From Halogranum gelatinilyticum (GTDB lineage: Archaea; Halobacteriota; Halobacteria; Halobacteriales; Haloferacaceae), in assembly GCF_900103715.1 (NCBI RefSeq), contig NZ_FNHL01000002.1:682001-746000 (forward strand): DNA of 64,000 nt, given 5' to 3'. Position numbers and translations under genes: made by a program. Under the pieces are notes generated by a model that searched no databases, was not told where the DNA came from, and saw only the letters and a list, made by a program, of their open reading frames with translations. Positions 1 to 64,000 of this stretch are shown here, piece by piece. Numbering within the stretch: position 1 is the first letter of the stretch; every line of letters begins with the position of its first letter.

Positions 1-28
1 TTGTGCTTCATCATAATCAGACACATAT

Positions 29-36
29 CCAATACG
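29..36. repeat. Left target-site duplication of the IS
   Basis: CCAATACG lies directly outside the left inverted repeat and is identical to 769-776. Removing one copy together with the IS restores an open reading frame on the minus strand. Confidence 0.93.
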
Positions 37-768
37 GGCACTGTCTAGTTAAGGAGCGAGCAGGTCGAAGAGCTAGTTTCCTATGCCGCTCAAAGACCTG
101 CTCAGAGAGAGTTTAGACACTGCTACGCTTGAATGTTGGCAGCGGGAGCGGACGGCGACGCCCGTCAGGGCGTTCGCCGTCCGTCTCCATGCTGCCGGAT
201 TGTCTCTTAGAGAGACAGAAGCGATTCTTCGTCTCCTTGGCGTAGAACGATCGTTTCAAGCAATCTTTCAGTGGGTACATCGACTTGCTGACAGCCTTCC
301 GAACCCGCCGATGGCGAAGCCGAGGCGGGTCGCGGTCGATGAGACGGCTGTCAAGATTAACGGCAACTGGTCGTGGTTGTATGTCGCAATAGACCTCGAC
401 ACAAAACTGATTCTCGATGTCGCTCTCTTCGAGCGTCATGGAACCGATCCAGCGGCTACGTTTCTCCACAGCGTCACCGAGAAACACGACTGTTCAGAGG
501 CAGTGTTTCTGTCTGATGCCTTCGGCTATCGGACTGCCTTCTATCGGTTGGGTATCAACGGTCGGGTCGACTATACCGACAGAAACCTCATCGAAAAGTG
601 GTTTCACACGTTCAAAATGAGAGTCGACCGTTTTCACAACTCGTGGGTGGGCAGTCGGCTGAGCGCCCAGCAATGGATTGCAGTTTTTGTTCATTACTAT
701 AACGTTCAACGACCGCACCAATCGCTCGACGGACGAACGCCAGCTGAGGAGGTTATCTAGACAGTGCC
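37..768 (+). mobile_element. IS6-family insertion sequence, complete
   Basis: The element is 732 bp and carries a single transposase gene. Its ends are inverted repeats: 37-52 and 753-768 match at 15 of 16 positions, and the outer 12 bases (GGCACTGTCTAG) are perfect. It is flanked by an exact 8-bp direct repeat, CCAATACG, at 29-36 and 769-776, the size expected for an IS6-type target duplication. The transposase stop codon lies inside the right terminal repeat. All parts are intact, so the insertion is probably recent. It interrupts a protease gene on the minus strand. Confidence 0.95.
83..760 (+). CDS. IS6-family DDE transposase
   Basis: This 225-residue protein catalyses transposition of the surrounding element. 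An N-terminal helix-turn-helix-like stretch (about residues 38-66) precedes an RNase H-like DDE core. The likely catalytic residues are Asp near 86 in RVAVDETAV, Asp near 145 in FLSDAFG, and Glu near 171 in NLIEKWFHTFK. The C-terminal YNVQRPHQSLDGRTPAE motif is typical of this family. The length matches the short haloarchaeal members (ISH14/ISH15-like groups). The reading frame is intact and ends within the right terminal repeat, so the element may still be mobile. Confidence 0.95.
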   Translation: MPLKDLLRESLDTATLECWQRERTATPVRAFAVRLHAAGLSLRETEAILRLLGVERSFQAIFQWVHRLADSLPNPPMAKPRRVAVDETAVKINGNWSWLYVAIDLDTKLILDVALFERHGTDPAATFLHSVTEKHDCSEAVFLSDAFGYRTAFYRLGINGRVDYTDRNLIEKWFHTFKMRVDRFHNSWVGSRLSAQQWIAVFVHYYNVQRPHQSLDGRTPAEEVI

Positions 769-776
769 CCAATACG
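769..776. repeat. Right target-site duplication of the IS
   Basis: CCAATACG lies directly outside the right inverted repeat and is identical to 29-36. It is the partner of the left duplication. Confidence 0.93.
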
Positions 777-1497
777 TTTTTTATCAGTATTGTAATTATA
801 CACGTCAGTGTATACAGGAGAAACGTCACACTGTGATTGTACGACGTGAGCGGCAGTCATCAGACGTGTTTCGCCATCTTGAATTACAGTACAGGTCGCG
901 CTCCCAGGACCAGTACTGTCCGGTTCGTCAACAGGATCTCCTCCTTCAATGATATTTACCTCTTTCTTACAGGAGTCTGGTGTGACATTAATTGGTTCTG
1001 CCATTCTTATAGGGATACCATCTACTCTGTCCGGTATGACACCACGTTCAATATTTAAACCTCTTTCTGGGTACTTACGAAGCAGTATTTCACTTTTATA
1101 ACGATCACCAATCATTTCATCTGATTTGCCAATTGATACCATTTGAATACCGCTTGACTGGTCTGGCTGTAACTCCTTAATTAGACGCTGTCTTGCCTTT
1201 TCTGCTCTCTTCTCTTGTGCCCACCACTTGGAGCTAACCTCTTTTTTTGCCGGGGGACCCCGTTCTTTCCACGAATAGTAACAATCTCTGTTGTACTGTC
1301 TGTTGCTTTTCCGATCGTAGTCGGAAGCGCGGCTGCACCTGTTACCCCAAGGCTCCGGACAAAGCTGCGGCGGTTGAATTTCCCATCCAACATTGTAATT
1401 CACACAACAATTTCTTTGGTAATAATATTTGGGTCAACAGATCATTTCGGCTGACTCCGGGATAACCATTATACAGAGGCGACAACATGAGACCGTG

Positions 1498-1917
1498 ATG
1501 AGCACCTTCGGAGACCAGCGCGTGCCGCGGCGTCAGGGGTTCGACCCGATACGGGCGATGAGCGCCCTCGACCACGAGCGACGGGCGAACCTCGTCGGGA
1601 CCATCGTCGGCCATCCGAGCGGAACGCCGAGCCGAAAGGAGCTGAAGTATTACAACCCCAGCATCCCGGAGTCGACCCTGAGCGGCCAGCTCGAAAAGCT
1701 AGAGACGGTCGGTGTCGTCGAATCCGCCGAGAAGGACCGAGCGGGGTTGCGACGGGGCGAACCGTACCGCTTCTATCGGCTGACCGACGAGGCCCGCGAC
1801 CTCTTCGAGCGAAACGACATCTTCGGTGCGGACCCGTACAAGAACCTCTTCGAACAGGTCGAGAAGACCGACGAGATTCGGGCGGCAGAGCAGGCCTCGC
1901 GGCCCGCCTTCGAGTGA
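1498..1917 (+). CDS. Winged-helix transcriptional regulator
   Basis: This 139-residue protein resembles haloarchaeal winged helix-turn-helix regulators. The helical core runs about residues 20-95: SALDHERRANLVGTIVG, then PSIPESTLSGQLEKLETVG as the likely recognition helix, then a wing with GEPYRFYRLTDEARDLF. I chose the ATG at 1498 because the upstream extension to 1429 lies in AT-rich promoter-like DNA (AATAATATT near 1420) and does not look coding. The target and ligand are unknown. It sits at the border between the low-GC edge and the high-GC core, with nothing downstream on the same strand until 3331. Confidence 0.75.
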   Translation: MSTFGDQRVPRRQGFDPIRAMSALDHERRANLVGTIVGHPSGTPSRKELKYYNPSIPESTLSGQLEKLETVGVVESAEKDRAGLRRGEPYRFYRLTDEARDLFERNDIFGADPYKNLFEQVEKTDEIRAAEQASRPAFE

Positions 1918-1944
1918 CCCGGACCACGGCCACAAACTGCGTCT

Positions 1945-2009
1945 GACACCGGAGCGGCGTCGCCCGCGAGCGAGAGGGACCGACACTTCGACACCGGAGC
2001 GGCGTCGCC
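1945..2009. repeat. 20-bp direct repeat pair
   Basis: The 20-base string GACACCGGAGCGGCGTCGCC occurs exactly at 1945-1964 and 1990-2009, separated by 25 bp. The pair lies between the convergent regulator and potassium-channel genes. The intervening bases do not form an obvious hairpin. It may be a small duplication or a termination-region relic. Confidence 0.8.
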
Positions 2010-2015
2010 TGCGGG

Positions 2016-3191
2016 TTAGGGGTTCTCCCCGTCTTCGTGCATGATGCGGTCGGCTTTCTCCTCGGAGTCCTCACTCCCGAGTGCGGACTCCACGAGCAGG
2101 TGGCCGCCGATGGTCGCCGGGCTGATGACCGTGTCCGCGCCGGCGCGTTTCATCTTGTTGACGTTCTCGCGGTGGGTCGCGGCGGCGACGATGCGGACTT
2201 CGGGGTTGAGTTGGCGGGCCGTGAGGATGGCCAGCGCGTCCTGGGCGTCCTCGTTGGTGGCGACGACGACTGCGCGCGCGAGGTCGACCTTCGCGCGTTC
2301 GAGGGTGTCTTCGTCGGCCGGGTCGGCCGTGAGGACGGTGAAGCCGCGGTCCGAGAGGCTTCGGGCGCGGTCGGAGTCCGTCGTGATGATGACGAACTCC
2401 GCCTTGCCGCCGAGTTCTTCGAGAATCGGTTCCGTCAGTTCCCCGTAGCCGAGGACGAGGATGTGGTCGTCGAGGAGTTCGAGCTGTGATTCGTTCATTT
2501 TTCCGAGTGCTTTCGAGAGGCGGGCTTCGATTGCGGGGGTCAGGAGGACACCGAGTGCGACCGCGAAGGCGGCGACGTTGATAATCAGGACGGAAACACC
2601 GAACAGTCTCGCCCGCTGTGTCGCCGGATAGATGTCGCCGTAGCCGACGGTGCTGCCGGTGACGGTGGTGTACCAGAACGCATCCGTCAAGGTTCTGACG
2701 GACCCGCTGAATTCGTCACGCAGGGCGTAGGTACCCACCGTACCGTAGACCTGTGCGCCGACGAGCGAGACGATGGCGGCCAACTGGGTCGCCGTCAGGT
2801 CGACCTCGCGGGCGAAGTGCTTGCGGTTGAGCAGGACGACCGGGAGTGTGACGCCGGAGACGGCGACGAGCGGGTAGGAGTAGATGCTGGCCTGCAGCAG
2901 GCCCTGAGCGGCGGTGACCGGCAGGAGGACCACTGTCGAGGTCCACGCCGCCCGGAGACCGCTTCGGAGACCGAGCGCGCTGGCGATCATCATGAAGCCG
3001 GTGAGCGCGCCGGTGAAGCCGACCGTCTGCTGGACGAGTTCGGGGACGTACTGCACGAGCGGGCCACTCGGGGCCGTCGAGATGTTGGCGATACCGGTCG
3101 CGACCGAGAGGATGGCGACGACGAGCGTAAACAGGATAGACGCCCGAGCCCCGATCCACTCCCGGTCGATCTGCAGCCCTCCGAGTGCCAT
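2016..3191 (-). CDS. Potassium channel with RCK (TrkA-N) domain
   Basis: This 391-residue membrane protein probably conducts K+ under control of a cytoplasmic nucleotide-binding domain. About six hydrophobic segments fill residues 15-230. The pore filter TVGYGD is near residue 190, followed by the last helix. A Rossmann-type RCK/TrkA-N domain starts near 240 (HILVLGYGELTEPILEEL) and runs to about 375. The extra N-terminal helices make it longer than the minimal 2-TM channel. It is divergent from two RCK-C proteins at 3331 and 4548, which suggests one K+ homeostasis module. A TATA-like element (TTTTTATAC on the minus strand, about 3212-3220) lies 20-30 bp upstream of the ATG. Confidence 0.9.
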   Translation of the reverse strand: MALGGLQIDREWIGARASILFTLVVAILSVATGIANISTAPSGPLVQYVPELVQQTVGFTGALTGFMMIASALGLRSGLRAAWTSTVVLLPVTAAQGLLQASIYSYPLVAVSGVTLPVVLLNRKHFAREVDLTATQLAAIVSLVGAQVYGTVGTYALRDEFSGSVRTLTDAFWYTTVTGSTVGYGDIYPATQRARLFGVSVLIINVAAFAVALGVLLTPAIEARLSKALGKMNESQLELLDDHILVLGYGELTEPILEELGGKAEFVIITTDSDRARSLSDRGFTVLTADPADEDTLERAKVDLARAVVVATNEDAQDALAILTARQLNPEVRIVAAATHRENVNKMKRAGADTVISPATIGGHLLVESALGSEDSEEKADRIMHEDGENP

Positions 3192-3210
3192 GTCCGGTGG
3201 GTATCACGCG

Positions 3211-3221
3211 GTGTATAAAAA
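3211..3221 (-). promoter_or_regulatory. TATA box of the potassium channel gene
   Basis: Read on the minus strand, this is CTTTTTATAC, about 25 bp ahead of the ATG at 3191. The spacing fits a nearly leaderless haloarchaeal transcript. Confidence 0.55.
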
Positions 3222-3296
3222 GTCTCCCAGCGCGGCCGGCGGCGTTCCCACCGCGGTCGCGGGGTTCGAGCGCGGGTCGTGCCGAGTTCACAGCGG

Positions 3297-3306
3297 TACA
3301 AGTATA
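3297..3306 (+). promoter_or_regulatory. TATA-like box of the RCK-C operon
   Basis: ACAAGTATAG lies about 25-30 bp ahead of the ATG at 3331. That spacing fits a leaderless or short-leader transcript. With the box at 3211 it forms a divergent promoter pair within 139 bp. Confidence 0.45.
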
Positions 3307-3330
3307 GTGCCGGAGTGAGAGACACCGGAC

Positions 3331-4551
3331 ATGGCTGCACTCCCGGTCGAGATCCTCTACGGTATCTATCTCGGTGTGCTCGCGGGTATCATCCCCGCGG
3401 TCATCGCCGGTGGACTCGGCTTCATCTTCAAATACTTCACCGACGTCACCATCCCCGGGTTCGGTGTCGTCGTCCTCGCACTCGCGATTGCGGGTGTCAA
3501 CGGCGGCCTGCTCGCGCTGAACGACCAGACGGTCCTCAACTCCGAGCACAACGTCGCCATCGTCGTCGCCATCATCGTCGTCCTGATGATCACGCTCTAC
3601 GCGCACGCACAGGGTGACAAACTGGGCGCGGCACTACCGAAACGGCTCACGCTCAAGAAGATCACCGAACGGACCCTCTCGACGGACGTCGTCGACATCG
3701 TCGGCGGCCGCGGGCAGGTCCGCGTCACCGCCACCGGCGAGGTCGCCGACATCGAGGGCTATCCGCCGATGCCCGCGGAACTCCGCGCCGAACTGCAGGA
3801 CGGCGAGTGGACCTTCCCGGCCGACGTCCCGCTGACCGAACTGGAGACCCGACTCGCCGACCGGCTGAAGACGGACCACGACCTCGCGGAGGTCTCCGTC
3901 CGCCTCGACGAGCGGGCGCGGGCGACCATCGCCGCCGCTCCGCCGGTCGGTGGGCTCTCGAAACGCGTCCCGACCGGCAAGCGCGCCGTCTCGGTCGGCG
4001 CGCTCGTGCCGACGGGGCTGGCCCGCGGCGACGTCGTCGACCTCGTCACGCCCGACGGCGTCGTCTCGGGGACGGTCCTCAGCGCGAAGTCGACCGAGAA
4101 GGCCGAGAAGAAGGAGAAGGCAGCCGCGACCGACGGCGGCACCGACTCGGCGACCGTCGAGCCGCCCACACCGACGTCGGTGACGGCGGGTGGTGAGGGG
4201 CGGGTGACCGTCGCCGTCGACCGCACCGCCGCGGCGACGCTCCTGGCCACCTCCTCGGCACAGGTCGTCGTGCAGGCCCGCGGGACGCTCCGGGAGTTCG
4301 AACTCACGTCGCTGCTCCGGCGTGCCGGGCGGCGGTTCCGCCGCGTGTCCGTCAAGGCCGGCGGCCCGCTCGACGGGACGACCATCGGCGAGGCGAGCGT
4401 CCGCGACACCTACGAGGTGGGTATCCTCGCGGTCAGACACGACGGCTGGCAGTTCGCCCCGCGCGGGTCGACCGCGCTGTCGGCCGGAGACGAACTGTAC
4501 GTCGTCGGGACGCGCGACGCGCTCGACCGGTTCGCGGAGGTGGCGGTATGA
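3331..4551 (+). CDS. Membrane protein with C-terminal RCK-C (TrkA-C) domain
   Basis: This 406-residue protein has three hydrophobic segments in residues 1-92 (EILYGIYLGVLAGIIPAVIA and two following helices), then about 300 cytoplasmic residues. The last 80 residues form an RCK-C/TrkA-C ligand-binding domain ending GDELYVVGTRDALDRFAEV. It lacks a pore signature, so it is more likely a regulatory or sensing subunit than a channel. The middle contains a Lys/Glu-rich linker near residue 260. Its stop overlaps the start of the next gene by 4 bp (ATGA), so the two are translationally coupled. The next gene is a paralogue with the same layout. The exact role is inferred from domain and context. Confidence 0.82.
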   Translation: MAALPVEILYGIYLGVLAGIIPAVIAGGLGFIFKYFTDVTIPGFGVVVLALAIAGVNGGLLALNDQTVLNSEHNVAIVVAIIVVLMITLYAHAQGDKLGAALPKRLTLKKITERTLSTDVVDIVGGRGQVRVTATGEVADIEGYPPMPAELRAELQDGEWTFPADVPLTELETRLADRLKTDHDLAEVSVRLDERARATIAAAPPVGGLSKRVPTGKRAVSVGALVPTGLARGDVVDLVTPDGVVSGTVLSAKSTEKAEKKEKAAATDGGTDSATVEPPTPTSVTAGGEGRVTVAVDRTAAATLLATSSAQVVVQARGTLREFELTSLLRRAGRRFRRVSVKAGGPLDGTTIGEASVRDTYEVGILAVRHDGWQFAPRGSTALSAGDELYVVGTRDALDRFAEVAV

Positions 4552-5729
4552 GCCTCCTTCAGACCGCCGTCCCCATCGCGCAGGTCGTCGGCTCCGCGCT
4601 CGGCGTCGTCGGCGTGCTCCTCGGCTACGCGCTCGCCGCCGCGGTGGCCGCCGGGATCGTCTCGCTCGTCTTCCGCTGGTACTTCAAGGAACCCGCCTCC
4701 AAGGGCGTCGCCGCGCTCATCGGCGTGGCGGTCGTCGTCGCCGCGCTGAACTTCTCGGAGCTCAGCAGCGTCATCGCGGGCACCGAGGCGACCATCTTCG
4801 AGTTGGAGACCGTCCTCACGAACGTCGCCGCCATCGGCGTCGCTATCGGTGCCTCGCTCGTCGGCCAGCGCGTCGGCGACGCCGCCGCCACGAACGTCTT
4901 CGCCATCACCGGCGTGAAGGAACTCGAAGGCGAGGTCAGCAAGGTCGTCCGGTCGGTCGGCCGCGTCTCGGCCGTCACGCTCCCCGACGAGATCGACGAC
5001 ATGGACGAACACGACACCGTCTCCGTCGAGAAGAAAGACGAGATGGCGGGCAAGACGCTGCTGTTCCCGCGGAAGCTGACCGTCGACGAACTCCGCGACA
5101 GACTCACCACGCGGCTCAAAGACGACTACAGCGTCGGCTACGTCGACGTCGAACTCGACGCCGACGGCGAGGTAACGTATCTCGCCGTCGGCAGCCGGAT
5201 GGCCGGTATCGGGCCGACGCTCACCCCCGGCGGGGCCGCCGTCGCCGTCAAGGCGGACCCGGCCAACAGCGCGAGTCCGGGCGACGTCGTGCAGGTGTGG
5301 ACCGACGCGGAGACACCGGAACGGGTCCTCACCGCCGAGTTGCGGGCGACCGCTGGCGACGTGGCCACGCTCGCGGTCGACGCGGCCGACGCCGCGAAAC
5401 TCGACCCCACGAAGACCTACCGACTGGTGACACTCCCCGCCGAACCGCAGACCGACCGCGAGTTCGCCTCGCTGCTCCGGGCCGCCGAGGAGACGATGGG
5501 CGTCGTGACCGTCCGCGAGGGCAGTCCGCTCGTCGGCAAGACGCTCGGCGACGTGAAACAGACCGTCGCCGCGGTGCGGTCCGACGGCAAGACCGTCGAA
5601 GCGATGCCCCCGCGGAGTCGCGAACTCGCCGCGGGCGACACGCTCTACGTCGTCGCCCGGCCGGAAGGGCTCCGCAAACTCGAAGCCGAGGCACAGGCGC
5701 AACCCTCTTCAGCCGCGGTGGGGGAGTGA
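4548..5729 (+). CDS. Membrane protein with C-terminal RCK-C (TrkA-C) domain, paralogue
   Basis: This 393-residue protein repeats the design of the preceding gene. Three hydrophobic segments occupy residues 10-115, followed by a soluble region, and an RCK-C domain near 300-385 contains EGSPLVGKTLGDVKQ and GDTLYVVARPEGLRKLEAE. Sequence similarity to its neighbour is moderate, which fits an old tandem duplication that made a possible heteromeric pair. It starts at the ATGA overlap with the upstream stop. Only 4 bp separate its stop from the SAMP1 start, so all three genes probably share one mRNA. A role in K+ or cyclic-nucleotide sensing is inferred from the RCK-C domain. Confidence 0.82.
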   Translation: MSLLQTAVPIAQVVGSALGVVGVLLGYALAAAVAAGIVSLVFRWYFKEPASKGVAALIGVAVVVAALNFSELSSVIAGTEATIFELETVLTNVAAIGVAIGASLVGQRVGDAAATNVFAITGVKELEGEVSKVVRSVGRVSAVTLPDEIDDMDEHDTVSVEKKDEMAGKTLLFPRKLTVDELRDRLTTRLKDDYSVGYVDVELDADGEVTYLAVGSRMAGIGPTLTPGGAAVAVKADPANSASPGDVVQVWTDAETPERVLTAELRATAGDVATLAVDAADAAKLDPTKTYRLVTLPAEPQTDREFASLLRAAEETMGVVTVREGSPLVGKTLGDVKQTVAAVRSDGKTVEAMPPRSRELAAGDTLYVVARPEGLRKLEAEAQAQPSSAAVGE

Positions 5730-5733
5730 CCGT

Positions 5734-6009
5734 ATGGAGTGGAAGCTGTTTGCGGACCTCGCAGAACTCGCGGGCGACCGCCACGTCGCCGTCGATGTCG
5801 ACGCCGGCGACACCGTCGGCGACGCCCTCGACGCACTGCTCGCGGACCACCCGGCGCTCGAAGAGCGCGTCCTCGACGACGACGGCGAACTCCGAGACCA
5901 CATCAACGTCCTCTGTAACGGCGAGAACGTCTTCATCGAAGACGGACTGGCGACGGTGCTCGAAGCCGGTGACGAACTCGCGCTGTTCCCGCCGGTGAGC
6001 GGCGGTTGA
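5734..6009 (+). CDS. samp1: Small archaeal modifier protein 1 (ubiquitin-like, MoaD family)
   Basis: This 91-residue beta-grasp protein closely resembles Haloferax SAMP1 (start MEWKLFADLAELAG, end LALFPPVSGG). In the family the C-terminal Gly-Gly is adenylated by the E1-like UbaA and then either linked to lysines of target proteins or thiocarboxylated to donate sulfur to molybdopterin. The diglycine is present at the very end, so no processing is needed. It follows the second RCK-C gene by 4 bp, an operon-like arrangement with potassium-transport genes. UbaA is not in the window. Confidence 0.92.
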   Translation: MEWKLFADLAELAGDRHVAVDVDAGDTVGDALDALLADHPALEERVLDDDGELRDHINVLCNGENVFIEDGLATVLEAGDELALFPPVSGG

Positions 6010-6118
6010 GTGGCTTTTAATTGAATTGTTTCGCATCTCAGGCAAACACCGTTCTTCCAGTGTCGTCCACGACCGAACAGGCGTCAGCGGAACGGTCAGT
6101 TGTTTGTCGCCACTCGGG

Positions 6119-6607
6119 TCAATACGAATGACAGAGCCCGTTATCCCCTATACCGACGACTTCCCACCAGAAGTTCCCATCATCACTTACAGACACTTCC
6201 ACAAATGAGCCTGAATTACAGTCGCCGACTGAGTTTGACGGATTATACGCCATTCTGGGATCAGCTCGGACTGGTTCGTTGTCGTCCATTTCGAACTGGA
6301 TCGCATACCAAACTGGCTCTGTGAAAACGTCAGAGTACGTCTTGGTTTCGCCGGGAGGGAGTACGACAGTCAAGCTTAGATTTCGCTGGGCTGCGACCAC
6401 GTTTACACTGCCTGCCACTTCTCCGGGGGCATTTCCTTGACGGGAGCCGACGTCGACCACTTGCAGTGAAATCTCGTGCGGAACCACTTGATCGTTGACA
6501 AGCCTGATGCTACCTTGGTCTGGAGTTTCATCGAATGCTGAGCATCCAGCAAGACCGGCGATGGACCCGAGACTAATTGACGACATAAACGCTCGTCGGG
6601 AGGGCAT
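6119..6607 (-). CDS. Tat-exported lipoprotein of unknown function
   Basis: This 162-residue protein starts MPSRRAFMSSISLGS and has a lipobox (LAGC, Cys near residue 22), so it is probably exported by Tat and lipid-anchored outside the cell. The mature part is mostly beta-strand-like with two further Cys (GDCNSG and GLCHSY) that could form a disulfide. I do not recognise the domain. Codon use and base composition are nearer 50% GC, below neighbouring genes, which suggests recent acquisition. It stands alone between SAMP1 and the gene at 6651. Confidence 0.78.
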   Translation of the reverse strand: MPSRRAFMSSISLGSIAGLAGCSAFDETPDQGSIRLVNDQVVPHEISLQVVDVGSRQGNAPGEVAGSVNVVAAQRNLSLTVVLPPGETKTYSDVFTEPVWYAIQFEMDDNEPVRADPRMAYNPSNSVGDCNSGSFVEVSVSDDGNFWWEVVGIGDNGLCHSY

Positions 6608-6650
6608 ACTACAAGAAGAAACTCACACTACTAATATACAACTGAATGGG

Positions 6651-6953
6651 CTACTCGTCTTCTGCGTCGGCCGTGCGACCGGCTTCCTCGACCTGCTGGG
6701 CCAGTGTGACCGCGTCGGCCGCGACCGTCTCGTAGTCGAGACCGGCTTCGCTGGCGACGAGGCGGAGATGGGTCGCGAGCAACGACAGGGCCTGAAAGCC
6801 CTCCTGTTGGCTGTCGGCGTCGTCGGTGCGGTAGGAGTAGGTGGTGTCGACCTCCGCGCCGTCGCGGACGACCCCGACGTGGAAGGCGGTGATGCTGTCG
6901 TCGTCGAGGAGGTCGCGGGCGGCGTCGAGCTCTGTCTGGAAGGCGTCGTCCAT
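6651..6953 (-). CDS. Conserved haloarchaeal protein, about 100 residues
   Basis: This acidic, soluble 100-residue protein (start MDDAFQTELDAARDLLDD) looks like a compact alpha/beta fold, with strand-like ITAFHVGVVRDGAEVDTTYSYR followed by helices, LSLLATHLRLVASEAGLDYE, and a disordered acidic tail. I do not know its function. It lies 51 bp downstream of the Rieske gene on the same strand, so the two may be co-transcribed and it may assist that protein. No metal-binding Cys or membrane segment is present. Confidence 0.75.
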   Translation of the reverse strand: MDDAFQTELDAARDLLDDDSITAFHVGVVRDGAEVDTTYSYRTDDADSQQEGFQALSLLATHLRLVASEAGLDYETVAADAVTLAQQVEEAGRTADAEDE

Positions 6954-7004
6954 GGCCGCGGCTACGGAGCGGGTTCGTGAAAAGACACCGGGTGTCGGAG
7001 GCGA

Positions 7005-7856
7005 TTACTCGGCCGGACGCGGGCGGGCGACGAACAGCGTCTCGACGATGCTGAACGGGTCGTAGACCGACTGGTGGCACTGGCAGTAGACCCCGTTCTC
7101 CGCGCCGAACCGGGCGGCGTCGGAGGCCTGCTTGTAGCCGGGGACACAGCAGAAGTGCGTACACTTGTTCAGCCAGGCGATGAAGCCCTGGTCGGTCGAG
7201 GCCTGGAGCCACGGGTCGTCCTGTGCGGCCTCTTCGATGCGCTCGCTGCGGACGACCTGGATCGGGATGACGTCGTCGGCGTCCTGCGACCGCCAGGTGC
7301 CCGTCGCGGGCTTCCCGACGCCTGCGTCGCCGATGCCGTTACCCCACTCGCGGTAGTCCGAGAAGTCGTCGACGTGGAGGCGGTCACCCTCGCTGTAGGT
7401 GTCCTGCTGCCAGGTGTAGGCCGGGTTCGCGCCCGAGCGGAAGTAGTTCTCGCTCTCGTAGTCGGGCTGGATGCCCGCGTAGGACTCGACCCCGCAGTAC
7501 TGGAACCACTCCGAGGAGTAGGTGACGCCGCTGCCGCCGTAGTCGGGCGTCTCGGCGATCTGGATGGTCACACCGGCCTCCGTCTGCTCGCCGACCTCGG
7601 GCCAGACGCCCTTGATGTAGCCCTCGGAGTCGATCTCGATGGGGATCTGGGGCATCCCGCGCGGCGCGGGACCGGCGGTGTTCTCGATGGCCATCGCCTG
7701 GGTGGACCCGCCACCGGCACCGGAGGACGTGGTCGCGAGGTTGATGCCAGCAGCGCCGGTCGTGCCGACACCAGCAAGCGCCGCCCCCCCGACGACGCCC
7801 TTGACGAACCGCCGCCGACCGGACTCGGTCGGGTACTTGTCGTCGTTGTCGCTCAT
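7005..7856 (-). CDS. Rieske [2Fe-2S] protein, Tat-exported (menaquinol-cytochrome c reductase type)
   Basis: This 283-residue electron carrier has an N-terminal twin-arginine segment (SGRRRFVKGVVGGAALAG) that serves as signal and membrane anchor. The Rieske cluster motifs are CTHFCCVPGYK near residue 240 and CQCHQSVYDP near 265, giving the two Cys and two His ligands plus the disulfide Cys pair. I chose the ATG at 7856, not an upstream one at 7991, because it starts directly before the Tat motif and has a TATA-like TTTTTAC about 25 bp upstream. In haloarchaea this subunit is usually next to cytochrome b genes; none lie here. Confidence 0.9.
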   Translation of the reverse strand: MSDNDDKYPTESGRRRFVKGVVGGAALAGVGTTGAAGINLATTSSGAGGGSTQAMAIENTAGPAPRGMPQIPIEIDSEGYIKGVWPEVGEQTEAGVTIQIAETPDYGGSGVTYSSEWFQYCGVESYAGIQPDYESENYFRSGANPAYTWQQDTYSEGDRLHVDDFSDYREWGNGIGDAGVGKPATGTWRSQDADDVIPIQVVRSERIEEAAQDDPWLQASTDQGFIAWLNKCTHFCCVPGYKQASDAARFGAENGVYCQCHQSVYDPFSIVETLFVARPRPAE

Positions 7857-8372
7857 AGCTGACCCTTGGTGTGGCTGGTAAAAAGAGTGACGAAGTGTGC
7901 GGTGGCGTCCCGCGGGAGACTCGGCGGAAGCGACGCGCTCACGCCGGGTTTCTCCCGCTTCGACGGCTGTCCGCCGCCGCGTCTCCCCCAAACGCTGCCA
8001 GCGGGGTCGTCCCGTCGCGACCCACTCTCGAACTCGGTGGTGCTACGCGACCGTCCGGACCGGTATATATCCCACTTAGCGAGATACTTCCCCGAGGCTC
8101 GTGTCGACTCCAACGGCGTCAGCGGTCCGCGACCGCCCGCGGCCGCCGTGCCACCACTGTCATCCCGACTATCGTGTGTCGTCTCGGGCCGCGGTGTCAC
8201 CCCCCTTCACCGCGGCCACTCTCTCCGCCGACGAGCGACGGCGACGGCGCGGAACGACGTGTGACGTCAACGGGATGAGGCGACGACGAGGAACGTTCGT
8301 GACGAATTTACTCACTTCAGAGGCAATTTTTCGGATTGTAGCGTGTGCTTTTATCACACGTGACGAGTAGAC
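7857..8372. other. Intergenic region between Rieske and ppc
   Basis: These 516 bp lie between divergent genes. They hold the Rieske promoter at the left and the ppc promoter at the right. TATATAT at 8064-8070 resembles an unassigned plus-strand promoter, but no convincing ORF follows. Several frames are open only because stops are rare at high GC. I see no repeat or RNA gene. Confidence 0.6.
8342..8360 (+). promoter_or_regulatory. Palindromic TATA region of ppc
   Basis: CGTGTG (8342-8347) and CACACG (8355-8360) form a perfect 6-bp inverted repeat around CTTTTAT, a TATA-like core. The ATG candidates lie at 8373 and 8379, the right distance for a leaderless transcript. A protein bound to this palindrome would block or reposition TBP, so it is a candidate operator. 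Confidence 0.55.
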
Positions 8373-11072
8373 ATGGGTATGAGCCTCCACAACCGGACGG
8401 TCAGACAAGACGTCCGCGAGCTGGGCGCGCTACTGGGGAACGTGCTCGAAGCGCAGACGTCGACCGACGCCTTCGAGACTGTCGAGGAACTGCGGACGGC
8501 CGCCATCGCCTACCGCGATGGCTCCGAGCCGTCACGACAGCCGTTACACGACATCTACGACGAACTCGACCCCGAGAGCGAGAGTGTCGTTGCACGCGCG
8601 TTCACCACGTATTTCGAACTCATCAACCTCGCCGAGGAACGTGAGCGTGTCCGGGCAGTCCGGAAAGGCTCGCAAGAGGGTGAACTCGAAGACAGCCTCG
8701 ACGAGACCATCGCCACCCTGTCGTCGGGTGACGCCGACAGCGAGACAGTCCAGCAGGTGCTCGACGACGTGCTCATCGAGCCGACCTTCACCGCGCATCC
8801 GACTGAGGCACGCCGCAAGACGGTCAAAGCCAAGCTCCGCTCTATCGCCGACGACCTCGAAGCGCTCGACGAGCGGCGGACGACCGAACAGGAGGCCGAC
8901 CAGCTGTGGGACCGCGTCGACGCCGAGGTCACGAGCCTCTGGCAGACGCCGCAGGTCCGCAACCGACGGCCCGAGCCGACCGACGAGGCGCGCAACGTCC
9001 AGTGGTATCTGGAGAACACACTGTTCGACGTCGTCGGCGAGGTCTACAGCGAACTGGAAGAGACCGTCTCGGAGGCCTATCCGGACGTCGACGTGCCGAA
9101 GCTGTTCGAGTTCCGCTCGTGGGCCGGCAGCGACCGCGACGGCAACCCCTTCGTCACGCCCGAGGTGACGACCGAGACGCTCGAACGACAGCGGTCGGTC
9201 GTCCTCGCCAAGTACCGCACCGCCCTCAAGCGACTCTCGGGCGTCCTGAGCCAGGACGGCAACCGTATCGACGTCGGCGAGGCGTTCGAGGAGTCGCTGG
9301 CGGCGGACCGCGAGCGGCTCCCCGTCGTCGCCGACGAGACCGAGGAACGCTACCCCGACGAGCCGTACCGCCAGAAGCTGAAGCTGATGCGCGAACGGCT
9401 CGACCGCGTCGAGGACGTCCGCCCCGGCGGCTACGAGAACCACGATGAACTCATCGACGACCTCGAAGCCATCGCGACGAGCCTCGAACGCAACGGCGCG
9501 GGCAAGGTCGTCGAGACCTTCGTCCAGCCGCTGCTTCGACAGGTCGACACCTTCGGCTTCTCGCTTGCCAGCCTCGACCTCCGCGACCACCGCGAGATGC
9601 ACACCGGCGCGATTCACGAGGCACTCGAAGCCGAGGGCTTCGACTACCAGGCCATGGACGAAGACGAGCGCGTCGAACTGCTGACGGACGCCATCCTGCA
9701 GGACGAGCCGGTGCTCGACCTGAGCGAACCGGGCGACGTCTCCGACGACGCCGAGCGCGTCCTGCGACGGTTCGACAAGCTCGCCGACTGGCAGCGCGAG
9801 TACGGCGTCGGTGCCATCGACACCTACGCCATCTCGATGACCGAGGAGCCGAGTCACGTCCTCGAAGTCCTGTTCCTCGCGGACCAGGCGGGCGTCATCT
9901 CGCTCCCGGACCACTGCGGACTCGACATCGTCCCGCTCTTGGAGACCGAATCCGCCCTCAACGGCGCGCGGCGCATCATGGGCACGCTGTTCGAGAACGA
10001 GGCCTACGAGCAGGCACTCGCCGCCCGCAACGACGTCCAGGAGATCATGCTCGGCTACTCCGACTCCAACAAGGAGAACGGGGTGCTCGCGGCCAACTGG
10101 GACCTCTACAAGAACCAGCGTAGATTGGCGGACATCACCGACGACTTCGACGTGACGATGCGGCTGTTCCACGGCCGCGGCGGCTCCATCTCCCGCGGTG
10201 GCGGGCCGATGAACCAGGCGATGCTCGCGCTGCCGAACGAGACGGTCACGGGCCAGATCAAGTTCACCGAGCAGGGTGAGGCCATCGCCGAGAAGTACGC
10301 CAACCGACGCATCGCCGAGCGCAACCTCGAACAGATGCTCGACGCGCAGATCCGCTCGCGGCACAACGCCATGCTCGAACCCGAAGAGGACGTGCCCGAG
10401 GAGTGGGTCGACGCGATGGACCTCATGTGCGACGCCGCGCGGGCGGAGTATCGCGACCTGCTCAACACCGACGGCTTCGTCTCCTACTTCGAGCAGGCGA
10501 CGCCCATCACGGTCATCGAGGACCTCAACCTCGGCTCGCGGCCCGCCTCCCGAAGCGGCGAACGGACCGTCGAAGACCTCCGTGCCATCCCGTGGGTGTT
10601 CTCGTGGACCCAGTCGCGGTGTATCCTCCCCGGCTGGTACTCGCTGGCCTCGGGGCTGCAGGATTACCTCGACGACGGCGGCGACCGCGAGACGCTGAAG
10701 GAGATGTACGAGTCGTGGCCGTTCTTCCGGACGACGCTCGACAACGCGGCACTGTCGCTGGCGCGGACGGACCTCGAGATCGCCGCGGAGTACGCCGACC
10801 TCGCCGAGGCGGACCTCCGCGAGCAGTTCTTCCCGCGCGTCACCGACGAGTACCAGAACGGCGTCGACCTCGTGCTCGACATCTCCGAGCGCGACAAGCT
10901 CCTGAAGCGCGAGTGGCTCGGTGAGAGTCTCAAGCGTCGCAACCCCTACGTCGACCCGCTGAACTTCCTGCAGACGCATCTCCTGAAGCAGACCCACCGC
11001 ACGCCCGAGGAGGAGAAGACCCTCCGTCTGACGGTGAAGGGGATCGCGGCCGGGATGAAGAACACCGGATAG
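8373..11072 (+). CDS. ppc: Phosphoenolpyruvate carboxylase
   Basis: This 899-residue enzyme carboxylates PEP with bicarbonate to oxaloacetate and so refills the TCA cycle. It is the bacterial-type, full-length form. The catalytic His sits in FTAHPTEARRKT near residue 140, the GYSDSNKENG motif near 560, and the RGGSISRGGGP glycine loop near 600; the C-terminus ends in Asn-Thr-Gly. An ATG at 8379 (MSLHNRT) is an equally plausible start. It stands alone with its own promoter and a 7-bp hairpin downstream. Archaeal-type PEPC is much shorter, so this gene belongs to the bacterial-type family commonly found in haloarchaea. Confidence 0.97.
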   Translation: MGMSLHNRTVRQDVRELGALLGNVLEAQTSTDAFETVEELRTAAIAYRDGSEPSRQPLHDIYDELDPESESVVARAFTTYFELINLAEERERVRAVRKGSQEGELEDSLDETIATLSSGDADSETVQQVLDDVLIEPTFTAHPTEARRKTVKAKLRSIADDLEALDERRTTEQEADQLWDRVDAEVTSLWQTPQVRNRRPEPTDEARNVQWYLENTLFDVVGEVYSELEETVSEAYPDVDVPKLFEFRSWAGSDRDGNPFVTPEVTTETLERQRSVVLAKYRTALKRLSGVLSQDGNRIDVGEAFEESLAADRERLPVVADETEERYPDEPYRQKLKLMRERLDRVEDVRPGGYENHDELIDDLEAIATSLERNGAGKVVETFVQPLLRQVDTFGFSLASLDLRDHREMHTGAIHEALEAEGFDYQAMDEDERVELLTDAILQDEPVLDLSEPGDVSDDAERVLRRFDKLADWQREYGVGAIDTYAISMTEEPSHVLEVLFLADQAGVISLPDHCGLDIVPLLETESALNGARRIMGTLFENEAYEQALAARNDVQEIMLGYSDSNKENGVLAANWDLYKNQRRLADITDDFDVTMRLFHGRGGSISRGGGPMNQAMLALPNETVTGQIKFTEQGEAIAEKYANRRIAERNLEQMLDAQIRSRHNAMLEPEEDVPEEWVDAMDLMCDAARAEYRDLLNTDGFVSYFEQATPITVIEDLNLGSRPASRSGERTVEDLRAIPWVFSWTQSRCILPGWYSLASGLQDYLDDGGDRETLKEMYESWPFFRTTLDNAALSLARTDLEIAAEYADLAEADLREQFFPRVTDEYQNGVDLVLDISERDKLLKREWLGESLKRRNPYVDPLNFLQTHLLKQTHRTPEEEKTLRLTVKGIAAGMKNTG

Positions 11073-11102
11073 TCCGAGAATCGCGGGACTGAAGCGTCGA
11101 AT

Positions 11103-11120
11103 AGAGCGGAAACCCGCTCT
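11103..11120 (+). terminator. Hairpin downstream of ppc
   Basis: AGAGCGG (11103-11109) and CCGCTCT (11114-11120) pair perfectly with a 4-base loop, 30 bp after the ppc stop. A T-rich tail is weak, so its terminator role is only suggestive. It also lies at the 3' end of the convergent gene at 11135. Confidence 0.4.
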
Positions 11121-11134
11121 GACTTCCTCCCCTC

Positions 11135-11407
11135 TCAGTCGTTTCGACTCTTGCTGTTTCGACTCCCCGAGCGACGGCGTCGTCGGTCACGGGCGATAGC
11201 GAAGAGAAAGCCCGAGAGAAACAGCAGTTCGTTCCCGGCGTAGATGTCGAGGACGGGCGCGATGAGGTCGAAGACGGACGCTGGCGCGGCGAGTCCCAGT
11301 ATCGCCAAGACGAGTGCGGCGATGGCGGCGAGACCGGCGACCCACCGGGTCACGGCACCGCTGACGTAGCCGACGATGAAGACGAATACCGATTCGAGGA
11401 GTGTCAT
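11135..11407 (-). CDS. Small membrane protein
   Basis: This 90-residue protein has two hydrophobic segments (about residues 5-40, LESVFVFIVGYVSGAVTRWV onwards, and 45-72) and a highly basic C-terminal tail (RDRRRRRSGSRNSKSR), which would face the cytoplasm. I do not recognise a family. The tail is unusual in a proteome this acidic and might bind nucleic acid or acidic lipid. It converges with ppc and has a repeat-containing intergenic region upstream. The gene call rests on the membrane pattern and coding composition. Confidence 0.6.
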   Translation of the reverse strand: MTLLESVFVFIVGYVSGAVTRWVAGLAAIAALVLAILGLAAPASVFDLIAPVLDIYAGNELLFLSGFLFAIARDRRRRRSGSRNSKSRND

Positions 11408-11775
11408 CAGTGGAGTGTGGGTTGCGATTTACCGACGGAGGCTGGACGTCGACCGAGGATGGAGGACATGGTTGTTCTATCGTCGTGACGAGGGATAAGA
11501 CCGCTGGCGGGGGGCGAGGAGTATTCGGAGTGGTCGGTGACGAGTGTTCGGAGTAGTCGGTGTGGAGTGCTCGGAGTAATCGGCGAGCGTTCAGAGTTGT
11601 CGAGGAGTAGCCGAAACACACCGAGAGACCGCACGGCACTGCACGGCACCGCATAGCCACGTCCTCCCCAGCCGATTCGCTCACTCGCTTCCGCTCGTTC
11701 GCTCATCCCTCGCGCGTCGGTCGCGCTCACGCAGGAGCGCGACGCCGCGCGCCGGATGCGAAACTGTGCCCTCGA
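11408..11775. other. Intergenic region with tandem repeats
   Basis: These 368 bp hold about four degenerate 23-bp tandem repeats (11516-11604) and otherwise no gene I can support. Open frames on the minus strand across the repeats are Ser/Thr/Pro/Arg-rich and look spurious. Confidence 0.6.
11516..11604. repeat. Degenerate 23-bp tandem repeat, about four units
   Basis: Units start at 11516, 11539, 11562 and 11585 (the last is partial). The shared core is GAGTGTTCGGAGTAGTCGG with substitutions. Spacing is exactly 23 bp, so it is a minisatellite and not a CRISPR array, since no spacers exist. Confidence 0.85.
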
Positions 11776-12534
11776 CTATCCCGGCCGGTCCGGGTCGTCA
11801 GCGTCGAACGTCTCGTCGACGGGGTCCATGTTCATCTCGCCGAGTTCGTCCATCGACATCGGCCGGTCGCGGTCGCGGCCGGCGACTTCGACCGACACGC
11901 CGCTCGTGACGAGTGCCTGGATAGCCTCCTCGACGGTCATGTCGACGTCGTAGATCTGCTCAGTCGAGAAGTGGACGAGAAAGCCGCCCATGACGGGGTT
12001 GGGCGCGAGCGGGACGAACAGCGTCTGCATATCCATTTCGCCGACGGCGTCGTGAATCGTCCCCGGCGTGTCGGCCGTGACGAACGCCAGCGAATACGAC
12101 CCCTCGTGGGGGAACTCGACGAGCTTGACTTCTTGGAAGGTCTCGGTCTCGTCGTCGAGAACGACGTCGCTCATCCGGCGGAAACTCCGGTACAGTTCGC
12201 CGACGCCGGGGACCGCCTCGACCGCGGTGTGAAAGGTCTGGGCGTGGTTCGTTTCGGTCACATCGGCGGTCAGCCCGACGCCGAGGATGATGACGAGCAA
12301 GAACAGAAACATCACCGCTTCGATGAGGATACCTTCGACGATGGGCGAGACGCCGGGAAGATACCGGACCAGCCAGACGGTCGGGTCCAACGCGTTCGAG
12401 AGAAAGTTCAGCGCGATGCCGAGGATGAAGAGCGTCACGATGAGTGGGACCGTCAGCGCGAGCCCGGTGACGAGCCAGTGACGGAGGTTACCCGTGAGCC
12501 CCCGACCGGCCGGTGTCTTTGCCATGCAATCCAT
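11776..12534 (-). CDS. DUF502 family membrane protein
   Basis: This 252-residue protein has two long hydrophobic helices (near residues 20-50 and 65-92, VMFLFLLVIILGVGLTADV), then a soluble domain with GVGELYRSFRRMSDVV and LFVPLAPNPVMGGFLVHF, the conserved features of DUF502. The molecular role of the family is not established. The acidic tail is typical of a haloarchaeal cytoplasmic end. It starts at the first ATG (MDCMAK); the second Met, three codons later, is also possible. It stands alone between a repeat-rich intergenic region and the aldo/keto reductase. Confidence 0.85.
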   Translation of the reverse strand: MDCMAKTPAGRGLTGNLRHWLVTGLALTVPLIVTLFILGIALNFLSNALDPTVWLVRYLPGVSPIVEGILIEAVMFLFLLVIILGVGLTADVTETNHAQTFHTAVEAVPGVGELYRSFRRMSDVVLDDETETFQEVKLVEFPHEGSYSLAFVTADTPGTIHDAVGEMDMQTLFVPLAPNPVMGGFLVHFSTEQIYDVDMTVEEAIQALVTSGVSVEVAGRDRDRPMSMDELGEMNMDPVDETFDADDPDRPG

Positions 12535-12582
12535 CCGAACCGAGACCGCAAAAAACCACTTGTGACGGAACGTCTCGCTCCG

Positions 12583-13398
12583 TTAGACCTGGTTCCAGGG
12601 TGCTTCGTCGAAGTCGACGAGGCGGTTCCGGTCGTCGATGGCGTCGATGGCCGCGAGGTCCTCGTCGGACAGTTCGAGCGCCAGTGCCTCGAAGTTGTCG
12701 CGGATGTGGGCCTCGCTCGTGGCCTTCGGGATGGCGGCGACGTTGTCCTTCGAGAGCAGCCACGCGAGGCTCACCTGGTACGGCGAGGCGTCGTGGGCGT
12801 CGGCGATGTCGGCGATGGTCTCGTTGTCGGCGACTTCGCCGCGGGCGACGGGCGAGTAGGCGACGAGCGTGTGGTCGTGTTCCTGCGCGTAGCTGACGAG
12901 TTCCTCCTGCGGGAGCAGCGGATGCATCTCGACCTGGTGGGCGAACAGCGGCGCGTCCAGAATCTCGCGCGCCTCGTCGAGCTGGTCGGGGCGGAAGTTC
13001 GAGAGGCCGATGTGGTCGACGAGTCCTTCGTCGACGACCTCGTCGAGCGCGGGCAGCGTCTCCTCGGCGTCGTAGGCGTCCAGCGGCCAGTGGACGTACA
13101 TGAGGTCGACGGAGTCCAGCCCGAGGCGGTCGAGGCTCTCCTTCGTCGTCTCGACGACGTCGTCGTAGCCCGTGTTGTCGGTGTCGAGTTTCGTTGCGAC
13201 GAAGAGGTCCTCGCGGTCGCCGTCCATCTCGTCGAGCGCGCGGGCGATTCCCTCGCCGACGTACGCCTCGTTGTCGTACATCTGGGCCGTGTCGATGTTG
13301 CGGTAGCCCATCTCGATGGCCGTCCGGACGCTCTCGATACACTGCTCGCGGTCGGTGTTCTGGTACGTCCCGAGACCGAGTCGTGGCATCTGTTCCAT
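12583..13398 (-). CDS. Aldo/keto reductase
   Basis: This 271-residue TIM-barrel oxidoreductase probably reduces aldehydes or ketones with NAD(P)H. It starts MEQMPRLGLGTYQN. The catalytic tetrad is visible: Asp in YRNIDTAQMYDNE (near 38), Tyr in the same motif (near 43), Lys in FVATKLD (near 70) and His in YVHWPLD (near 102). The LSNFRPDQL and IPKATSEAHIRDNF motifs near the C-terminus are typical of the AKR superfamily. The substrate cannot be told from sequence. The start at 13398 excludes a long spurious upstream extension antisense to the saccharopine-dehydrogenase-like gene. It is divergent from that gene. Confidence 0.92.
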   Translation of the reverse strand: MEQMPRLGLGTYQNTDREQCIESVRTAIEMGYRNIDTAQMYDNEAYVGEGIARALDEMDGDREDLFVATKLDTDNTGYDDVVETTKESLDRLGLDSVDLMYVHWPLDAYDAEETLPALDEVVDEGLVDHIGLSNFRPDQLDEAREILDAPLFAHQVEMHPLLPQEELVSYAQEHDHTLVAYSPVARGEVADNETIADIADAHDASPYQVSLAWLLSKDNVAAIPKATSEAHIRDNFEALALELSDEDLAAIDAIDDRNRLVDFDEAPWNQV

Positions 13399-13521
13399 GG
13401 CCGGCTGTTCGGCCGCCGAGTCACTGAAACCCTGCGGTTCCGGCAGCCGCGACGGCACGCTCGTCGGCTCTCCGAACCAGCAGTGTTTAGCGAACTGACA
13501 CCGAAGTCTTCGACAACGACG

Positions 13522-14559
13522 ATGGCTGAGGTCCTCATCTACGGCTCGTACGGCTACACCGGCGAGCACATCGCACGGACGGCGGTCGACCGCGGCTGGA
13601 CGCCGGTGCTCGCGGGGCGCACGGAGGCGAAGGTGACCGAACTGGCCGACGAACTCGGCCTGCGAAGCCGCGTGTTCGACGTCGAGGACGCTGCCGACCA
13701 GCTCCGAGACGTCGACGTCCTGCTCAACTGTGCCGGGCCGTTCGCCCGGACGGCCGAGCCGCTGGCACGCGCGTGCATCGAGACCGGGACCGACTATCTC
13801 GACATCACGGGTGAGATCGGCGTCTTCGAGCGACTGCACCGGATGAACGACGCGGCAGCCGAGGCCGGGGTGACGCTCATGCCCGGCGTCGGCTTCGACG
13901 TCGTCCCGACCGACTGTCTCGCCGCGCATCTCCACGACAGACTGCCGGAGGCGACGTCGCTCGCGCTCGGTTTCGACGCCGTCGGCTCCTTCTCGCCGGG
14001 GACGCTGAAGACGGCCATCGAGGGACTCGGCGAGGGTGGCGTGGTCCGGCGAGAGGGGCGGCTCAAGCAGGTCCCCGCGGCGTGGAAATCCCGAAACGTC
14101 GACTTCGGCCGCGGCCGGAAGACGGCGACGACGGTCCCGTGGGGCGACGTCGCGACGGCCTACTACACGACCGGCATCCCGACCGTGGAGGTCTACACGC
14201 CGCTCCCGCGGGCAGCGCGGCTCCTCCTCCGGGCCGACCGCGTGCTGGGCGGGCTGCTCGAACGCGACGCCGTCCAGTCGGTGCTCAAACGGCTGGTCGA
14301 CAAGCGCGTCGAGGGGCCCGACGACGAAGAGTTGGAGGAGGGCTTCGTCTGGGTCTGGGGCGAGGCGACCGACGGCCGCGACACGGTCACCAGCCGCCTG
14401 CGGACGCCGCACACCTACAAGCTGACCGTCGAGACGGCCCTGCTCACGACCGAGCGCGTCGGCGACGGCGACGCCCCGGTCGGCTACCAGACGCCAGCGG
14501 GTGCGTTCGGCCCGGAGCTGATTCTCGACGTCCCGGGCGTCCAGCGTCTCGACGACTGA
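13522..14559 (+). CDS. Saccharopine dehydrogenase-like oxidoreductase
   Basis: This 345-residue protein opens with a Rossmann nucleotide-binding motif (VLIYGSYGYTGEHIARTAV) and LAGRTEAKVTELADEL. It then follows the layout of saccharopine dehydrogenase-like trans-acting enoyl reductases (LNCAGPFARTAEPL, YLDITGEIGVF, PGVGFDVVPTDCLAA). Members of this family reduce or saturate lipid or small-molecule substrates; the true substrate here is unknown. It starts at ATG 13522, and the open frame upstream is antisense to the aldo/keto reductase and is rejected. It ends 18 bp from the convergent PHP gene. Confidence 0.88.
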   Translation: MAEVLIYGSYGYTGEHIARTAVDRGWTPVLAGRTEAKVTELADELGLRSRVFDVEDAADQLRDVDVLLNCAGPFARTAEPLARACIETGTDYLDITGEIGVFERLHRMNDAAAEAGVTLMPGVGFDVVPTDCLAAHLHDRLPEATSLALGFDAVGSFSPGTLKTAIEGLGEGGVVRREGRLKQVPAAWKSRNVDFGRGRKTATTVPWGDVATAYYTTGIPTVEVYTPLPRAARLLLRADRVLGGLLERDAVQSVLKRLVDKRVEGPDDEELEEGFVWVWGEATDGRDTVTSRLRTPHTYKLTVETALLTTERVGDGDAPVGYQTPAGAFGPELILDVPGVQRLDD

Positions 14560-14577
14560 GTTCCGGGTTCGCTTGAC

Positions 14578-15477
14578 TCACTCGACGATTCGGACGGGAT
14601 CGCGGCCGCTCTCCTCGAAGAACTCTCTGAGCACCGGCGTCACTTCTCGGAGCGTCTCGGGCTCGTGGGAGTCCGAGCCGACGGTGAAGGGAACGTCGTG
14701 AGCGTCGAGCACCTCGCGGAACGACGGCGCGGGATGGTACTCCGCGTAGTCCCGCAGGATACGGCCGCCGTTGATCTCGGGGATCGTCCGCGAGTTCTGG
14801 AAGGCCTTCGCGACGCGCTCGTAGTGCTCCTCGGTCGCGTACCCTCGGAGGACGGGGTTGCGTTCGAGCAGATCGACGTGGGCGGCGATGTCGAACAGCT
14901 CCGACTCGACGAGCGCGACGAGTTTGTCGTAGTAGTCGTCGGCCAGCGCGCGCCGTTCGTCCTCGTCTTTCTTCGCGAAATAGCCCTGAAAGTGGACGTT
15001 GACGTCTTCGAGATGGTGGACGCTTCCAATCGAATAGTCGAAGTCGGCCTCGTCGAGGAACGCGGCGATCTCGGCTTCGTCCTGCGGGTCGTAGTCCATC
15101 TCGACGGCGTCGTAGAGCGTCACGTCGAACCGCTCGTTGAGATTGTCGAGTGCCTGTCGGCGTCGCTCGTATGTCTGATCGAGGTTGAATCCGAGATGGC
15201 GTTTCGTCTCCTGCATCTCCTCGCGTGCGGAGACGTTGCAGTGGTCGGCGAAGCCGATGCCGTCCAGCCCGGCCTTCTCGGCCGCGCGAGCCATCTGGAA
15301 GAGGAACCGACCGTCCGAGTAGTTCGAGTGGACGTGGTAGTCGTGGCTGTGGGTCACTGCCGGAGGTTCGCCGGGGAGGAGGTAGAAGCTGTCGCCGGTG
15401 TGGTTCGGCGTGTCGCCCCGAGACGGGGGCGGAGTCTCGTCCGGCAACCGACGCCGGAGAATTTCACGCCCGTCCAT
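14578..15477 (-). CDS. PHP-domain phosphoesterase, histidinol-phosphatase-like
   Basis: This 299-residue protein is a PHP metal-dependent phosphoesterase. Metal ligands appear in THSHDYHVHSNYSDG (near residue 45), FADHCN (near 79), SIGSVHHLED (near 155), AAHVDLLERN (near 200) and VGSDSHEPE (near 273). The layout matches HisK/HisJ-type histidinol phosphatases, so histidine biosynthesis is a reasonable role, but no other his genes are nearby. The start at 15477 gives an unusual N-terminal extension of about 40 residues before the first metal motif; a downstream start is possible. It is divergent from pyrG with 99 bp between them. Confidence 0.88.
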   Translation of the reverse strand: MDGREILRRRLPDETPPPSRGDTPNHTGDSFYLLPGEPPAVTHSHDYHVHSNYSDGRFLFQMARAAEKAGLDGIGFADHCNVSAREEMQETKRHLGFNLDQTYERRRQALDNLNERFDVTLYDAVEMDYDPQDEAEIAAFLDEADFDYSIGSVHHLEDVNVHFQGYFAKKDEDERRALADDYYDKLVALVESELFDIAAHVDLLERNPVLRGYATEEHYERVAKAFQNSRTIPEINGGRILRDYAEYHPAPSFREVLDAHDVPFTVGSDSHEPETLREVTPVLREFFEESGRDPVRIVE

Positions 15478-15576
15478 TAGACAGCTAGAACATCCTAACA
15501 TCCATGAATTTGCGCCGCTCTCCCACGGCGTTGACGGGTCCGAAACCGTTTTCAGCGACCCTCGCACACACTCGGT

Positions 15577-17223
15577 ATGCCGACGGAACCTGACACAGGT
15601 TACGACCCCGATTTGGGGAGGAAGTTCATTTTCGTGACGGGGGGTGTGATGTCCGGACTGGGGAAGGGTATCACGGCCGCCAGTACCGGCCGACTGCTCT
15701 CGAACGCTGGGTTCGACGTGACGGCCGTCAAGGTCGACCCGTATCTCAACGTCGACGCCGGGACCATGAACCCGTACGAGCACGGCGAGGTCTACGTGCT
15801 CAAGGACGGGGGCGAGGTCGACCTCGACCTGGGGAACTACGAGCGGTTCCTCGGAGTCGACATGACCTCCGACCACAACATCACCACGGGCAAGACGTAC
15901 CAGCACGTCATCGAGCGCGAGCGCGCCGGTGACTATCTGGGCAAGACGGTCCAGATCATCCCGCACGTCACCGACGATATCAAACGGCGCATCCGCGAGG
16001 CCGCCGACGGCTCGGACGTCTGTATCGTCGAGATCGGCGGGACCGTGGGCGACATCGAGTCGATGCCGTTTCTCGAAGCCCTCCGGCAGTTCGCCCACGA
16101 AGAGGACGAGGGCGACTTCCTCCTGACGCACGTCACGCTCGTTCCCAACTCGAAGAACGGCGAGCAGAAGACGAAGCCGACCCAGCACAGCGTGAAGGAA
16201 CTGCGCTCTATCGGTCTCCAGCCCGACGTCCTCGTCGGCCGCAACGAGGAGCATCTCGAGCAGGCGACGAAGGCCAAGATCGCCCAGTTCTGTGACGTCC
16301 CCACCGAGGCCGTCTTCTCGAACCCCGACGTCGAGGACATCTACCACGTTCCCCTGATGGTCGAGGACGAAGGTCTCGACGAGTTCGTGATGGAACGGCT
16401 CGACCTCACCGGCGAGGCACTGCCGAAGGCCGAGCGCGACAACAGCTGGCGCGAACTCGTCACCCGCGAGCGCGAGGGTTCCGTCGACATCGCGCTCGTC
16501 GGCAAATACGCCTTGGAAGACGCCTACATGTCCATCCACGAGGCCCTGAAACACGCGGGTCTCGAACTGGGTGTCGACGTCAACGTGCTGTGGGTTGACT
16601 CCGACAAGATGCACGACCACCACGCCGAACGCCTCCGCGAGGCCGACGGCATCGTCGTCCCCGGCGGCTTCGGCTCCCGCGGGACGCAGGGCAAGATCGA
16701 GGCCGTCCGCTACGCCCGCGAGAACGATATCCCCTTCTTGGGACTGTGTCTCGGCTTCCAGATGGCCGTCGTCGAACACGCCCGAAACGTCCTCGGCTGG
16801 GAGGGCGCGCACTCCGCGGAGATCGACGAGGACACCCCCTATCCCGTCATCGACCTGCTGCCCGAGCAGTACGACCTGCAGGACCTCGGCGGCACGATGC
16901 GTCTCGGTGCCCACGAGACGGACATCGACCCGGACTCGCTGGCGGCGTCGGTCTACGGCGCGGACGCCTGTACCGAACGGCACCGCCACCGCTACGAGGT
17001 CAATCCCGAGTATATCGACGAACTGGAGGCCGATGCGATGGTTTTCTCCGGGAAGGCCGGCAACCGGATGGAGATTCTCGAACGGACGGACCATCCGTAC
17101 TTCCTCGGCACGCAGTTCCACCCCGAGTACCGCTCGCGACCCGACCGAGCGAGTCCGCCGTTCGTCGGACTCGTCGACGCCGTGGTCGAGCGAACTGAAG
17201 AGAAGACGGAGATTCAGGCATAA
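15577..17223 (+). CDS. pyrG: CTP synthase
   Basis: This 548-residue enzyme makes CTP from UTP, ATP and glutamine. The N-terminal amidoligase domain begins [20 protein letters not shown] (P-loop) and contains [15 protein letters not shown] and [13 protein letters not shown]. The C-terminal class I glutaminase domain has the Cys nucleophile in [15 protein letters not shown] near residue 390 and the His/Glu pair in [14 protein letters not shown] near 515. The length is normal. Its stop (TAA) overlaps the ATG of guaA by one base, and guaA overlaps the third gene in the same way, which indicates one nucleotide-synthesis operon. Confidence 0.97.
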
Positions 17224-18140
17224 TGGTCGACGTAGACAGTTTCATCGACGAGGCGAAAGCAGAGATTCGAGAACAGGTCGGCGACAAACACGCCATCATC
17301 GCCCTCTCGGGCGGGGTGGACTCCTCGGTCGCCGCCGCGCTGGCCTACGAGGCCATCGGCGACCAGCTTACCCCGGTCTACGTGGACACGGGGCTGATGC
17401 GGAAGGGTGAGACGGAGCAGATCCGCGAGACGTTCGCCTTCATGGAGAGCCTCCGCGTCATCGAGGCCCAAGAGCGGTTCTTCGACGCGCTCTCGGGCGT
17501 CACCGACCCCGAAGAGAAGCGGAAGGTCATCGGCGAGCAGTTCATCCGCGAGTTCGAGCGCGAGGCGCGCGACACCGACGCCGACTACCTCGTGCAGGGG
17601 ACCATCTACCCCGACCGCATCGAGTCCGAGGGCAACATCAAATCCCACCACAACGTCGGCGGCCTGCCGGACGTGGTGGACTTCGACGGTCTCGTCGAAC
17701 CCGTCCGGGACCTCTACAAGGACGAGGTTCGGGAGGTCGCGCGCGCGCTGGACCTCGAAGAGGTCGTCGCCGAGCGGATGCCGTTCCCCGGCCCGGGACT
17801 CGCCGTGCGCGTCATCGGCGAGGTCACCCCCGAGAAGGTCGCGGTCGCCCGCGACGCGTGTCACGTCGTCGAGGAGGAGACCGAGAAGCACGAGCCGTGG
17901 CAGGCCTTTGCGGCCGTCGTCGGCAAGGCGACGGGTGTCAAGGGCGACAACCGCGTCCACGGCTGGATCGTCTCCGTACGCTCCGTCGAGTCGCGTGACG
18001 GCATGACCGCCCGCGCCCAGGAGCTACCGTGGGAGACGCTCCAGCGTATCCAGTCGCGCATCACCGGCCAGAACGACAACGTCGCCCGCGTCGTCTACGA
18101 CGTGACCCACAAGCCACCGGCGACCATCGAGTACGAATAA
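17223..18140 (+). CDS. guaA: GMP synthase, ATP-pyrophosphatase subunit B
   Basis: This 305-residue protein is the synthetase half of GMP synthase, which aminates XMP to GMP. In archaea the glutaminase half is a separate protein, which is not in this window. The PP-loop is [20 protein letters not shown] near residue 27. The C-terminal GMP-binding and dimerisation domain includes [28 protein letters not shown] and [20 protein letters not shown] overlaps link it to pyrG before it and to the small gene after it, so translation is probably coupled. Pairing CTP and GMP synthesis in one operon would tie purine and pyrimidine supply. Confidence 0.96.
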
Positions 18141-18460
18141 TGAGGGCACTCGTCGCTGGCGACGACGCCGACGGGTTGGGGAGCGCGCTCGAAGCCGAGG
18201 GCGTCGAGACGACGTACATCGACACCCCCGTCAACGCCGAGGGACTGGAAGCCGCCGGACTGGCCGACGTCGACCTGTTCGTCCTGACGGACCTCGACGA
18301 CGCGACGGCCATCCCGGTCGCGAAGGACCTCCATCCCGACGTGAAGATCGTCGTCTACGCCCACGACACGCTGCCGGAGTTCGCGAAGGGCCAGGCCGAC
18401 CTCGCCGTCGACCCGAACCTGCTCGGGCCGGAAACGGTCGCCGAAGAACTCGTCGCGTAG
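18140..18460 (+). CDS. Small Rossmann-like protein (DUF7126-like)
   Basis: This 106-residue protein resembles an isolated TrkA-N/Rossmann half domain: [21 protein letters not shown], then alternating strands (LFVLTDLDD, VKIVVYAHD) and a final LLGPETVAEELV helix. The classic GxGxxG is replaced by GDDADGLGSAL. I believe it belongs to the haloarchaeal DUF7126 family, some members of which are annotated as CTP synthetase only because of their position next to pyrG. It starts at a TAATG overlap with guaA, so it is part of that operon. A regulatory or nucleotide-sensing role is inference. Confidence 0.8.
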   Translation: MRALVAGDDADGLGSALEAEGVETTYIDTPVNAEGLEAAGLADVDLFVLTDLDDATAIPVAKDLHPDVKIVVYAHDTLPEFAKGQADLAVDPNLLGPETVAEELVA

Positions 18461-18514
18461 CCCGTCCCCCGTTTTCGCGTCACGCTTAACCCGTCGGCGA
18501 GCGACGGCTCTGCC

Positions 18515-18832
18515 ATGACACTCGACCGACTCACCGACCTCCAGCCCGACGCGGGCGAGGTCGAGACCGCGGAACTGGCCGTGACCGACGACGTGCTCGT
18601 CAAATGCTTCGCGCTCGGCCCCGATGCGGAGCTTTCGCCGCACGAACACGGCGACAGCACGAACGTCTTTCACGTCCTGCAGGGCACCGTGACCGTGATT
18701 CAAGACGACGAGGAAGAGGCCGTCGACGCACCCGGCGTCGTCCTCCACGAGCGCGGCGTCGTCCACGGCGCGCGCAACGACACCGACGAGGTCGTCGTCT
18801 TTACCGCGAGTCTCTGCCCGCTGCCGTCGTAG
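18515..18832 (+). CDS. Cupin-domain protein
   Basis: This 105-residue single-domain cupin has the first motif as SPHEHGDSTNVFHVLQGTVTV (two His and Glu/Asn ligands, near residues 43-60) and the second as VLHERGVVHGARNDTDE (His near 88). Such proteins bind a metal and may be enzymes or sensors; the substrate is unknown. It follows the pyrG operon by 54 bp on the same strand and may be read from it or from its own promoter. Confidence 0.85.
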   Translation: MTLDRLTDLQPDAGEVETAELAVTDDVLVKCFALGPDAELSPHEHGDSTNVFHVLQGTVTVIQDDEEEAVDAPGVVLHERGVVHGARNDTDEVVVFTASLCPLPS

Positions 18833-18985
18833 TCGAAATCAGGCGACAGCCGGGTACTCGTTCTTCACCAACGTCGTCGCGAGCGACGTCAGTTCTTCGC
18901 GCTCGAACCTCGCCCAACGACCCGAACACAGGATGTCGTTGCCACCGCCGAAACCGGCTTACTCCGGTGGAGGGAAGTGGGAGCT

Positions 18986-19945
18986 ATGGTTCGCGTCGCC
19001 AGCGGTGGCCGACTCCACTTCGGGTTCGGCAACCTCAGTCTCTCCCACGAGCGTCTCTACGGCGCGCTCGGCGTCGGTCTCGACCGGCCCGAAACCGTCG
19101 TCGAGGCGACACCCGCCGAGACGGTGAGCTGTGCCGACGCGACAGTTCGGGACTACGCCGCCCGCGCGACCGACCTCCTCGACGTTTCTGGCGCGGACGT
19201 CACGGTCCACGAGCGGCTGCCGCGACACGCCGGACTCGGCAGCGGGACGCAGCTCGCGTTGGCGACGCTCGCGGCCGTCGCCGAGGCACACGGCCGGGCG
19301 TACGACGTCCGCGAACTCGCGCCCCAACTCGGCCGCGGCGGCCGCTCGGGCGTCGGCGTCGCCACCTTCGAGTCGGGAGGGTTCGTCCTCGACGCCGGAC
19401 ATCCGACGACGCGCTTTACGACCGACCGCCCCGTCGACGGCGATTGGGCTGTCCCGCCCGTCGCGGCGCGCCACGCGGTCCCCGACGACTGGCGGTTTCT
19501 GGTCTGTATCCCCGACGTCGACCCCGGCCGGGACGGCGACGAGGAGGACGAGAGTATGCGTTCGGTCGTCGAACGCGCCGACCCGGCCATCGCCGACCGC
19601 ATCGCCGGTATCCTCACCCGGCGGCTGCTGCCCGCCATCGCGACCGGCTCCGCCGAACGCTTCGGCGAGGCGGTCGCCGAGGTAGGTCGGCTCAACGGCG
19701 CGTGGTACGCCGACGAGCAGGGCGGTGTCTACCGACCGCCGGTCGGCGCGCTCGTCGAACGGCTCGCAGAGACGCCCGCGGTCTACGGCGCGGGGCAGTC
19801 CTCGTGGGGACCGGCGGTCTACGGCGTGACCGACGTCGCCCACGCCGACGCCGCGCTCGAAGCCGGTGAGGAGGCACTCGACGCCGTTGGCGGTGGGCGG
19901 GTTTTCGTCGCCCGCGGCCGGAACCGCGGCGCGCGAGTGGAGTGA
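18986..19945 (+). CDS. Beta-ribofuranosylaminobenzene 5'-phosphate synthase family protein (GHMP fold)
   Basis: This 319-residue GHMP-superfamily protein resembles beta-RFAP synthase, the enzyme that condenses p-hydroxybenzoate (or pABA) with PRPP at the start of methanopterin-type cofactor synthesis. The N-terminus reads GGRLHFGFGNLSL, the phosphate-binding GHMP loop is RHAGLGSGTQLALA near residue 80, and the GRGGRSGVGVATFESGGFV and YGAGQSSWGPAVYG motifs follow. I chose ATG 18986 over an in-frame GTG at 18977 because it is the first strong start after a GGAGG-like stretch. Whether the product is tetrahydromethanopterin or another pterin in this organism is unknown. Confidence 0.87.
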   Translation: MVRVASGGRLHFGFGNLSLSHERLYGALGVGLDRPETVVEATPAETVSCADATVRDYAARATDLLDVSGADVTVHERLPRHAGLGSGTQLALATLAAVAEAHGRAYDVRELAPQLGRGGRSGVGVATFESGGFVLDAGHPTTRFTTDRPVDGDWAVPPVAARHAVPDDWRFLVCIPDVDPGRDGDEEDESMRSVVERADPAIADRIAGILTRRLLPAIATGSAERFGEAVAEVGRLNGAWYADEQGGVYRPPVGALVERLAETPAVYGAGQSSWGPAVYGVTDVAHADAALEAGEEALDAVGGGRVFVARGRNRGARVE

Positions 19946-20279
19946 GGTCAAGCGTTTCTGGTGGCTTCTCCTGACGGCGACAGCGGCGGCTTTCGACAGA
20001 CGACGACTACCGGGACATTCACCGAGCGACGACTGCAAAGACAACCCACGGGTGGGACTGGAAGGGGACGTGCTCTGGACGAAGGAGGGCGACGAAAGCA
20101 CCGCAGTGGAGTGAGCGAAGCGAACGGAGCGAGGAGCGCGGCGAGCCCCCCGAGTCCAGAGCGCGTGGGCTTCCGATGTGTTCCAGTTCCCGCACGCAGT
20201 CGTGCTGGGAGGAATCACAAAGTCAGCAACAACCACGAGCGGCGGAATCACTATAGGCTCACCCCGACCAGACAGTGTC
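19946..20279. other. Intergenic region with haloarchaeal dispersed-repeat-like block
   Basis: These 334 bp hold no supported gene. The block around 20041-20172 has an imperfect inverted pair (GCTCTGGAC at 20072-20080, GTCCAGAGC at 20154-20162) around a purine-rich GAGCGAAGCGAACGGAGCG stretch. It resembles short dispersed repeats common between haloarchaeal genes. The right end would contain the promoter of the gene at 20280 (CACTATAGGC near 20249). Confidence 0.55.
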
Positions 20280-21116
20280 ATGGCTAATCTCCCCTTCGGC
20301 GTCTCTCGGCTGGACCGTATCATCGGGGGTGGCGTCCCCCCCGGCAACGTGGTACTGCTCGTCGGCGAATCGGGCGCGGGTGCCCGCGAGTTCCTCTACA
20401 CGAGCGCGGCGATGAACGCCCTTGGCCACGCCGACGACGATCTGTTCGACCTCCACTACGGCGGCTTGGAGGGAGACACCAGCCTGCCCGACGAGGTCCA
20501 CTACATCTCGTTCACCGCGGGCGCGGGGAGCATCGAGCGGGAGATGACCTACACGATGGCCGACGAGATCGTCGAGGCGGCGGTCAGCGAGATCACGTTC
20601 AAGGACTTCTCGCCGGAGTATTTCCAGTTGAGTCCCATCCCGCGGGACTGGTACATGGGCGAGATGACGACGTTACAGGACCTCGGCGAGCAACACAACC
20701 GCGACGGCGTCATGTCGGCGTTGGGTGACTATCTGACCGCCAACGCCGCGGGCAATCTTGTGCTCATCGACTCCATCACGGACCTCGTCGGTGCCGTCAA
20801 CGACGAACTCGCGTGGAACGAGATCGCGATGCTGATGCGCGGGCTGATGAAGGCCTCCCACCAGTGGGGCGGACTCATCGTCGTCCTCGCGAACCAGGAG
20901 ACGCTGGCACCGACGGAGCTGGGCCATCTGATGGACGCCGCGAGCGGGACGCTCCAGTTCGAGTGGGAGTCCGGCGGCTCACAGCGCGCACGGACGATGG
21001 TCGTCCGGGCGTTCCGCGGCGTGCTCGCCCGCCTGGAGTCCGAAAACATCGTCCGCTTCGAGACGGAGATCCACGAGGGCGGGCTGGACGTGAGCGACGT
21101 GCGGAAGATCCGGTGA
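20280..21116 (+). CDS. RecA/KaiC-fold protein with degraded Walker A
   Basis: This 278-residue protein has the RecA-superfamily layout of haloarchaeal RAD55/KaiC-like proteins: LPFGVSRLDRIIGGGVPPGN, then the P-loop position as VGESGAGAREFLY, then NLVLIDSITDLVG (Walker B, near residue 160) and QWGGLIVVLANQETL. The P-loop lacks the usual Lys-Thr/Ser pair (GAGAR in place of GxGKT), so ATP binding or hydrolysis is probably lost or changed. I chose ATG 20280 because the KaiC N-terminal motif follows directly. It is followed by a coiled-coil Zn-ribbon protein and an acidic Cys-cluster protein on the same strand, which may work with it. Confidence 0.85.
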   Translation: MANLPFGVSRLDRIIGGGVPPGNVVLLVGESGAGAREFLYTSAAMNALGHADDDLFDLHYGGLEGDTSLPDEVHYISFTAGAGSIEREMTYTMADEIVEAAVSEITFKDFSPEYFQLSPIPRDWYMGEMTTLQDLGEQHNRDGVMSALGDYLTANAAGNLVLIDSITDLVGAVNDELAWNEIAMLMRGLMKASHQWGGLIVVLANQETLAPTELGHLMDAASGTLQFEWESGGSQRARTMVVRAFRGVLARLESENIVRFETEIHEGGLDVSDVRKIR

Positions 21117-21155
21117 GTCAGATCCGATTCTCGAATAGTCTGGCGACGCGGACAA

Positions 21156-21163
21156 TACTTAAG
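21156..21163 (+). promoter_or_regulatory. TATA box of the coiled-coil gene
   Basis: TACTTAAG lies 25-33 bp ahead of the ATG at 21189, the spacing of a leaderless transcript. It shows that the gene at 21189 can be transcribed independently of the RecA-fold gene. Confidence 0.55.
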
Positions 21164-21188
21164 CCGTGGGCCGCATAGGTCCTGACAG

Positions 21189-22058
21189 ATGTCGGGAGAG
21201 CAGGCCGAGTCGTTGCCCGAGGAGCTTCAAACCTGGCTCGACGAGCGGGCCACCGAGGCCGACGTCGAGACCGACGAGCTGTTGACGCGGGCGGTCGTCG
21301 CCTACCGGCTGGTCGAAGAGGAGGACGGTCTCCTTGACGAATCCGGGGTGAACAGTGGCGTGACCGACGAACTCGACCGCCTCGACGAGCGCGTCGACGG
21401 CCTCCAGTCGGAACTCGACGAGAAGATAGACGACGTGCGGACCCGCGTCGTCCAAGTCAAACGCGAGGCCGACGCGAAGGCACCGGCGGACCACGGCCAT
21501 CCGGACCTCGAAGAGCGGGTCAACACCGCGGGGACGGCCGCCACAGAGGCCCACGAGCAGCTGGACCAGCTCGGCGAGCGGCTGGACCGCGGCTTCGAGA
21601 ACTACGAGGAGATCCTGACGTATCTCCGGGATACGACCGACGACCTCGACGACAAGCTGACACGGCTCGCGCGGGCGGTCGTCTCGCTCCGCAGCCGGAC
21701 GGCGCGGATGGAGGCGACGGTCGCACAGTGGCGCGGCGTCGACGACCTCAAGACCGAGGCCAACCGTCACGGCGTCACCTCCGCGAAATGCGGCGGATGC
21801 GACTCGGTCGTCCACGTCGGTCTACTCGCGAAAGCGCGCTGTCCACACTGCGAACAGCCCTTCACGGACGTCGAACCCGCCCGCGGCTTCTTCGGGTCGG
21901 CGACGCTCGCCGTCGGCGACCGGCCCGCACTCGCCGGACAGACCGCCGACGAGACAGTGCCGACGCCGACGGAGCTGTTGAACGAGGAGGTCGACGGAGA
22001 GGATGCCGACCCCGCGCCGTCCCCCGGGGATATCGGGGAGGAGACACGACATGAGTGA
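21189..22058 (+). CDS. Coiled-coil protein with C-terminal zinc ribbon
   Basis: This 289-residue protein has a short N-terminal helical domain (LPEELQTWLDERATEADVE, residues 8-40), a long coiled coil (about 60-185, with DELDRLDERVDGLQSELDEK), a zinc ribbon near 200-225 (CGGCDSVVHVGLL then CPHCEQPF), and a disordered acidic tail. I do not recognise a described function. The next gene starts 8 bp before its stop, so the two are translationally coupled. With the preceding RecA-fold gene they form a candidate complex. The Zn ribbon suggests contact with nucleic acid or protein. Confidence 0.8.
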   Translation: MSGEQAESLPEELQTWLDERATEADVETDELLTRAVVAYRLVEEEDGLLDESGVNSGVTDELDRLDERVDGLQSELDEKIDDVRTRVVQVKREADAKAPADHGHPDLEERVNTAGTAATEAHEQLDQLGERLDRGFENYEEILTYLRDTTDDLDDKLTRLARAVVSLRSRTARMEATVAQWRGVDDLKTEANRHGVTSAKCGGCDSVVHVGLLAKARCPHCEQPFTDVEPARGFFGSATLAVGDRPALAGQTADETVPTPTELLNEEVDGEDADPAPSPGDIGEETRHE

Positions 22059-22677
22059 CGACGAGCGCGTCGACCCGCCGAGCGAGGACCCCTCCGACGG
22101 GGATCGGCTGGGTGATGACGTTCAGGGTGTCGGCGACGGGAGCGACGTGCAGGACGTCGAGGATGTCGGCGATGTTGGTGACGGCGACGATACCGAGGAC
22201 CGGGCCGACGCCGCACAGGCGAGCGAGGGAAGCGCGGACTCGATGCCGCTCGAAGACCTCGCGCGAGAACTCGGCGAGCGTCGTCAAGCGGAGTCCGAGG
22301 AGGACCTCGACGAGGCGTTCGAGCCGGTCGACGTCGACGAGGTCGACACCGACGACCTCTGGAACGAGGTGTTCGGGGACGGTCCGGGGGACGACGTCGG
22401 CGGCGCGGTCGGCGCGGGCGAGCCGTCAGTGAGCACCCGAACCGCCGGAACCAGCGCCAGCGAGCTGACCAACGGGTCGGCACCGTCGGCCGCGGCCGGC
22501 GACTGGGCGGCGACGGCGGCGGACGAAACCGTCTCGAAGCGCGACTACTGCCAGAAGTGTCCGCACTTCAGCGAGCCGCCCGAGGCGACTTGTACCCACG
22601 AGGGGACGGAGATCGTCGAGGTCGTCACGGTCGAGCAGTTCCGCGTGCGGAACTGTCCGATGGTCGACGACGAGTAG
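22051..22677 (+). CDS. Acidic protein with C-terminal Cys cluster
   Basis: In this 208-residue protein, residues 1-150 are low-complexity and strongly acidic, with repeated Val-Gly-Asp-Gly and Glu-Asp-Val units near 25-50, so probably disordered. A conserved-looking helix (MPLEDLARELGERRQAESEE) lies near 66-85. The last 50 residues hold four Cys and two His (YCQKCPHFSEPPEATCTHEG, then RNCPMVDDE), a likely metal site. It overlaps the coiled-coil gene by 8 bp and shares its operon. Function unknown; it may be an adaptor in the same complex. Confidence 0.78.
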   Translation: MSDDERVDPPSEDPSDGDRLGDDVQGVGDGSDVQDVEDVGDVGDGDDTEDRADAAQASEGSADSMPLEDLARELGERRQAESEEDLDEAFEPVDVDEVDTDDLWNEVFGDGPGDDVGGAVGAGEPSVSTRTAGTSASELTNGSAPSAAAGDWAATAADETVSKRDYCQKCPHFSEPPEATCTHEGTEIVEVVTVEQFRVRNCPMVDDE

Positions 22678-22726
22678 CCGGAACCGAAGACGACTGGTCT
22701 TTGTGCGTGGAGCCGAACGTCCAGCC

Positions 22727-23056
22727 ATGCAGTTCTGTGACGACTGTGGGTCCATGATGGTCTCACAGGACGGCGAGATGGTCTGTACGAGCGACGACTG
22801 CGGCGGCACCAGCGACCGCGACGAGGACCTCGCCGCGCAGTTCGTCTCGACCGAGGAACAGTCCGGCGACGAACTCATCGAGACCGAGGAGGGCGCAGAT
22901 TTCGAAGGCAAGCCGACCGCCAACGACGTCGTCTGCGACGAATGTGGCCACGACAAGGCGTGGTACACGATCAAGCAGACCGGCTCGGCCGACGAACCGC
23001 CGACGCGATTCTTCAAGTGCCAAGAATGTGGAAAGCGGTGGCGCGGGTACAACTGA
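22727..23056 (+). CDS. tfs: Transcription factor S (RNA polymerase subunit M-like)
   Basis: This 109-residue protein carries two zinc ribbons. The N-terminal ribbon (FCDDCGSMMV, then CTSDDCGG) resembles RpoM/Rpb9, and the C-terminal ribbon (VCDECGHDKAWYTIKQTGSADE to FKCQECGKRW) is TFIIS-like. In TFS the hairpin of the second ribbon enters the polymerase funnel and stimulates transcript cleavage after backtracking; its acidic pair is usually DE, seen here in GSADEPPT. I used ATG 22727, which starts directly at the first ribbon. It has short spacing (49 bp) from the preceding operon. Confidence 0.93.
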   Translation: MQFCDDCGSMMVSQDGEMVCTSDDCGGTSDRDEDLAAQFVSTEEQSGDELIETEEGADFEGKPTANDVVCDECGHDKAWYTIKQTGSADEPPTRFFKCQECGKRWRGYN

Positions 23057-23127
23057 GCCGGTTCTGCGTCGCCAGCGACACTCACTGCCGTTTTCCGTGC
23101 CCCGTGGCAACCCTTCTCGCTGGCGCG

Positions 23128-23146
23128 ACCCCTTCGGAAGGGTTAT
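23128..23146 (+). promoter_or_regulatory. Palindrome and TATA-like element ahead of the cold-shock gene
   Basis: CCCTT (23130-23134) pairs with AAGGG (23138-23142) around CGG and runs into GGTTATCC, a TATA-like core about 30 bp ahead of the ATG at 23175. It could be a promoter with an overlapping operator. Confidence 0.4.
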
Positions 23147-23174
23147 CCGACGCGAGCAGATGTGTTCAAGAGCA

Positions 23175-23369
23175 ATGGCAAAAGGCGAAGTTGATTTCTT
23201 CAACGACACTGGCGGCTACGGTTTCATCTCGACGGACGACGCGGACGACGACGTGTTCTTCCACATGGAAGACATCGGCGGCCCGGACCTCGAAGAAGGG
23301 CAGGAAGTCGAATTCGAGATCGAGCAGGCCCCGAAGGGCCCGCGCGCAAAGAACCTGACCCGCCTGTAA
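23175..23369 (+). CDS. cspA: Cold-shock domain protein
   Basis: This 64-residue single OB-fold protein is of the CspA type. The RNA-binding motifs are clear: GYGFISTDD (RNP1-like, residues 14-22) and DVFFHMEDI (RNP2-like, 26-34), followed by GQEVEFEIEQAPKGPRAKNL. Such proteins bind single-stranded RNA and DNA and melt structure, often at low temperature. The start follows a palindromic promoter-like element and gives the usual MAKGEVDFFNDTGGYGF N-terminus. It stands alone after tfs. Confidence 0.95.
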   Translation: MAKGEVDFFNDTGGYGFISTDDADDDVFFHMEDIGGPDLEEGQEVEFEIEQAPKGPRAKNLTRL

Positions 23370-23456
23370 CTCCGGCGTTTTAGCGGTTCTCTAACGGTAT
23401 CGTTCTCTGACTGTTCACATTCATAAGCGACGGCGCTCGGTCGCGTCGTCCAGTAT

Positions 23457-24071
23457 TTACTCGACGAGGTACGGCTCCAGAAAGTCGGCGACGAGCCGCG
23501 CGACTTTCGCTTCCTGGCCGATGAAGAAGTGGTCAGCACTGCGTTCGACCGTCGTCATCCCGAGTTCTCGTGCGCGGTCAACGATACCCTCCCACTCGGC
23601 GGTGTCGTCGCGGACGCCGTAGACGATCTGTGTCGGCACGTCGACGTAGTCCAACGCCCAGACAGCGTCGTGGCCGTCGACAGCGAGCTGGCCCGCGGGG
23701 GCGAGCGCGCTGACCGCCGCGAGGTCGCCGGGACCGGCGTCGGCCGCGGTCAGGAGGGCGATAGCCCCGCCGAAGCTGAAGCCGAACAGGCCGACGCGGT
23801 CGTAGCGGTCGTAGGCCCAGCGGAGGGCGTTCTGGGCGTCGGCGCGTTCGCCGCGGCCCTCGTCCCACGGCCCGTAGTCGAAGCGCAGGCAGTCGACCCC
23901 GCGTTCGGTCACGGCGTCGGCGACGGCGACGAGGCGTTGGTCGCCGCGGTGGCCGCGCTGTTGGGGATGTGGCGGGCAGGCGACGACGACGGCGTTCGAG
24001 TCGCTTCCGTCGCTCGTATCGAGGCTGGCTTTCGCCTCACGGAGACCCGGTAGGAGGATGGTCTCGGACAC
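23457..24071 (-). CDS. Alpha/beta hydrolase (dienelactone-hydrolase-like)
   Basis: This is a 204-residue hydrolase. The nucleophile elbow is LFGFSFGGAIAL (Ser near residue 105), the acid is likely in VPTQIVYGVRDDTAEW and the His in SADHFFIGQ near the C-terminus. The N-terminus has VVVACPPHPQQRGHRGDQRL, typical of the family that handles small esters or CoA-like substrates. I prefer the GTG at 24071 (VSETILLPG); the ATG at 24113 would make the gene overlap the TATA box of the divergent pspA gene and leave 11 bp between them. The substrate is unknown. Confidence 0.82.
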   Translation of the reverse strand: MSETILLPGLREAKASLDTSDGSDSNAVVVACPPHPQQRGHRGDQRLVAVADAVTERGVDCLRFDYGPWDEGRGERADAQNALRWAYDRYDRVGLFGFSFGGAIALLTAADAGPGDLAAVSALAPAGQLAVDGHDAVWALDYVDVPTQIVYGVRDDTAEWEGIVDRARELGMTTVERSADHFFIGQEAKVARLVADFLEPYLVE

Positions 24072-24093
24072 AGAGAGCGCTTTCTCGCGTGAG

Positions 24094-24101
24094 GTTTTAA
24101 G
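24094..24101 (+). promoter_or_regulatory. TATA box of pspA
   Basis: GTTTTAAG lies 24-31 bp ahead of the ATG at 24125, giving a leaderless or near-leaderless transcript. Its place argues against the longest start of the divergent hydrolase. Confidence 0.5.
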
Positions 24102-24124
24102 GTCAGCGTGCACAAGTGAGGGGT

Positions 24125-24967
24125 ATGGGAATCCTCTCGCGTACCTCCTACGTCATTCGCTCGAAAATCAACGCCCTCCTCAACCGCGCGGAGGACCCGA
24201 CGGAGACGTTGGATTACTCCTACGAGAAGATGCGCGACGAGCTCCAGCAGGTCAAACAGGGCATCGCCGACCTGACGACCCAGAAGAAGCGACTGGAGAT
24301 CCAGAAGCGACGCCTGGAGGAGAACGTCGAGAAGCACAACGAACAGGCCCGTGAGGCCGTCCGACAGGACAGAGAAGACCTCGCGCGACAGGCCTTAGAG
24401 AAGAAGAAGTCGAAGATGAACCAGATCGAGGAGCTGGAGGGTCAGATCGCCCAGCTACAGTCCACACAGGACGACCTCGTCGAGAAGAAGAACGAACTCC
24501 AGAGCCGCATCGAGGAGTTCCGCACGAAGAAGGAGACGATGAAGGCCCGCTACGAGGCCGCCGAGGCCTCGACGCGCGTCTCCGAGGCGATGAGCGGCGT
24601 CGGCGACGAGATGTCCGACACCGCCCGCGCCATCGAGCGCGCCGAAGAGCGGACCGACGAGATGGAGGCTCGTTCGGCCGCGATGGACGAACTGCAGGAC
24701 ACCGGCGCGTTCGACGACGCGCTCTCGGACAAGGACTCCATCGACCGCGAACTCGAAGCCGGGCGTAGCTCCAGCGAGATCGACTCCGAGTTGGAGACGC
24801 TGAAGGCCGAGATGGGCAAAGGCTCGGCACCGGAGACCGACGAGACGGAGGCCGACACGGCAGACGTCGACGTCGAGGAAGACCTGGACGTCGAGACGGA
24901 CGTGAACGACGAAGAGGTCGAAGCCGAACTGGAAGAGCTACAGGAAGAAGAGAAGAGCGCCGAGTAA
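24125..24967 (+). CDS. pspA: PspA/IM30 family membrane-stress protein
   Basis: This 280-residue, almost wholly helical protein belongs to the PspA/IM30/Vipp1 family of ESCRT-III-like membrane-remodelling proteins. It starts MGILSRTSYVIRSKINALLN, the amphipathic membrane-binding helix, followed by AEDPTETLDYSYEKMRDEL, the family signature. The coiled coil runs about residues 25-215. The final 60 residues are an acidic Glu/Asp-rich tail absent from bacterial PspA. The family protects membranes under stress and is salt-responsive in some haloarchaea. No psp partner genes lie nearby; the gene is divergent from a hydrolase. Confidence 0.92.
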   Translation: MGILSRTSYVIRSKINALLNRAEDPTETLDYSYEKMRDELQQVKQGIADLTTQKKRLEIQKRRLEENVEKHNEQAREAVRQDREDLARQALEKKKSKMNQIEELEGQIAQLQSTQDDLVEKKNELQSRIEEFRTKKETMKARYEAAEASTRVSEAMSGVGDEMSDTARAIERAEERTDEMEARSAAMDELQDTGAFDDALSDKDSIDRELEAGRSSSEIDSELETLKAEMGKGSAPETDETEADTADVDVEEDLDVETDVNDEEVEAELEELQEEEKSAE

Positions 24968-24985
24968 GTTCTCAGTTTTCAGTCC

Positions 24986-26020
24986 CTATTTCGCGCCCGT
25001 TCCGCTTCTGTCGAGGTCCCCGAGCCGTATCTCCCCGTCCGTGAGATCGACGCCCTCGTACTCGTCGTCGGCGAGGAGCAGCGAGCCGTCGAGGTCGGCG
25101 TAGTCGAGCAGCGGCGCGAGATGGCAGGCCGCGGCGATGGCGGCGTTCGTCTCGATCATACAGCCGAGCATGACTTCCAGCCCGTGGGCCCGCGCGGTGT
25201 GTACCATCCGGGTCGCCTCCCGCAGACTCCCGCATTTCATCAGTTTCAGGTTCACGATGTCCACCCTGTCGGCGACGGCGGGGACGTCCTCCAGCGTCAC
25301 GCAGGACTCGTCGGCCGCGATGGGCAGCGGCGAGCGTTCGTAGACGAACGCCAGTCCCTCCGGGTCTTCGGCGGGCACGGGCTGTTCGACGAACTCGACG
25401 TCGTACTCGGCGAGCAGCTCACATTTCCGGACGGCCTCACGCGGCGTCCACCCCTCGTTGGCGTCGACGCGGAGCGTCGTGTCGGGGGCAGCGTCGCGAA
25501 CAGCTTCCAGTAGCTCCTCGTCGCGGTCGGTTCCGAGTTTGATCTTGAGGATCGGATAGCCCGCCTCGACGGCTTCTTTGGTCTTCTCGCGGACGCGCTC
25601 GGTCGTGTCGAGACCGATGGTGAAGGAGGTCTTCGGCGACTCGTCGGGGTCGAGTCCCCACAGCTTGTAGAGCGGGACGCCGAGCCGTTTGGCGGCGAGG
25701 TCGTGCAGCGCGATGCTGACGGCGGCGCGCGCCGCCGGATTGTCGTGGACGGTCTTGCGCAGGCGACGTTCGATGCGGTCCAGCGCGTGGGGGTCGCCGA
25801 CTTCCTCGACGACGGCGAGCAGTTCGGGGAGGACAGCCTCGACGGTATCGGCCGTCTCGCCGTAGTGTCGCGAGGGAGCCGCCGCGCCGACGCCGGTCAT
25901 CCCCGCGCTGTCGGAGACCCGGACGACGACGTTCTCGGCGACCGACTGGCTGCCACGGGAGATGGTGAACTCGTCGGCGAGCGGCAGTTCGACCCGCTCG
26001 AACTCGGTCGTGAGCACCAT
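24986..26020 (-). CDS. dgcA: Enolase-superfamily epimerase/racemase, DgcA or dipeptide epimerase type
   Basis: This 344-residue enzyme is in the muconate-lactonizing/dipeptide epimerase group. The N-terminal capping domain is residues 1-120 and the barrel follows. The catalytic Lys lies in LKIKLGTDRDEE (near residue 157), metal ligands in LRVDANEGWT (Asp near 182), FVEQPVPAEDP (Glu near 207) and IAADESC (Asp near 232), with a second Lys in VNLKLMKCGSL near 255. It overlaps the upstream DUF1611 gene by one base (TGATG). That pairing matches the DgcN-DgcA D-glutamate catabolic pair reported in marine proteobacteria and haloarchaea, where DgcA epimerises N-acetyl-D-glutamate. L-Ala-D/L-Glu epimerase is the alternative. 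Confidence 0.88.
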   Translation of the reverse strand: MVLTTEFERVELPLADEFTISRGSQSVAENVVVRVSDSAGMTGVGAAAPSRHYGETADTVEAVLPELLAVVEEVGDPHALDRIERRLRKTVHDNPAARAAVSIALHDLAAKRLGVPLYKLWGLDPDESPKTSFTIGLDTTERVREKTKEAVEAGYPILKIKLGTDRDEELLEAVRDAAPDTTLRVDANEGWTPREAVRKCELLAEYDVEFVEQPVPAEDPEGLAFVYERSPLPIAADESCVTLEDVPAVADRVDIVNLKLMKCGSLREATRMVHTARAHGLEVMLGCMIETNAAIAAACHLAPLLDYADLDGSLLLADDEYEGVDLTDGEIRLGDLDRSGTGAK

Positions 26021-27042
26021 CAGTAGCCCAACGCCTCCAGAATCTCGTCGGTCCCGAAGCGAATCGGGTCGGTCGCGGGGACGCCGAGTGCGTCGCTGTA
26101 GTCGTCGACCGCCGTTTCGGCCTCCGCGTCGCCGTCGACTCCGGACGTGTTGAGCGCGCCCGCAACGACGTCGGTCTCGTGGACCGGCGCGGCGAGGCCC
26201 TCGTAGAGGTCGACGTAGTCGGCGAGCGGCGGAATCGGAGTGTCCTCGTAGCCGTGGATGGCCTCGCGGCCAGCGACGTGACAGAGGACGAGTTTGTCGG
26301 GCATCGCGCCGTGGAGAATCCCGCAGGTCACTGCTGAATAAGCCGGATGGACGATGCTTCCCTGTCCCTCGACGAAGAGCACGTCGTGCTCGTCGCCCTT
26401 CTCCAGAATCATCTCCTCGACGGCACCGGCGGTGAAGTCCGAGACGACGCGGTCGATGGGGTTGCCCCACCCCGCGATCATGATGCCGGTCTGGCCGGTC
26501 GGGATGAACTCGGCGTCGACGCCGCGCTCGCGGGCGGCGTGCATCAGTTCGAGCGAGACGGTCATCTTGCCGACCGAGCAGTCCGTGCCGACCGTGAGCA
26601 CGACGTCGGCGTCGACCTCGTCGGCGATACCTTGGCTCACCGTGAGGTCCTCGCACGGCTTGCGCACGTCGACGAGGTCCGCGCCGTGTTTCTCGGCGAG
26701 TTCGACGAACTCCGCGTCGTCGTTCAGGAAGTAGTGGAGGCCCGCGACGACGTCGACACCGCGTTCCAGTGCGGCGCGGACGTCCGGCCGCCAGGAGTCG
26801 TCGAAGCCGCCGCCGATGGGGGCGATGCCGACGACGAGCGCGTCGACGTCTCCCACTTCCTCGAACGACTCGACGACCGGCGCGTCGGGGACGCCCGAGA
26901 GATGGTCCGAAATTCGGCTCCCTGCCTGGTCGCGGTCGAGGACGGCGACGATCTTGTCGTCGCTGTAGCGGATGATACCCGTCGCGGTCTTCGCACGCTC
27001 GGGGAACTTCTCGTGGGCGAGAATCGCGATTCGGCGCGTCAT
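26020..27042 (-). CDS. dgcN: DUF1611 family protein, DgcN-type N-acetyltransferase
   Basis: This 340-residue protein of the DUF1611 family has an N-terminal Rossmann-like half (residues 1-125, with VLDRDQAGSRISDHL and VVGIAPIGGG) and a P-loop half with VLTVGTDCSVGKMTVSLEL near 155. It further contains FVEGQGSIVHPAYSA near 240 and LCHVAGREAIHGYE near 272. In the DgcN-DgcA pathway this protein acetylates D-glutamate. The Lys and Thr of the P-loop are present. It precedes the epimerase gene on the same strand with a one-base overlap. D-glutamate use is inferred from family and pairing, not proven here. Confidence 0.86.
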   Translation of the reverse strand: MTRRIAILAHEKFPERAKTATGIIRYSDDKIVAVLDRDQAGSRISDHLSGVPDAPVVESFEEVGDVDALVVGIAPIGGGFDDSWRPDVRAALERGVDVVAGLHYFLNDDAEFVELAEKHGADLVDVRKPCEDLTVSQGIADEVDADVVLTVGTDCSVGKMTVSLELMHAARERGVDAEFIPTGQTGIMIAGWGNPIDRVVSDFTAGAVEEMILEKGDEHDVLFVEGQGSIVHPAYSAVTCGILHGAMPDKLVLCHVAGREAIHGYEDTPIPPLADYVDLYEGLAAPVHETDVVAGALNTSGVDGDAEAETAVDDYSDALGVPATDPIRFGTDEILEALGY

Positions 27043-27126
27043 ATCCGGGGTAACGCGAGGCGGGGATAAAAACCGGACTGAACGGACGCGGCGCGTCGGC
27101 GGTGCGGGCGGCCCGGCGACCGGCGG

Positions 27127-28968
27127 TCAGTCGCGGCCGTCCGACTCGGACGGTGGGTTGCTCGGCCGGTTGAAGCCGAGGACGACCGTCGTCCCCCGCG
27201 GTTCGTTGTCGGTGAACGAGAACGTCCCGCCGCTGCTCATGACGGCCCACTTGACGAGCCACAGGCCGATACCCTGCGTGTGCTGGAGCGGCGACTCCGA
27301 CCCGCGGACGAACGCCAGTCGCTCAGCCTCAGGGATGCCCGGGCCGTCGTCGCTGACGCGGAGTTCGACGGAGTCGTCGTCCCCGTCGGTGTCATCGTCG
27401 ACGGTGATGACGATGCGGGGGTCCTCGCGGTCGTGGTGTGCGACGGCGTTCTCGACGAGGTGAGCCAGACACAGCGTGATGGTCTTCGGGCAGTTCGCCC
27501 AGGCCGTCTCGGGGGCGTTGACCTCGATGGTCGCCTGCGGGAACCGACTCCGGAGGCCGCGGGCACTCCGGCGGGCCACGTCCGCGAGGTCGGCCACTTG
27601 GGTGTTGTCGGCCTCCGGGTCGATGCTCTGGTTGAACTGCCGGGCGGCCTCGCTGAGGTCGAGCAGTTCCATGGCCGCCATCTCGATGCGTGACGACGCC
27701 TCGGCGAGGCTTTCGGAGTCGGACTCCCTCGCGCGGTCTCTCACCTCGTCCGCGTAGGCGAGGACGACGTTGAGTTTGTTGCGGATGTTGTGTCTGAGGA
27801 CACGGTCGAGGACGGAGAGCCGGTTTTGGTGCTGGCGAATCGAGGTCACCTCCTGTGTGATGACGACGGTTCGGGTCGCGGGAGCGTTCAGGAGCGACTC
27901 CTGTTGGAAGTGGAACTGGAAGGCACGCTCCCGGCCCGGCCGGTCGACGACGGTCAACTCGCACATCTGGGTGTCGCCGGTCGCGTCGAGCGCGCTCAAC
28001 GCCGCCCGACACGACCTCGCCTGTCGCTCGTCGAAGAGCACCGTGAGTGGTTCGCCCTCGATGGCGTCGGGGGTGACACCGAATGCACGTTCGAGCGCGC
28101 TGTTGGCGTAGAGCACCCGGTCGTGCTCGTCGAGGACGAAGACGGGATTGCCGACCGACTGGGCGATGCGCTCGTGTTGTGCCAACAACATTTCTTGCTT
28201 CTTCTGCTCGGTGATGTCCCGCTGGAAGCCCAGAAAGTGGGTCACGTTCCCCGCCTCGTCCCTGACGGGCGCGATCTCCAGTGCGTTCCAGAAGAGTTCG
28301 CCCGACTTCCGGTAGTTGCGGATGTCGACCGAGACGGTCGTCTCCGCCCGGATGGCCTCGCGGATGCGGTCGACGGTCGCGGGGTCGGTGTCTTCGCCCT
28401 GGAGATACCGGCAGTTGCGGCCAATCGCTTCCTCGATCGGGTAGCCGGTTATCTCACAGAACTCGTCGTTGGCGTACACGAGCGGGAGTTCGGGGTCCGT
28501 CGCGTCGGCGATGGTGATACCGACGGTCGCACCGTCCATCGCCCGCTCGTACAGTTCGAGCTGTTCGAGACGCTCCTGGGCCGTCAGGGCGTACTGTCGG
28601 CTCCGGAGCAGCCCCTCGACCCGCGAGCGGATCGCCCGTTTCGGGGCCGGAATCGACTGGATGGCGTCGACTCGCTCGCCGAGCGCGCCGTCGTGCTGAG
28701 ACCACGCTGCCTCGGTGTTCCGCGCCTCGGTGAGCAACAGGACCGGTGCGTACGTCGGCTGCTCGCGACGTTTCCACTCGGTGAGCGCGCCGCGGTCGCT
28801 GTCGAGTCCTCCCTCGTCGACGATGCAGAGGTCGACGCCGTCGGGGACCGACTCCGTCACGTCTACCGGGTCGTACTCGGCGAGGAGTTCGGCGAGCAGT
28901 TCGCGGTTGCGCGGGCGAGCCACGCAGAGCGCGACACGGCTCCGGTCGACGGCCGACTCGTCACTCAT
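27127..28968 (-). CDS. LOV/PAS sensor histidine kinase
   Basis: This 613-residue soluble kinase has a divergent receiver-like domain (residues 10-125), a LOV-type PAS domain (140-255), a second PAS (270-380) and a histidine-kinase core. The LOV flavin motif GRNCRYLQGEDTD near 184 keeps the adduct-forming Cys, and NDEFCEITGY and FWNALEIAPV also fit. The H-box reads VLRHNIRNKLNVVLAYADEV near 400, and ATP-binding boxes are HLVENAVAHHD, SDDGPGIPE and GIGLWLVKW. It probably senses blue light or redox state. It begins 15 bp after the KaiC-like gene on the same strand. No membrane segment is present. The receiver-like domain lacks clear DD acidic residues, so it may not be phosphorylated. Confidence 0.9.
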   Translation of the reverse strand: MSDESAVDRSRVALCVARPRNRELLAELLAEYDPVDVTESVPDGVDLCIVDEGGLDSDRGALTEWKRREQPTYAPVLLLTEARNTEAAWSQHDGALGERVDAIQSIPAPKRAIRSRVEGLLRSRQYALTAQERLEQLELYERAMDGATVGITIADATDPELPLVYANDEFCEITGYPIEEAIGRNCRYLQGEDTDPATVDRIREAIRAETTVSVDIRNYRKSGELFWNALEIAPVRDEAGNVTHFLGFQRDITEQKKQEMLLAQHERIAQSVGNPVFVLDEHDRVLYANSALERAFGVTPDAIEGEPLTVLFDERQARSCRAALSALDATGDTQMCELTVVDRPGRERAFQFHFQQESLLNAPATRTVVITQEVTSIRQHQNRLSVLDRVLRHNIRNKLNVVLAYADEVRDRARESDSESLAEASSRIEMAAMELLDLSEAARQFNQSIDPEADNTQVADLADVARRSARGLRSRFPQATIEVNAPETAWANCPKTITLCLAHLVENAVAHHDREDPRIVITVDDDTDGDDDSVELRVSDDGPGIPEAERLAFVRGSESPLQHTQGIGLWLVKWAVMSSGGTFSFTDNEPRGTTVVLGFNRPSNPPSESDGRD

Positions 28969-28983
28969 CGGTCGGGTCGTAAG

Positions 28984-30450
28984 TCACTGGCTGTCTCTCC
29001 GAGAGACGAACTCGGGTGTACCGGTGAGGACGCCCCGCAGGCCGGTCAACTGTTCGCCGACGTCGACGCCGCCGGTCGTGATCGACAGCTTTCGGAGGGT
29101 CGGCTCGAACTCCCCGAACCGCTTTTTCAGGACGCCGATGGCCTTCTGAATCTCCCCATCGACTTCGAGATACCGGAGGAAGACGATGTTGTCCGCGAGA
29201 TAGCTGATCCGTTCGCTGGTCGCCGTGAACTCGCCCGTGACGTTCTGGACCTCCTCGACGAGGATGACGGTGACACCCATCCGCTTGAGATACCGACAGA
29301 GCGCGTGCAGTTCCCGCGTCAGGGAGTTCTGGGAGTCCCCGCCCTGCAAGCCGAGCCGGTAGCCAGCCGTCCCGTCGAGCAACACGACGTCCGCGCCGTC
29401 GACTTCGACGGCCTGCCGGACGCTGTGAGCGAACTCGTCGGGACTCTGCGTTAACGACTCGATCTCCTCGACGACGAGCGAGCCGTCGTCGACGAACTCG
29501 CGCACGTCGATACCGAGTTCGGCAGCGCGGTAGAGATAGTCGCCGCGGAGTTCCTCGAAGAGGAACGCGGCCGACTGCTGGCCGCGGTTCGCCGCGGCGC
29601 GCAGGAAGGCCGTCCCGACGGTCGTCTTGCCGACGCCCGAGGGTCCCGAGACGACCGTCACGGAGCCCTGTTCGACACCGCCGCCGAGCAGCGCGTCCAG
29701 TTCGTCGATACCCGAGGAGAGCTGTTCGCGGCTGCTCTCGCGGTGGTGGTCGCCGGGGACGAGCTTCGGATAGACGTGGCCGCCGGTCCCCGACCGAATC
29801 CGGTAGGTGTGTCGCCCCGACGCCGAGGCGGAGCCGCGGAACTTCGTCACCTCCAGCGTCCGGTGTTTCGTCGACCGCCGGATTTCGATGGTGACGTCGC
29901 CGAGGAACTGGAGATCGACGTTGGTGTGGTCGTCGGCGTACTGGGTGGTACACAGCGTCGTCGTCTCACGCTCCCTGAGTTCGTTGATGAGCGATGAGAT
30001 GTTGCGACGGAACTGGTAGCCGTCGGGCAACAGCGACCGCAGCTCCGACAACGGGTCGATGACCAGCCGCGTCGGGTCGTGGCTGTCGATGGCCTCAGCG
30101 ATGGTGTCGAGGAGGTCCTCCCCCTCGACCTCGTCGGTGGGGAAGACGCTGTAGGACTCTTCGGCGAAGAACCGGTCGCCGTCGGCACTGAGGTCGACGA
30201 CGGTCGTGTTCGAGAGGTCGATGCCGAGAGCCTCCGCGTTCCGTCGGAGGTCGGCCTCACGTTCCTCGAAACAGATGTAGAGGCTGGAGTCGTCGCCAGC
30301 GGCGAGGAACTGCGAGGCCAGCACCGTCTTGCCGGTCCCGGGACCGCCGCTGACGATGACCGTCTGTCCTGGGAGGAACCCTCCGGTCAATACGTCGTCC
30401 AGCCCGGGCGTTCCCGAGTCGAGGCGTTCTCGGCCACCGGCAGCAGTCAT
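28984..30450 (-). CDS. Two-domain KaiC-like RecA ATPase
   Basis: This 488-residue protein has two RecA/KaiC domains in tandem. Domain 1 has the Walker A IVSGGPGTGKTVLASQFL near residue 32 and Walker B RLVIDPLSELRSL near 130. Domain 2 has VVSGPSGVGKTTVGTAF near 265 and VVLLDGTAGYRLG near 360. The ICFEERE and FLFEELR stretches match the KaiC catalytic Glu motifs in each half. The double-domain plan resembles KaiC and the circadian-like clusters of haloarchaea. The LOV histidine kinase starts 15 bp downstream. I chose ATG 30450; a TATA-like GATAAGTT lies about 25 bp upstream. No KaiA or KaiB gene is visible. Confidence 0.9.
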   Translation of the reverse strand: MTAAGGRERLDSGTPGLDDVLTGGFLPGQTVIVSGGPGTGKTVLASQFLAAGDDSSLYICFEEREADLRRNAEALGIDLSNTTVVDLSADGDRFFAEESYSVFPTDEVEGEDLLDTIAEAIDSHDPTRLVIDPLSELRSLLPDGYQFRRNISSLINELRERETTTLCTTQYADDHTNVDLQFLGDVTIEIRRSTKHRTLEVTKFRGSASASGRHTYRIRSGTGGHVYPKLVPGDHHRESSREQLSSGIDELDALLGGGVEQGSVTVVSGPSGVGKTTVGTAFLRAAANRGQQSAAFLFEELRGDYLYRAAELGIDVREFVDDGSLVVEEIESLTQSPDEFAHSVRQAVEVDGADVVLLDGTAGYRLGLQGGDSQNSLTRELHALCRYLKRMGVTVILVEEVQNVTGEFTATSERISYLADNIVFLRYLEVDGEIQKAIGVLKKRFGEFEPTLRKLSITTGGVDVGEQLTGLRGVLTGTPEFVSRRDSQ

Positions 30451-30470
30451 TGCCCAATGTAGTGTGAACG

Positions 30471-30478
30471 AACTTATC
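30471..30478 (-). promoter_or_regulatory. TATA box of the KaiC-like/LOV-kinase operon
   Basis: Read on the minus strand, GATAAGTT lies 21-28 bp before the ATG at 30450, consistent with a leaderless transcript that covers both genes. Confidence 0.5.
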
Positions 30479-30537
30479 ACTCTTGCCGTCGGTCGAGTGT
30501 CGTCGCCGAAAACGCCGACATCCGCGCTTGCGACGGC

Positions 30538-31425
30538 TCAGAGTCGGTACAGCCGCGTCGTCCAGAACTCACGGAAGGCGTCTTCCAACGCCTCGTCGGG
30601 ATCGCCGCTGGCGTCGACGGCCGCCGTCCGGTCGGCGCGGTCGCGGAACCGTGAGAGCACCGTCCGCTCGCCGACGACGACGAGACTGTCGACGTCGTGG
30701 TCGGCGATGATCTCCTCCGCTTTGTCGAGATGGTCGTCGACCTGCTGGTCGCGACGACGCTCGAAGCGGGCCTGCGAGAAGCCGCCCTTCGAGTGTTTGT
30801 TCATCACGTCCGTCTCGAAGGTCTCGGCACTCTGTAACTCGCTGCCGTCGTAGACGCCGAGCGCGAAGAGATCCGAGCGGACGAGCGCGAAGCCGAAGGT
30901 CCCGGTCGGTCGGAACCACGATTCGTCGACGCGAAAGCCGTCGGCCCACTCGCAGAAGGCGTCGGGGGCGAGCGGCGGAGTGAGCGCGGCACTGACGAGA
31001 CCGGCGTCGTCGGTGTAGACGAGACAGGGAGCCGCACGGCCGACGAGTGGCGCGTGGTCGCCGAGCGCGTCGCGGACGGCGTCGGGAACGTCGTCGTCGA
31101 CCATCGCCGTCAGCGCGCCTTCGGGTGCGGTCTCGACGCTGTCGAGGCGGGCGAGGACGTCGTCGAGGCGCGCACCACCGAGGGTCTCGACGCCGCGGAA
31201 CTCGACCTCGGCCTCGTCGCCTTCGAGTCGCGAGACCTTGTCCTGCAGGGCTTCGATGCGGTCTTCGAGGCGGTTGACGCGCTCTTCGGCGTCCTGTCGG
31301 GCACTGGCCGCGTCGGCGCGGCGTTCCTCCTCTGCGTCGACGCGGCGCTGGAGATGGTGTTTCTCCTCCTCTAACTCCTCGATTCGGGCCTTCAACTCCG
31401 CGCGGCCGAGCAGCTCGTCGAGCAT
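30538..31425 (-). CDS. Vms1/Ankzf1-type release factor-like protein
   Basis: This 295-residue protein starts with a coiled coil (residues 5-70, RIEELEEEKHHLQRRVDAEE), then a VLRF1/eRF1-like domain. The catalytic-loop motif is KHSKGGFSQARFERRRDQQ near residue 210, with the Gly-x-x-Gln-like GFSQ that in Vms1 stands in for the GGQ of release factors. Eukaryotic Vms1 frees peptide from tRNA on stalled 60S subunits. The archaeal protein probably acts in ribosome quality control. It is followed on the same strand by a small DUF5802-like gene at 31487, which is upstream in the transcript sense. Confidence 0.88.
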   Translation of the reverse strand: MLDELLGRAELKARIEELEEEKHHLQRRVDAEEERRADAASARQDAEERVNRLEDRIEALQDKVSRLEGDEAEVEFRGVETLGGARLDDVLARLDSVETAPEGALTAMVDDDVPDAVRDALGDHAPLVGRAAPCLVYTDDAGLVSAALTPPLAPDAFCEWADGFRVDESWFRPTGTFGFALVRSDLFALGVYDGSELQSAETFETDVMNKHSKGGFSQARFERRRDQQVDDHLDKAEEIIADHDVDSLVVVGERTVLSRFRDRADRTAAVDASGDPDEALEDAFREFWTTRLYRL

Positions 31426-31486
31426 AGTCGACGCTCACACGGGAGGGCCTTAGCTTCCGGCCATCCGGTCGGCACGGAGGCTGCGG

Positions 31487-31843
31487 TCAGGCCGCGTCAC
31501 GGGAGTCGCCGACTCGGTAGCCCGCATAGCGGAGGAGTTCGGAGGCACGCTCGGCTCGTGCGAGGAAGACCTCGCGGGAGGTCGGCAGCCCGTCGGCCGG
31601 AGCCACGGTACGCGGGACGACGAGTGTCCCGGCGGGAATCCCGTCGTCGCCGAGGACGGGAAAGTGGGTCCGGTCGAGTTTCATCACCAGCGGCGTGTCG
31701 AGCGGTTCGACCCCCTCACCACTGGTGTAGAGCTGTCTGTTCACCTGTTCGTGCTCCGGGCGGGCCATCAGGGCATGGTCGCCGTCGTGTGGTTCGACGA
31801 ACATCTCGCCGAGATAGTAACTGCTTGAGAACCGTTCGAACAT
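31487..31843 (-). CDS. Conserved haloarchaeal protein (DUF5802-like)
   Basis: This 118-residue soluble protein begins MFERFSSSYYLGEMFVEPHDG, which I associate with the haloarchaeal DUF5802 family, and contains PLVMKLDRTHFPVLGDDGIP followed by a long helix (SREVFLARAERASELLRY). Function is unknown. The gene is 61 bp upstream of the Vms1-like gene on the same strand, so they may be co-transcribed. No metal site, membrane segment or signal is present. Confidence 0.78.
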   Translation of the reverse strand: MFERFSSSYYLGEMFVEPHDGDHALMARPEHEQVNRQLYTSGEGVEPLDTPLVMKLDRTHFPVLGDDGIPAGTLVVPRTVAPADGLPTSREVFLARAERASELLRYAGYRVGDSRDAA

Positions 31844-31963
31844 CTATGCGTGTGACTCTCTGCCACGCCCGAATATAAGCCTTGTCGCGGTTCTTTATGT
31901 CGAACCGCAATTCGACCGGTCTGTCGGCCGTCCGAAAGAATGACTGCGTTAGGAGTGAGCGGC

Positions 31964-32497
31964 TTACCGTTCGATGTCGATGGACTCGATGACGATGTCC
32001 TTCATCGGCTTGTCGTTGCGGTCGGTCGGGACCGAGCCGATCTCCTCGACGACGTCCATGCCGTCGATGACCTTGCCGAAGACCGAGTGGCGGCCGTCGA
32101 GATGCGGCGTCGCACCGAGAGTGATGAAGAACTGCGAGCCGTTGGTGTTCGGCCCGGAGTTGGCCATCGAGAGGGTGCCCGCGCTGTCGTGGTTGAGGTC
32201 GGCGTGGAACTCGTCGTCGAACTGGTAGCCCGGACCGCCGCGGCCGGTGCCGGTCGGGTCCCCGCCCTGAATCATGAAGTCGTCGATGACGCGGTGGAAG
32301 ATGACGTCGTCGTAGAGGGGCTGGTCCTCGACCTTCTCGTTCGTCTCGGGGTCGGTCCAGGACTTCTCGCCCGTCGCGAGACCGATGAAGTTCTCGACCG
32401 TGCGCGGCGCGCGCTCCTCGTAGAGTTCGATGCTGATGTCGCCTTTGTTGGTGTGAACGACCGCTGTCGGGTTGTCGGGGTTCTCTTTGTCTGCCAT
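31964..32497 (-). CDS. Peptidyl-prolyl cis-trans isomerase (cyclophilin)
   Basis: This 177-residue cyclophilin speeds proline isomerisation during folding. Catalytic and binding residues are in [14 protein letters not shown] (Arg and Phe near residues 70-75), [20 protein letters not shown] (Met, Gln and Phe near 112-125), and [18 protein letters not shown] (His near 138). The start at 32497 (MADKENPD) gives a cytoplasmic protein without a signal. The acidic insert around [13 protein letters not shown] is longer than in bacterial PpiB. It is divergent from the aspartoacylase-like gene at 32637. Confidence 0.95.
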
Positions 32498-32636
32498 GTT
32501 CCAGTCGTCGAGATGGAGGGTGAAAACCTTGCTGACGTCGGGACGCGAGGGGGACGTTGTCGCGGCGTCGGCGTTGGCGGGGCAGCCCCTCGCTGGCGGG
32601 AACACGTACAAGTCGCCGCCACTCGACCACTCACCC

Positions 32637-33602
32637 ATGCACACCGCCGAACGCGTCACGCTGGCGCGGCTGCCCTCCGGCATCGCCGTCGAGACGACGG
32701 TCCACAGCTACGAGGGCAGCGAGCCGGGACCGACGCTCTACGTCCAGGCCGCCCAGCACGGCCGCGAGATAAACGGGACGGAGGTCCTCCGCCGCTTCCA
32801 CGAGCGCGTCGACCACGACGAGCTCGCGGGCCGCGTCGTCGCCGTTCCCGTCGCCGACCCCCTGACGTTCGACCGGGTCTCCTACACGACGCCGGAGTCG
32901 CTCGACGCAGCCCACTCGAACATGAACCGCGTCTGGCCCGGCGACGAGACGGGGACGCTCCACGAGCGCATGGCTGCCCGGCTGTGGGAGTTCGCGGGCG
33001 ACGCCGACGCCATCGTCGACCTCCACACCGGCAGCCCGGAGATGCTGACCCACACCGTCTATCTCGACGGCGACGAGGCGTGTCGCCGACTCGCCGAGGC
33101 GTTCGGGACCGACCTGCTGCTCGCCGAGCGCGCGGGCGACGACGCCGACGTCGAGTGGGAAGAACGGGACTTCGGCGGAAAGCTCCGCGTCGCCGCGACG
33201 CGGGAGGGCATCCCCTCGATCACGCCCGAGTTGGCGCACAACAAGCAGCTCGTCGAACCGGCCATCGAGACCGGGCTACAGGGGCTGTACAACGTCCTCC
33301 GTGAGCTGGGGATGCTCCCTGGCGACCCTGAAGTCCCGAGCGAACAGACGACCGCCCGGAACCATCTCGGCCGAGTGAAGGCCGCCCAGTCGGGGCTGTT
33401 TCATCCCTCCGCGGACGCCGAACTCGGCCGACGGATAGAGCCGGGCGACCATCTCGGCCGCGTCTACGACCCCGCAACCTACGAGGTCCTACAGGAGGTC
33501 GAGGCCGACCGTGCGGGGATTCTCTACTCCGTCACGCGCGAGGCGACGGTGACGGCGGGACAGTCGCTCGTCGGCGTGGCGATGCTCGTCGACGAGGAGT
33601 GA
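32637..33602 (+). CDS. Succinylglutamate desuccinylase/aspartoacylase family hydrolase
   Basis: This 321-residue zinc carboxypeptidase-like deacylase has likely zinc ligands in [15 protein letters not shown] (His and Glu near residues 41-47) and [11 protein letters not shown] (His near 125), with the catalytic Glu probably in SITPELAHN near 200. The family cleaves N-acyl amino acids such as succinylglutamate or N-acetylaspartate; the substrate here is not determined. The C-terminal part ([22 protein letters not shown]) is the biotinyl-like domain typical of this group. I used ATG 32637, which leaves 139 bp to the divergent cyclophilin. Confidence 0.88.
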
Positions 33603-33646
33603 ACGGTGAGAAGTCCCACGAGATGAGGACGGGCGAGTCGTGAGAC

Positions 33647-34408
33647 TCAGCCGAACGTCGCGGCGACGAGGTCGAACAGGTCGGCCAACTGGTCGTCGGT
33701 ATCCGCGAAGTGCGGTTCCCAGCCGTCGGGTGTGAGGTGGTCACTGACGGTGAACAGCGCGCCCGCCTCGATGTCGCGGGCTTGGGCGACGGCGAAGACG
33801 GCTGCGGCCTCCATATCGACCGTGAGGACGCCCGCGTCTCGATAGTGTTCGATTTCGAGTGCCGTCTCCCGGTAGAGTGCGTCCGTCGTCCACGTCGGCC
33901 CGACGTGGGCTGTCCGGCCGTCGGACTCGACTGCGTCGGTCAGTCGGTCGCGGACGGCCGGTGTCGCCCGCGCTTCTGCGTCGTCGGGAAGATAGTGGTA
34001 GGAGGTTCCCTCGTCGCGGATGGCCGCGTCGGCGACGACGGTTGCACCGACACGGACGTCCGGTTGGAGACTGCCGGACTCGCCGACGATGACGAACCGC
34101 CTCGTTCCCTGAGCGACGAGTCGTTCCATCACGGTGGCGGTCATCGGCGCGCCGATACCGAAGCCTTCGGCGACGGCGACACGGCCGCCAGTCTCGTCGA
34201 GTGCATGGAGGTTCCACGACGACCCGGCGTGCGGGAGCGTCGTCGTCTCGTGGGCCGTCCGAACGTGGTCGGCCAACGCGCGCTGATAGGAGAGAACGAC
34301 CGTCTCGGGTGCGGCGTCGAGGTTCCGTTTCCCCCTGTAGTCGGTGACAGTAGCTGGTGACGTGACAGAAGGGTGTTCGAGTTTCTCGGGGACGTTCGGA
34401 ACGGGCAT
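33647..34408 (-). CDS. udp: Nucleoside phosphorylase (uridine phosphorylase-like)
   Basis: This 253-residue enzyme is in the PNP/UDP family I, which cleaves nucleosides to base and ribose 1-phosphate. Visible motifs are GFGIGAPMTATVMERLVAQG near residue 78 (substrate loop), FVIVGESGSLQPDV near 105 (phosphate site) and LTVDMEAAAVFAVAQ near 205 (ribose-binding Met-Glu). The C-terminal SDHLTPDGW segment is less conserved. I chose ATG 34408, MPVPNVPEKL; a longer start lacks family support. With deoC and the PfkB kinase in this window it could feed nucleoside catabolism, but they are not in one operon. Exact base specificity is not fixed. Confidence 0.85.
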   Translation of the reverse strand: MPVPNVPEKLEHPSVTSPATVTDYRGKRNLDAAPETVVLSYQRALADHVRTAHETTTLPHAGSSWNLHALDETGGRVAVAEGFGIGAPMTATVMERLVAQGTRRFVIVGESGSLQPDVRVGATVVADAAIRDEGTSYHYLPDDAEARATPAVRDRLTDAVESDGRTAHVGPTWTTDALYRETALEIEHYRDAGVLTVDMEAAAVFAVAQARDIEAGALFTVSDHLTPDGWEPHFADTDDQLADLFDLVAATFG

Positions 34409-34551
34409 CGGTCGAGAGTTCGCAGGACGGCGAAAATAGCTTCGGTCGCCGTGTGGGTCCCTCACAAGGCTGGCCGGATGATGAGCGGGGACGCCCGGTT
34501 CCGCGTGGTGTTGGGACTGTGAGCGAACCGTCCCCGAACTGAGGAGTCGCG

Positions 34552-35619
34552 TTAGAACGCCTGCAGGTCTTCGAGGACGGCCTCGGCACTGCCGTCGGCG
34601 ATGACCTCACGCGCTTTTTCCAGGCCGGTTTCGAGGTCGTCGACGTCTTCGCGGGCGTAGATACGGAACGCCGCGTTGAGCGCGATGGCGTCGGCGAACT
34701 GGTCCTCGCGGTCGCCCGCAAGCACTTCTCTCGTGATCGCCGCCGAGTCGCCAGCGACGTCGTCAGGGTTCACTTCGAGGTCCTCGTTTTCGAAGTCCAT
34801 GCCGTAGTTCGGCGTCTCGATCTCGTAGTCGGTGAACTCGCTGTCCGTCCATTCCGCGACCTTGGTGTAGCCCGGCCGGATGTCGTCGTAGCCCTCCATG
34901 CCCTGGAACATGATGACGCGGTGGAGGTCGTGGTGCTCGGAGGCGGTGAAGGTGTCCGTGACCTTCTTCGCGAACGCGAGATGGTAGAACGAGCCGAGAT
35001 GGACGTCGGCGTTGGCGGGGTTCGCCAGCGTCTCGATAGTGTTGACGAAGGTGCGGACGCCCATCATGTCGCGGCGTTCCCAGAGGTCGTGGATGACGGG
35101 GTTGAACGCGGGCTGATAGTAGAAGCCGAAGCCAGTCTCGTCGACCATGTCGGCTGAGTCCGACGGCGTCAGTTCCGTGGCGATCCCGAGTTCGTCGAGG
35201 ACGTGCTTGTAGGAGTCCTGTTTCTGCGTCGGCACGCGGTCGCCGGAGTGGACGACGACCGGCGTGCCGGCCGCGGCGGCGACGATGCCCGCGGCCGCGC
35301 CGAGGATGGCCGTGTCACCCTTGCCGTCGTAGTTGGCACCGCAGTCGACGGGGTCGGCGTCGGGTTCGGCGTACTCGACGTGTTCGCACATCACGTCGGT
35401 GTAGGCGGCGAGCTCCTCGGCGTTGTTGTGCTTCCAGCGGTTGGCGAGCCAGAAGGCACCGAGCGTCGTCTGGTCGGGTTCGCCCGCGAGGATGCGGCGC
35501 ATCGCCTCCGTCGCCTGCTCGTGGGAGAGGTCTTCGGCGGATTTCGGGCCGGTCCCGCAGACTTCCGTCATCAGCCGCTTCAGGGGCCACTCTCCGAACT
35601 CGTCGCTCGTGTTAGACAT
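34552..35619 (-). CDS. TrpD-like phosphoribosyltransferase
   Basis: This 355-residue protein has the fold of anthranilate phosphoribosyltransferase: an N-terminal helical domain (LKRLMTEVCGTGPKSAEDLS) and a PRPP-binding domain. The normal GTGGD signature is replaced by DCGANYDGKGDTAILGAAAG near residue 95, and the usual KHGNR is replaced by VVHSGDRVPTQKQDSYKHV near 122. This marks a TrpD2/YbiB-like branch rather than tryptophan synthesis. The rest of the trp operon is absent. The substrate is unknown. It is divergent from ahbAB at 35792. Length is close to TrpD. Confidence 0.83.
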   Translation of the reverse strand: MSNTSDEFGEWPLKRLMTEVCGTGPKSAEDLSHEQATEAMRRILAGEPDQTTLGAFWLANRWKHNNAEELAAYTDVMCEHVEYAEPDADPVDCGANYDGKGDTAILGAAAGIVAAAAGTPVVVHSGDRVPTQKQDSYKHVLDELGIATELTPSDSADMVDETGFGFYYQPAFNPVIHDLWERRDMMGVRTFVNTIETLANPANADVHLGSFYHLAFAKKVTDTFTASEHHDLHRVIMFQGMEGYDDIRPGYTKVAEWTDSEFTDYEIETPNYGMDFENEDLEVNPDDVAGDSAAITREVLAGDREDQFADAIALNAAFRIYAREDVDDLETGLEKAREVIADGSAEAVLEDLQAF

Positions 35620-35791
35620 ACTCGGCCGTTGGGTTGGACGGCCCAAAAGCGTCCCGTTTGCGGGGGCGCGAGTCGTGTCGCGGCAGCGGGGAGAGCGACG
35701 GTCGGGTGGTATTTCGACAGCCGCAGGATGACATCGACAGCCTCGAACCGCGTCCGAAACAGGTACGTTCACCGACTCCTAAGCCCGGACA

Positions 35792-36835
35792 ATGAGCGCG
35801 TTGGACGACGACTGGCGAGCGGGTCTCGACGACGTGGACGCCACACTCATCGACGAGTACCAGAGCGGCTTCCCCGTCGTCGAACGGCCGTTCCAGGTCG
35901 TCGGCGAGGCGTTAGGTATCGACGAGGCGGAGGCGTTGGAACGCGTCCGTGAACTCCGCGAGCGGGGTATCTTCCGGCGGTTCGGCGCGGTGTTGAACCC
36001 GCCGGTCATCGGCAGTTCGACGCTCGCGGCGGTGCAGGCACCCGAGGACCGCTTCGAGGAGGTCACCGAGATCATCAACGGCTACCGGCAGGTCAACCAC
36101 AACTACCGCCGCGAGCACGAGTGGAACATGTGGTTCGTCGTCACCGCCGGGTCCCGAGAGACGCGCGACCGCATCCTCGACGAAATCGAGGAACGGACGG
36201 GCTGTGCGGTGCTCGACCTCCCGATGCTGACGGACTACTACATCGACCTTGAGTTCCCCGTCGTCAACCAAGACCGGTTCGCCCGCGAGAGCCTGAGCCA
36301 CACCGAGGTCAGCGCGACGCGCATCAGCGAGGACGCGAAGGGCAACCTCTCGGAGCTGGAGGCCGCGCTGCTCGTCGAGATACAGGACGGCTTCCCGCTG
36401 TCGGCGACACCCTACAGCGACGTCGCCGACGCCATCGGTGCCGAGGTCGACGAGGTGCTCGCGGCCGTCGAACGGCTGCTCGCCGACGGCTGTATCAAGC
36501 GGATCGGCTGCGTCGTCAACCACGTCGTCACCGGCTTCCAGAACAACTGCATGGTCGTCTGGAACGTCCCGGACGACGAACTCGACGAGCGCGGCATCGA
36601 GGTCGGCCAACTGCCCTACGTGACGCTCTGTTATCACCGGCCGCGTCGGCCCGACCAGGACTGGGAGTACAACCTCTTCACGATGATTCACGGCCGGGAG
36701 GCCGACGCCGTCGACGAGAAGATCGACGAGTTGGCCGCCGACTACCTCCCCTTCGAGCACGAGCGGCTCTACTCGACGGAGACGCTGAAACAGACCGGCG
36801 CGCAGTACGAGGAACTCGTCGCGAGCGACGAGTAG
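35792..36835 (+). CDS. ahbAB: Fused siroheme decarboxylase AhbA-AhbB
   Basis: This 347-residue protein has two tandem Lrp/AsnC-like halves. AhbA and AhbB together remove acetate carboxyls from siroheme to give didecarboxysiroheme in the alternative heme pathway. Each half has a winged helix then an AsnC-type alpha/beta domain. Half one contains FRRFGAVLNPPVIG and HNYRREHEWNMWFVVTAG (near residue 106), half two IKRIGCVVNHVVTGF and VTLCYHRPRRPDQDWEYNLFTM near 270. The fusion is known in haloarchaea. The three-Cys ferredoxin gene follows 50 bp later, a plausible electron donor for downstream radical-SAM steps (AhbC/AhbD, absent here). A gene-regulator annotation would be wrong. Confidence 0.92.
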   Translation: MSALDDDWRAGLDDVDATLIDEYQSGFPVVERPFQVVGEALGIDEAEALERVRELRERGIFRRFGAVLNPPVIGSSTLAAVQAPEDRFEEVTEIINGYRQVNHNYRREHEWNMWFVVTAGSRETRDRILDEIEERTGCAVLDLPMLTDYYIDLEFPVVNQDRFARESLSHTEVSATRISEDAKGNLSELEAALLVEIQDGFPLSATPYSDVADAIGAEVDEVLAAVERLLADGCIKRIGCVVNHVVTGFQNNCMVVWNVPDDELDERGIEVGQLPYVTLCYHRPRRPDQDWEYNLFTMIHGREADAVDEKIDELAADYLPFEHERLYSTETLKQTGAQYEELVASDE

Positions 36836-36885
36836 CCCTCGCCGAGACCGACAGACGAAAGTTCTCGCGCGTCCGAGCACCGACA

Positions 36886-37224
36886 ATGAGCGACGACGGC
36901 GTCAAGAAACCGAGCGACTTCGGCTCCGCGGACGCCCCGCCGGTCGAGGAGAAGCCGTACAAGATCATCTTCGAGGCGAACAAATGCTTCGGCGCGGGCA
37001 AGTGCGCCGAGGTCGCCGACAACTGGGAGATGGACCTCGCGAGCGGCCTCGCAAAGCCCAAGAGCTACTTCTTCGGCGAAGACGAGTTGGAGGAGAACAT
37101 CCGCGCCGCCGAGGTCTGCCCGGCGAAGAAGGACCGCGGCGTCATTCACGTCATCGACCGCCGAACCGACACGGAGATCGCGCCGGATCCCCACGGTGAC
37201 GGCACGCTGAGCGTCGACTGGTAG
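36886..37224 (+). CDS. Ferredoxin with three-Cys cluster motif
   Basis: This 112-residue ferredoxin-like protein has the cluster ligands in NKCFGAGKCAEVAD (two Cys near residues 36 and 42) and EVCPAKKDRG (Cys near 80). The four-Cys pattern is reduced to three, so a [3Fe-4S] cluster is likely, as in P450-partner ferredoxins; a [4Fe-4S] cluster with a non-Cys ligand is possible. It has an acidic N-terminal extension (KKPSDFGSADAPPVEEKP). It follows ahbAB by 50 bp on the same strand, so heme synthesis is the likely client. Terminal residues GTLSVDW are hydrophobic. Confidence 0.85.
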   Translation: MSDDGVKKPSDFGSADAPPVEEKPYKIIFEANKCFGAGKCAEVADNWEMDLASGLAKPKSYFFGEDELEENIRAAEVCPAKKDRGVIHVIDRRTDTEIAPDPHGDGTLSVDW

Positions 37225-37274
37225 CCCGGTACCGAAAGTCCCTTCATTCGGTGCGGGGAACGGTCGATTGCAGC

Positions 37275-37359
37275 GCGAGGGTGGCTGAGCTAGGCCAAAA
37301 GCGGCGGGCTTAAGACCCGCTTCCGTAGGGATTCGAGGGTTCAAATCCCTTCCCTCGCA
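37275..37359 (+). tRNA. tRNA-Leu (anticodon UAA)
   Basis: The 85-base gene folds with acceptor GCGAGGG (37275-37281) pairing CCCTCGC (37352-37358) and discriminator A at 37359. The anticodon stem GCGGG/CCCGC surrounds loop CTTAAGA, so the anticodon is TAA (37311-37313). A long variable arm and a T-arm (37335-37351, loop TTCAAAT) complete a class II tRNA. No intron and no encoded CCA. The 3' end is repeated downstream at 37442-37462. Confidence 0.97.
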
Positions 37360-37400
37360 CTTCTCCGACGAACGACAGTGAGGAGTGAGAAGTGCAGACT

Positions 37401-37413
37401 GAAGGGATTTGAA
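37401..37413 (-). repeat. Inverted 13-bp copy of tRNA-Leu T-arm
   Basis: GAAGGGATTTGAA is the exact reverse complement of tRNA bases 37340-37352. It is 42 bp after the tRNA and can pair with either the tRNA end or the direct copy at 37444-37456. Confidence 0.85.
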
Positions 37414-37441
37414 GCAGGGAGCGACTGGAAGGAGCGACCGT

Positions 37442-37462
37442 GGTTCAAATCCCGTCCCTCGC
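37442..37462 (+). repeat. Near-copy of the tRNA-Leu 3' end (att-like)
   Basis: Bases 37442-37462 match tRNA bases 37338-37358 at 20 of 21 positions (GGTTCAAATCCC, then G for T, then TCCCTCGC). This is the part of a tRNA gene normally duplicated when a tRNA-targeting integrase inserts. No integrase lies between the two copies, so it is a scar or a tRNA fragment. Confidence 0.8.
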
Positions 37463-37727
37463 GGTTCGACGAAGACCGCCCGTCCAGAGACGCCATCCGG
37501 TAGTCTCCGACAACGACGCGTCACGAAAACTTGACTTCGTCGTCGAAAGGAGGAGGGTCCATACGGAGCTCATCCATCCCTCCTGCCCACGCCCACCGGA
37601 TGGTAGGCATGAGCAATGGTTTTCTGTCGTCGCAAAAGCGTTACGAACTATCGAGTGTCACGGTGACGACACGGGCGGTGGAAGCCTGTCCATTACTTAG
37701 CCCGTAGTCGGCGAACTCCGTGGCAGC

Positions 37728-37892
37728 ATGAACGGACGTTCGAGCGAGTCCCCACCGTCGACGACAGCGCGTGAGTTGATCAGATTCGAGTGTGTCGCCT
37801 GCGCTGTCAGCGTCTCGTGGCCTGCCGACGCAGACCGCGAACCGACCTGTCTGCGGTGTCGGGTGCAGATGTGTCGCGTCGGCGGCGCGTGA
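37728..37892 (+). CDS. Small zinc-ribbon protein, 54 residues
   Basis: This short ORF (ATG to TGA) encodes a 54-residue protein with FECVACAVSVSWPAD and TCLRCRVQMCRVGGA: two CxxC pairs 20 residues apart, a classic single zinc ribbon, plus a fifth Cys. Many short haloarchaeal proteins have this design. A TATA-like CATTACTTAG lies 30-40 bp upstream. It is followed 64 bp later by a small membrane protein on the same strand. Function unknown; no homologue is recognised. Confidence 0.6.
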   Translation: MNGRSSESPPSTTARELIRFECVACAVSVSWPADADREPTCLRCRVQMCRVGGA

Positions 37893-37956
37893 GCGGTGTC
37901 AGAGACGAGGGCCAGTCGTGACGCTGCCACAAGCTACACAAGGCAGGCGTAATTAG

Positions 37957-38169
37957 ATGTCATTAGCCAGAATGACGACACCGCTTCCGGCAGTACCGAC
38001 TCGGTTCGATCTGATTCTCTTCGTCATCGGAGCGACGCTTGTCGGGGGTGTCGTGGCCGGGGTTGTCTCGACGATTCCGATCTATCTGTCCAGCGGGCTG
38101 AGTTCGCTCGTTGCTTCGGTCGCGCTGTTCGACGGACTGGTTCGCCATCCGCCGACCAGCACTGAGTGA
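37957..38169 (+). CDS. Small two-helix membrane protein
   Basis: This 70-residue protein has two hydrophobic helices (about residues 19-42, FDLILFVIGATLVGGVVAGV, and 44-62). A second ATG at 37972 (MTTPLPAVPTRFD) is an equally good start. The motif PTRFDLILFVI followed by two helices resembles small conserved haloarchaeal membrane proteins that I cannot name. It stands between the zinc-ribbon gene and a non-coding region. Confidence 0.65.
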   Translation: MSLARMTTPLPAVPTRFDLILFVIGATLVGGVVAGVVSTIPIYLSSGLSSLVASVALFDGLVRHPPTSTE

Positions 38170-38475
38170 GCGGCACCACCGCTCTTCGGTATCGTGCTCG
38201 ATAGAGAGACAGCACCGTCGCTCTCGGATATTGAGTGCGGAAAGGGATGGGCAGATGCGTCGGAAAGAGAGTCGGCATCTGCCGCCCTGAATTGGTCCCC
38301 GCTGACGCTTCGGCCCTCCAAAGCGAAGCGTCGATTACTGACAGACGCCAAGGATACTTAAGAATGCCGTCAGCGGCAGCGTTCGTCATCGTCGGCGAGT
38401 CGGCCGCGCGGCTGTGTCGCCGACGCGACGCTCTGCGGTCGGGTCGAGAGAACTGGCAGCCGGGCGACAGTCGGA
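38170..38475. other. Non-coding stretch
   Basis: These 306 bp contain a near-palindrome GACGCTTCGGCCCTCCAAAG / GCGAAGCGTC (38303-38334) and a TATA-like GATACTTAAG near 38352. An open frame from 38364 is basic and Arg-rich and looks spurious. I see no gene; a small RNA is possible. Confidence 0.45.
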
Positions 38476-38760
38476 TTACGCCGTGTAGCGTCGGACCGCT
38501 TTCGCGAACTGCGGATGGAGAACGGGGTTGTCCTCGTCGTTCCGCGAGAGGAGCGTCCCGCCGTGTACCTTGTCTTCGAGCGTGCCGAGACGCTTCGTGA
38601 CGGTTCGGTCGGTGTAGCCGGTCGCCTCGACCAGTTCGTCGATGGTGAGCGGGCCGTCGGCGTCGGCGAGTGCGGTCAGGATCTCCCACTCTGACTGGAT
38701 CAGGCGATCGTTGAGGAGTTCGACCAGTCGGTCGACACTGCTCTCTGTAGACTGTGACAT
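38476..38760 (-). CDS. Small winged-helix regulator
   Basis: This 94-residue single-domain winged helix-turn-helix protein has LIQSEWEILTALADADGPLT as the first helices, then IDELVEATGYTDRTVTKRLGTLED as the HTH (near residues 38-62) and a short wing with GGTLLSRNDEDNPVLHPQF. The size and fold resemble haloarchaeal MarR/ArsR-like regulators. It is divergent from the DUF5813-like gene at 38894. No sensor domain is present, so regulation must come from dimerisation or a ligand in the small pocket. Target unknown. Confidence 0.8.
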   Translation of the reverse strand: MSQSTESSVDRLVELLNDRLIQSEWEILTALADADGPLTIDELVEATGYTDRTVTKRLGTLEDKVHGGTLLSRNDEDNPVLHPQFAKAVRRYTA

Positions 38761-38893
38761 GGTTCCGAAAAGTACGGACGGCGATAAATGCGTTCCGTGT
38801 CCGGGACGTCACCTCTCGCATCCGCGTCGCCAGCGAGTGGGACGTCCGACCGAACACAACGTGCTTTTGCCGTCCGAAGCCCTCACTTCGCAC

Positions 38894-39394
38894 ATGTCCG
38901 AGCTACCCGACCGCGTCCGTCGCGCCTTCCGCGACCACAACGCGTTCGAGGAGACCGAACCGGGACGGTACGAGTCGGTCGTGACGGCGTTCGACGGCGT
39001 CGTCGACGTCCGACCCGGCGAGAGCGGAGACGTCGAGTACCACGTCACGGTTCGCGTCCCGATGTTGAACGGCGTGACCGAAGACCACGTCGCCGAAATC
39101 GTCGAAGAGGGCTGGTACGAGACCTTCGCGCTCCGCGTCGAGGACATCGGCGGCCTCACCGCCGGAGGACACGACCTCGACCCCGATGTCGAACGCGAGG
39201 GGACCGAGGCAGTCGTCCGCGTCTCGTTCGCCGACATCAACGAACGTCGCGGCGTCGACGACGCGGGTGCGGTCGTCGACTACGTCGAAGGCACCTACGT
39301 CCAGGGAATCATCCCCGGCTACGAGTATACCTCGCCCGTGACGTCGCTCATCGACGCCGCCCGTCAGTCCGGCGGCAGCCAGTCGGGACTGTAA
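38894..39394 (+). CDS. Conserved haloarchaeal protein (DUF5813-like)
   Basis: This 166-residue soluble protein has MSELPDRVRRAFRDHNAFEE, then an alpha/beta region (YHVTVRVPMLNGVTEDHVAEIV, WYETFALRVEDIG) and VEGTYVQGIIPGYEYTSPV near 140. This pattern fits the haloarchaeal DUF5813 family, whose function is unknown. I used ATG 38894, which begins directly at the conserved region. No metal site or membrane segment. The convergent neighbour is the Lrp-type gene at 39465. Confidence 0.8.
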   Translation: MSELPDRVRRAFRDHNAFEETEPGRYESVVTAFDGVVDVRPGESGDVEYHVTVRVPMLNGVTEDHVAEIVEEGWYETFALRVEDIGGLTAGGHDLDPDVEREGTEAVVRVSFADINERRGVDDAGAVVDYVEGTYVQGIIPGYEYTSPVTSLIDAARQSGGSQSGL

Positions 39395-39464
39395 GACCGA
39401 GCAGCTCCGAAAATCAGTGCCGTCGACGGCGCGAAACGGGTCTCTCGCTCGTCCGTTCCCGTGT

Positions 39465-39695
39465 TCAGTCCATCGAGATGTAGGTCTGGGTGTCCTCGAC
39501 GCCGTCGATGGCCTGGATGTGGTCGGCGACGATGTTCTTCACCTGAGCCGGCGTGTCGACGTTGACCTTCACGATGAAGTCGACGTCGCCCGCGACGATG
39601 TGTGCGGAGTCGACACCCTCAATCTCTTCCATCTCGGCTTTCAGCCGGTCGGCCTCGCCGGTGTTGGCCTTGACCATGATGTATGCGGTCACCAT
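39465..39695 (-). CDS. Stand-alone Lrp/AsnC ligand-binding (RAM) domain
   Basis: This 76-residue protein is the RAM domain alone (start MVTAYIMVKANTGEADRLKA, ending DTQTYISMD), lacking the helix-turn-helix of Lrp/AsnC regulators. Such proteins form ring-like oligomers and bind amino acids. It overlaps the TrkA-like gene upstream by one base (TGATG), so the two are translationally coupled. The motif HIVAGDVDFIVKVNVDTPAQ is typical. A role as a ligand sensor for the TrkA-like protein is inference. Confidence 0.88.
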   Translation of the reverse strand: MVTAYIMVKANTGEADRLKAEMEEIEGVDSAHIVAGDVDFIVKVNVDTPAQVKNIVADHIQAIDGVEDTQTYISMD

Positions 39696-40384
39696 CAGTG
39701 TCCACCCTCCATTGCGACCGCGGCGGACTCGTCGCCGACGAGCAGTTGCCGGACCTCCTCTAAGACGGAGAAGTCCGCGAGGACGGCGACGCGGTCACCC
39801 GTCTCCAGGGAGTCGTCGGGGAGGGGAATCCCCATCGAGTCGCCGTCTTTGCCGAACGCGAGGACGCGTGCCTGTGCGGGGAGCGCGACTTCGCTGATGG
39901 TGTAGCCGTTCATCGGAGACTCGTCGGTGATGGTGAAGAGGACGACCTGGAGATGTTGGGCGATGTCGGCGATTGCTCTGACGGAACCGCCAAGGAGTGC
40001 GTTCTTCGCGCCGATGGCACCGAGCCGTTCGGGATAGACGATCTCGTCGACCTCGTCGGCGTACTTCTGGTAGATCTCCTCGCGGTAGTCCTCGTCGATG
40101 CGCATCACGGTCCGACAGTCGTGGTGCTTGGCGATCATGCACGCCGCGAAGTTGACGTTCAAGTCGGCCGTCAGCGCGCCGACCGCGTCGGCTTCGTCGA
40201 CGCCAGCCTCCTCTAAGAGCGCTTCGTGGGCGCCGTCGCCTTGGAAGACCTCGAAGCCCGCCGTCCGCGCCCGTTCGGCGATATCCGTGTCCAACTCGAT
40301 GAGCGTTACCTCGTGGCCTTCCTCACGTAAGACACGTGCCGTGCGGAGGCCAACCCGTCCTGCACCTATGATAACGAACCGCAT
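39695..40384 (-). CDS. TrkA-like potassium regulatory protein
   Basis: This 229-residue protein has an RCK-N Rossmann domain (MRFVIIGAGRVGLRTARVL with GxGxxG, then a GDGAHEALLEEAGVDEADAV segment near 58) and an RCK-C domain (about 140-225, GYTISEVALPAQARVLAFGK, TGDRVAVLADFSVLEEVRQL). Such proteins gate K+ uptake systems by NAD(H) or ATP binding. A transporter subunit is not adjacent. It shares a one-base overlap with the RAM-domain gene, and a second RAM gene lies divergently 107 bp away. This association with amino-acid-sensor domains is unusual for classic Trk systems. Confidence 0.92.
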   Translation of the reverse strand: MRFVIIGAGRVGLRTARVLREEGHEVTLIELDTDIAERARTAGFEVFQGDGAHEALLEEAGVDEADAVGALTADLNVNFAACMIAKHHDCRTVMRIDEDYREEIYQKYADEVDEIVYPERLGAIGAKNALLGGSVRAIADIAQHLQVVLFTITDESPMNGYTISEVALPAQARVLAFGKDGDSMGIPLPDDSLETGDRVAVLADFSVLEEVRQLLVGDESAAVAMEGGH

Positions 40385-40491
40385 GGCACACCGTACGACA
40401 GCGGACATGAATAACCTTGCCCCGGTGAGGGGTTCACCGGAGTCCGAAACCGGAGTAAGGCTTTTGCCATGTGGGTCACTATCACACCCGT

Positions 40492-40725
40492 ATGGTTCAC
40501 GCGTTTATCATGGTGAAGACGGCCGCTGGCGAGTCCGAGGGACTGCTCGACTCGATCCGCGGACTCGGCGAGATCGCGGAGGCACACATCGTTGCCGGTA
40601 ACTGGGACATCATCGCCGAACTCGACACCGAGGAGGTCTACGACGTACTCAAGACCTCCTCCAGCGAGATTCAGGGACTCAAAGGCGTCAACGACGCGAA
40701 GACCTACATCTCTCTGGACGACTGA
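40492..40725 (+). CDS. Stand-alone Lrp/AsnC ligand-binding (RAM) domain
   Basis: This 77-residue RAM-type protein (MVHAFIMVKTAAGESEGLLD, ending NDAKTYISLDD) resembles the gene at 39465 but is more divergent in the middle (HIVAGNWDIIAELDTEEVYD). It has no DNA-binding helix. It is divergent from the TrkA-like gene, with 107 bp between starts. The earlier in-frame ATG at 40471 would extend it into the promoter region, so I take 40492. Confidence 0.88.
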   Translation: MVHAFIMVKTAAGESEGLLDSIRGLGEIAEAHIVAGNWDIIAELDTEEVYDVLKTSSSEIQGLKGVNDAKTYISLDD

Positions 40726-40777
40726 GAACGAGAACGACCAGACGGCTTTTTGTGAGCGTAGAGTGACGTATCGAACG

Positions 40778-41203
40778 ATGCCCTCCCCACGGTCGTCACC
40801 GCCAGAGACGTCGGCGGCGTCACCCGACACGCCGTCGCCGAACACGCCCGGACAGTCGTCGGTGAGGCTCGAACTCCTGTTCTACCTCGGGGGACTGGTC
40901 CTCCTCGGAGCGCTCACGCCACACCTCCTCGGGGACTCGTCCCCATTCACCGTGGCCGGTCTCCTCGCGTTCGGTCTCGGGTCGGCGGCGGGCGTCGTCG
41001 GGATGTGGGCCGACGGACTCAACAATGTCAGAGGGCGGGCGACACCGACAGGGAAGCAGATTGCACTCGTCTTCGGTCTCTGTGTGCTGGGACAGGGGTT
41101 GCTTCAGCTGGTTCCCGGCGGCGTGTTGGCCGCGAGCATCGGATTCATCGGGTCGCTCGCGACGGTGCGGATGGTACAGGTCGCGACCGGCCAGTATCCC
41201 TGA
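40778..41203 (+). CDS. Membrane protein, unknown
   Basis: This 141-residue protein has a Pro/Ser-rich soluble N-terminus (residues 1-28) and four hydrophobic stretches (about 31-48, 58-76, 92-112, 115-133), with LELLFYLGGLVLLGALTP first. I do not recognise a family. A TATA-like CTTTTTGTG lies about 30 bp ahead of the ATG at 40778. It follows the RAM gene by 52 bp. The N-terminal Ser/Pro stretch may be a linker or low-complexity tail. Confidence 0.7.
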   Translation: MPSPRSSPPETSAASPDTPSPNTPGQSSVRLELLFYLGGLVLLGALTPHLLGDSSPFTVAGLLAFGLGSAAGVVGMWADGLNNVRGRATPTGKQIALVFGLCVLGQGLLQLVPGGVLAASIGFIGSLATVRMVQVATGQYP

Positions 41204-41251
41204 GACAAGAGAACTTCGTTCGGGGCGACTGTTCTCGACGACTATCGGCCG

Positions 41252-42301
41252 CTAACTCAGGTCCAACTCGTGTGGGTCGTGACGTGTGAGGAAGTCCTGT
41301 AGCTCCGCTTTCTGGTCTTCGAGTTGGGGTGGGAGGTCCGCGAAGACGAAGTCGAAGATGTCCTCGGGGTCGGGGTCCTCGACGGACTCGGCTTCCTTCA
41401 CCGCGGCGGCGAGTTCTTCGTCGGCCTCGTCGTACACTGACTCGACGAACTCGTCGTCGACGACGCCCTGTTCTCGCAGATATTCCTCGTAGCGTTCCAG
41501 CGGGTCGCGTTTGCGCCACTCCGGGATGTCGGGGTCCTCGTCGCGGTAGCGACTCGGGTCGTCGGCGGTCGTGTGCGCGCCCTGTCGGTAGGTCAGACTC
41601 TCGACGAGCACCGGGTCGCCCTCGCGGGCACTCCGCAGACAGTCCCGAACCATCTCGTAGACGGCGAGGGGGTCGTTGCCGTCGACCTGCACGCCCTCCA
41701 TCCCGTACGCCTCGGCCTTGACGGCGATAGACTCGCTCGCAGTCTGTCGTTCCTGGGGGAGCGAGATGGCCCAGCCGTTGTTCTCACAGAAGAAGACGAC
41801 CGGCGCGTCGAAGACGCCCGCGAAGTTCATCCCCTCGTGGAAGTCGCCCTCGCTGGTCGCGCCGTCGCCGAAACAGACGAGCATGGCTTCGTCGTTGCCG
41901 CTGTAGTTCCGGGCCATCCCCGCGCCCGCGGCGTGGGGAATCTGCGTCGCGATGGGGACGGCCTGGGGAAAGACGGGGACGTCGTGCTCGGAGTGGTACT
42001 CGGCGTGGCCACGGCGGAAGAGGAAGATGTCGGAGGGCGGGACGCCGCGGGCGAGCTGGAGGGCGTTCGAGCGGTAGGTCGGGAAGAGCCAGTCGTCCTC
42101 GGCCATCGCGTGGGCCGCGCCGACCTGCGAGGCCTCCTGCCCCTTGAACGGCGGATAGCCGCTCATCCACCCGCGACGCTGGAGGGCGAGCGACCGCTCG
42201 TCGAACCGACGGGTCCGGACCATGTCCCGGTAGAGCGCGCGAGCCTCCTCGGCCGAGACGTCGGTCTCGTCGAAGGCCCGTTCGCCGATACATCGATGCA
42301 T
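41252..42301 (-). CDS. 2-oxoacid dehydrogenase E1 alpha subunit
   Basis: This 349-residue thiamine-diphosphate enzyme subunit is of the pyruvate/branched-chain 2-oxoacid dehydrogenase group. The TPP/metal motif is GDGATSEGDFHEGMNFA near residue 150, preceded by TYRSNALQLARGVPP and GAGMARNYSGNDEAM, and followed by VDGNDPLAVYEMVRDCLR near 215. E1 beta, E2 (lipoyl) and E3 genes are absent next to it. It may work with components elsewhere or use acetoin- or 2-oxoacid-type substrates. It has a long C-terminal acidic helix (SVYDEADEELAAAVKEAESV). Divergent from a small membrane protein. Confidence 0.88.
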   Translation of the reverse strand: MHRCIGERAFDETDVSAEEARALYRDMVRTRRFDERSLALQRRGWMSGYPPFKGQEASQVGAAHAMAEDDWLFPTYRSNALQLARGVPPSDIFLFRRGHAEYHSEHDVPVFPQAVPIATQIPHAAGAGMARNYSGNDEAMLVCFGDGATSEGDFHEGMNFAGVFDAPVVFFCENNGWAISLPQERQTASESIAVKAEAYGMEGVQVDGNDPLAVYEMVRDCLRSAREGDPVLVESLTYRQGAHTTADDPSRYRDEDPDIPEWRKRDPLERYEEYLREQGVVDDEFVESVYDEADEELAAAVKEAESVEDPDPEDIFDFVFADLPPQLEDQKAELQDFLTRHDPHELDLS

Positions 42302-42445
42302 GACCGGTGGGTCACGGTCGACGGTGATAAATGGGGCGGAAGGCACGACGGCGGCGACGCCGCGAGGGCGAGGCTCATCGCCCGTGTTCCCGCCCTGGCG
42401 TGCTGGTTCCGACAGGGCAAAGTCGCCTGCCGCCCTACCTCGGCT

Positions 42446-42763
42446 ATGGTCTCGGTCATCAACCTCGTCCTCCTCGGGGTCGTCATCGTCCTGCACACGC
42501 TGATTGCCGCCGTGATGACCCGCTTCTTCCGCATCCGGCTGAAGACGCAGTGGGGGTCAGTGCTCTACGCGATTCTCCTCATCCCGGTCGTTCTCTTCGT
42601 CACGACGCTCGTCTTCTCGGGCGTCCTCGGTATCGGCGTCGACCTCGGCAGTCCGGCCGCCGCGCTCGGCATAATGATCGGAATGCCGCTCGCACTCGGA
42701 TTCACCATCGACGTGCTCTACATCCCCTCGCCCGATGAGTACGACCTGCCGGACACGCGGTGA
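42446..42763 (+). CDS. Small membrane protein, conserved type
   Basis: This 105-residue protein has three hydrophobic segments (VSVINLVLLGVVIVLHTLIA near 2-25, SVLYAILLIPVVLFVTTLVF near 39-60, and AALGIMIGMPLALGFTID near 73-92), with a short polar tail (SPDEYDLPDTR). I cannot name a family. The start at 42446 begins directly at the first helix. It converges with the GH13 gene, 17 bp between stops. Confidence 0.72.
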   Translation: MVSVINLVLLGVVIVLHTLIAAVMTRFFRIRLKTQWGSVLYAILLIPVVLFVTTLVFSGVLGIGVDLGSPAAALGIMIGMPLALGFTIDVLYIPSPDEYDLPDTR

Positions 42764-42780
42764 CGTGCCCTTAGATACAG

Positions 42781-44487
42781 TCAGAGCCGATAGACGACCG
42801 CTTCGTATGGCCGGAACTCCTGTCCAGACGGCACTGCCGGGGCGTCGTCGTAGTTGCTCCGGAGCACCGCTGTGGGACTCTCTTCGACGAGGTCGGCGTC
42901 GACGGCCACGGACTCGCCGGACCAGTTGAGGACGACGAGAACCGTCTCGTCGTCGAGTGTCCGGGTGTACGCGTAGAGCTGTTCGTGGTCGGGGAGGAGG
43001 AGTTCGTACTCTCCGTAGACGAGGACCTCCTCGTCGTGTCGGAGGTCGATGAGCCGTCGGTAGTAGTTCCAGACCGAATCCTCGTCGGCTCGGGCCGCCT
43101 CGACGTTGATCTCCGGATAGTTCTCGTTGAGCGCGAGCCACGGCTCGCCGGTGGTGAAGCCCGCGTTCGCCGCGTCCGACCACTGCATCGGCGTCCGCGC
43201 GTGGTCGCGGCTCACGTAGTTCACGAACGCACGCAGGTCTTCGTAGGAGTCGGCCCGTCCGGCGTCGATGAGGTCTTCGATGGCACCCACCGTCATCGGG
43301 TCGTCGAGGTCCTCCAGTCGCTCGAAGTCGTCGTTCGTCATCCCGATCTCCTCGCCCTGGTAGACGAACGGCGTGCCGCGGACGGTCATGAGGAACGTCG
43401 CGAGCAGTTTCGCGCTCTCGACTCGGTACTCTTCGTCGTCGCCGAACCGCGAGACGATGCGTGGCTGGTCGTGGTTGCCCAGATACTGCGCGTTCCAAGC
43501 ATCCTCTCCAAGTTCCGTCTGCCAGCGGGTCATGATCTCCTTGAACTCGGGGAGACTCCACTCGCCCCAGCCGTCGGGGTCGAACCGCCCCCGGGGGCTG
43601 ATGTCGACGTCCATATGCTCGAAGTGGAAGATCATGTCCAGCCCGTCGCCGTCCTCGCCGAGATAGTCGCCGGCCATGTCGACCGTCGTGTCCGACATCT
43701 CGGCGACGGTCAGCACGTCGTAGTTCGCGAAGGTTCGGTCGTACAGCTCGCGGAGATAGTCGTGGATACGAGGGCCGTGGCTGAAGACTTCGACACCCTT
43801 CGGCTCTCGGTCGGCAGTCCCGTCCGGAAGTCCCTCGGGCTTCGAGATGTAGTTGATGGCGTCGATGCGGAAGCCGTCGATGCCCTTCTCCAACCACCAC
43901 TCGACGAGCGACGCGACCTCGTCGCGGACGTCCGGATTTCGCCAGTTCAGGTCGGGCTGTTTCTCGTCGAAGAGGTGGAGATACCACTGTTCGCGCAGTT
44001 CGTCGTAGGTCCACGCCGAGCCACCCATGAACGACCCCCAGTTGTTCGGGGGGACCGGCTCGCCGTCCTCGTCGACGTCGCCGTCGCGCCAGTAGTAGTA
44101 GTCCTCGTAGCCGTCCTCGCGTCGCCGCGACCGCTGGAACCACTCGTGCTCGTCGGAGGTGTGGTTGACGACGAGGTCCATGAGCAGTCGGATGTCGTGG
44201 GCGTGCAGTTCCGCGAGGAGTGCCTCCCAGTCGGCCATCGTCCCGAACTCCGGCATGATGGAGCGGTAGTCGCCGATGTCGTAGCCGTTGTCGGCGTTCG
44301 GCGAATCGTAGACCGGACACAGCCAGATGACGTCGACGCCGAGGTCCGCGAGATACTCGACTCGCTCGGTGATGCCCTGCAAGTCGCCGACTCCGTCGCC
44401 GTCGCTATCGTTGAAGCTGCGCGGATAGATCTGGTAGACGACCGCCTCCTTCCACCACTGATGGTCCGGACTCCCGTCAGTATTCAT
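42781..44487 (-). CDS. GH13 alpha-glucosidase / oligo-1,6-glucosidase
   Basis: This 568-residue cytoplasmic glycoside hydrolase family 13 enzyme cleaves alpha-glucosidic bonds from short saccharides. Region I is LLMDLVVNHTSDEH (near residue 100), region II GFRIDAINYIS (nucleophile Asp near 205), region III LTVAEMSD (acid Glu near 262), and region IV LGNHDQPRI (Asp near 342). The start VVYQIYPRSFNDSDGDGVGD is typical of the oligo-1,6-glucosidase/trehalose-related branch, and the C-terminal beta domain (EVLVYGEYELLLPDHEQLYA) fits. The start ATG at 44487 (MNTDGSPDHQWW) has no signal peptide. Trehalulose or sucrose use cannot be excluded. Confidence 0.92.
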   Translation of the reverse strand: MNTDGSPDHQWWKEAVVYQIYPRSFNDSDGDGVGDLQGITERVEYLADLGVDVIWLCPVYDSPNADNGYDIGDYRSIMPEFGTMADWEALLAELHAHDIRLLMDLVVNHTSDEHEWFQRSRRREDGYEDYYYWRDGDVDEDGEPVPPNNWGSFMGGSAWTYDELREQWYLHLFDEKQPDLNWRNPDVRDEVASLVEWWLEKGIDGFRIDAINYISKPEGLPDGTADREPKGVEVFSHGPRIHDYLRELYDRTFANYDVLTVAEMSDTTVDMAGDYLGEDGDGLDMIFHFEHMDVDISPRGRFDPDGWGEWSLPEFKEIMTRWQTELGEDAWNAQYLGNHDQPRIVSRFGDDEEYRVESAKLLATFLMTVRGTPFVYQGEEIGMTNDDFERLEDLDDPMTVGAIEDLIDAGRADSYEDLRAFVNYVSRDHARTPMQWSDAANAGFTTGEPWLALNENYPEINVEAARADEDSVWNYYRRLIDLRHDEEVLVYGEYELLLPDHEQLYAYTRTLDDETVLVVLNWSGESVAVDADLVEESPTAVLRSNYDDAPAVPSGQEFRPYEAVVYRL

Positions 44488-44555
44488 GACAGTACCACTC
44501 TGCGGCGACGTGAGAAGCGTTTCCCCTGAATCGGGGGGTTCGTCTCCCAGCCGAC

Positions 44556-45773
44556 TCAGGACGCCTCGGACTCGATGGCGTCGCAGGCGTCGATGACGAC
44601 TTCCGGCGCGTCGAGCAGATGCGTCTCCATGTAGCCGCCCTCGCCGCGACCCGCGCCCTTCCGCTTGCGCTCGATGATTTCGAGGAACTCCAGTTCGTGC
44701 AGGAGGTCGCGCACGCGACGCCACGAGAGCGGGTCCGAACTGTACTGCTCGGTACAGATCTGTCGGTAGAGCTGGTTGACGTCGCTGGACTTGACCGCCT
44801 TGTCGTCGGCCATCCGCTGGTCGAGGAGGGCGACAGACTTCAGGACGTACCGTGAGTGTGGCGGCTGTTCGGTCAGGACTTCGATGAGATGGTCGCGTTC
44901 GGTCTGGACCTGTGCGGCGTCGACGTGGCGTTCGTAGACCGTCTCGGCCTGCTCCTCTTGGGCCATCTCGCCAGCAGTACGAAGAATGTCGATGGCCTTC
45001 CGGGCGTCACCGTGTTCGCGCGCGGCGAGCGCGGCCGCACGGGGGATGACACCCGCTTCGAGGACGCCGTCTTTGAACGCGCCGTCGCGAGCTTCCAGAA
45101 TCTTCTCGATCTGGTTGGCGTCGTAGGGCGGGAAGACGAAGTCGCGCTGGCAGAGACTGGAGCGGGCGCGCTCGTTGAGGCGGTCTTTGAACCGCGGCTT
45201 GTTGCTGATGCCGATGATGCCGAGTTTGCAGGACTGAATCTTCTCGGCCTCAGCAGCCCGAGAAAGGTTCATCAGCGCGGAGTTGGGGTCGTCCATCTTG
45301 TCGAGTTCGTCGAGGACGACGACGACGACGTCGTAGAGTTCGTCCATCACGCGCCAGGCGCGCTTGTAGCACTCAGAGGTGGAGACGCCGCTGGCAGGGA
45401 ACGTCTCGCCCGTCACCTCCTGGTCGTTGATGGTCGAGCCGAGCGCGCGGATGACCTGCGACTCCGTGGAGTCCTGGAAACAGTCGACGTAGGCGACGCC
45501 GACAGAGACGTCGTTCTCCGAGGCGGCGGAGACGAGTTGGCGGGCCATGAACTTCGAACAGAGCGACTTCCCCGTCCCAGTCTTGCCGTAGATGAGGACG
45601 TTGTTGGGTTTCTGCCCCTCGACGGCCGGCTGGAGCCCCGTTGCGAGCGCGTTCAGCTGACTCTCGCGGCCGATGATGAGGCGTTCGTTGTCGGGGACGT
45701 GGTCGATCTGCAGGAGGTCCTTGTTGCGGAAGACCGTGGTGACCCCCTCGAAGTAGTTGGAGATGTCGCCCAT
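44556..45773 (-). CDS. orc1: Orc1/Cdc6 replication initiator
   Basis: This 405-residue initiator has an AAA+ domain with Walker A LIYGKTGTGKSLCSKF near residue 62 and Walker B VVVVLDELDKMDD near 152, sensor-1 LGIIGISNKPRFKDRL, and a C-terminal winged helix (near 320-400, SDVNQLYRQICTEQYSSDPL onwards) that reads origin boxes. It binds ORB repeats and loads MCM. I chose ATG 45773 (MGDISNYFEG); the longer upstream frame reads through an origin repeat. It sits at the left edge of the 45774-46953 origin, and the first repeat lies 38 bp from its start, so autoregulation is likely. Confidence 0.96.
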   Translation of the reverse strand: MGDISNYFEGVTTVFRNKDLLQIDHVPDNERLIIGRESQLNALATGLQPAVEGQKPNNVLIYGKTGTGKSLCSKFMARQLVSAASENDVSVGVAYVDCFQDSTESQVIRALGSTINDQEVTGETFPASGVSTSECYKRAWRVMDELYDVVVVVLDELDKMDDPNSALMNLSRAAEAEKIQSCKLGIIGISNKPRFKDRLNERARSSLCQRDFVFPPYDANQIEKILEARDGAFKDGVLEAGVIPRAAALAAREHGDARKAIDILRTAGEMAQEEQAETVYERHVDAAQVQTERDHLIEVLTEQPPHSRYVLKSVALLDQRMADDKAVKSSDVNQLYRQICTEQYSSDPLSWRRVRDLLHELEFLEIIERKRKGAGRGEGGYMETHLLDAPEVVIDACDAIESEAS

Positions 45774-45810
45774 CGTCTCTGTCTGACCGAGGCGACTGTC
45801 TTGAGTGTTT

Positions 45811-45832
45811 GGATGCACGCTTCCGCTGTAAG
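45811..45832 (-). repeat. ORB-like repeat 1
   Basis: Core on the minus strand is TTACAGCGGAAGCGTGCA. One substitution (G for A) changes the last base of the core. It is the copy nearest the orc1 start. Confidence 0.75.
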
Positions 45833-45904
45833 CACACGGTTCTCTCGGCCAGTATTCGCCGACTACGGGCGTTAGGGCGGAAGCCCGCGCACTCGGCCGA
45901 CCGA

Positions 45905-45919
45905 TGTTTCCGCTGTAAC
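45905..45919 (-). repeat. ORB-like repeat 2
   Basis: Minus-strand core GTTACAGCGGAAA at 45907-45919; the tail beyond it diverges (CATCGG), making this the weakest left copy. Confidence 0.75.
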
Positions 45920-45969
45920 CGTCTCCGCGTGGTTCAACGACGGAAGGCTGCTCACAACGAGCCTCGACT

Positions 45970-45999
45970 GAGAGGGCGTGCGCGGGTTTCCGCTGTAAC
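45970..45999 (-). repeat. ORB-like repeat 3
   Basis: Minus-strand GTTACAGCGGAAACCCGCGC, then a CCTCTC tail. The core spans 45987-45998. Confidence 0.85.
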
Positions 46000-46036
46000 A
46001 ACAGAGTGGGAGTCTGACGCTCGTCGGCGACGAGAG

Positions 46037-46069
46037 ACGGAGTGTGGACGTGCGGATTTCCGCTGTAAC
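46037..46069 (-). repeat. ORB-like repeat 4
   Basis: Minus-strand GTTACAGCGGAAATCCGCAC followed by CACACTCC. The core spans 46057-46068. Confidence 0.88.
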
Positions 46070-46104
46070 GTCCGACCACGGCCGGTCGGTCTTTCGGACG
46101 ATAT

Positions 46105-46135
46105 GGAGTGTGGATGCGCGGGTTTCCGCTGTAAC
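46105..46135 (-). repeat. ORB-like repeat 5
   Basis: Minus-strand GTTACAGCGGAAACCCGCGC followed by CACACTCC. The core spans 46123-46134. This is the innermost left copy. Confidence 0.88.
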
Positions 46136-46310
46136 GAGTGAGTGACTGTGGGGAGTCGTTCGAGAGTCGAACGCCGTCGGTCGCGAGTGGTGGGAACAGT
46201 CGCCGGCAAGAAGGTCACTTTCGGTTCTCTCCACGACTGCTACTCGGTAAACCCGATCTTAGACGGCTGGACCGACCTGTCTCGGCGGTATCAGACGAAC
46301 CTCACGTTCC

Positions 46311-46400
46311 GGTTTCATCTATCTCTGTCTAGTCTAGTCTCAACTCTAGTCATAATGTAGAATATGAATCTTACGGTTGTAGTGGCACAGCAATCGTAGA
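46311..46400. other. AT-rich core, candidate DNA-unwinding element
   Basis: AT content rises clearly above the surrounding DNA, with repeats of CTAGTCTAGTC and AACTCTAGTCATAATG. It sits between the two opposed repeat groups, as in other archaeal origins. Confidence 0.6.
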
Positions 46401-46427
46401 ACAGTCGTTGCAGGTCCCACAGACACC

Positions 46428-46449
46428 GTTTTACAACGGAAACGTGCAC
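46428..46449 (+). repeat. ORB-like repeat 6
   Basis: GTTTTACAACGGAAACGTGC has one change (A for G) in the core, TTACAACGGAAA. It is the innermost right copy. Confidence 0.75.
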
Positions 46450-46521
46450 CTCCGTCTTATGTTTATATACTCTTTCCAGAACCACCGAGAAGTACCCAGC
46501 ACCCTCGCCGTACCTTCACCG

Positions 46522-46550
46522 TTTACAGCGGAAACACGCACTTACACTCT
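46522..46550 (+). repeat. ORB-like repeat 7
   Basis: TTTACAGCGGAAACACGCAC followed by TTACACTCT. Core 46523-46534. Confidence 0.87.
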
Positions 46551-46717
46551 CCGAGTGGACTGTCCACGCGGTCACCGAGCGTTGGCCCGGAGAATCGACA
46601 CCGACGTCTGTTCGTGACGGTTCTCCGAGTGTCGGTAGCCAGTGAGACGCACTCCATGACACGTCCGTGGTCGTCGCTGAAGACGCCCACCGAACCGATC
46701 ACCCCGTCCAGTCAGTT

Positions 46718-46750
46718 GGTTTACAGCGGAAACCCGCACTCGCGCACTCT
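46718..46750 (+). repeat. ORB-like repeat 8
   Basis: TTTACAGCGGAAACCCGCAC followed by a CACTCT tail at 46745-46750. Core 46721-46732. Spacing to repeat 7 is about 200 bp. Confidence 0.88.
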
Positions 46751-46790
46751 CGGTCTCCGTTCTCGAATCGACGACCGCCACAGATTCGAG

Positions 46791-46820
46791 CGTTACAGCG
46801 GAAACCCGCACTGACACTCT
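46791..46820 (+). repeat. ORB-like repeat 9
   Basis: GTTACAGCGGAAACCCGCAC followed by ACACTCT. Core 46793-46804. It is the outermost right copy. Confidence 0.88.
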
Positions 46821-46953
46821 CCGTCGGGTCCACACGCTTCCGAGAATGGGTATTCGACGGCGACGTCGACAGCATCAACAGCCTGACAGCGGCGACGACG
46901 ACGCCCAGACCGACACTGAGACCGACGACGATGACAACGACACCGACGACGAC

Positions 46954-47538
46954 TTAGTCGAGCAGGTCGTCGATGGCGGCTTCGACTGCATCGAGCACTT
47001 CTTCGGGCGACTGGGTGGCGTCGACGCGGACGAACCGGTCCGGTTCGGCGTCGATGAGTCGTTCGTAGTTCGCACGGACCTGCGCGAGATAGCCCGCCTG
47101 TTCGAACTTGTTGGTCGCGCCGCTCCGCTCCGCTCCAGTCTCGGGGTCGACGTCGAGATAGATGGTCGCGTCGGGCGTCCGCGAGAAAGCCGCGTGAATC
47201 CCTTTGATGTACTCCAGCGGTCGCTTCAGTTCCGAGTCCGCCAGACTCGCTGCCTGGTAGGCGAACCGTGAGTCGGAGTAGCGGTCGGAGATGACGACCT
47301 CGCCGTCGTCGAGTGCGGGACGGACGACACGCGAGAGATGGTCGGCGTGGTCGGCAGTGAAGAGAAAGAGCGTCGCCAGCGGGTCGGCGTCGTCGTCACC
47401 GATGGCGCGGTTGACCGCGTCGCCGTACCACGACTCGGTCGGCTCGCGGGTGAAGACGACGTCCGGATAGGTGTCGTGCAGCGCCTCCCAGACGGTCGAC
47501 TTGCCGCTGCCGTCGAGTCCTTCGAGCGTGATGAGCAT
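46954..47538 (-). CDS. tmk: Thymidylate kinase
   Basis: This 194-residue enzyme phosphorylates dTMP to dTDP. The P-loop is [19 protein letters not shown] near residue 10, the substrate DR(Y/H) motif is [17 protein letters not shown] near 87, and the lid follows ([19 protein letters not shown] near 140). The length is normal for the family. It is transcribed towards the origin, so its 3' end borders oriC. Linking dTTP supply to the origin is natural, but could be accidental. Confidence 0.95.
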
Positions 47539-47592
47539 GGCCGAGGAGAGTCGGTGTCGCGGGTTAAATGTTCATAGCTTCGGTCCTCCACT

Positions 47593-47664
47593 CACCGCCC
47601 GATTCACTGCCCGATTCACCGTGGGACGCACCGCCTGATGCACCACCTGACGCACCGCGTTCAC
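47593..47664. repeat. Degenerate 12-bp tandem repeat, six units
   Basis: Units CACCGCCCGATT, CACTGCCCGATT, CACCGTGGGACG, CACCGCCTGATG, CACCACCTGACG and CACCGCGTTCAC run head to tail. Read on the minus strand they encode a Val/Ala-rich repeat with no gene support. It lies between divergent tmk and the dehydratase-like gene. Confidence 0.85.
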
Positions 47665-47754
47665 GACACCCGAAGCGAGCCGCCCGTCGAAACCGGCAGA
47701 CACGGCCGCCACCCGCGCGGTAGCTTTACGTCTGTTCCGCGATAATTCTGGACT

Positions 47755-48636
47755 ATGCACGTACTGGTCGTCGGCGGGAGCGGCTTCATCGGCACGAACC
47801 TGAGCACAGAACTCGTCGACCGCGGTCACGAGGTGACCGTCCTCTCGCGGAATCCCGGAGACGACGAGCTTCCGGCGGGCGTCGAGACGGTCGCGGGCGA
47901 CGTGACCGACTACGACAGCATCGAGGGGGCCTTCGAGGGCAAGGACGCGGTCGTCTACCTCGTCGCCCTCTCGCCGCTGTTCAAGCCGAAAGGCGGCGAC
48001 GACAAACATCTCGAGATCCACCTCGGCGGGACCGAGAACTGCGTCAAGGCCGCCGAAGCCCACGGCGTCAAGCGGTTCGTCCAGATGAGCGCGCTCGGTG
48101 CCGACCCCGAGGGGCCGACGGCCTACATCCGCGCGAAGGGGAAGGCCGAAGACATCGTGGAGGCCTCGGACCTGGAGTGGACGACCTTCCGTCCCTCGGT
48201 CGTCTTCGGCGACGGCGGGGAGTTCGTCTCCTTCACGAAGAAGCTCGCACCGCCGTACATCACGCCGCTGCCCGGCGGCGGCAAGACGCGGTTCCAGCCT
48301 ATCTGGGTCGGCGACCTCGTCCCGATGCTCGCGGACGCGCTCGAAGACGACGAGCACGTCGGCAAGACCTACGAGGTCGGCGGTCCGGAGAAACTCACCC
48401 TCGCCGAGGTCGCGAAACTCGCCCACGGCGCGGAGGGACGCTCCGTGACGGTCGTCCCCGTCCCGATGGGACTCGCCGGAATCGGTCTCTCGATCGGCGG
48501 TGCCATCCCCGGCTTCCCGATGGGGGCCGACCAGTACCGCTCGCTGAAGTTCGACAACACCACCGCCGACAACGACGTCGGCGCGTTCGGGACGGATGAG
48601 TCCGAGCTGACGACGCTGTCGGCGTATCTGGGCTGA
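47755..48636 (+). CDS. NAD(P)-binding oxidoreductase, NDUFA9-like short-chain dehydrogenase
   Basis: This 293-residue extended-SDR protein has the nucleotide motif VLVVGGSGFIGTNLSTELVD at the start, AGDVTDYDSIEGAFEG near 57, VKRFVQMSALGADPEG near 105 and TFRPSVVFGDGGEF near 148. It fits the group that includes complex-I NDUFA9-like and epimerase/dehydratase proteins. Members use NAD(P) and diverse substrates; the role here is not established. The catalytic Tyr/Lys pair sits in AYIRAKGKAE (YxxxK, near 123). It starts at ATG 47755. Confidence 0.88.
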   Translation: MHVLVVGGSGFIGTNLSTELVDRGHEVTVLSRNPGDDELPAGVETVAGDVTDYDSIEGAFEGKDAVVYLVALSPLFKPKGGDDKHLEIHLGGTENCVKAAEAHGVKRFVQMSALGADPEGPTAYIRAKGKAEDIVEASDLEWTTFRPSVVFGDGGEFVSFTKKLAPPYITPLPGGGKTRFQPIWVGDLVPMLADALEDDEHVGKTYEVGGPEKLTLAEVAKLAHGAEGRSVTVVPVPMGLAGIGLSIGGAIPGFPMGADQYRSLKFDNTTADNDVGAFGTDESELTTLSAYLG

Positions 48637-49017
48637 GACGGGACCCCCCACCGTCTGGGTCGTGGCGACGTCGACCGAGCCGCTCGGTCCAGGCGACCGC
48701 CGACAACGACTCCACAGGATTCCACGGGCACCACCGCCCGTTCCGAGATATTCTGTCGGCGTGTCAACGACCATATCTCTCGGACAAACAGCATATTTTC
48801 AGCGCGATCTCTGTCGTCATCTATCGGGCTTTTTGATGCGGCGTTCCACAGCGTCCCCAGTGGCAGACGGACGTCAGACGATCGGCCAACTGGCCGACAG
48901 AGGCCCGCTAGTTCGTGATTAGGGTCGAAAGAGTCTCGCAGCTCGGACTTTCAGCCATCACAAAATTTATCCCTCCTATCCACTTGGGATTCAGGCAATG
49001 AAGAGGGGAACGCACGA
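48637..49017. other. Upstream region of cetZ1
   Basis: These 381 bp contain a T-rich CGGGCTTTTTGATG near 48827 and the cetZ1 promoter (AAAATTTAT, 48962-48970), leader and SD-like GAGGGG (49003-49008). No gene is supported. A short ORF (MKRGTHE, 48998-49021) overlaps the cetZ1 start. Confidence 0.6.
48962..48970 (+). promoter_or_regulatory. TATA box of cetZ1
   Basis: AAAATTTAT sits about 50 bp before the cetZ1 ATG. That leaves a short leader containing an SD-like GAGGGG at 49003-49008, so cetZ1 is probably not leaderless. Confidence 0.6.
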
Positions 49018-50199
49018 ATGAAGCTGGCCATGATCGGATTCGGGCAAGCCGGTGGTAAAATAGTCGACAAGTTCGTGGAGTACGACAAGCGACACAACTC
49101 GGGCATCGTGAAGGCGGCCGTCGCCGTCAACACGGCGAAGGCCGACCTGATGGGACTCAAGCACATCCCTAAGGAGAAGCGCGTCCTCATCGGGCAGTCG
49201 CGTGTCAAGGGCCACGGTGTCGGTGCCGACAACGAACTCGGCGCGGAGATCGCCGAAGAGGACGTCGACGAGGTCCAGAGTGCCATCGACTCGGTCCCCG
49301 TCCACGAGGTCGACGCTTTCCTGGTCGTCTCCGGACTCGGCGGCGGGACCGGGAGCGGTGGCGCGCCCGTTCTCGCGAAGCATCTGAAGCGCATCTACAC
49401 CGAACCCGTCTACGGACTCGGCGTGCTTCCGGGCAGCGACGAGGGTGGCATCTACACGCTCAACGCCGCACGCTCCTTCCAGACGTTCGTCCGCGAGGTC
49501 GACAACCTGCTCGTCTTCGACAACGACGCCTGGCGGAAGACCGGCGAATCGGTCCAGGGCGGCTACGACGAGATCAACGAGGAGATCGTCAAGCGCTTCG
49601 GCATCCTGTTCGGTGCCGGTGAGGTCACCGGCGGCGAGGTCGCAGAGAGCGTCGTCGACTCCAGTGAGATTATCAACACCCTCGCGGGCGGCGGCGTCTC
49701 CACCGTCGGCTACGCCCGCGAAGAGGTCGAAGAGAAACAGAACTCCGGCGGCCTGCTCTCGCGGCTGACCGGCGGTAACGACGAGGACGACGGCCTCGAC
49801 ACCGCGCGCACGACGAACCGTATCACGAGCCTCGTGCGCAAGGCCGCGCTCGGCCGCCTCACGCTCCCGTGTGAGATCGAAGGTGCCGAACGTGCCCTGC
49901 TCGTCTTGGCCGGGCCGCCCGCCTACCTCAACCGGAAAGGTATCGAGCGCGGGCGGAAGTGGCTCGAGGAGCAGACCGGCAGCATGGAGGTCCGCGGTGG
50001 CGACTACCCGGTCACGGGTAGCGGCTTCGTCGCCAGCGTCATCCTGCTCTCGGGCGTGACGAACGTCCCGCGCATCAAGGAGCTCCAGCAGGTCGCCATC
50101 GAGGCCCAGGAGAACATCGACGAGATCAACCAGGAGAGCGAATCCAACCTCGAAAGCCTCGTAAACGACGATGAGGACGAGCTTGAATCGCTCTTCTAA
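49018..50199 (+). CDS. cetZ1: CetZ1, tubulin/FtsZ-superfamily cytoskeletal protein
   Basis: This 393-residue GTPase of the archaeal CetZ group is probably involved in cell-shape control; in Haloferax, CetZ1 is required for rod formation and motility. The N-terminus MKLAMIGFGQAGGKIVDKFV and the GTP-binding loop VVSGLGGGTGSGGAPVLAKH near residue 105 are hallmark. The YGLGVLPGSDEGGIYTLNAA segment and FGAGEVTGGEVAESVVDSS near 198 are in the GTPase half. The C-terminal domain ends in a short acidic tail (NDDEDELESLF). Its last 29 bp overlap the next gene. A TATA box and SD-like leader lie upstream. Confidence 0.94.
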   Translation: MKLAMIGFGQAGGKIVDKFVEYDKRHNSGIVKAAVAVNTAKADLMGLKHIPKEKRVLIGQSRVKGHGVGADNELGAEIAEEDVDEVQSAIDSVPVHEVDAFLVVSGLGGGTGSGGAPVLAKHLKRIYTEPVYGLGVLPGSDEGGIYTLNAARSFQTFVREVDNLLVFDNDAWRKTGESVQGGYDEINEEIVKRFGILFGAGEVTGGEVAESVVDSSEIINTLAGGGVSTVGYAREEVEEKQNSGGLLSRLTGGNDEDDGLDTARTTNRITSLVRKAALGRLTLPCEIEGAERALLVLAGPPAYLNRKGIERGRKWLEEQTGSMEVRGGDYPVTGSGFVASVILLSGVTNVPRIKELQQVAIEAQENIDEINQESESNLESLVNDDEDELESLF

Positions 50200-50962
50200 G
50201 CTCCTCGTCGCCTGCCTCGTCCTCCTCGCGGCGGTGGCAGCCCCAGCGGCTGCCGTGTCGCTCGCGGACTCGGACGTCCCGAGCGAAGCAGAGGTCGGCA
50301 CGCAGGTCAGTGCGACGGTGACGCTGGACGAACTCTACCAGAACCCACAGCTGGAGGCGTGGACCCTGCAGGGCCAGACGAACCTGACCGACGTCACCTG
50401 GACCGTCAGCTACTACGACCAGACCGGCTCGCAGGTCGACCAGGAGTCGACCGACGGTCAGAACATGACGGCTGACATCGCCGCCGCGGACGACGTGAGC
50501 GAGGTCCACGTGCGAGTCACCGGGACGGTTCCGGAAGTGACCAACTACAGCTACGACCCCGACCAGACGTTCCTGTTCGCGTCGCTGACGCAGGCACGCG
50601 ACGGTGGCTCTAGCAACGCCATCGAGTCGTGGCAGGTCCACCACTATACCGAGGAGAGTCAGCCCGCCCGCGAGGCCATCGACGAGGCCGCCGCGGCGGT
50701 CGACTCCTCGGGCAGTGACGAGGCCGAACGGACCCTGAACAACGCGATCCGTGCCTACAACAACGCGAACGGTCCCAAAGGCTTCGAGCTGGCGACCGAA
50801 CTCGCAAACGAGGCACAGTCGCAGGCCGAATCCGCCGAGCAGTCCGCCCAGACGACGCAGCTCGCCCTCTACGCGGTGGGCGGTCTCGTCGTCGTCGGTC
50901 TCATTGTCGGCGGCGTCTTCTGGTACCGCTCCCAGCAGGACAGCTACGACAAGCTGGGCTGA
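50171..50962 (+). CDS. Exported, C-terminally membrane-anchored protein overlapping cetZ1
   Basis: This 263-residue protein has an N-terminal hydrophobic signal (residues 8-29, LLVACLVLLAAVAAPAAAV), an extracellular beta-rich domain (to about 145) with several Asn-x-Ser/Thr sites, a helical repeat region (EAIDEAAAAVDSSGSDEAER), a C-terminal transmembrane helix (near 233-253, YAVGGLVVVGLIVGGVFWY), and a short cytoplasmic tail. It overlaps cetZ1 by 29 bp in another frame, so translation is probably coupled. I know no function. Position suggests a surface partner of CetZ1. Confidence 0.82.
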   Translation: MRTSLNRSSKLLVACLVLLAAVAAPAAAVSLADSDVPSEAEVGTQVSATVTLDELYQNPQLEAWTLQGQTNLTDVTWTVSYYDQTGSQVDQESTDGQNMTADIAAADDVSEVHVRVTGTVPEVTNYSYDPDQTFLFASLTQARDGGSSNAIESWQVHHYTEESQPAREAIDEAAAAVDSSGSDEAERTLNNAIRAYNNANGPKGFELATELANEAQSQAESAEQSAQTTQLALYAVGGLVVVGLIVGGVFWYRSQQDSYDKLG

Positions 50963-51002
50963 AGCCAGAAACTCCTTATCACTCTCTCTCCGTAGCGCCG
51001 GT

Positions 51003-51650
51003 ATGCGCGTCGTCGTCCCGTTCGCCGTCGACCAGCCGAAGACGAGACTGTCGGCCACCCTCAGTGCCGACGAACGCCGGGTGTTCGCCCGCGCGATGCT
51101 CGCGGACGTGTTGGCCGCCGTCGACGCCACCGGCCACGAGCCGACGGTGTTGGCGACGGCCGAACTCGATGCCGACGCTTCCGCCGCGCTCCCCGACGAC
51201 AGCGACGTCGTCGTCGACGACAGCCCGCTCTCGACGGCGGTCAACGACGTGCTCGCGACGGCCGAGGACCCGGTCGCCGTCCTCATGAGCGACCTGCCGC
51301 TGGTGAAGCCCGAGACCGTCCGGCGGCTGGTCGCGAAGTCGGGCGACGTCGTCGTCGCGCCCGGCCGCGGCGGCGGCACGAACGCGCTCGTCGTCCGCGA
51401 CGCCGACTTCCGCGTCGATTACCACGGCGCGTCGTATCTGGACCACCGAGCGGCCGCTCGCGACGTCGGCGCGTCGCTCGGGACAGTCGACTCCTTCCGG
51501 CTCGCGACCGACGTCGACGAGCCGTCGGACCTCACCGAGGTCCTGATTCACGGCGACGGCGCGGCGGCCGACTGGCTCGTCGACGCGGGCTTTCAGCTCT
51601 CGGTCGACGAGGGGCGCGTCGGCGTCGTGCGGGAAGAAGAGCGGTCGTGA
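51003..51650 (+). CDS. cofC: 2-phospho-L-lactate (or PEP) guanylyltransferase
   Basis: This 215-residue nucleotidyltransferase makes the guanylylated precursor for coenzyme F420. The Rossmann-like fold starts MRVVVPFAVDQPKTRLSATL (Lys near residue 13), with a metal site in VAVLMSDLPLVKPETV (Asp near 98), GRGGGTNALVV near 122 and SYLDHRAAARDVGAS near 145. Its length fits CofC. It is 40 bp after the CetZ-linked gene and near cofG and cofH, which supports an F420 role. Confidence 0.93.
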   Translation: MRVVVPFAVDQPKTRLSATLSADERRVFARAMLADVLAAVDATGHEPTVLATAELDADASAALPDDSDVVVDDSPLSTAVNDVLATAEDPVAVLMSDLPLVKPETVRRLVAKSGDVVVAPGRGGGTNALVVRDADFRVDYHGASYLDHRAAARDVGASLGTVDSFRLATDVDEPSDLTEVLIHGDGAAADWLVDAGFQLSVDEGRVGVVREEERS

Positions 51651-51671
51651 GTGCGGTCAGTCGCGCGACGA

Positions 51672-51992
51672 TTACGTCCGGTCGACCTGCACCAGTTCCT
51701 CGGTCGCCATGTTGAATCCGGCATCCGGCTCGGCGAAGTTCGGGATGTCCTCCAGCGCGGCGTTGGCCGCCTCGGACTCCATACCCTCTCGGAGGTCGCC
51801 GGGGCTGTCGAAGTAGAGTTCGGCGACGGCGTCGTACTCGGCGCGGTCGGGGCTGAGCGCGAAGGCGACGGTGTACTTCCGGAGGTTCGTGATGTCCTCC
51901 GCGATGGGGACGTGTTCGTCCAGATAGTATTCCTTGAACTCCTCGAAGCTCGTGCCCTCCTTGCGGGTGAGGGTGATGACGAGTTTGATCAT
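51672..51992 (-). CDS. EthD family protein
   Basis: This 106-residue ferredoxin-like-fold (dimeric alpha/beta barrel) protein has MIKLVITLTRKEGTSFEEFK at the start, HVPIAEDITNLRKYTVAFAL near 28 and YDAVAELYFDSPGDLREGM near 55, typical of EthD. In bacteria EthD helps a P450 system degrade ethers, but many members have unknown roles. It converges with cofC (21 bp) and is divergent from cofG. Confidence 0.85.
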   Translation of the reverse strand: MIKLVITLTRKEGTSFEEFKEYYLDEHVPIAEDITNLRKYTVAFALSPDRAEYDAVAELYFDSPGDLREGMESEAANAALEDIPNFAEPDAGFNMATEELVQVDRT

Positions 51993-52119
51993 CCGTCCGC
52001 GTTTCGGCCGCCGGGAGTATAACCGTGCCGCGGCGAGTCGGGTGTGGGTCACGTTGCTGTCAAGACGGGGGCTGTCCATGACAGGAGGCCTTTTCACACT
52101 CCGGGTCCGAGCGGTGTCC

Positions 52120-53229
52120 ATGTTCCCCGCGGCCGAGGAGTACGGAATCGACATCGAGGTTTCGGACGCCGCCGTCGAGCGATTGCTGTCCGTGACGCCC
52201 GCCGACGTCGAGGCCGCACCCGCGCTCACCTACTCGCGGAACGTCTTTCTGCCGTTGACGACCGCCTGCCGGTACACCTGCACCTACTGCACCTACTACG
52301 ACGTGCCCGGAGAGGCGACGCTGATGTCGCCCGAGGAGATCCGCACCCAGTTGCGGATGGGTGCTGACGCCGGCTGTACGGAGGCACTGTTCACCTTCGG
52401 CGACAAGCCCGACGAGCGGTACACAGAGATCCACGACCAACTGGCCGAGTGGGGCCACGACTCTATCGTCGACTATCTCTACGAGGCCTGCGAGATGGCA
52501 CTCGACGAGGGGCTGCTCCCGCACAGCAACCCCGGCGACTTGACCGAGAAAGAGTTCGAGCGACTCCGCGAGGTCAACGCCTCGATGGGCGTGATGCTGG
52601 AGACGACGGCCGACGTCGACGCTCACTCGGGCGGCCGACGGAAGACGCCGGGGCAACGGCTCAACACGATTCGCGCCGCCGGTCGTACGGACGTCCCGTT
52701 CACGACGGGCGTTCTCGTCGGCATCGGCGAGAGCTGGCGCGACCGCGCGGAGAGCCTACTCGCCATCAGGGAGTTGCACGAACGGCACGGCCATATCCAA
52801 GAGGTGATCGTCCAGAACGTCGTGCCGAACGAGCGGTCGGACTTCGAGGGACCGTCGCTGGAGACGCTGCGGCGGGTCGTCGCGATGGCGCGCGTCTGTC
52901 TGCCCGAGGAGGTCTCGGTGCAGGTGCCGCCGAACCTCGCGCCCGCCCGCGACCTGCTGGACTGCGGCATCGACGACCTCGGCGGCGTCTCGCCGGTCAC
53001 GGACGACTACATCAACCCCGACTACTCCTGGCCCGCGCTGCAGGAACTCCACGACATCGCCGACGCCGGTGGCGTGCCGTTGTCGGAACGGCTGCCCGTC
53101 TACGAGCGGTTCCTCCCCGAGTCACTGGACGCCGCCGCCGACTGGCCGTGGACCGCCGAGCGCGTCCGCGAGGCACTGCTCGCCGCCGACGACGCGGGCC
53201 GTCGGTACCGGTCGCTCCTCGGCGAGTGA
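52120..53229 (+). CDS. cofG: F0 synthase subunit CofG (radical SAM)
   Basis: This 369-residue radical-SAM enzyme works with CofH to make F0 (7,8-didemethyl-8-hydroxy-5-deazariboflavin), the F420 chromophore. The cluster motif CRYTCTYCTYYDVP (CxxxCxxC) is near residue 50. Further motifs are EALFTFGDKPDERY (near 88), LPHSNPGDLTEKEFERLREV (near 135) and GVSPVTDDYINPDYSWP (near 290). I used ATG 52120 (MFPAAEEYG), leaving a 127-bp promoter region to the divergent EthD gene. The cofH gene lies 2.2 kb away on the other strand, so they are not one operon. Confidence 0.94.
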   Translation: MFPAAEEYGIDIEVSDAAVERLLSVTPADVEAAPALTYSRNVFLPLTTACRYTCTYCTYYDVPGEATLMSPEEIRTQLRMGADAGCTEALFTFGDKPDERYTEIHDQLAEWGHDSIVDYLYEACEMALDEGLLPHSNPGDLTEKEFERLREVNASMGVMLETTADVDAHSGGRRKTPGQRLNTIRAAGRTDVPFTTGVLVGIGESWRDRAESLLAIRELHERHGHIQEVIVQNVVPNERSDFEGPSLETLRRVVAMARVCLPEEVSVQVPPNLAPARDLLDCGIDDLGGVSPVTDDYINPDYSWPALQELHDIADAGGVPLSERLPVYERFLPESLDAAADWPWTAERVREALLAADDAGRRYRSLLGE

Positions 53230-53323
53230 CGGCCGACCACTTCTCCTCGGGAGCGTTCGCGCCGTACAGAACCGCCGTTGGCCGGTGCATTGATGGCTCT
53301 GCCGCCGTAACGCCGGGATAGAC

Positions 53324-54223
53324 ATGTTGCTGGACACCGCACTGACGGCCACGGTACCGTTGCAGACACTCCCGACAGGAGCCGAACTCGTCGACACGTT
53401 CGTCATCCCTGCGTTGACGTTCCTCGTCGGCTTCCTCGCCATCTACTTCCTCGGGAAGACGGTCCTCACGCCGGTCGTCAGACGCGTCCTCGACAGCAAG
53501 GGCTTCGACTCGTCCGTGAAGAGTCTCGCCGACAGCATCATGGGCGTCGTCGTCTGGGTGCTCGCACTCACCGTCGCGCTCACGCTCGCCGGATTCGGCG
53601 GCTTCATCGCCGCGCTCGGCGTCTTCGGCGGGGCCGTCGCGCTCGCCGTCGGTTTCGCCGCACAGGACCTGCTCGGTAACTTCGTCGCCGGGATCTTCAT
53701 CCTGAAGGACAAGCCGTTCCAGGTCGGCGACTGGATCGAGGTCAACGACATCTCCGGCCGCGTGCAGGACATCGACCTCCGGGTCACGCGGGTCAAAACG
53801 TTCGACAACGAGCTCGTCACCGTCCCGAACGGCGACCTCGCGAACAACGCCTTGACCAACCCGGTCGCCTTCGACAAGCTCCGCCAGAAGTTCGTCTTCG
53901 GAATCGGCTACGACGACGACATCGAGCAGGCCAAAGACGCCATCCTGCAGGAGGCGAACGACCACGAGGAGATCCTCGCCGACCCCGCACCCGACATCCG
54001 CGTGACGGAACTCGGCGACTCCGCGGTCGGCCTCCAGACGCGCTTCTGGATCGACGAGCCGAGCCGCGGTGACTTCGTCCGCGTCCGCTCGGACCTCGTG
54101 CAGGCCGTGAAGGAACGCTTCGACGCCGAGGGCATCGATATGCCGTATCCGCACACGCAGCTCACGGGCGGTATCGATGTCGAAGGAATCCAGACCGCCT
54201 CCGCGACGCCGTCGGACGACTGA
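53324..54223 (+). CDS. MscS-type mechanosensitive channel
   Basis: This 299-residue small-conductance mechanosensitive channel has three hydrophobic helices in residues 20-120, and TM3 is the Gly/Ala-rich pore helix (FGGFIAALGVFGGAVALAVG near 87-107). The MscS beta domain follows, FAAQDLLGNFVAGIFILKD and WIEVNDISGRVQDIDLRVTR (near 140). The C-terminal alpha/beta portion contains QKFVFGIGYDDDIEQAKDAI. It releases solutes on osmotic downshock, important for a halophile. It follows cofG by 94 bp. Confidence 0.93.
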   Translation: MLLDTALTATVPLQTLPTGAELVDTFVIPALTFLVGFLAIYFLGKTVLTPVVRRVLDSKGFDSSVKSLADSIMGVVVWVLALTVALTLAGFGGFIAALGVFGGAVALAVGFAAQDLLGNFVAGIFILKDKPFQVGDWIEVNDISGRVQDIDLRVTRVKTFDNELVTVPNGDLANNALTNPVAFDKLRQKFVFGIGYDDDIEQAKDAILQEANDHEEILADPAPDIRVTELGDSAVGLQTRFWIDEPSRGDFVRVRSDLVQAVKERFDAEGIDMPYPHTQLTGGIDVEGIQTASATPSDD

Positions 54224-54285
54224 GCGCGCGTTGTCGACCTGCGATTTCTCCCGTTTTTTACCAGTGAGCGACGGCTCTCGCCGAG

Positions 54286-54693
54286 TCAGAACACGCTGTC
54301 TGCGGTCGCCGCGCCGACGACGCTGAACACCGAGCCGATGCTGACGGCCTTGAACGTCGTCGTCGCGGGCGAGGCCGCGGTGAACACGTCCGAGGCGGCG
54401 AACGCGAAGGCGAGGAGCGCGACCGAGAGATAGGAGACGGCGACGAGCGAGAGGAACCGGGTCGGAATCCCGGCGAGTTCGCCCTCCTCGTTGGCGTCGC
54501 GGTCCTCGTCGGCGCGGTAGAGCGTCCCGTAGCCGACGACGAGGACGAGACAGACCGTGACAGCCGCGTGATACCAGCCCATCGCCCGCGCGAGGTTCCA
54601 GACCTCCTCGGTCACGACGAACGGCCCGGCGAAGAGGAAGCCACCGACGACCTGCTGGGCCAGGTCGTCGATGCTGAAGTTGCCACGGAACAC
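54286..54693 (-). CDS. DUF2391 family membrane protein
   Basis: This roughly 135-residue protein has four hydrophobic segments, starting FSIDDLAQQVVGGFLFAGPF, which marks DUF2391. A polar loop with DEDRDANEEGELAGIP separates the second and third helices. The function of this family is unknown. The start is uncertain; a GTG at 54693 precedes the conserved FSIDDLAQ directly, whereas a GTG at 54714 gives seven extra residues. It converges with mscS (62 bp between stops). Confidence 0.8.
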   Translation of the reverse strand: MFRGNFSIDDLAQQVVGGFLFAGPFVVTEEVWNLARAMGWYHAAVTVCLVLVVGYGTLYRADEDRDANEEGELAGIPTRFLSLVAVSYLSVALLAFAFAASDVFTAASPATTTFKAVSIGSVFSVVGAATADSVF

Positions 54694-54781
54694 GCAGGCA
54701 GGTTCACGACGCACGGGAAAACCGCTGGTGGTTCGACTCCGCCGGAACCGACCGCGGCGTTCACGCAGAGGGCAGCGAGAC

Positions 54782-55330
54782 TCAGATGTCGACGTAGTCG
54801 GGGACCCGTTTCCGGACGGCCGTGTAGACGACGCCGACGACCAGTCCCGCGACGGTGAGCGTCCGGACCGAGCCGCCGAAGTAGAGCAGCCCCGGCACCG
54901 ACAGCAGGCCGGTCAACACCAGATCCTCGGGCGCGCCGTCGTAGCGAACCCACCGTTTCGGGACGAGCCACTGCCCGCGGGGGTGGAGGAACACCGCCTG
55001 GTCGGAGGGCTCGGCCCACGGCCGGGGTTCGGGACCCGCGCCGAACCAGTCGACGACGGAGTGGACCGCCGCAGACAGCGAGAAGAGCGCGAATGCCACC
55101 GTCGCCGCCGACGGCGACAGGGCGGCGAGGAGGGTCGCCGGGAGCGCGAAGAGCCAGTAGTAGACCGGAAAGTGGAGCGTCTTGCGGTGCTCGCCGACGA
55201 AGAGATCGAGGTCCGGGAAGATACCGCCCGCGATACCCGCGAGCGCGCCGACGGCGGCGAACTCCGGGGCGACGGCGAGAAGCGGGGTCGCGAGCACCAC
55301 GCCCGTCGCGGTGTGGGTCGGACTCATCAT
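54782..55330 (-). CDS. Membrane-bound metal-dependent hydrolase (YdjM/DUF457-like)
   Basis: This 182-residue protein belongs to the YdjM-like family. It begins MMSPTHTATGVVLATPLLAV with likely metal His, then GGIFPDLDLFVGEHRKTLHF near 45, and ends with several hydrophobic helices (YYWLFALPATLLAALSP, DLVLTGLLSVPGLLYFG). The FPDLD and HRK motifs are conserved. It may cleave phospholipid or protein targets; the true role is unknown. It follows cofH by 49 bp on the same strand. The second Met gives an alternative start three bases in. Confidence 0.83.
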   Translation of the reverse strand: MMSPTHTATGVVLATPLLAVAPEFAAVGALAGIAGGIFPDLDLFVGEHRKTLHFPVYYWLFALPATLLAALSPSAATVAFALFSLSAAVHSVVDWFGAGPEPRPWAEPSDQAVFLHPRGQWLVPKRWVRYDGAPEDLVLTGLLSVPGLLYFGGSVRTLTVAGLVVGVVYTAVRKRVPDYVDI

Positions 55331-55379
55331 GTCGTCATCGTCTCCCTCTCGGCACGCGACGGGTTTGGCTCTTACTTCC

Positions 55380-56795
55380 TCAGTCGTCGGCAGGAGCCTG
55401 TCCGCCGTCGTCGTTGCCACCGCTTCCGCCGTGTCGGCGGTGGCCCGCCCCGAGCATCGGTGAGCCGTCGGCGCGCGGGCCGAGCGTCGGGCCGTGTGGG
55501 CCGTCGTCCGGGTCGATGCGGCGACGCTGGCGGTAGTCGGTCGACCGTTCGACCGCGGGGCGGCCGATGGCCGAGATCATGTCGACGTACTCGTCGAAGG
55601 TGCGGTACTCGCCGTACTGGCCGCCCGCGCGCTTCGTGATCTCCTCGGAGAGGATGGTGCCCATGAAGTCGTCCGCGCCGCAGTTGAGCAGCTTCAGTCC
55701 TTTCGCGTTGCCGTATTTGACCCACGAGGACTGGATGTGGTCGACGTTGTCGAGGAAGAGCCGCGCGACGGCGATCATCAGCTCGTCCTCCGCGTCGGAG
55801 GCCCCGCCGTCGACGACGCCGTGTTCGTAGAGCGGCGTGTTCTGGTGGACGAAGGAGAGCGGGACGAACTCGGTGATGCCGCCCGTGCGGTCCTGCAGGT
55901 CGCGGACGACCTTCAGATGTTTCACGCGGTGCATCTCGTTTTCGACGTGGCCGTACATGATGGTCGCCGTCGTGTCCAGCCCCGCGGCCATCGCACCCTC
56001 CATCGCGTCGACCCAGTCGTCGGTCCGAATCTTGCCGGGGCAGATGACGTCGCGCACCTCGTCGACGAGAATCTCCGCGGCCGTGCCGGGCGCGCTGGCG
56101 AGTCCGGCCTGCTTCAGTTCGCGGTAGACGGACTCGTAGGGCCAGTCGGTGCCGCGCTTGGCGTGGTAGGCCTCCTCGGGCGTCATCGAGTGGAGATGGA
56201 CGCCGTCTATGCTCATGGCCTCCATCTGCTCAACGTAGGTACCGGGGTCGGTGGTGTAGTCCGCGGGCGGCTTGTAGTTGACGTCCTTGTTCCCTTCCGC
56301 GACCGCGTTCCGGAGCATCTCGTGGTGTTCCTCGTTCAGCGCGAAGGCTGGATGCAGCCCCGACACCGAACAGACCTCGTAGATACCGAGGTCGAGCGCG
56401 TCGTCGACGATTTTGCGGGACTCCTCCGGGGTCTTGGTGAAGCCCGCGTGCTCCTCCTGATAACTCGTCTCGAACTGGTGGGCGGTGTCCTTGAAGTTAC
56501 AGAAGAGACAGCCGACGTTGCAGGCGGTGGTGACGTTGTTGTTCAGGTTGGCGACGAAGGTCACCTCGTCGCCGACGACGTCGGCCCGGCGGCGGTCGGC
56601 GGCTTCGAGGACCCGCTCTTTCCGGACGGGGTCGATGCCGTCGACGTCGGTGCCGGTCGTCAGCAGCTCGACGCCGTCGTCGACCGTCAGCCGGTCGCCG
56701 TCTCGGGCCTTGGCGAGGGCGTTCTCGAACGCCTGGTCCGTCTCCGGCACGTGCGCGAAGTCGAGGTCGAGGTCGGATACTGACGGCCCAGTCAT
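55380..56795 (-). CDS. cofH: F0 synthase subunit CofH (radical SAM)
   Basis: This 471-residue radical-SAM enzyme joins tyrosine to the ribityl-uracil precursor before CofG cyclises it. The cluster motif is ACNVGCLFCNFKD near residue 91, with CSVSGLHPAFALNEEHHEML near 140, VHLHSMTPEEAYHAKRG near 195 and TTATIMYGHVENEMHRV near 245. It is longer than usual: about 60 C-terminal residues (DPDDGPHGPTLGPRADGS onwards) are Gly/Asp-rich and disordered. It is 57 bp from the response-regulator gene at 56853 on the same strand. Confidence 0.94.
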   Translation of the reverse strand: MTGPSVSDLDLDFAHVPETDQAFENALAKARDGDRLTVDDGVELLTTGTDVDGIDPVRKERVLEAADRRRADVVGDEVTFVANLNNNVTTACNVGCLFCNFKDTAHQFETSYQEEHAGFTKTPEESRKIVDDALDLGIYEVCSVSGLHPAFALNEEHHEMLRNAVAEGNKDVNYKPPADYTTDPGTYVEQMEAMSIDGVHLHSMTPEEAYHAKRGTDWPYESVYRELKQAGLASAPGTAAEILVDEVRDVICPGKIRTDDWVDAMEGAMAAGLDTTATIMYGHVENEMHRVKHLKVVRDLQDRTGGITEFVPLSFVHQNTPLYEHGVVDGGASDAEDELMIAVARLFLDNVDHIQSSWVKYGNAKGLKLLNCGADDFMGTILSEEITKRAGGQYGEYRTFDEYVDMISAIGRPAVERSTDYRQRRRIDPDDGPHGPTLGPRADGSPMLGAGHRRHGGSGGNDDGGQAPADD

Positions 56796-56852
56796 GGCCC
56801 GATGTGAGACACCAAGCCGACAAAAGTGGGTCGGTTACCGGAAACGCGCGTT

Positions 56853-58016
56853 TCAGCCGTCGCTGGCGGCCGACGGCGGACGCTTCGTCACGTCGGTGTG
56901 GGCGGCGACGACGTGCGTCACGGTCCCGCCGTCGTCTCTGATGGGCGTCAGCTCGACCTGCACGCGGAACTGTCCCGTCGAGGCCGTCGCCAGCACCGGT
57001 TCGGCGACGACCGACTCGCCGTTCTCCATCGCCGACGCCATCCGGTCGACCTGTTCGCCGTCGTCGTAGCGCGTCCGCCAGTTCGTCCCGACGAGGTCGT
57101 CCGCGCTCGCCTCGGCCATCGTCCGGAAAGCGTCGTTGACGTAGACGATCGGTTCGTCGTCCGCGCTCGTATCGACGATGTGGACGCCGACGGCCACGAC
57201 GTCCAGTGCCCGGCTCTCCAGTTGGCGGCCAGCCGTCGCCGCCCCCTCGGCCGTGAGGTCGCGGACGATACAGACGTGGCCGCCGTCGTCCATCTGTGTC
57301 AACACCAACTGCTCGGGAATCATCCGTCCGTCCTTCGCGATACCGGTCGAGATGCCCCGCCACGTCCCCTCCTCGACCAGTTCGGGGAGAATCTCCTCTT
57401 CGAAGCGGCGGGCTTCCGACTCGGGATACAACACCCCCCAGTGCGAGCCGACGAGGTCCGCGCGGTCACGGCCGTAGACGGACGCGTACGCCTCGTTCAT
57501 ATATCGGTAGACGCCGTTCTCGTCGAGAATTCCGATGCCTTCCTGTGCCGATTCGATGGCGAGGAAGCTCCGCCGGACCTGCTTCTCCGCCCGGTGTTTC
57601 TCGACGAGGTTCGCCACCTGCTTCGCGAGGACGGGATACTCCTCGGTCCCGCCCTTCTGGAGATATTCGTCGACGCCCGCCGAGATGGCCTTGCTCGCGA
57701 TTTCCTCGCTGCCCTTGCCGGTGAAGAGGACGAACGGGATGGACACGTCCGCCTCGCGTAGGCACTCCAACAGTCCCAGTCCGTCGAGGTCGGGCATATC
57801 GTAGTCGCTGACGAGGCAGTCGTACTCGCGGTCGGCGAGTTCGTCGAGCACCGCGGTCGGGTCCGTCAGAGCCGTCGCTTCGAGCGCGTCGAGTTCGCGC
57901 TCCAGAAACGTTGCCGACAGGTCGGCCATCGCCTCGTCGTCGTCGACAACGAGGACGCGTATCGCTCGCTCGTCGTCACCGAAAGGAGCGATGTCACCTG
58001 ACTGCCACGGATGCAT
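56853..58016 (-). CDS. Response regulator with two PAS domains
   Basis: This 387-residue protein has a receiver domain (residues 18-135: IRVLVVDDDEAMADLS, phospho-Asp in CLVSDYDMPDLDGLGLLE near 70, Lys in LFTGKGSEE near 100) and two PAS domains (about 150-250 and 270-380). No kinase core or DNA-binding domain follows, so it may pass signal by protein contact. The PAS repeats contain IGILDENGVYRYMNEAYASV and DEPIVYVNDAFRTMAEASAD. It starts at ATG 58016 behind a TATA-like GTTATAAG. It lies upstream of cofH, so a link with F420 is possible but not shown. Confidence 0.9.
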   Translation of the reverse strand: MHPWQSGDIAPFGDDERAIRVLVVDDDEAMADLSATFLERELDALEATALTDPTAVLDELADREYDCLVSDYDMPDLDGLGLLECLREADVSIPFVLFTGKGSEEIASKAISAGVDEYLQKGGTEEYPVLAKQVANLVEKHRAEKQVRRSFLAIESAQEGIGILDENGVYRYMNEAYASVYGRDRADLVGSHWGVLYPESEARRFEEEILPELVEEGTWRGISTGIAKDGRMIPEQLVLTQMDDGGHVCIVRDLTAEGAATAGRQLESRALDVVAVGVHIVDTSADDEPIVYVNDAFRTMAEASADDLVGTNWRTRYDDGEQVDRMASAMENGESVVAEPVLATASTGQFRVQVELTPIRDDGGTVTHVVAAHTDVTKRPPSAASDG

Positions 58017-58086
58017 ACGTGCTATCCGTGGAGTGGGCTTATAACACTGTGTCGTTTCAGCAGAGTATCCGAGAGACCGTGGCTGC

Positions 58087-58614
58087 TCAGCCGACGACCG
58101 AAACGAGTGCCGGGCCGACGACGACAAGAACCGCGCCGAAGACGAGCGACGAGCGGAGCCACTGGCCGCGGACGGCGGTCGCCTGCTCCTCGTAGATGCG
58201 GCGGCCCGCCCGCGGCAACACGAGATGCGCGAAGAACGCGTAGATGAAGAGCACGACGACGACCACCGAGAGGATGTGTGGTACCAGCTCGACGCCGTCG
58301 ACCGCGACGAGTTCCGGGAAGGCCGCGCTCAGGAGTGCCAGACAGCCCGCGTAGAGCACACCGGCGACGATTCCCGCGCCGTAGTGGGCGACGTTGGCGT
58401 CGCGGAAGCGGACCTCGTCGGGCGTCGTCCGGCGGAGCACCGACGCGGCGACGTACGCCGGGGTGAACCCCTCCGGTTGGCGACTCATGGGAAGAAGCAT
58501 GGCGACGGCGGCGATCAACCCAGCCACTGCACCCGCAGCCAACGTTCCCAAGAGCGTCAGCTGTGGCAGGGCGAGCTGTGTCACCACCTGGAGGCTACCC
58601 GGAGCCATCATCAC
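58087..58614 (-). CDS. Four-helix membrane protein, unknown
   Basis: This 175-residue protein has four hydrophobic stretches (about 14-43, 78-98, 108-132 and 150-173), and a conserved-looking cytoplasmic loop (RQPEGFTPAYVAASVLRRTTPDE). I do not know the family. The likely start is one of three consecutive Met codons. It is 70 bp upstream of the response-regulator gene on the same strand but has no evident signalling domain. Confidence 0.75.
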   Translation of the reverse strand: MMMAPGSLQVVTQLALPQLTLLGTLAAGAVAGLIAAVAMLLPMSRQPEGFTPAYVAASVLRRTTPDEVRFRDANVAHYGAGIVAGVLYAGCLALLSAAFPELVAVDGVELVPHILSVVVVVLFIYAFFAHLVLPRAGRRIYEEQATAVRGQWLRSSLVFGAVLVVVGPALVSVVG

Positions 58615-58782
58615 CGAACAGTCGGTGTGAGGCTATAAGCCTACGGGACTCTCCGCGGAGACGGAGTGTCAGGTCCCGTGACGTCGCCGGAACGCCGTGA
58701 CGTCGCCCGGAACGCGGCGTTCGGCGTGCGACGCACGGTGTCCGGCGTGGAACACACAGCGTGCGACGTGCGACACGCGTCC

Positions 58783-59691
58783 TCAGCCGTCGACGAGGTC
58801 CGCAACCGCGTTCCACGAGATGGCCGTCCGCGCACCGGCGGCGCGGGCGGCGAGTGCCCCACAGGCGTTGGCGACGGCGAGTGCCGTCGAATCGTCGTCG
58901 CCGCGGAGCCGACTGGCGAGAAAGCCCGCGGCGAAGGCGTCGCCCGCGCCGGTCGTGTCCACCGGGTCGACGGCGAAACCGGGGTGGGAGACGACCGCGT
59001 CGTCGCCGCGGCGGTTTTGGTCGTCGCTACTGACGTCGTCGCCACGGCGGACCTCGCCGCCACGCGCCCCGTGTTTCAGCACGACCGTCGTCGTCCCGTC
59101 GGGTCCCGCGTCCCACTGGTCGAGCGCGGTCGTCGCCTCGCGGTCGTTGAGGAAGACGAGGTCCGCGCGCTCGAGCGTCGCCGAGTAGTCGCGTTCGCCG
59201 AGGCGACGGCCGGGGTCGAAGCTGACGAGGAGACCGGCGTCTGCCGCCCGCTCGGCCAGTGCTGCGGCCGTCTTCGGCCGTTGGCTCGTCAGATGGAGAA
59301 CGTCGGCGTCGGCGAGCAGCGTCTCCGAGAGATCGTCCGCGCGGAACGCTTCGTTGACGCCCGAGCAGCCGAGGACGAACACCTCGCCGTCGGCGTCGAC
59401 GACGAGATACTTGACCGCCGTCTCGCCCGCAGCGGTCCGAACCGGATCGCAGTCGACGCCGCTCTCGGCGAGTTCCTTGGTGGTCGCGCGGCCGTGGTCG
59501 TCGTCGCCGACGCTGCCGAGCAGCGAGACGGGCACGTCGAGACCGGCCAGCCCGGCGGCGACGTTGGCCGCGCTCCCGCCGCCCGCGCCGGTCTGCGCCC
59601 GGATGGACGCCTCGCCGTCCGGCTCCGGCAGCCGATCGACGCGGAGCGTGATGTCCCAGTTGACGTGGCCCGCACAGATGACGCGCGACAT
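58783..59691 (-). CDS. PfkB-family sugar kinase
   Basis: This 302-residue ribokinase-fold kinase has PfkB signature 1 as AGAGGGSAANVAAGLAGLD-like near residue 35 (GAGGGSAANVAAGLAG) and signature 2 as DTTGAGDAFAAGFLASRL near 250 with the catalytic Asp. The ATP-binding part and lid are complete. The substrate cannot be fixed; nucleosides, ribose and fructose phosphates are options. I used ATG 59691 (MSRVICAGHVNWD). An internal insert (GEVRRGDDVSSDDQNRRGDD, near 211) is unusually polar. The deoC gene is 1.2 kb away, so sugar-phosphate metabolism is plausible. Confidence 0.9.
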   Translation of the reverse strand: MSRVICAGHVNWDITLRVDRLPEPDGEASIRAQTGAGGGSAANVAAGLAGLDVPVSLLGSVGDDDHGRATTKELAESGVDCDPVRTAAGETAVKYLVVDADGEVFVLGCSGVNEAFRADDLSETLLADADVLHLTSQRPKTAAALAERAADAGLLVSFDPGRRLGERDYSATLERADLVFLNDREATTALDQWDAGPDGTTTVVLKHGARGGEVRRGDDVSSDDQNRRGDDAVVSHPGFAVDPVDTTGAGDAFAAGFLASRLRGDDDSTALAVANACGALAARAAGARTAISWNAVADLVDG

Positions 59692-59785
59692 ATCTACCCA
59701 GAGACGCGCTGTCGCCCTAAAACCCACCGACGACGGACGGCCGCGTCGGTGCCGGCCGAGTGCGCCGCCAGCCGTCCGTCGACGG

Positions 59786-60598
59786 TCAGGCGATGGAGAA
59801 GAGCACGAGGTTGTGCGCGCCGGGACCGAGACCGACGGCGGCGACGAGTCCCAAGAGGAGATAGCCCTCGCCCGGCTCCTCGCGGACGTAGTCGGCCATG
59901 AGGACCACGACGAACGCGGCGACGAACAGTTTTACCAGGACGAACAGCCACGTCCCGCCGACGTATGGCGCGGTCGGCAGTGCCTGCCCGAATTCGATGA
60001 TGATTCGCGAGAGCGGCGTCCGCTCGCTGAAGCCCAGCAGTTCGAGACCGACGGCGGTCGACACGCCGTCGAGGACGTGGCCGAAGAGCGCGAGGACGCC
60101 GACCGCGCCGGTGACCCGTGCCCCGGGTCGGACCCGGACGAGCACCACCCAGCCGGCTGCGGCGAGAACGGCCGCCCCGACGAGTGCGAGTCCGGGCCAC
60201 GTCACGGCCAAGGAGCCGCGGTCGAGACCGACGCCGAGCGCGGCAGCAAGTGCCGGGAGGAGGACGAGTGTCCCCGTCGCGGCGAGGACGGTAGGCACCG
60301 TCTCCTCGTCGACGGCGGCGTCGCCCGCCAGCCAGACCGCGCCGACGAGGATACCCACGGAGATGTAGACGCTCGGCGTGCCCGCGAGCGGGTCCAAGAG
60401 AGCCGGTAACGCGCCGACGACGTGCAGGACGTGCAGGACCGAGCCGAGAACCATCCACGGCGCGAGCCCGAGGACGTGCCGACCGGTCACGGCGGGTCGG
60501 CGGGCACGGACGCCCGCGACGACACCGACCCCGGCGACGGCGAGGACGAGCAGGTAGGGCAGCGGCGGCAGCGCGAACCCCTCCGGGAGGATTTGCAT
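59786..60598 (-). CDS. DUF63 family membrane protein
   Basis: This 270-residue protein has about seven hydrophobic helices across its whole length and belongs to the archaeal DUF63 family. Conserved parts are HVLGLAPWMVLGSVLHVLHV (near 40), LFGHVLDGVSTAVGLELLGF (near 172), and FVLVKLFVAAFVVVLMADYV (near 219). The role is unknown, though residue patterns with His and Asp within helices suggest a membrane enzyme or carrier. It is 94 bp upstream of the PfkB kinase on the same strand. Confidence 0.87.
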   Translation of the reverse strand: MQILPEGFALPPLPYLLVLAVAGVGVVAGVRARRPAVTGRHVLGLAPWMVLGSVLHVLHVVGALPALLDPLAGTPSVYISVGILVGAVWLAGDAAVDEETVPTVLAATGTLVLLPALAAALGVGLDRGSLAVTWPGLALVGAAVLAAAGWVVLVRVRPGARVTGAVGVLALFGHVLDGVSTAVGLELLGFSERTPLSRIIIEFGQALPTAPYVGGTWLFVLVKLFVAAFVVVLMADYVREEPGEGYLLLGLVAAVGLGPGAHNLVLFSIA

Positions 60599-60889
60599 GG
60601 GAGAACCCGCGTCACGTCGCGGTGAAAGCCTTACGGGATAGGCGTTGCTCGCTCGAAGAACAACTGTGGCGCGTGGCTTCGCGCCGTTTTATCGGCGCGT
60701 GACACTCGTGCGAGGGATGAGGAGCGCAGGGAGCGAAGCGACCGAGCACCGCAGTCGGTTGGGGAGGGCGTGGCTGTGGCGGGTGTCTTCGTGAGCGCAG
60801 CGAACGAGGGCTTGGAAGAGCTTGCAACCACACAGACCAACACGAATCGGACCGGGGAGTCTTTCACGGCTCACCACGACGCCCCGCGT
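60599..60889. other. Intergenic region with dispersed-repeat-like DNA
   Basis: No gene is supported in these 291 bp. The block 60716-60810 (GAGCGCAGGGAGCGAAGCG, GGCGTGGCTGTGGCGG, then GTGAGCGCAGCGAACGAGGG) has the same flavour as 20090-20160 and may be a member of a haloarchaeal dispersed repeat family. TTTTATCGGCG near 60689 looks like a TATA box but has no ORF nearby. Confidence 0.5.
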
Positions 60890-61528
60890 ATGAACAAGAG
60901 CGACTTCGCCGCCAGCATCGACCACACCGTCCTCGGGCCGGAGACGACCTTCGCCGACGTCACGGAGGTCCTCGACGAGGCCGACGAGTACGGGATGAAC
61001 GCTTGCATCCCGCCGTGCTACGTCGCTGAAGCCGCGGAGTACGCCCCGGACGTCACACTCGCGACGGTCATCGGCTTCCCGCACGGGCAGAACACACCCG
61101 AGACGAAGCGCGAGGAGTCCGTCGACGCCTGGAACGAGGGGGCCGACGAACTCGACGTCGTCATCAACATCGGCCGACTGAAAGCCGGTGACGACGACGC
61201 CGTCGCCGCGGAACTGGCCGAAATCGTCGCGGCCGTCCCCGTCCCGGTGAAGGTCATCATCGAGACGGCCCTCTTGACCGACGACGAGAAGCACCGCGCC
61301 TGCGCCGCCGCCGAGGAAGCCGACGCCGCGATGGTCAAGACCTCGACGGGGTTCGCCGACGGCGGCGCGACGATCGAAGACGTCGAGCTGATGGCCGAGT
61401 ATCTGCCCGTGAAGGCCAGCGGCGGCGTCGGCAGCTACGAGGAGGCGATGGCGATGTTCGACGTCGGCGCGGTCCGCATCGGCGCGTCGAGCGGCGTCGA
61501 GATCGTCGACGGGTTCCCCGAGGAGTAG
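60890..61528 (+). CDS. deoC: Deoxyribose-phosphate aldolase
   Basis: This 212-residue TIM-barrel aldolase cleaves 2-deoxyribose 5-phosphate to acetaldehyde and glyceraldehyde 3-phosphate. The Schiff-base Lys is in [15 protein letters not shown] near residue 148, the proton-relay Lys in [17 protein letters not shown] near 172, and the Asp in [17 protein letters not shown] near 89. The start [16 protein letters not shown] matches the family. It stands alone downstream of the dispersed-repeat-like stretch. It could handle sugars from nucleoside phosphorolysis. Confidence 0.96.
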
Positions 61529-61544
61529 TCAAGTCACTCGGTTC

Positions 61545-62720
61545 TCACTCGAAGCCGACGACGTAGTGGTCGTCCTGATTTTCGCTGACGCCCGCGACGA
61601 GGAGTCCGTCGCCCGCGGCGACGTGGCCGACGCCGCCATCGAACGGCTCGCCGAAGCGTCGCTCACCGACGCGGAGGAGGTCGACGCCGATTCCGCCGTC
61701 GACGGCGAAGCCGTAGAGTTTGTCGCCAGCGACGTAGACCGTGTCGCCGACGACGACGGGTGTCGCCGAGCCGTTCACGTCCGCTCGACTCCGCCAGAGC
61801 CGTCGGCCGCCCTCGGCGTCGACGGCGGTCAGGCCGATGCCGTCGGCCGCGAACACCCGGCCGTCGGCGACGGCGACACCACCGCGGGCGAAGCCGCCGA
61901 CTGCCGTCGACCACGCGATTGTTCCGTCCGAATCGATGGCGTAGAGCTTTCCGTCGTCACAGCCGACGTAGGCGCGGCCGTCGACGACGGCGGGGGTCCC
62001 ACTGGCGGTGTTCGGCAGGCCGGTCTGCCAGTACCCCCGACCACCGGTCCCGAACGTGTAGACGTCGCCCCCGCTCGTGACCGCGTAGATGAGCGGCGGG
62101 TCGGAGGCAAGCGTCGACTCGATACGGCCGAAGACCGACGTTTTCCACACTGCCTCTCCCGTCTCGGGGTCGAGCGTGTAGACCGTCCCGCCAGCGGTCC
62201 CGACGGTCAGGCCACGAATCGTCACCGTCGGGGTGCTGTAGATTCCCTCGAACGGCTCGCCGCCGAAGGTCCGCTGCCACAGCACCTCGCCCGTCTCGGC
62301 GTCGAAGGCGCGGAGCCGTTCGTCGCCGTCGCCGAGGTAGACCACGCCCTCGTGGACGGTCGGCGGTGCCCAGTAGATCGCGCCGCGGTTGTCGGGGTCC
62401 GCAGACCACTTCACGTCGCCCGACTCGGCGTCGATGGCCAGGACGTCCGCGCCGACCGGCGCGTAGACGGTGCCGTCGGCAAGGACCGGTTGGGCGGAGA
62501 TTTGGAAGCTCTCGACGCGCCAGCGTTCCGTCGGCGACGCGGTCGGTGCCGACCCCTGCGGGTTGTAGTTCGTGTTCCGAGTGTCGTGGCCGAAGGTTGG
62601 CCAGTCGGTCGCGTCACCCGCGGCGTCGGCAGCATCGTCGGAGTCGGAGCCGAGACAGCCCGCGATGCCGCCGGTCCCGCCAGTGGCGAGACCGGCGAGA
62701 AACTGGCGTCTGGAGGGCAT
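61545..62720 (-). CDS. PQQ-type beta-propeller lipoprotein
   Basis: This 391-residue protein has a Tat signal and lipobox (MPSRRQFLAGLATGGTGGIAGC, Cys near residue 22), so it should be lipid-anchored outside. The mature part is an eight-bladed propeller of PQQ-like repeats: AIDAESGDVKWSADPDN, AFDAETGEVLWQRTFGG, TLDPETGEAVWKTSVFG, AIDSDGTIAWSTAVGG and more. Many haloarchaeal members have no PQQ; they may bind or act as scaffolds. The next upstream gene (62771) is a paralogue. Confidence 0.9.
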   Translation of the reverse strand: MPSRRQFLAGLATGGTGGIAGCLGSDSDDAADAAGDATDWPTFGHDTRNTNYNPQGSAPTASPTERWRVESFQISAQPVLADGTVYAPVGADVLAIDAESGDVKWSADPDNRGAIYWAPPTVHEGVVYLGDGDERLRAFDAETGEVLWQRTFGGEPFEGIYSTPTVTIRGLTVGTAGGTVYTLDPETGEAVWKTSVFGRIESTLASDPPLIYAVTSGGDVYTFGTGGRGYWQTGLPNTASGTPAVVDGRAYVGCDDGKLYAIDSDGTIAWSTAVGGFARGGVAVADGRVFAADGIGLTAVDAEGGRRLWRSRADVNGSATPVVVGDTVYVAGDKLYGFAVDGGIGVDLLRVGERRFGEPFDGGVGHVAAGDGLLVAGVSENQDDHYVVGFE

Positions 62721-62770
62721 TTTACACCACTTTCGACGGCCGTGTAATCAGTCTTCAGGTCCGCGTCGGG

Positions 62771-63979
62771 CTACTCCAACACGCGGAGCCGACTCGGACT
62801 GCCCTGCCCACCGTCGTCGACGGCGAACAGCGCGTCGCCCGCGACGGTGACCCCGGCGGCGACGTGTCCCTCGAAGGGGTAGTGCCAGCGTTTCCCACCG
62901 AACCGAAGACTGTCGACGCCGACACCGCCGTCGAGGGCGTAGGCCGTGATTCCCGTGTCGCCACCGAGATAGAGCGTGTCGCTGGCGGCCGCGGGCGGGA
63001 CGCCGTAGGTGCCATCGACGGACCACTCCGTCTCGCCGCTCCGTTCGTTCAGGACGTCGGCGGTCGAGAGGTCGGTGCCGACGACCCTGCCACCGGCGAC
63101 GACGAACGCTCCGTGCGCGACGGGACCTCGCTCGGCGTGCCATCGCGTTCGGCCCGCGTGGGCGTTGTCGCGGAGACGGAACACGCCGCCACCGAACGTG
63201 CTGGCGACGACCTCGCCGGAGGTCCCGAGCGCGGCGAGCGCGGTAATCTTCCCGGGGAGCTTCCGTCGCCACCCCCCAACACCGTCGTAGAGCGAGTAGA
63301 CCTCGCCGCCGTGGGTGCCGACGTAGACGACGCCGCCACGTGTCGCGACGCGCGACACCCGACCGTAGACCTCGAACGTCCAGCGTGGCTCGCGCTCGTC
63401 GAGGTCGAGGAGGTGAACCGTCCCGCGACCGTCGCTGACGACGAGCGACGACCAGCCGTCGTCGCTGACGTAGCCGGGAACCGGTGGGACGTCCATCCCG
63501 GCTCGCTCGCCCTCGAAACTGTACCGCCACCGTTCCTCGCCCGTCTCGGCGTCGAGCGCGAGCAGCCCGGCACTGCTGTCGACGCCGACGTAGACCGTGT
63601 CGCCGTCGACGGCCGGTGCGGTGTACTGCGGTCTGTCGTCGTCTCCGAGCGCGCCGACGCGCCACAGTTCGTCTCCGCTGTCGACGTCGAAGGCGGTGAG
63701 ATGGCCCACGGAGGACGCGTAGACGGTCCCGTCGGCGACGACGGGCCTGCCACCGAGCCAGTTGACCTCGGCGTTCCACCGCTCTGTCGGCTGCCCCGTG
63801 GGACCGTCGGCGTGCCGATTGTAACTCTGTCCCATCTGATCGAAGTTCGCCATCGGCCAGTCGGTCGTGCCGTCGTCGTCGTCGGACTGCGCATCCGTCT
63901 CGTCGTCACCGAGACAGCCGGCGACGCTTCCGGCCGAGAGCGTGCCGACGGTCGCGAGGACCTGTCGTCTGGAGGGCAT
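62771..63979 (-). CDS. PQQ-type beta-propeller lipoprotein, paralogue
   Basis: This 402-residue protein has the same plan as the gene at 61545. It starts MPSRRQVLATVGTLSAGSVAGC (lipobox Cys near 22), then an acidic linker and a propeller with AFDVDSGDELWRVGALGD, ALDAETGEERWRYSFEGE and LLDLDEREPRWTFEVYG. The two genes are 50 bp apart, same strand, and share the TCTGGAGGGCATTT sequence at their starts. The pair arose by tandem duplication. Substrate unknown. Confidence 0.9.
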   Translation of the reverse strand: MPSRRQVLATVGTLSAGSVAGCLGDDETDAQSDDDDGTTDWPMANFDQMGQSYNRHADGPTGQPTERWNAEVNWLGGRPVVADGTVYASSVGHLTAFDVDSGDELWRVGALGDDDRPQYTAPAVDGDTVYVGVDSSAGLLALDAETGEERWRYSFEGERAGMDVPPVPGYVSDDGWSSLVVSDGRGTVHLLDLDEREPRWTFEVYGRVSRVATRGGVVYVGTHGGEVYSLYDGVGGWRRKLPGKITALAALGTSGEVVASTFGGGVFRLRDNAHAGRTRWHAERGPVAHGAFVVAGGRVVGTDLSTADVLNERSGETEWSVDGTYGVPPAAASDTLYLGGDTGITAYALDGGVGVDSLRFGGKRWHYPFEGHVAAGVTVAGDALFAVDDGGQGSPSRLRVLE

Positions 63980-64000
63980 TTCCTCTCGCTACCGACGGCC

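Follow-up and report, generated by a model that had tools for sequence, protein, structure and literature searches.

In Halogranum gelatinilyticum the orc1/cdc6 initiator gene and tmk are separated by an intergenic interval of 1180 bp (45774-46953 of the window, i.e. of the whole 64-kb stretch of DNA that was analyzed). Within this interval we found nine boxes that match TTACAGCGGAAA with at most one mismatch (Table 1). Seven of the nine cores are exact, and boxes 1 and 6 carry one change each, as the initial annotation had stated. The encoded Orc1 protein is intact and longer than 300 aa, and comprises an AAA+ domain with a GKTGTGKS Walker A motif, a Cdc6 lid and a winged helix. Its nearest solved structures are 2V1U and 2QBY; an AlphaFold model was too poor to be used (mean pLDDT 53). 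A search for RNA families at the locus found none. Just before tmk lies a GAC-rich stretch whose plus frame gives an acidic D/T-rich peptide. It is probably not a gene, and the aligned portion of the H. amylolyticum sequence lacks it.

Table 1. Features in and around the orc1-tmk interval (positions in the window).
Feature	Position	Strand	Core site	Remarks
E1 dehydrogenase component	41252..42496	-		left-hand border of the putatively acquired segment
alpha-amylase-family gene	42781-44724	-
orc1/cdc6 initiator gene	44556..45773	-		405 aa; TIGR02928, 405.8 bits; Pfam Cdc6_lid and Cdc6_C
TATA-like stretch, putative orc1 promoter element	45803..45815	-		from three-species alignment; inside box 1 tail
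Box 1	45804..45831	-	45820	core TTACAGCGGAAG, change kept in three species; promoter-proximal
Tenth, degenerate box	45872..45883	+	45872	TTAGGGCGGAAG; faces box 2
Box 2	45891..45918	-	45907	exact core; tail not conserved
Box 3	45971..45998	-	45987	tail CCCGCGCACGCCCTCTC
Box 4	46041..46068	-	46057	tail TCCGCACGTCCACACTC
Box 5	46107..46134	-	46123	tail CCCGCGCATCCACACTC
AT-rich core, putative unwinding element	46313..46412			39% GC
Box 6	46431..46458	+	46431	core TTACAACGGAAA, degenerate tail; at edge of AT-rich core
Second AT-rich stretch	about 46460-46475			TGTTTATATACTC
Box 7	46523..46550	+	46523	tail CACGCACTTACACTCTC
Box 8	46721..46748	+	46721	tail CCCGCACTCGCGCACTC
Box 9	46793..46820	+	46793	tail CCCGCACTGACACTCTC
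GAC-rich stretch	46860-46953
tmk (dTMP kinase)	46954..47538	-		TIGR00041; right-hand border of the putatively acquired segment
CetZ-like tubulin-family gene	49018-50199	+

The number of boxes in the interval is far above random expectation. In the window, 11 matches with up to two mismatches to TTACAGCGGAAA were present compared to 1.4 expected from dinucleotide shuffles, and the nine matches in the interval with at most one mismatch stand against none in 300 Markov-randomized copies. Genome-wide (3.77 Mb) there are eight exact copies of TTACAGCGGAAA, seven of them inside the orc1-tmk interval. The eighth (C2:678459) is an isolated single copy, which is about the chance expectation for a 12-mer in this genome, and was therefore rejected. 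A search of the 3.77-Mb genome for a second array with the TTACAGCGGAAA core found none. All nine repeats proposed initially were located, five on the minus and four on the plus strand, but a tenth, degenerate and conserved box had been overlooked. Its orientation is opposite to that of the neighboring boxes. The copy number, which had been considered unusual for a haloarchaeal origin, is ordinary, since nine is the median of the related orc loci surveyed (64 loci, 5-14 boxes). The two groups of boxes are opposed around the AT-rich core and point outward from it. This core, also expected from the initial annotation, is the lowest-GC 100 bp of the interval, with 39% GC compared to about 66% for the contigs.

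In an alignment of the three Halogranum species, nine boxes including the tenth, degenerate one occupy the same columns on the same strand, while the aligned partners of boxes 3 and 9 of H. gelatinilyticum are shifted or missing. The spacing of 35 bp between the tenth box and box 2 is the same in all three species. Identity is 93% for the box cores, 56% for the 17-base tails and 27% for the other aligned columns of the intergenic DNA. Nine boxes kept in place in three species show lasting selection on the array. The change in the core of box 6 does not recur at the corresponding box in H. amylolyticum and H. rubrum, and the GGAAG variant of box 1 is kept in all three.

The distance from box 1 to the orc1 ATG is 46 bp, and the box runs into the TATA-like stretch (ATCCAAAC in H. 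gelatinilyticum and ATATAAAC in H. amylolyticum and H. rubrum), which itself reads ATCCAAACACTC in the former and ATATAAACACTC in the latter two. Orc1 bound to box 1 would cover the orc1 promoter and damp its own transcription. Autoregulation via this box, suggested before from its closeness to the orc1 start, is plausible given its position and its conservation in three species. One may go further and regard the whole array as a regulatory cluster which serves self-titration of Orc1 and control of its own gene without any initiation, similar to H. hispanica oriC2D. Some ORB clusters are known to act by titration (PMC3936714), and a conserved variant core abutting the orc1 promoter would fit such a role. 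However, the arrangement of opposed boxes with an AT-rich core between them is that of true origins, and titration would have no target origin because the genome contains no second array with the TTACAGCGGAAA core. A regulatory cluster without initiation is therefore unlikely.

The Orc1 protein is 97% identical in H. amylolyticum and H. rubrum of the same genus, with the next best relative at about 56%. A search for closer relatives in genomes of the family (148) and of the order (392), in the species-genome collection, and in plasmids and viral contigs found none. Accordingly, the lineage consists of the three Halogranum sequences only, on a long branch with 100/100 support. A plasmid source of Orc1 was rejected since no plasmid match exceeded 60% identity, and a viral source since viral contigs held no relative. 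At otherwise near-invariant positions Orc1 carries changes found only in Halogranum, including T105S, Y135C and L139A, which lie within or close to the presumed ISM. The concentration of such changes in the ISM was not significant (Fisher p = 0.14), though their placement is suggestive.

Many sister genera have the same SDR gene, and often cetZ, after tmk but no orc1 at this place, and in several of them (L121, L123, L126, L128, L129) no more than about 0.5 kb separates the E1 gene from tmk. The three Halogranum species all carry orc1 and the box array between the E1 gene and tmk, together with variable cargo. Only H. gelatinilyticum has the alpha-amylase-family gene there, next to orc1; the corresponding cargo of the other two species is a methyltransferase and an AMP-binding enzyme. 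The CetZ-like gene lies two genes from the putative origin, and the order tmk-SDR-cetZ is kept in many sister genera. As tmk and the E1 gene are close together and free of orc1 in sister genera, the simplest reading is that the ancestor of Halogranum probably gained the module by insertion. Alternatively, the module could be what remains of a captured plasmid origin in decay, with its G-strings mutated away. Such a relic would also appear as a lineage-specific insertion, and plasmids of haloarchaea often encode related Orc1 proteins. Nevertheless, the 97% identity of Orc1 between species, the 93% identity of the cores compared to 27% of their surroundings and the 56% identity of the replacement tail itself are the opposite of decay, which makes a relic highly improbable.

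The module was also considered as the universal, ancestral oriC1 and rejected as such. The true oriC1 of H. gelatinilyticum is intact elsewhere, on contig C1 at about 104 kb, with two inverted TCCACCCGAAACGAGGGGGTGGGGGG boxes and ordinary G-strings, and its Orc1 passes the cut-off of the NF001625 equivalog (651.7 bits; cut-off 501 bits), whereas the Orc1 of the window scores 304 bits and fails. Four more orc-adjacent arrays were observed in the genome, all with G-rich tails, on contigs C3 (L021, core TTCACCGGAAAC), C5 (L020, TTTACTGGAAAT), C7 (L023, TTACATTCGCGA) and C10 (L022/L026, AACGTCGGAAAC); on C10 two orc genes flank a single array. Each orc with identifiable repeats in this genome thus has its own box type, and the tails are G-rich at all loci other than the one studied here.

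The local GC skew is positive to the left of the AT-rich core and negative to the right, opposite to the order at oriC1 (C-left, G-right). In two species the cumulative skew turns from positive to negative at the locus, as it does at oriC1. This signal is weak: depending on the window size of the skew calculation, a fraction of 0.02-0.07 of the positions in H. gelatinilyticum and of 0.03-0.24 in H. rubrum was equally or more extreme, compared to 0.000-0.009 at oriC1. In Haloferax mediterranei, recently gained orc-adjacent origins of such anatomy were reported to be dormant (PMC4595724). Likewise, the Halogranum module could be dormant or serve as a backup origin, remaining intact and Orc1-bound but silent while oriC1 and the other origins work, and both the intact canonical oriC1 and the weaker skew are consistent with dormancy. 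On the other hand, nine boxes held in place in three species point to lasting selection on the array, and the skew still turns as at oriC1 in two of them. A backup origin is the main rival, which we consider somewhat less likely than not. It overlaps with the explanation favored below, which makes no claim of firing in ordinary growth.

The clearest peculiarity of the boxes is their tail. Over 26 boxes from the three species the motif reads TTACAGCGGAAAC-N-C-G-C-R-C-(3-4 nt)-C-A-C-W-C-T-C. It had been claimed that most boxes carry CCCGCAC followed by ACACTC. In exact form these elements follow only two and five of the nine boxes, respectively, and what is common to most boxes is the looser 3' tail C-N-C-G-C-R-C-(3-4 nt)-CACTC. 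To place this tail we surveyed 64 related orc loci by an automatic box search, which yielded 538 boxes; some of these loci represent the same place in two collections. Two loci of the same genome (L023, L113) were excluded from the survey since a wrong motif was picked; their boxes were read separately and are G-rich. A G-run, defined as GGG or GGTG within the 18-base tail of a box, was present in 463 of the 538 boxes but in none of the nine boxes of H. gelatinilyticum, and in two of ten boxes in each of the two other Halogranum species. The suggestion of an unusual extended tail was thus borne out. The G fraction of the tail is 0.19 here and 0.21 in the other two species compared to a mean of 0.45 (0.34-0.57) in the 64 relatives, and the C fraction is 0.48 here and 0.42-0.48 across Halogranum compared to 0.18 (0.08-0.29), with no overlap of the ranges for either base. 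The G-rich strand of the tail is therefore swapped in the Halogranum boxes, which are C-rich on the strand of the core. On the opposite flank of the core (positions -7 to 0) there is no conservation, so the G-string has not simply been relocated. A more widespread occurrence of this box type was rejected, as outside Halogranum only two of the 392 genomes of the order contained an exact TTACAGCGGAAACNCGCNC, each as a single copy without another box in its vicinity. Both matches are likely due to chance, since the reverse strand reads as a possible gene end (V-F-P-L-stop).

Taken together, the anatomy with an intact Orc1, opposed boxes and an AT-rich core matches that of an orc1-adjacent haloarchaeal origin, as initially proposed. 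We consider it likely, with a probability of roughly 80% judged from sequence comparison, that the locus is an Orc1/Cdc6-dependent origin which follows the common haloarchaeal plan and whose origin recognition box is specific to the lineage. It has been described that the AAA+ domain of the initiator binds the G-string and that the winged helix binds the box more generally (PMC7776575). At such a Halogranum origin, Orc1 would bind the boxes such that the winged helix reads the TTACAGCGGAAAC core while the AAA+/ISM side runs along the tail. Bound Orc1 may then mark the AT-rich core and recruit MCM to it.

In Haloarcula hispanica oriC1, mutation of either G-string abolished function (PMC3936714), and hence boxes without a G-string might bind poorly. 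Conversely, the Halogranum Orc1 and its boxes may be a working pair that does without it, in which the AAA+/ISM part would read the strand-swapped C-rich tail together with the distal CACTC. In that case the G-string would be no general haloarchaeal requirement; to this we give nearly, but not quite, even odds. G-strings were described at the ORB ends of all H. volcanii origins and guided the choice of candidate ORBs in 15 haloarchaeal genomes (PMC3528665) as well as in Haloferax mediterranei (PMC4595724). Since the G-string, regarded as a signature of haloarchaeal origins, served as an inclusion criterion, origins of the Halogranum type would have been missed by such filtered surveys. In the openly accessible literature we found no report of a Halogranum origin or of a haloarchaeal ORB family without a G-string. 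What is new is the putative recognition-box variant without a G-string, while orc1-adjacent origin modules as an overall kind are known. A core that is kept while the G-string is replaced by a C-rich tail amounts to a natural experiment on which part of Orc1 reads which part of the box, and an extra, apparently acquired putative origin in three Halogranum species, with boxes lacking the G-run, opens a direct test of the purpose of that run.

The closest known counterparts are the origins of the sister initiators (Orc1 identity 52-56%; L043, L045, L046, L053, L080). They share the Orc1 lineage, the intergenic site directly upstream of orc1 and opposed boxes in similar number, and their box TTACAGCGGCAACGWGGGGTGTG differs in the core by one base. 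However, their tails are G-rich on the core strand, whereas the Halogranum tail is C-rich with swapped strands and contains an added CACTC element. The oriC1 (cdc6A) origin is similar in that inverted boxes next to orc point away from an AT-rich core, but has another Orc1, two boxes and long G-strings, and is a separate locus in H. gelatinilyticum. Haloarcula hispanica oriC2-cdc6E with the ORB-rich oriC2D likewise represents a later-gained chromosomal origin with many ORBs; in contrast to oriC2D, no ORB cluster was found downstream of the Halogranum orc1, and the Halogranum boxes are without a G-string.
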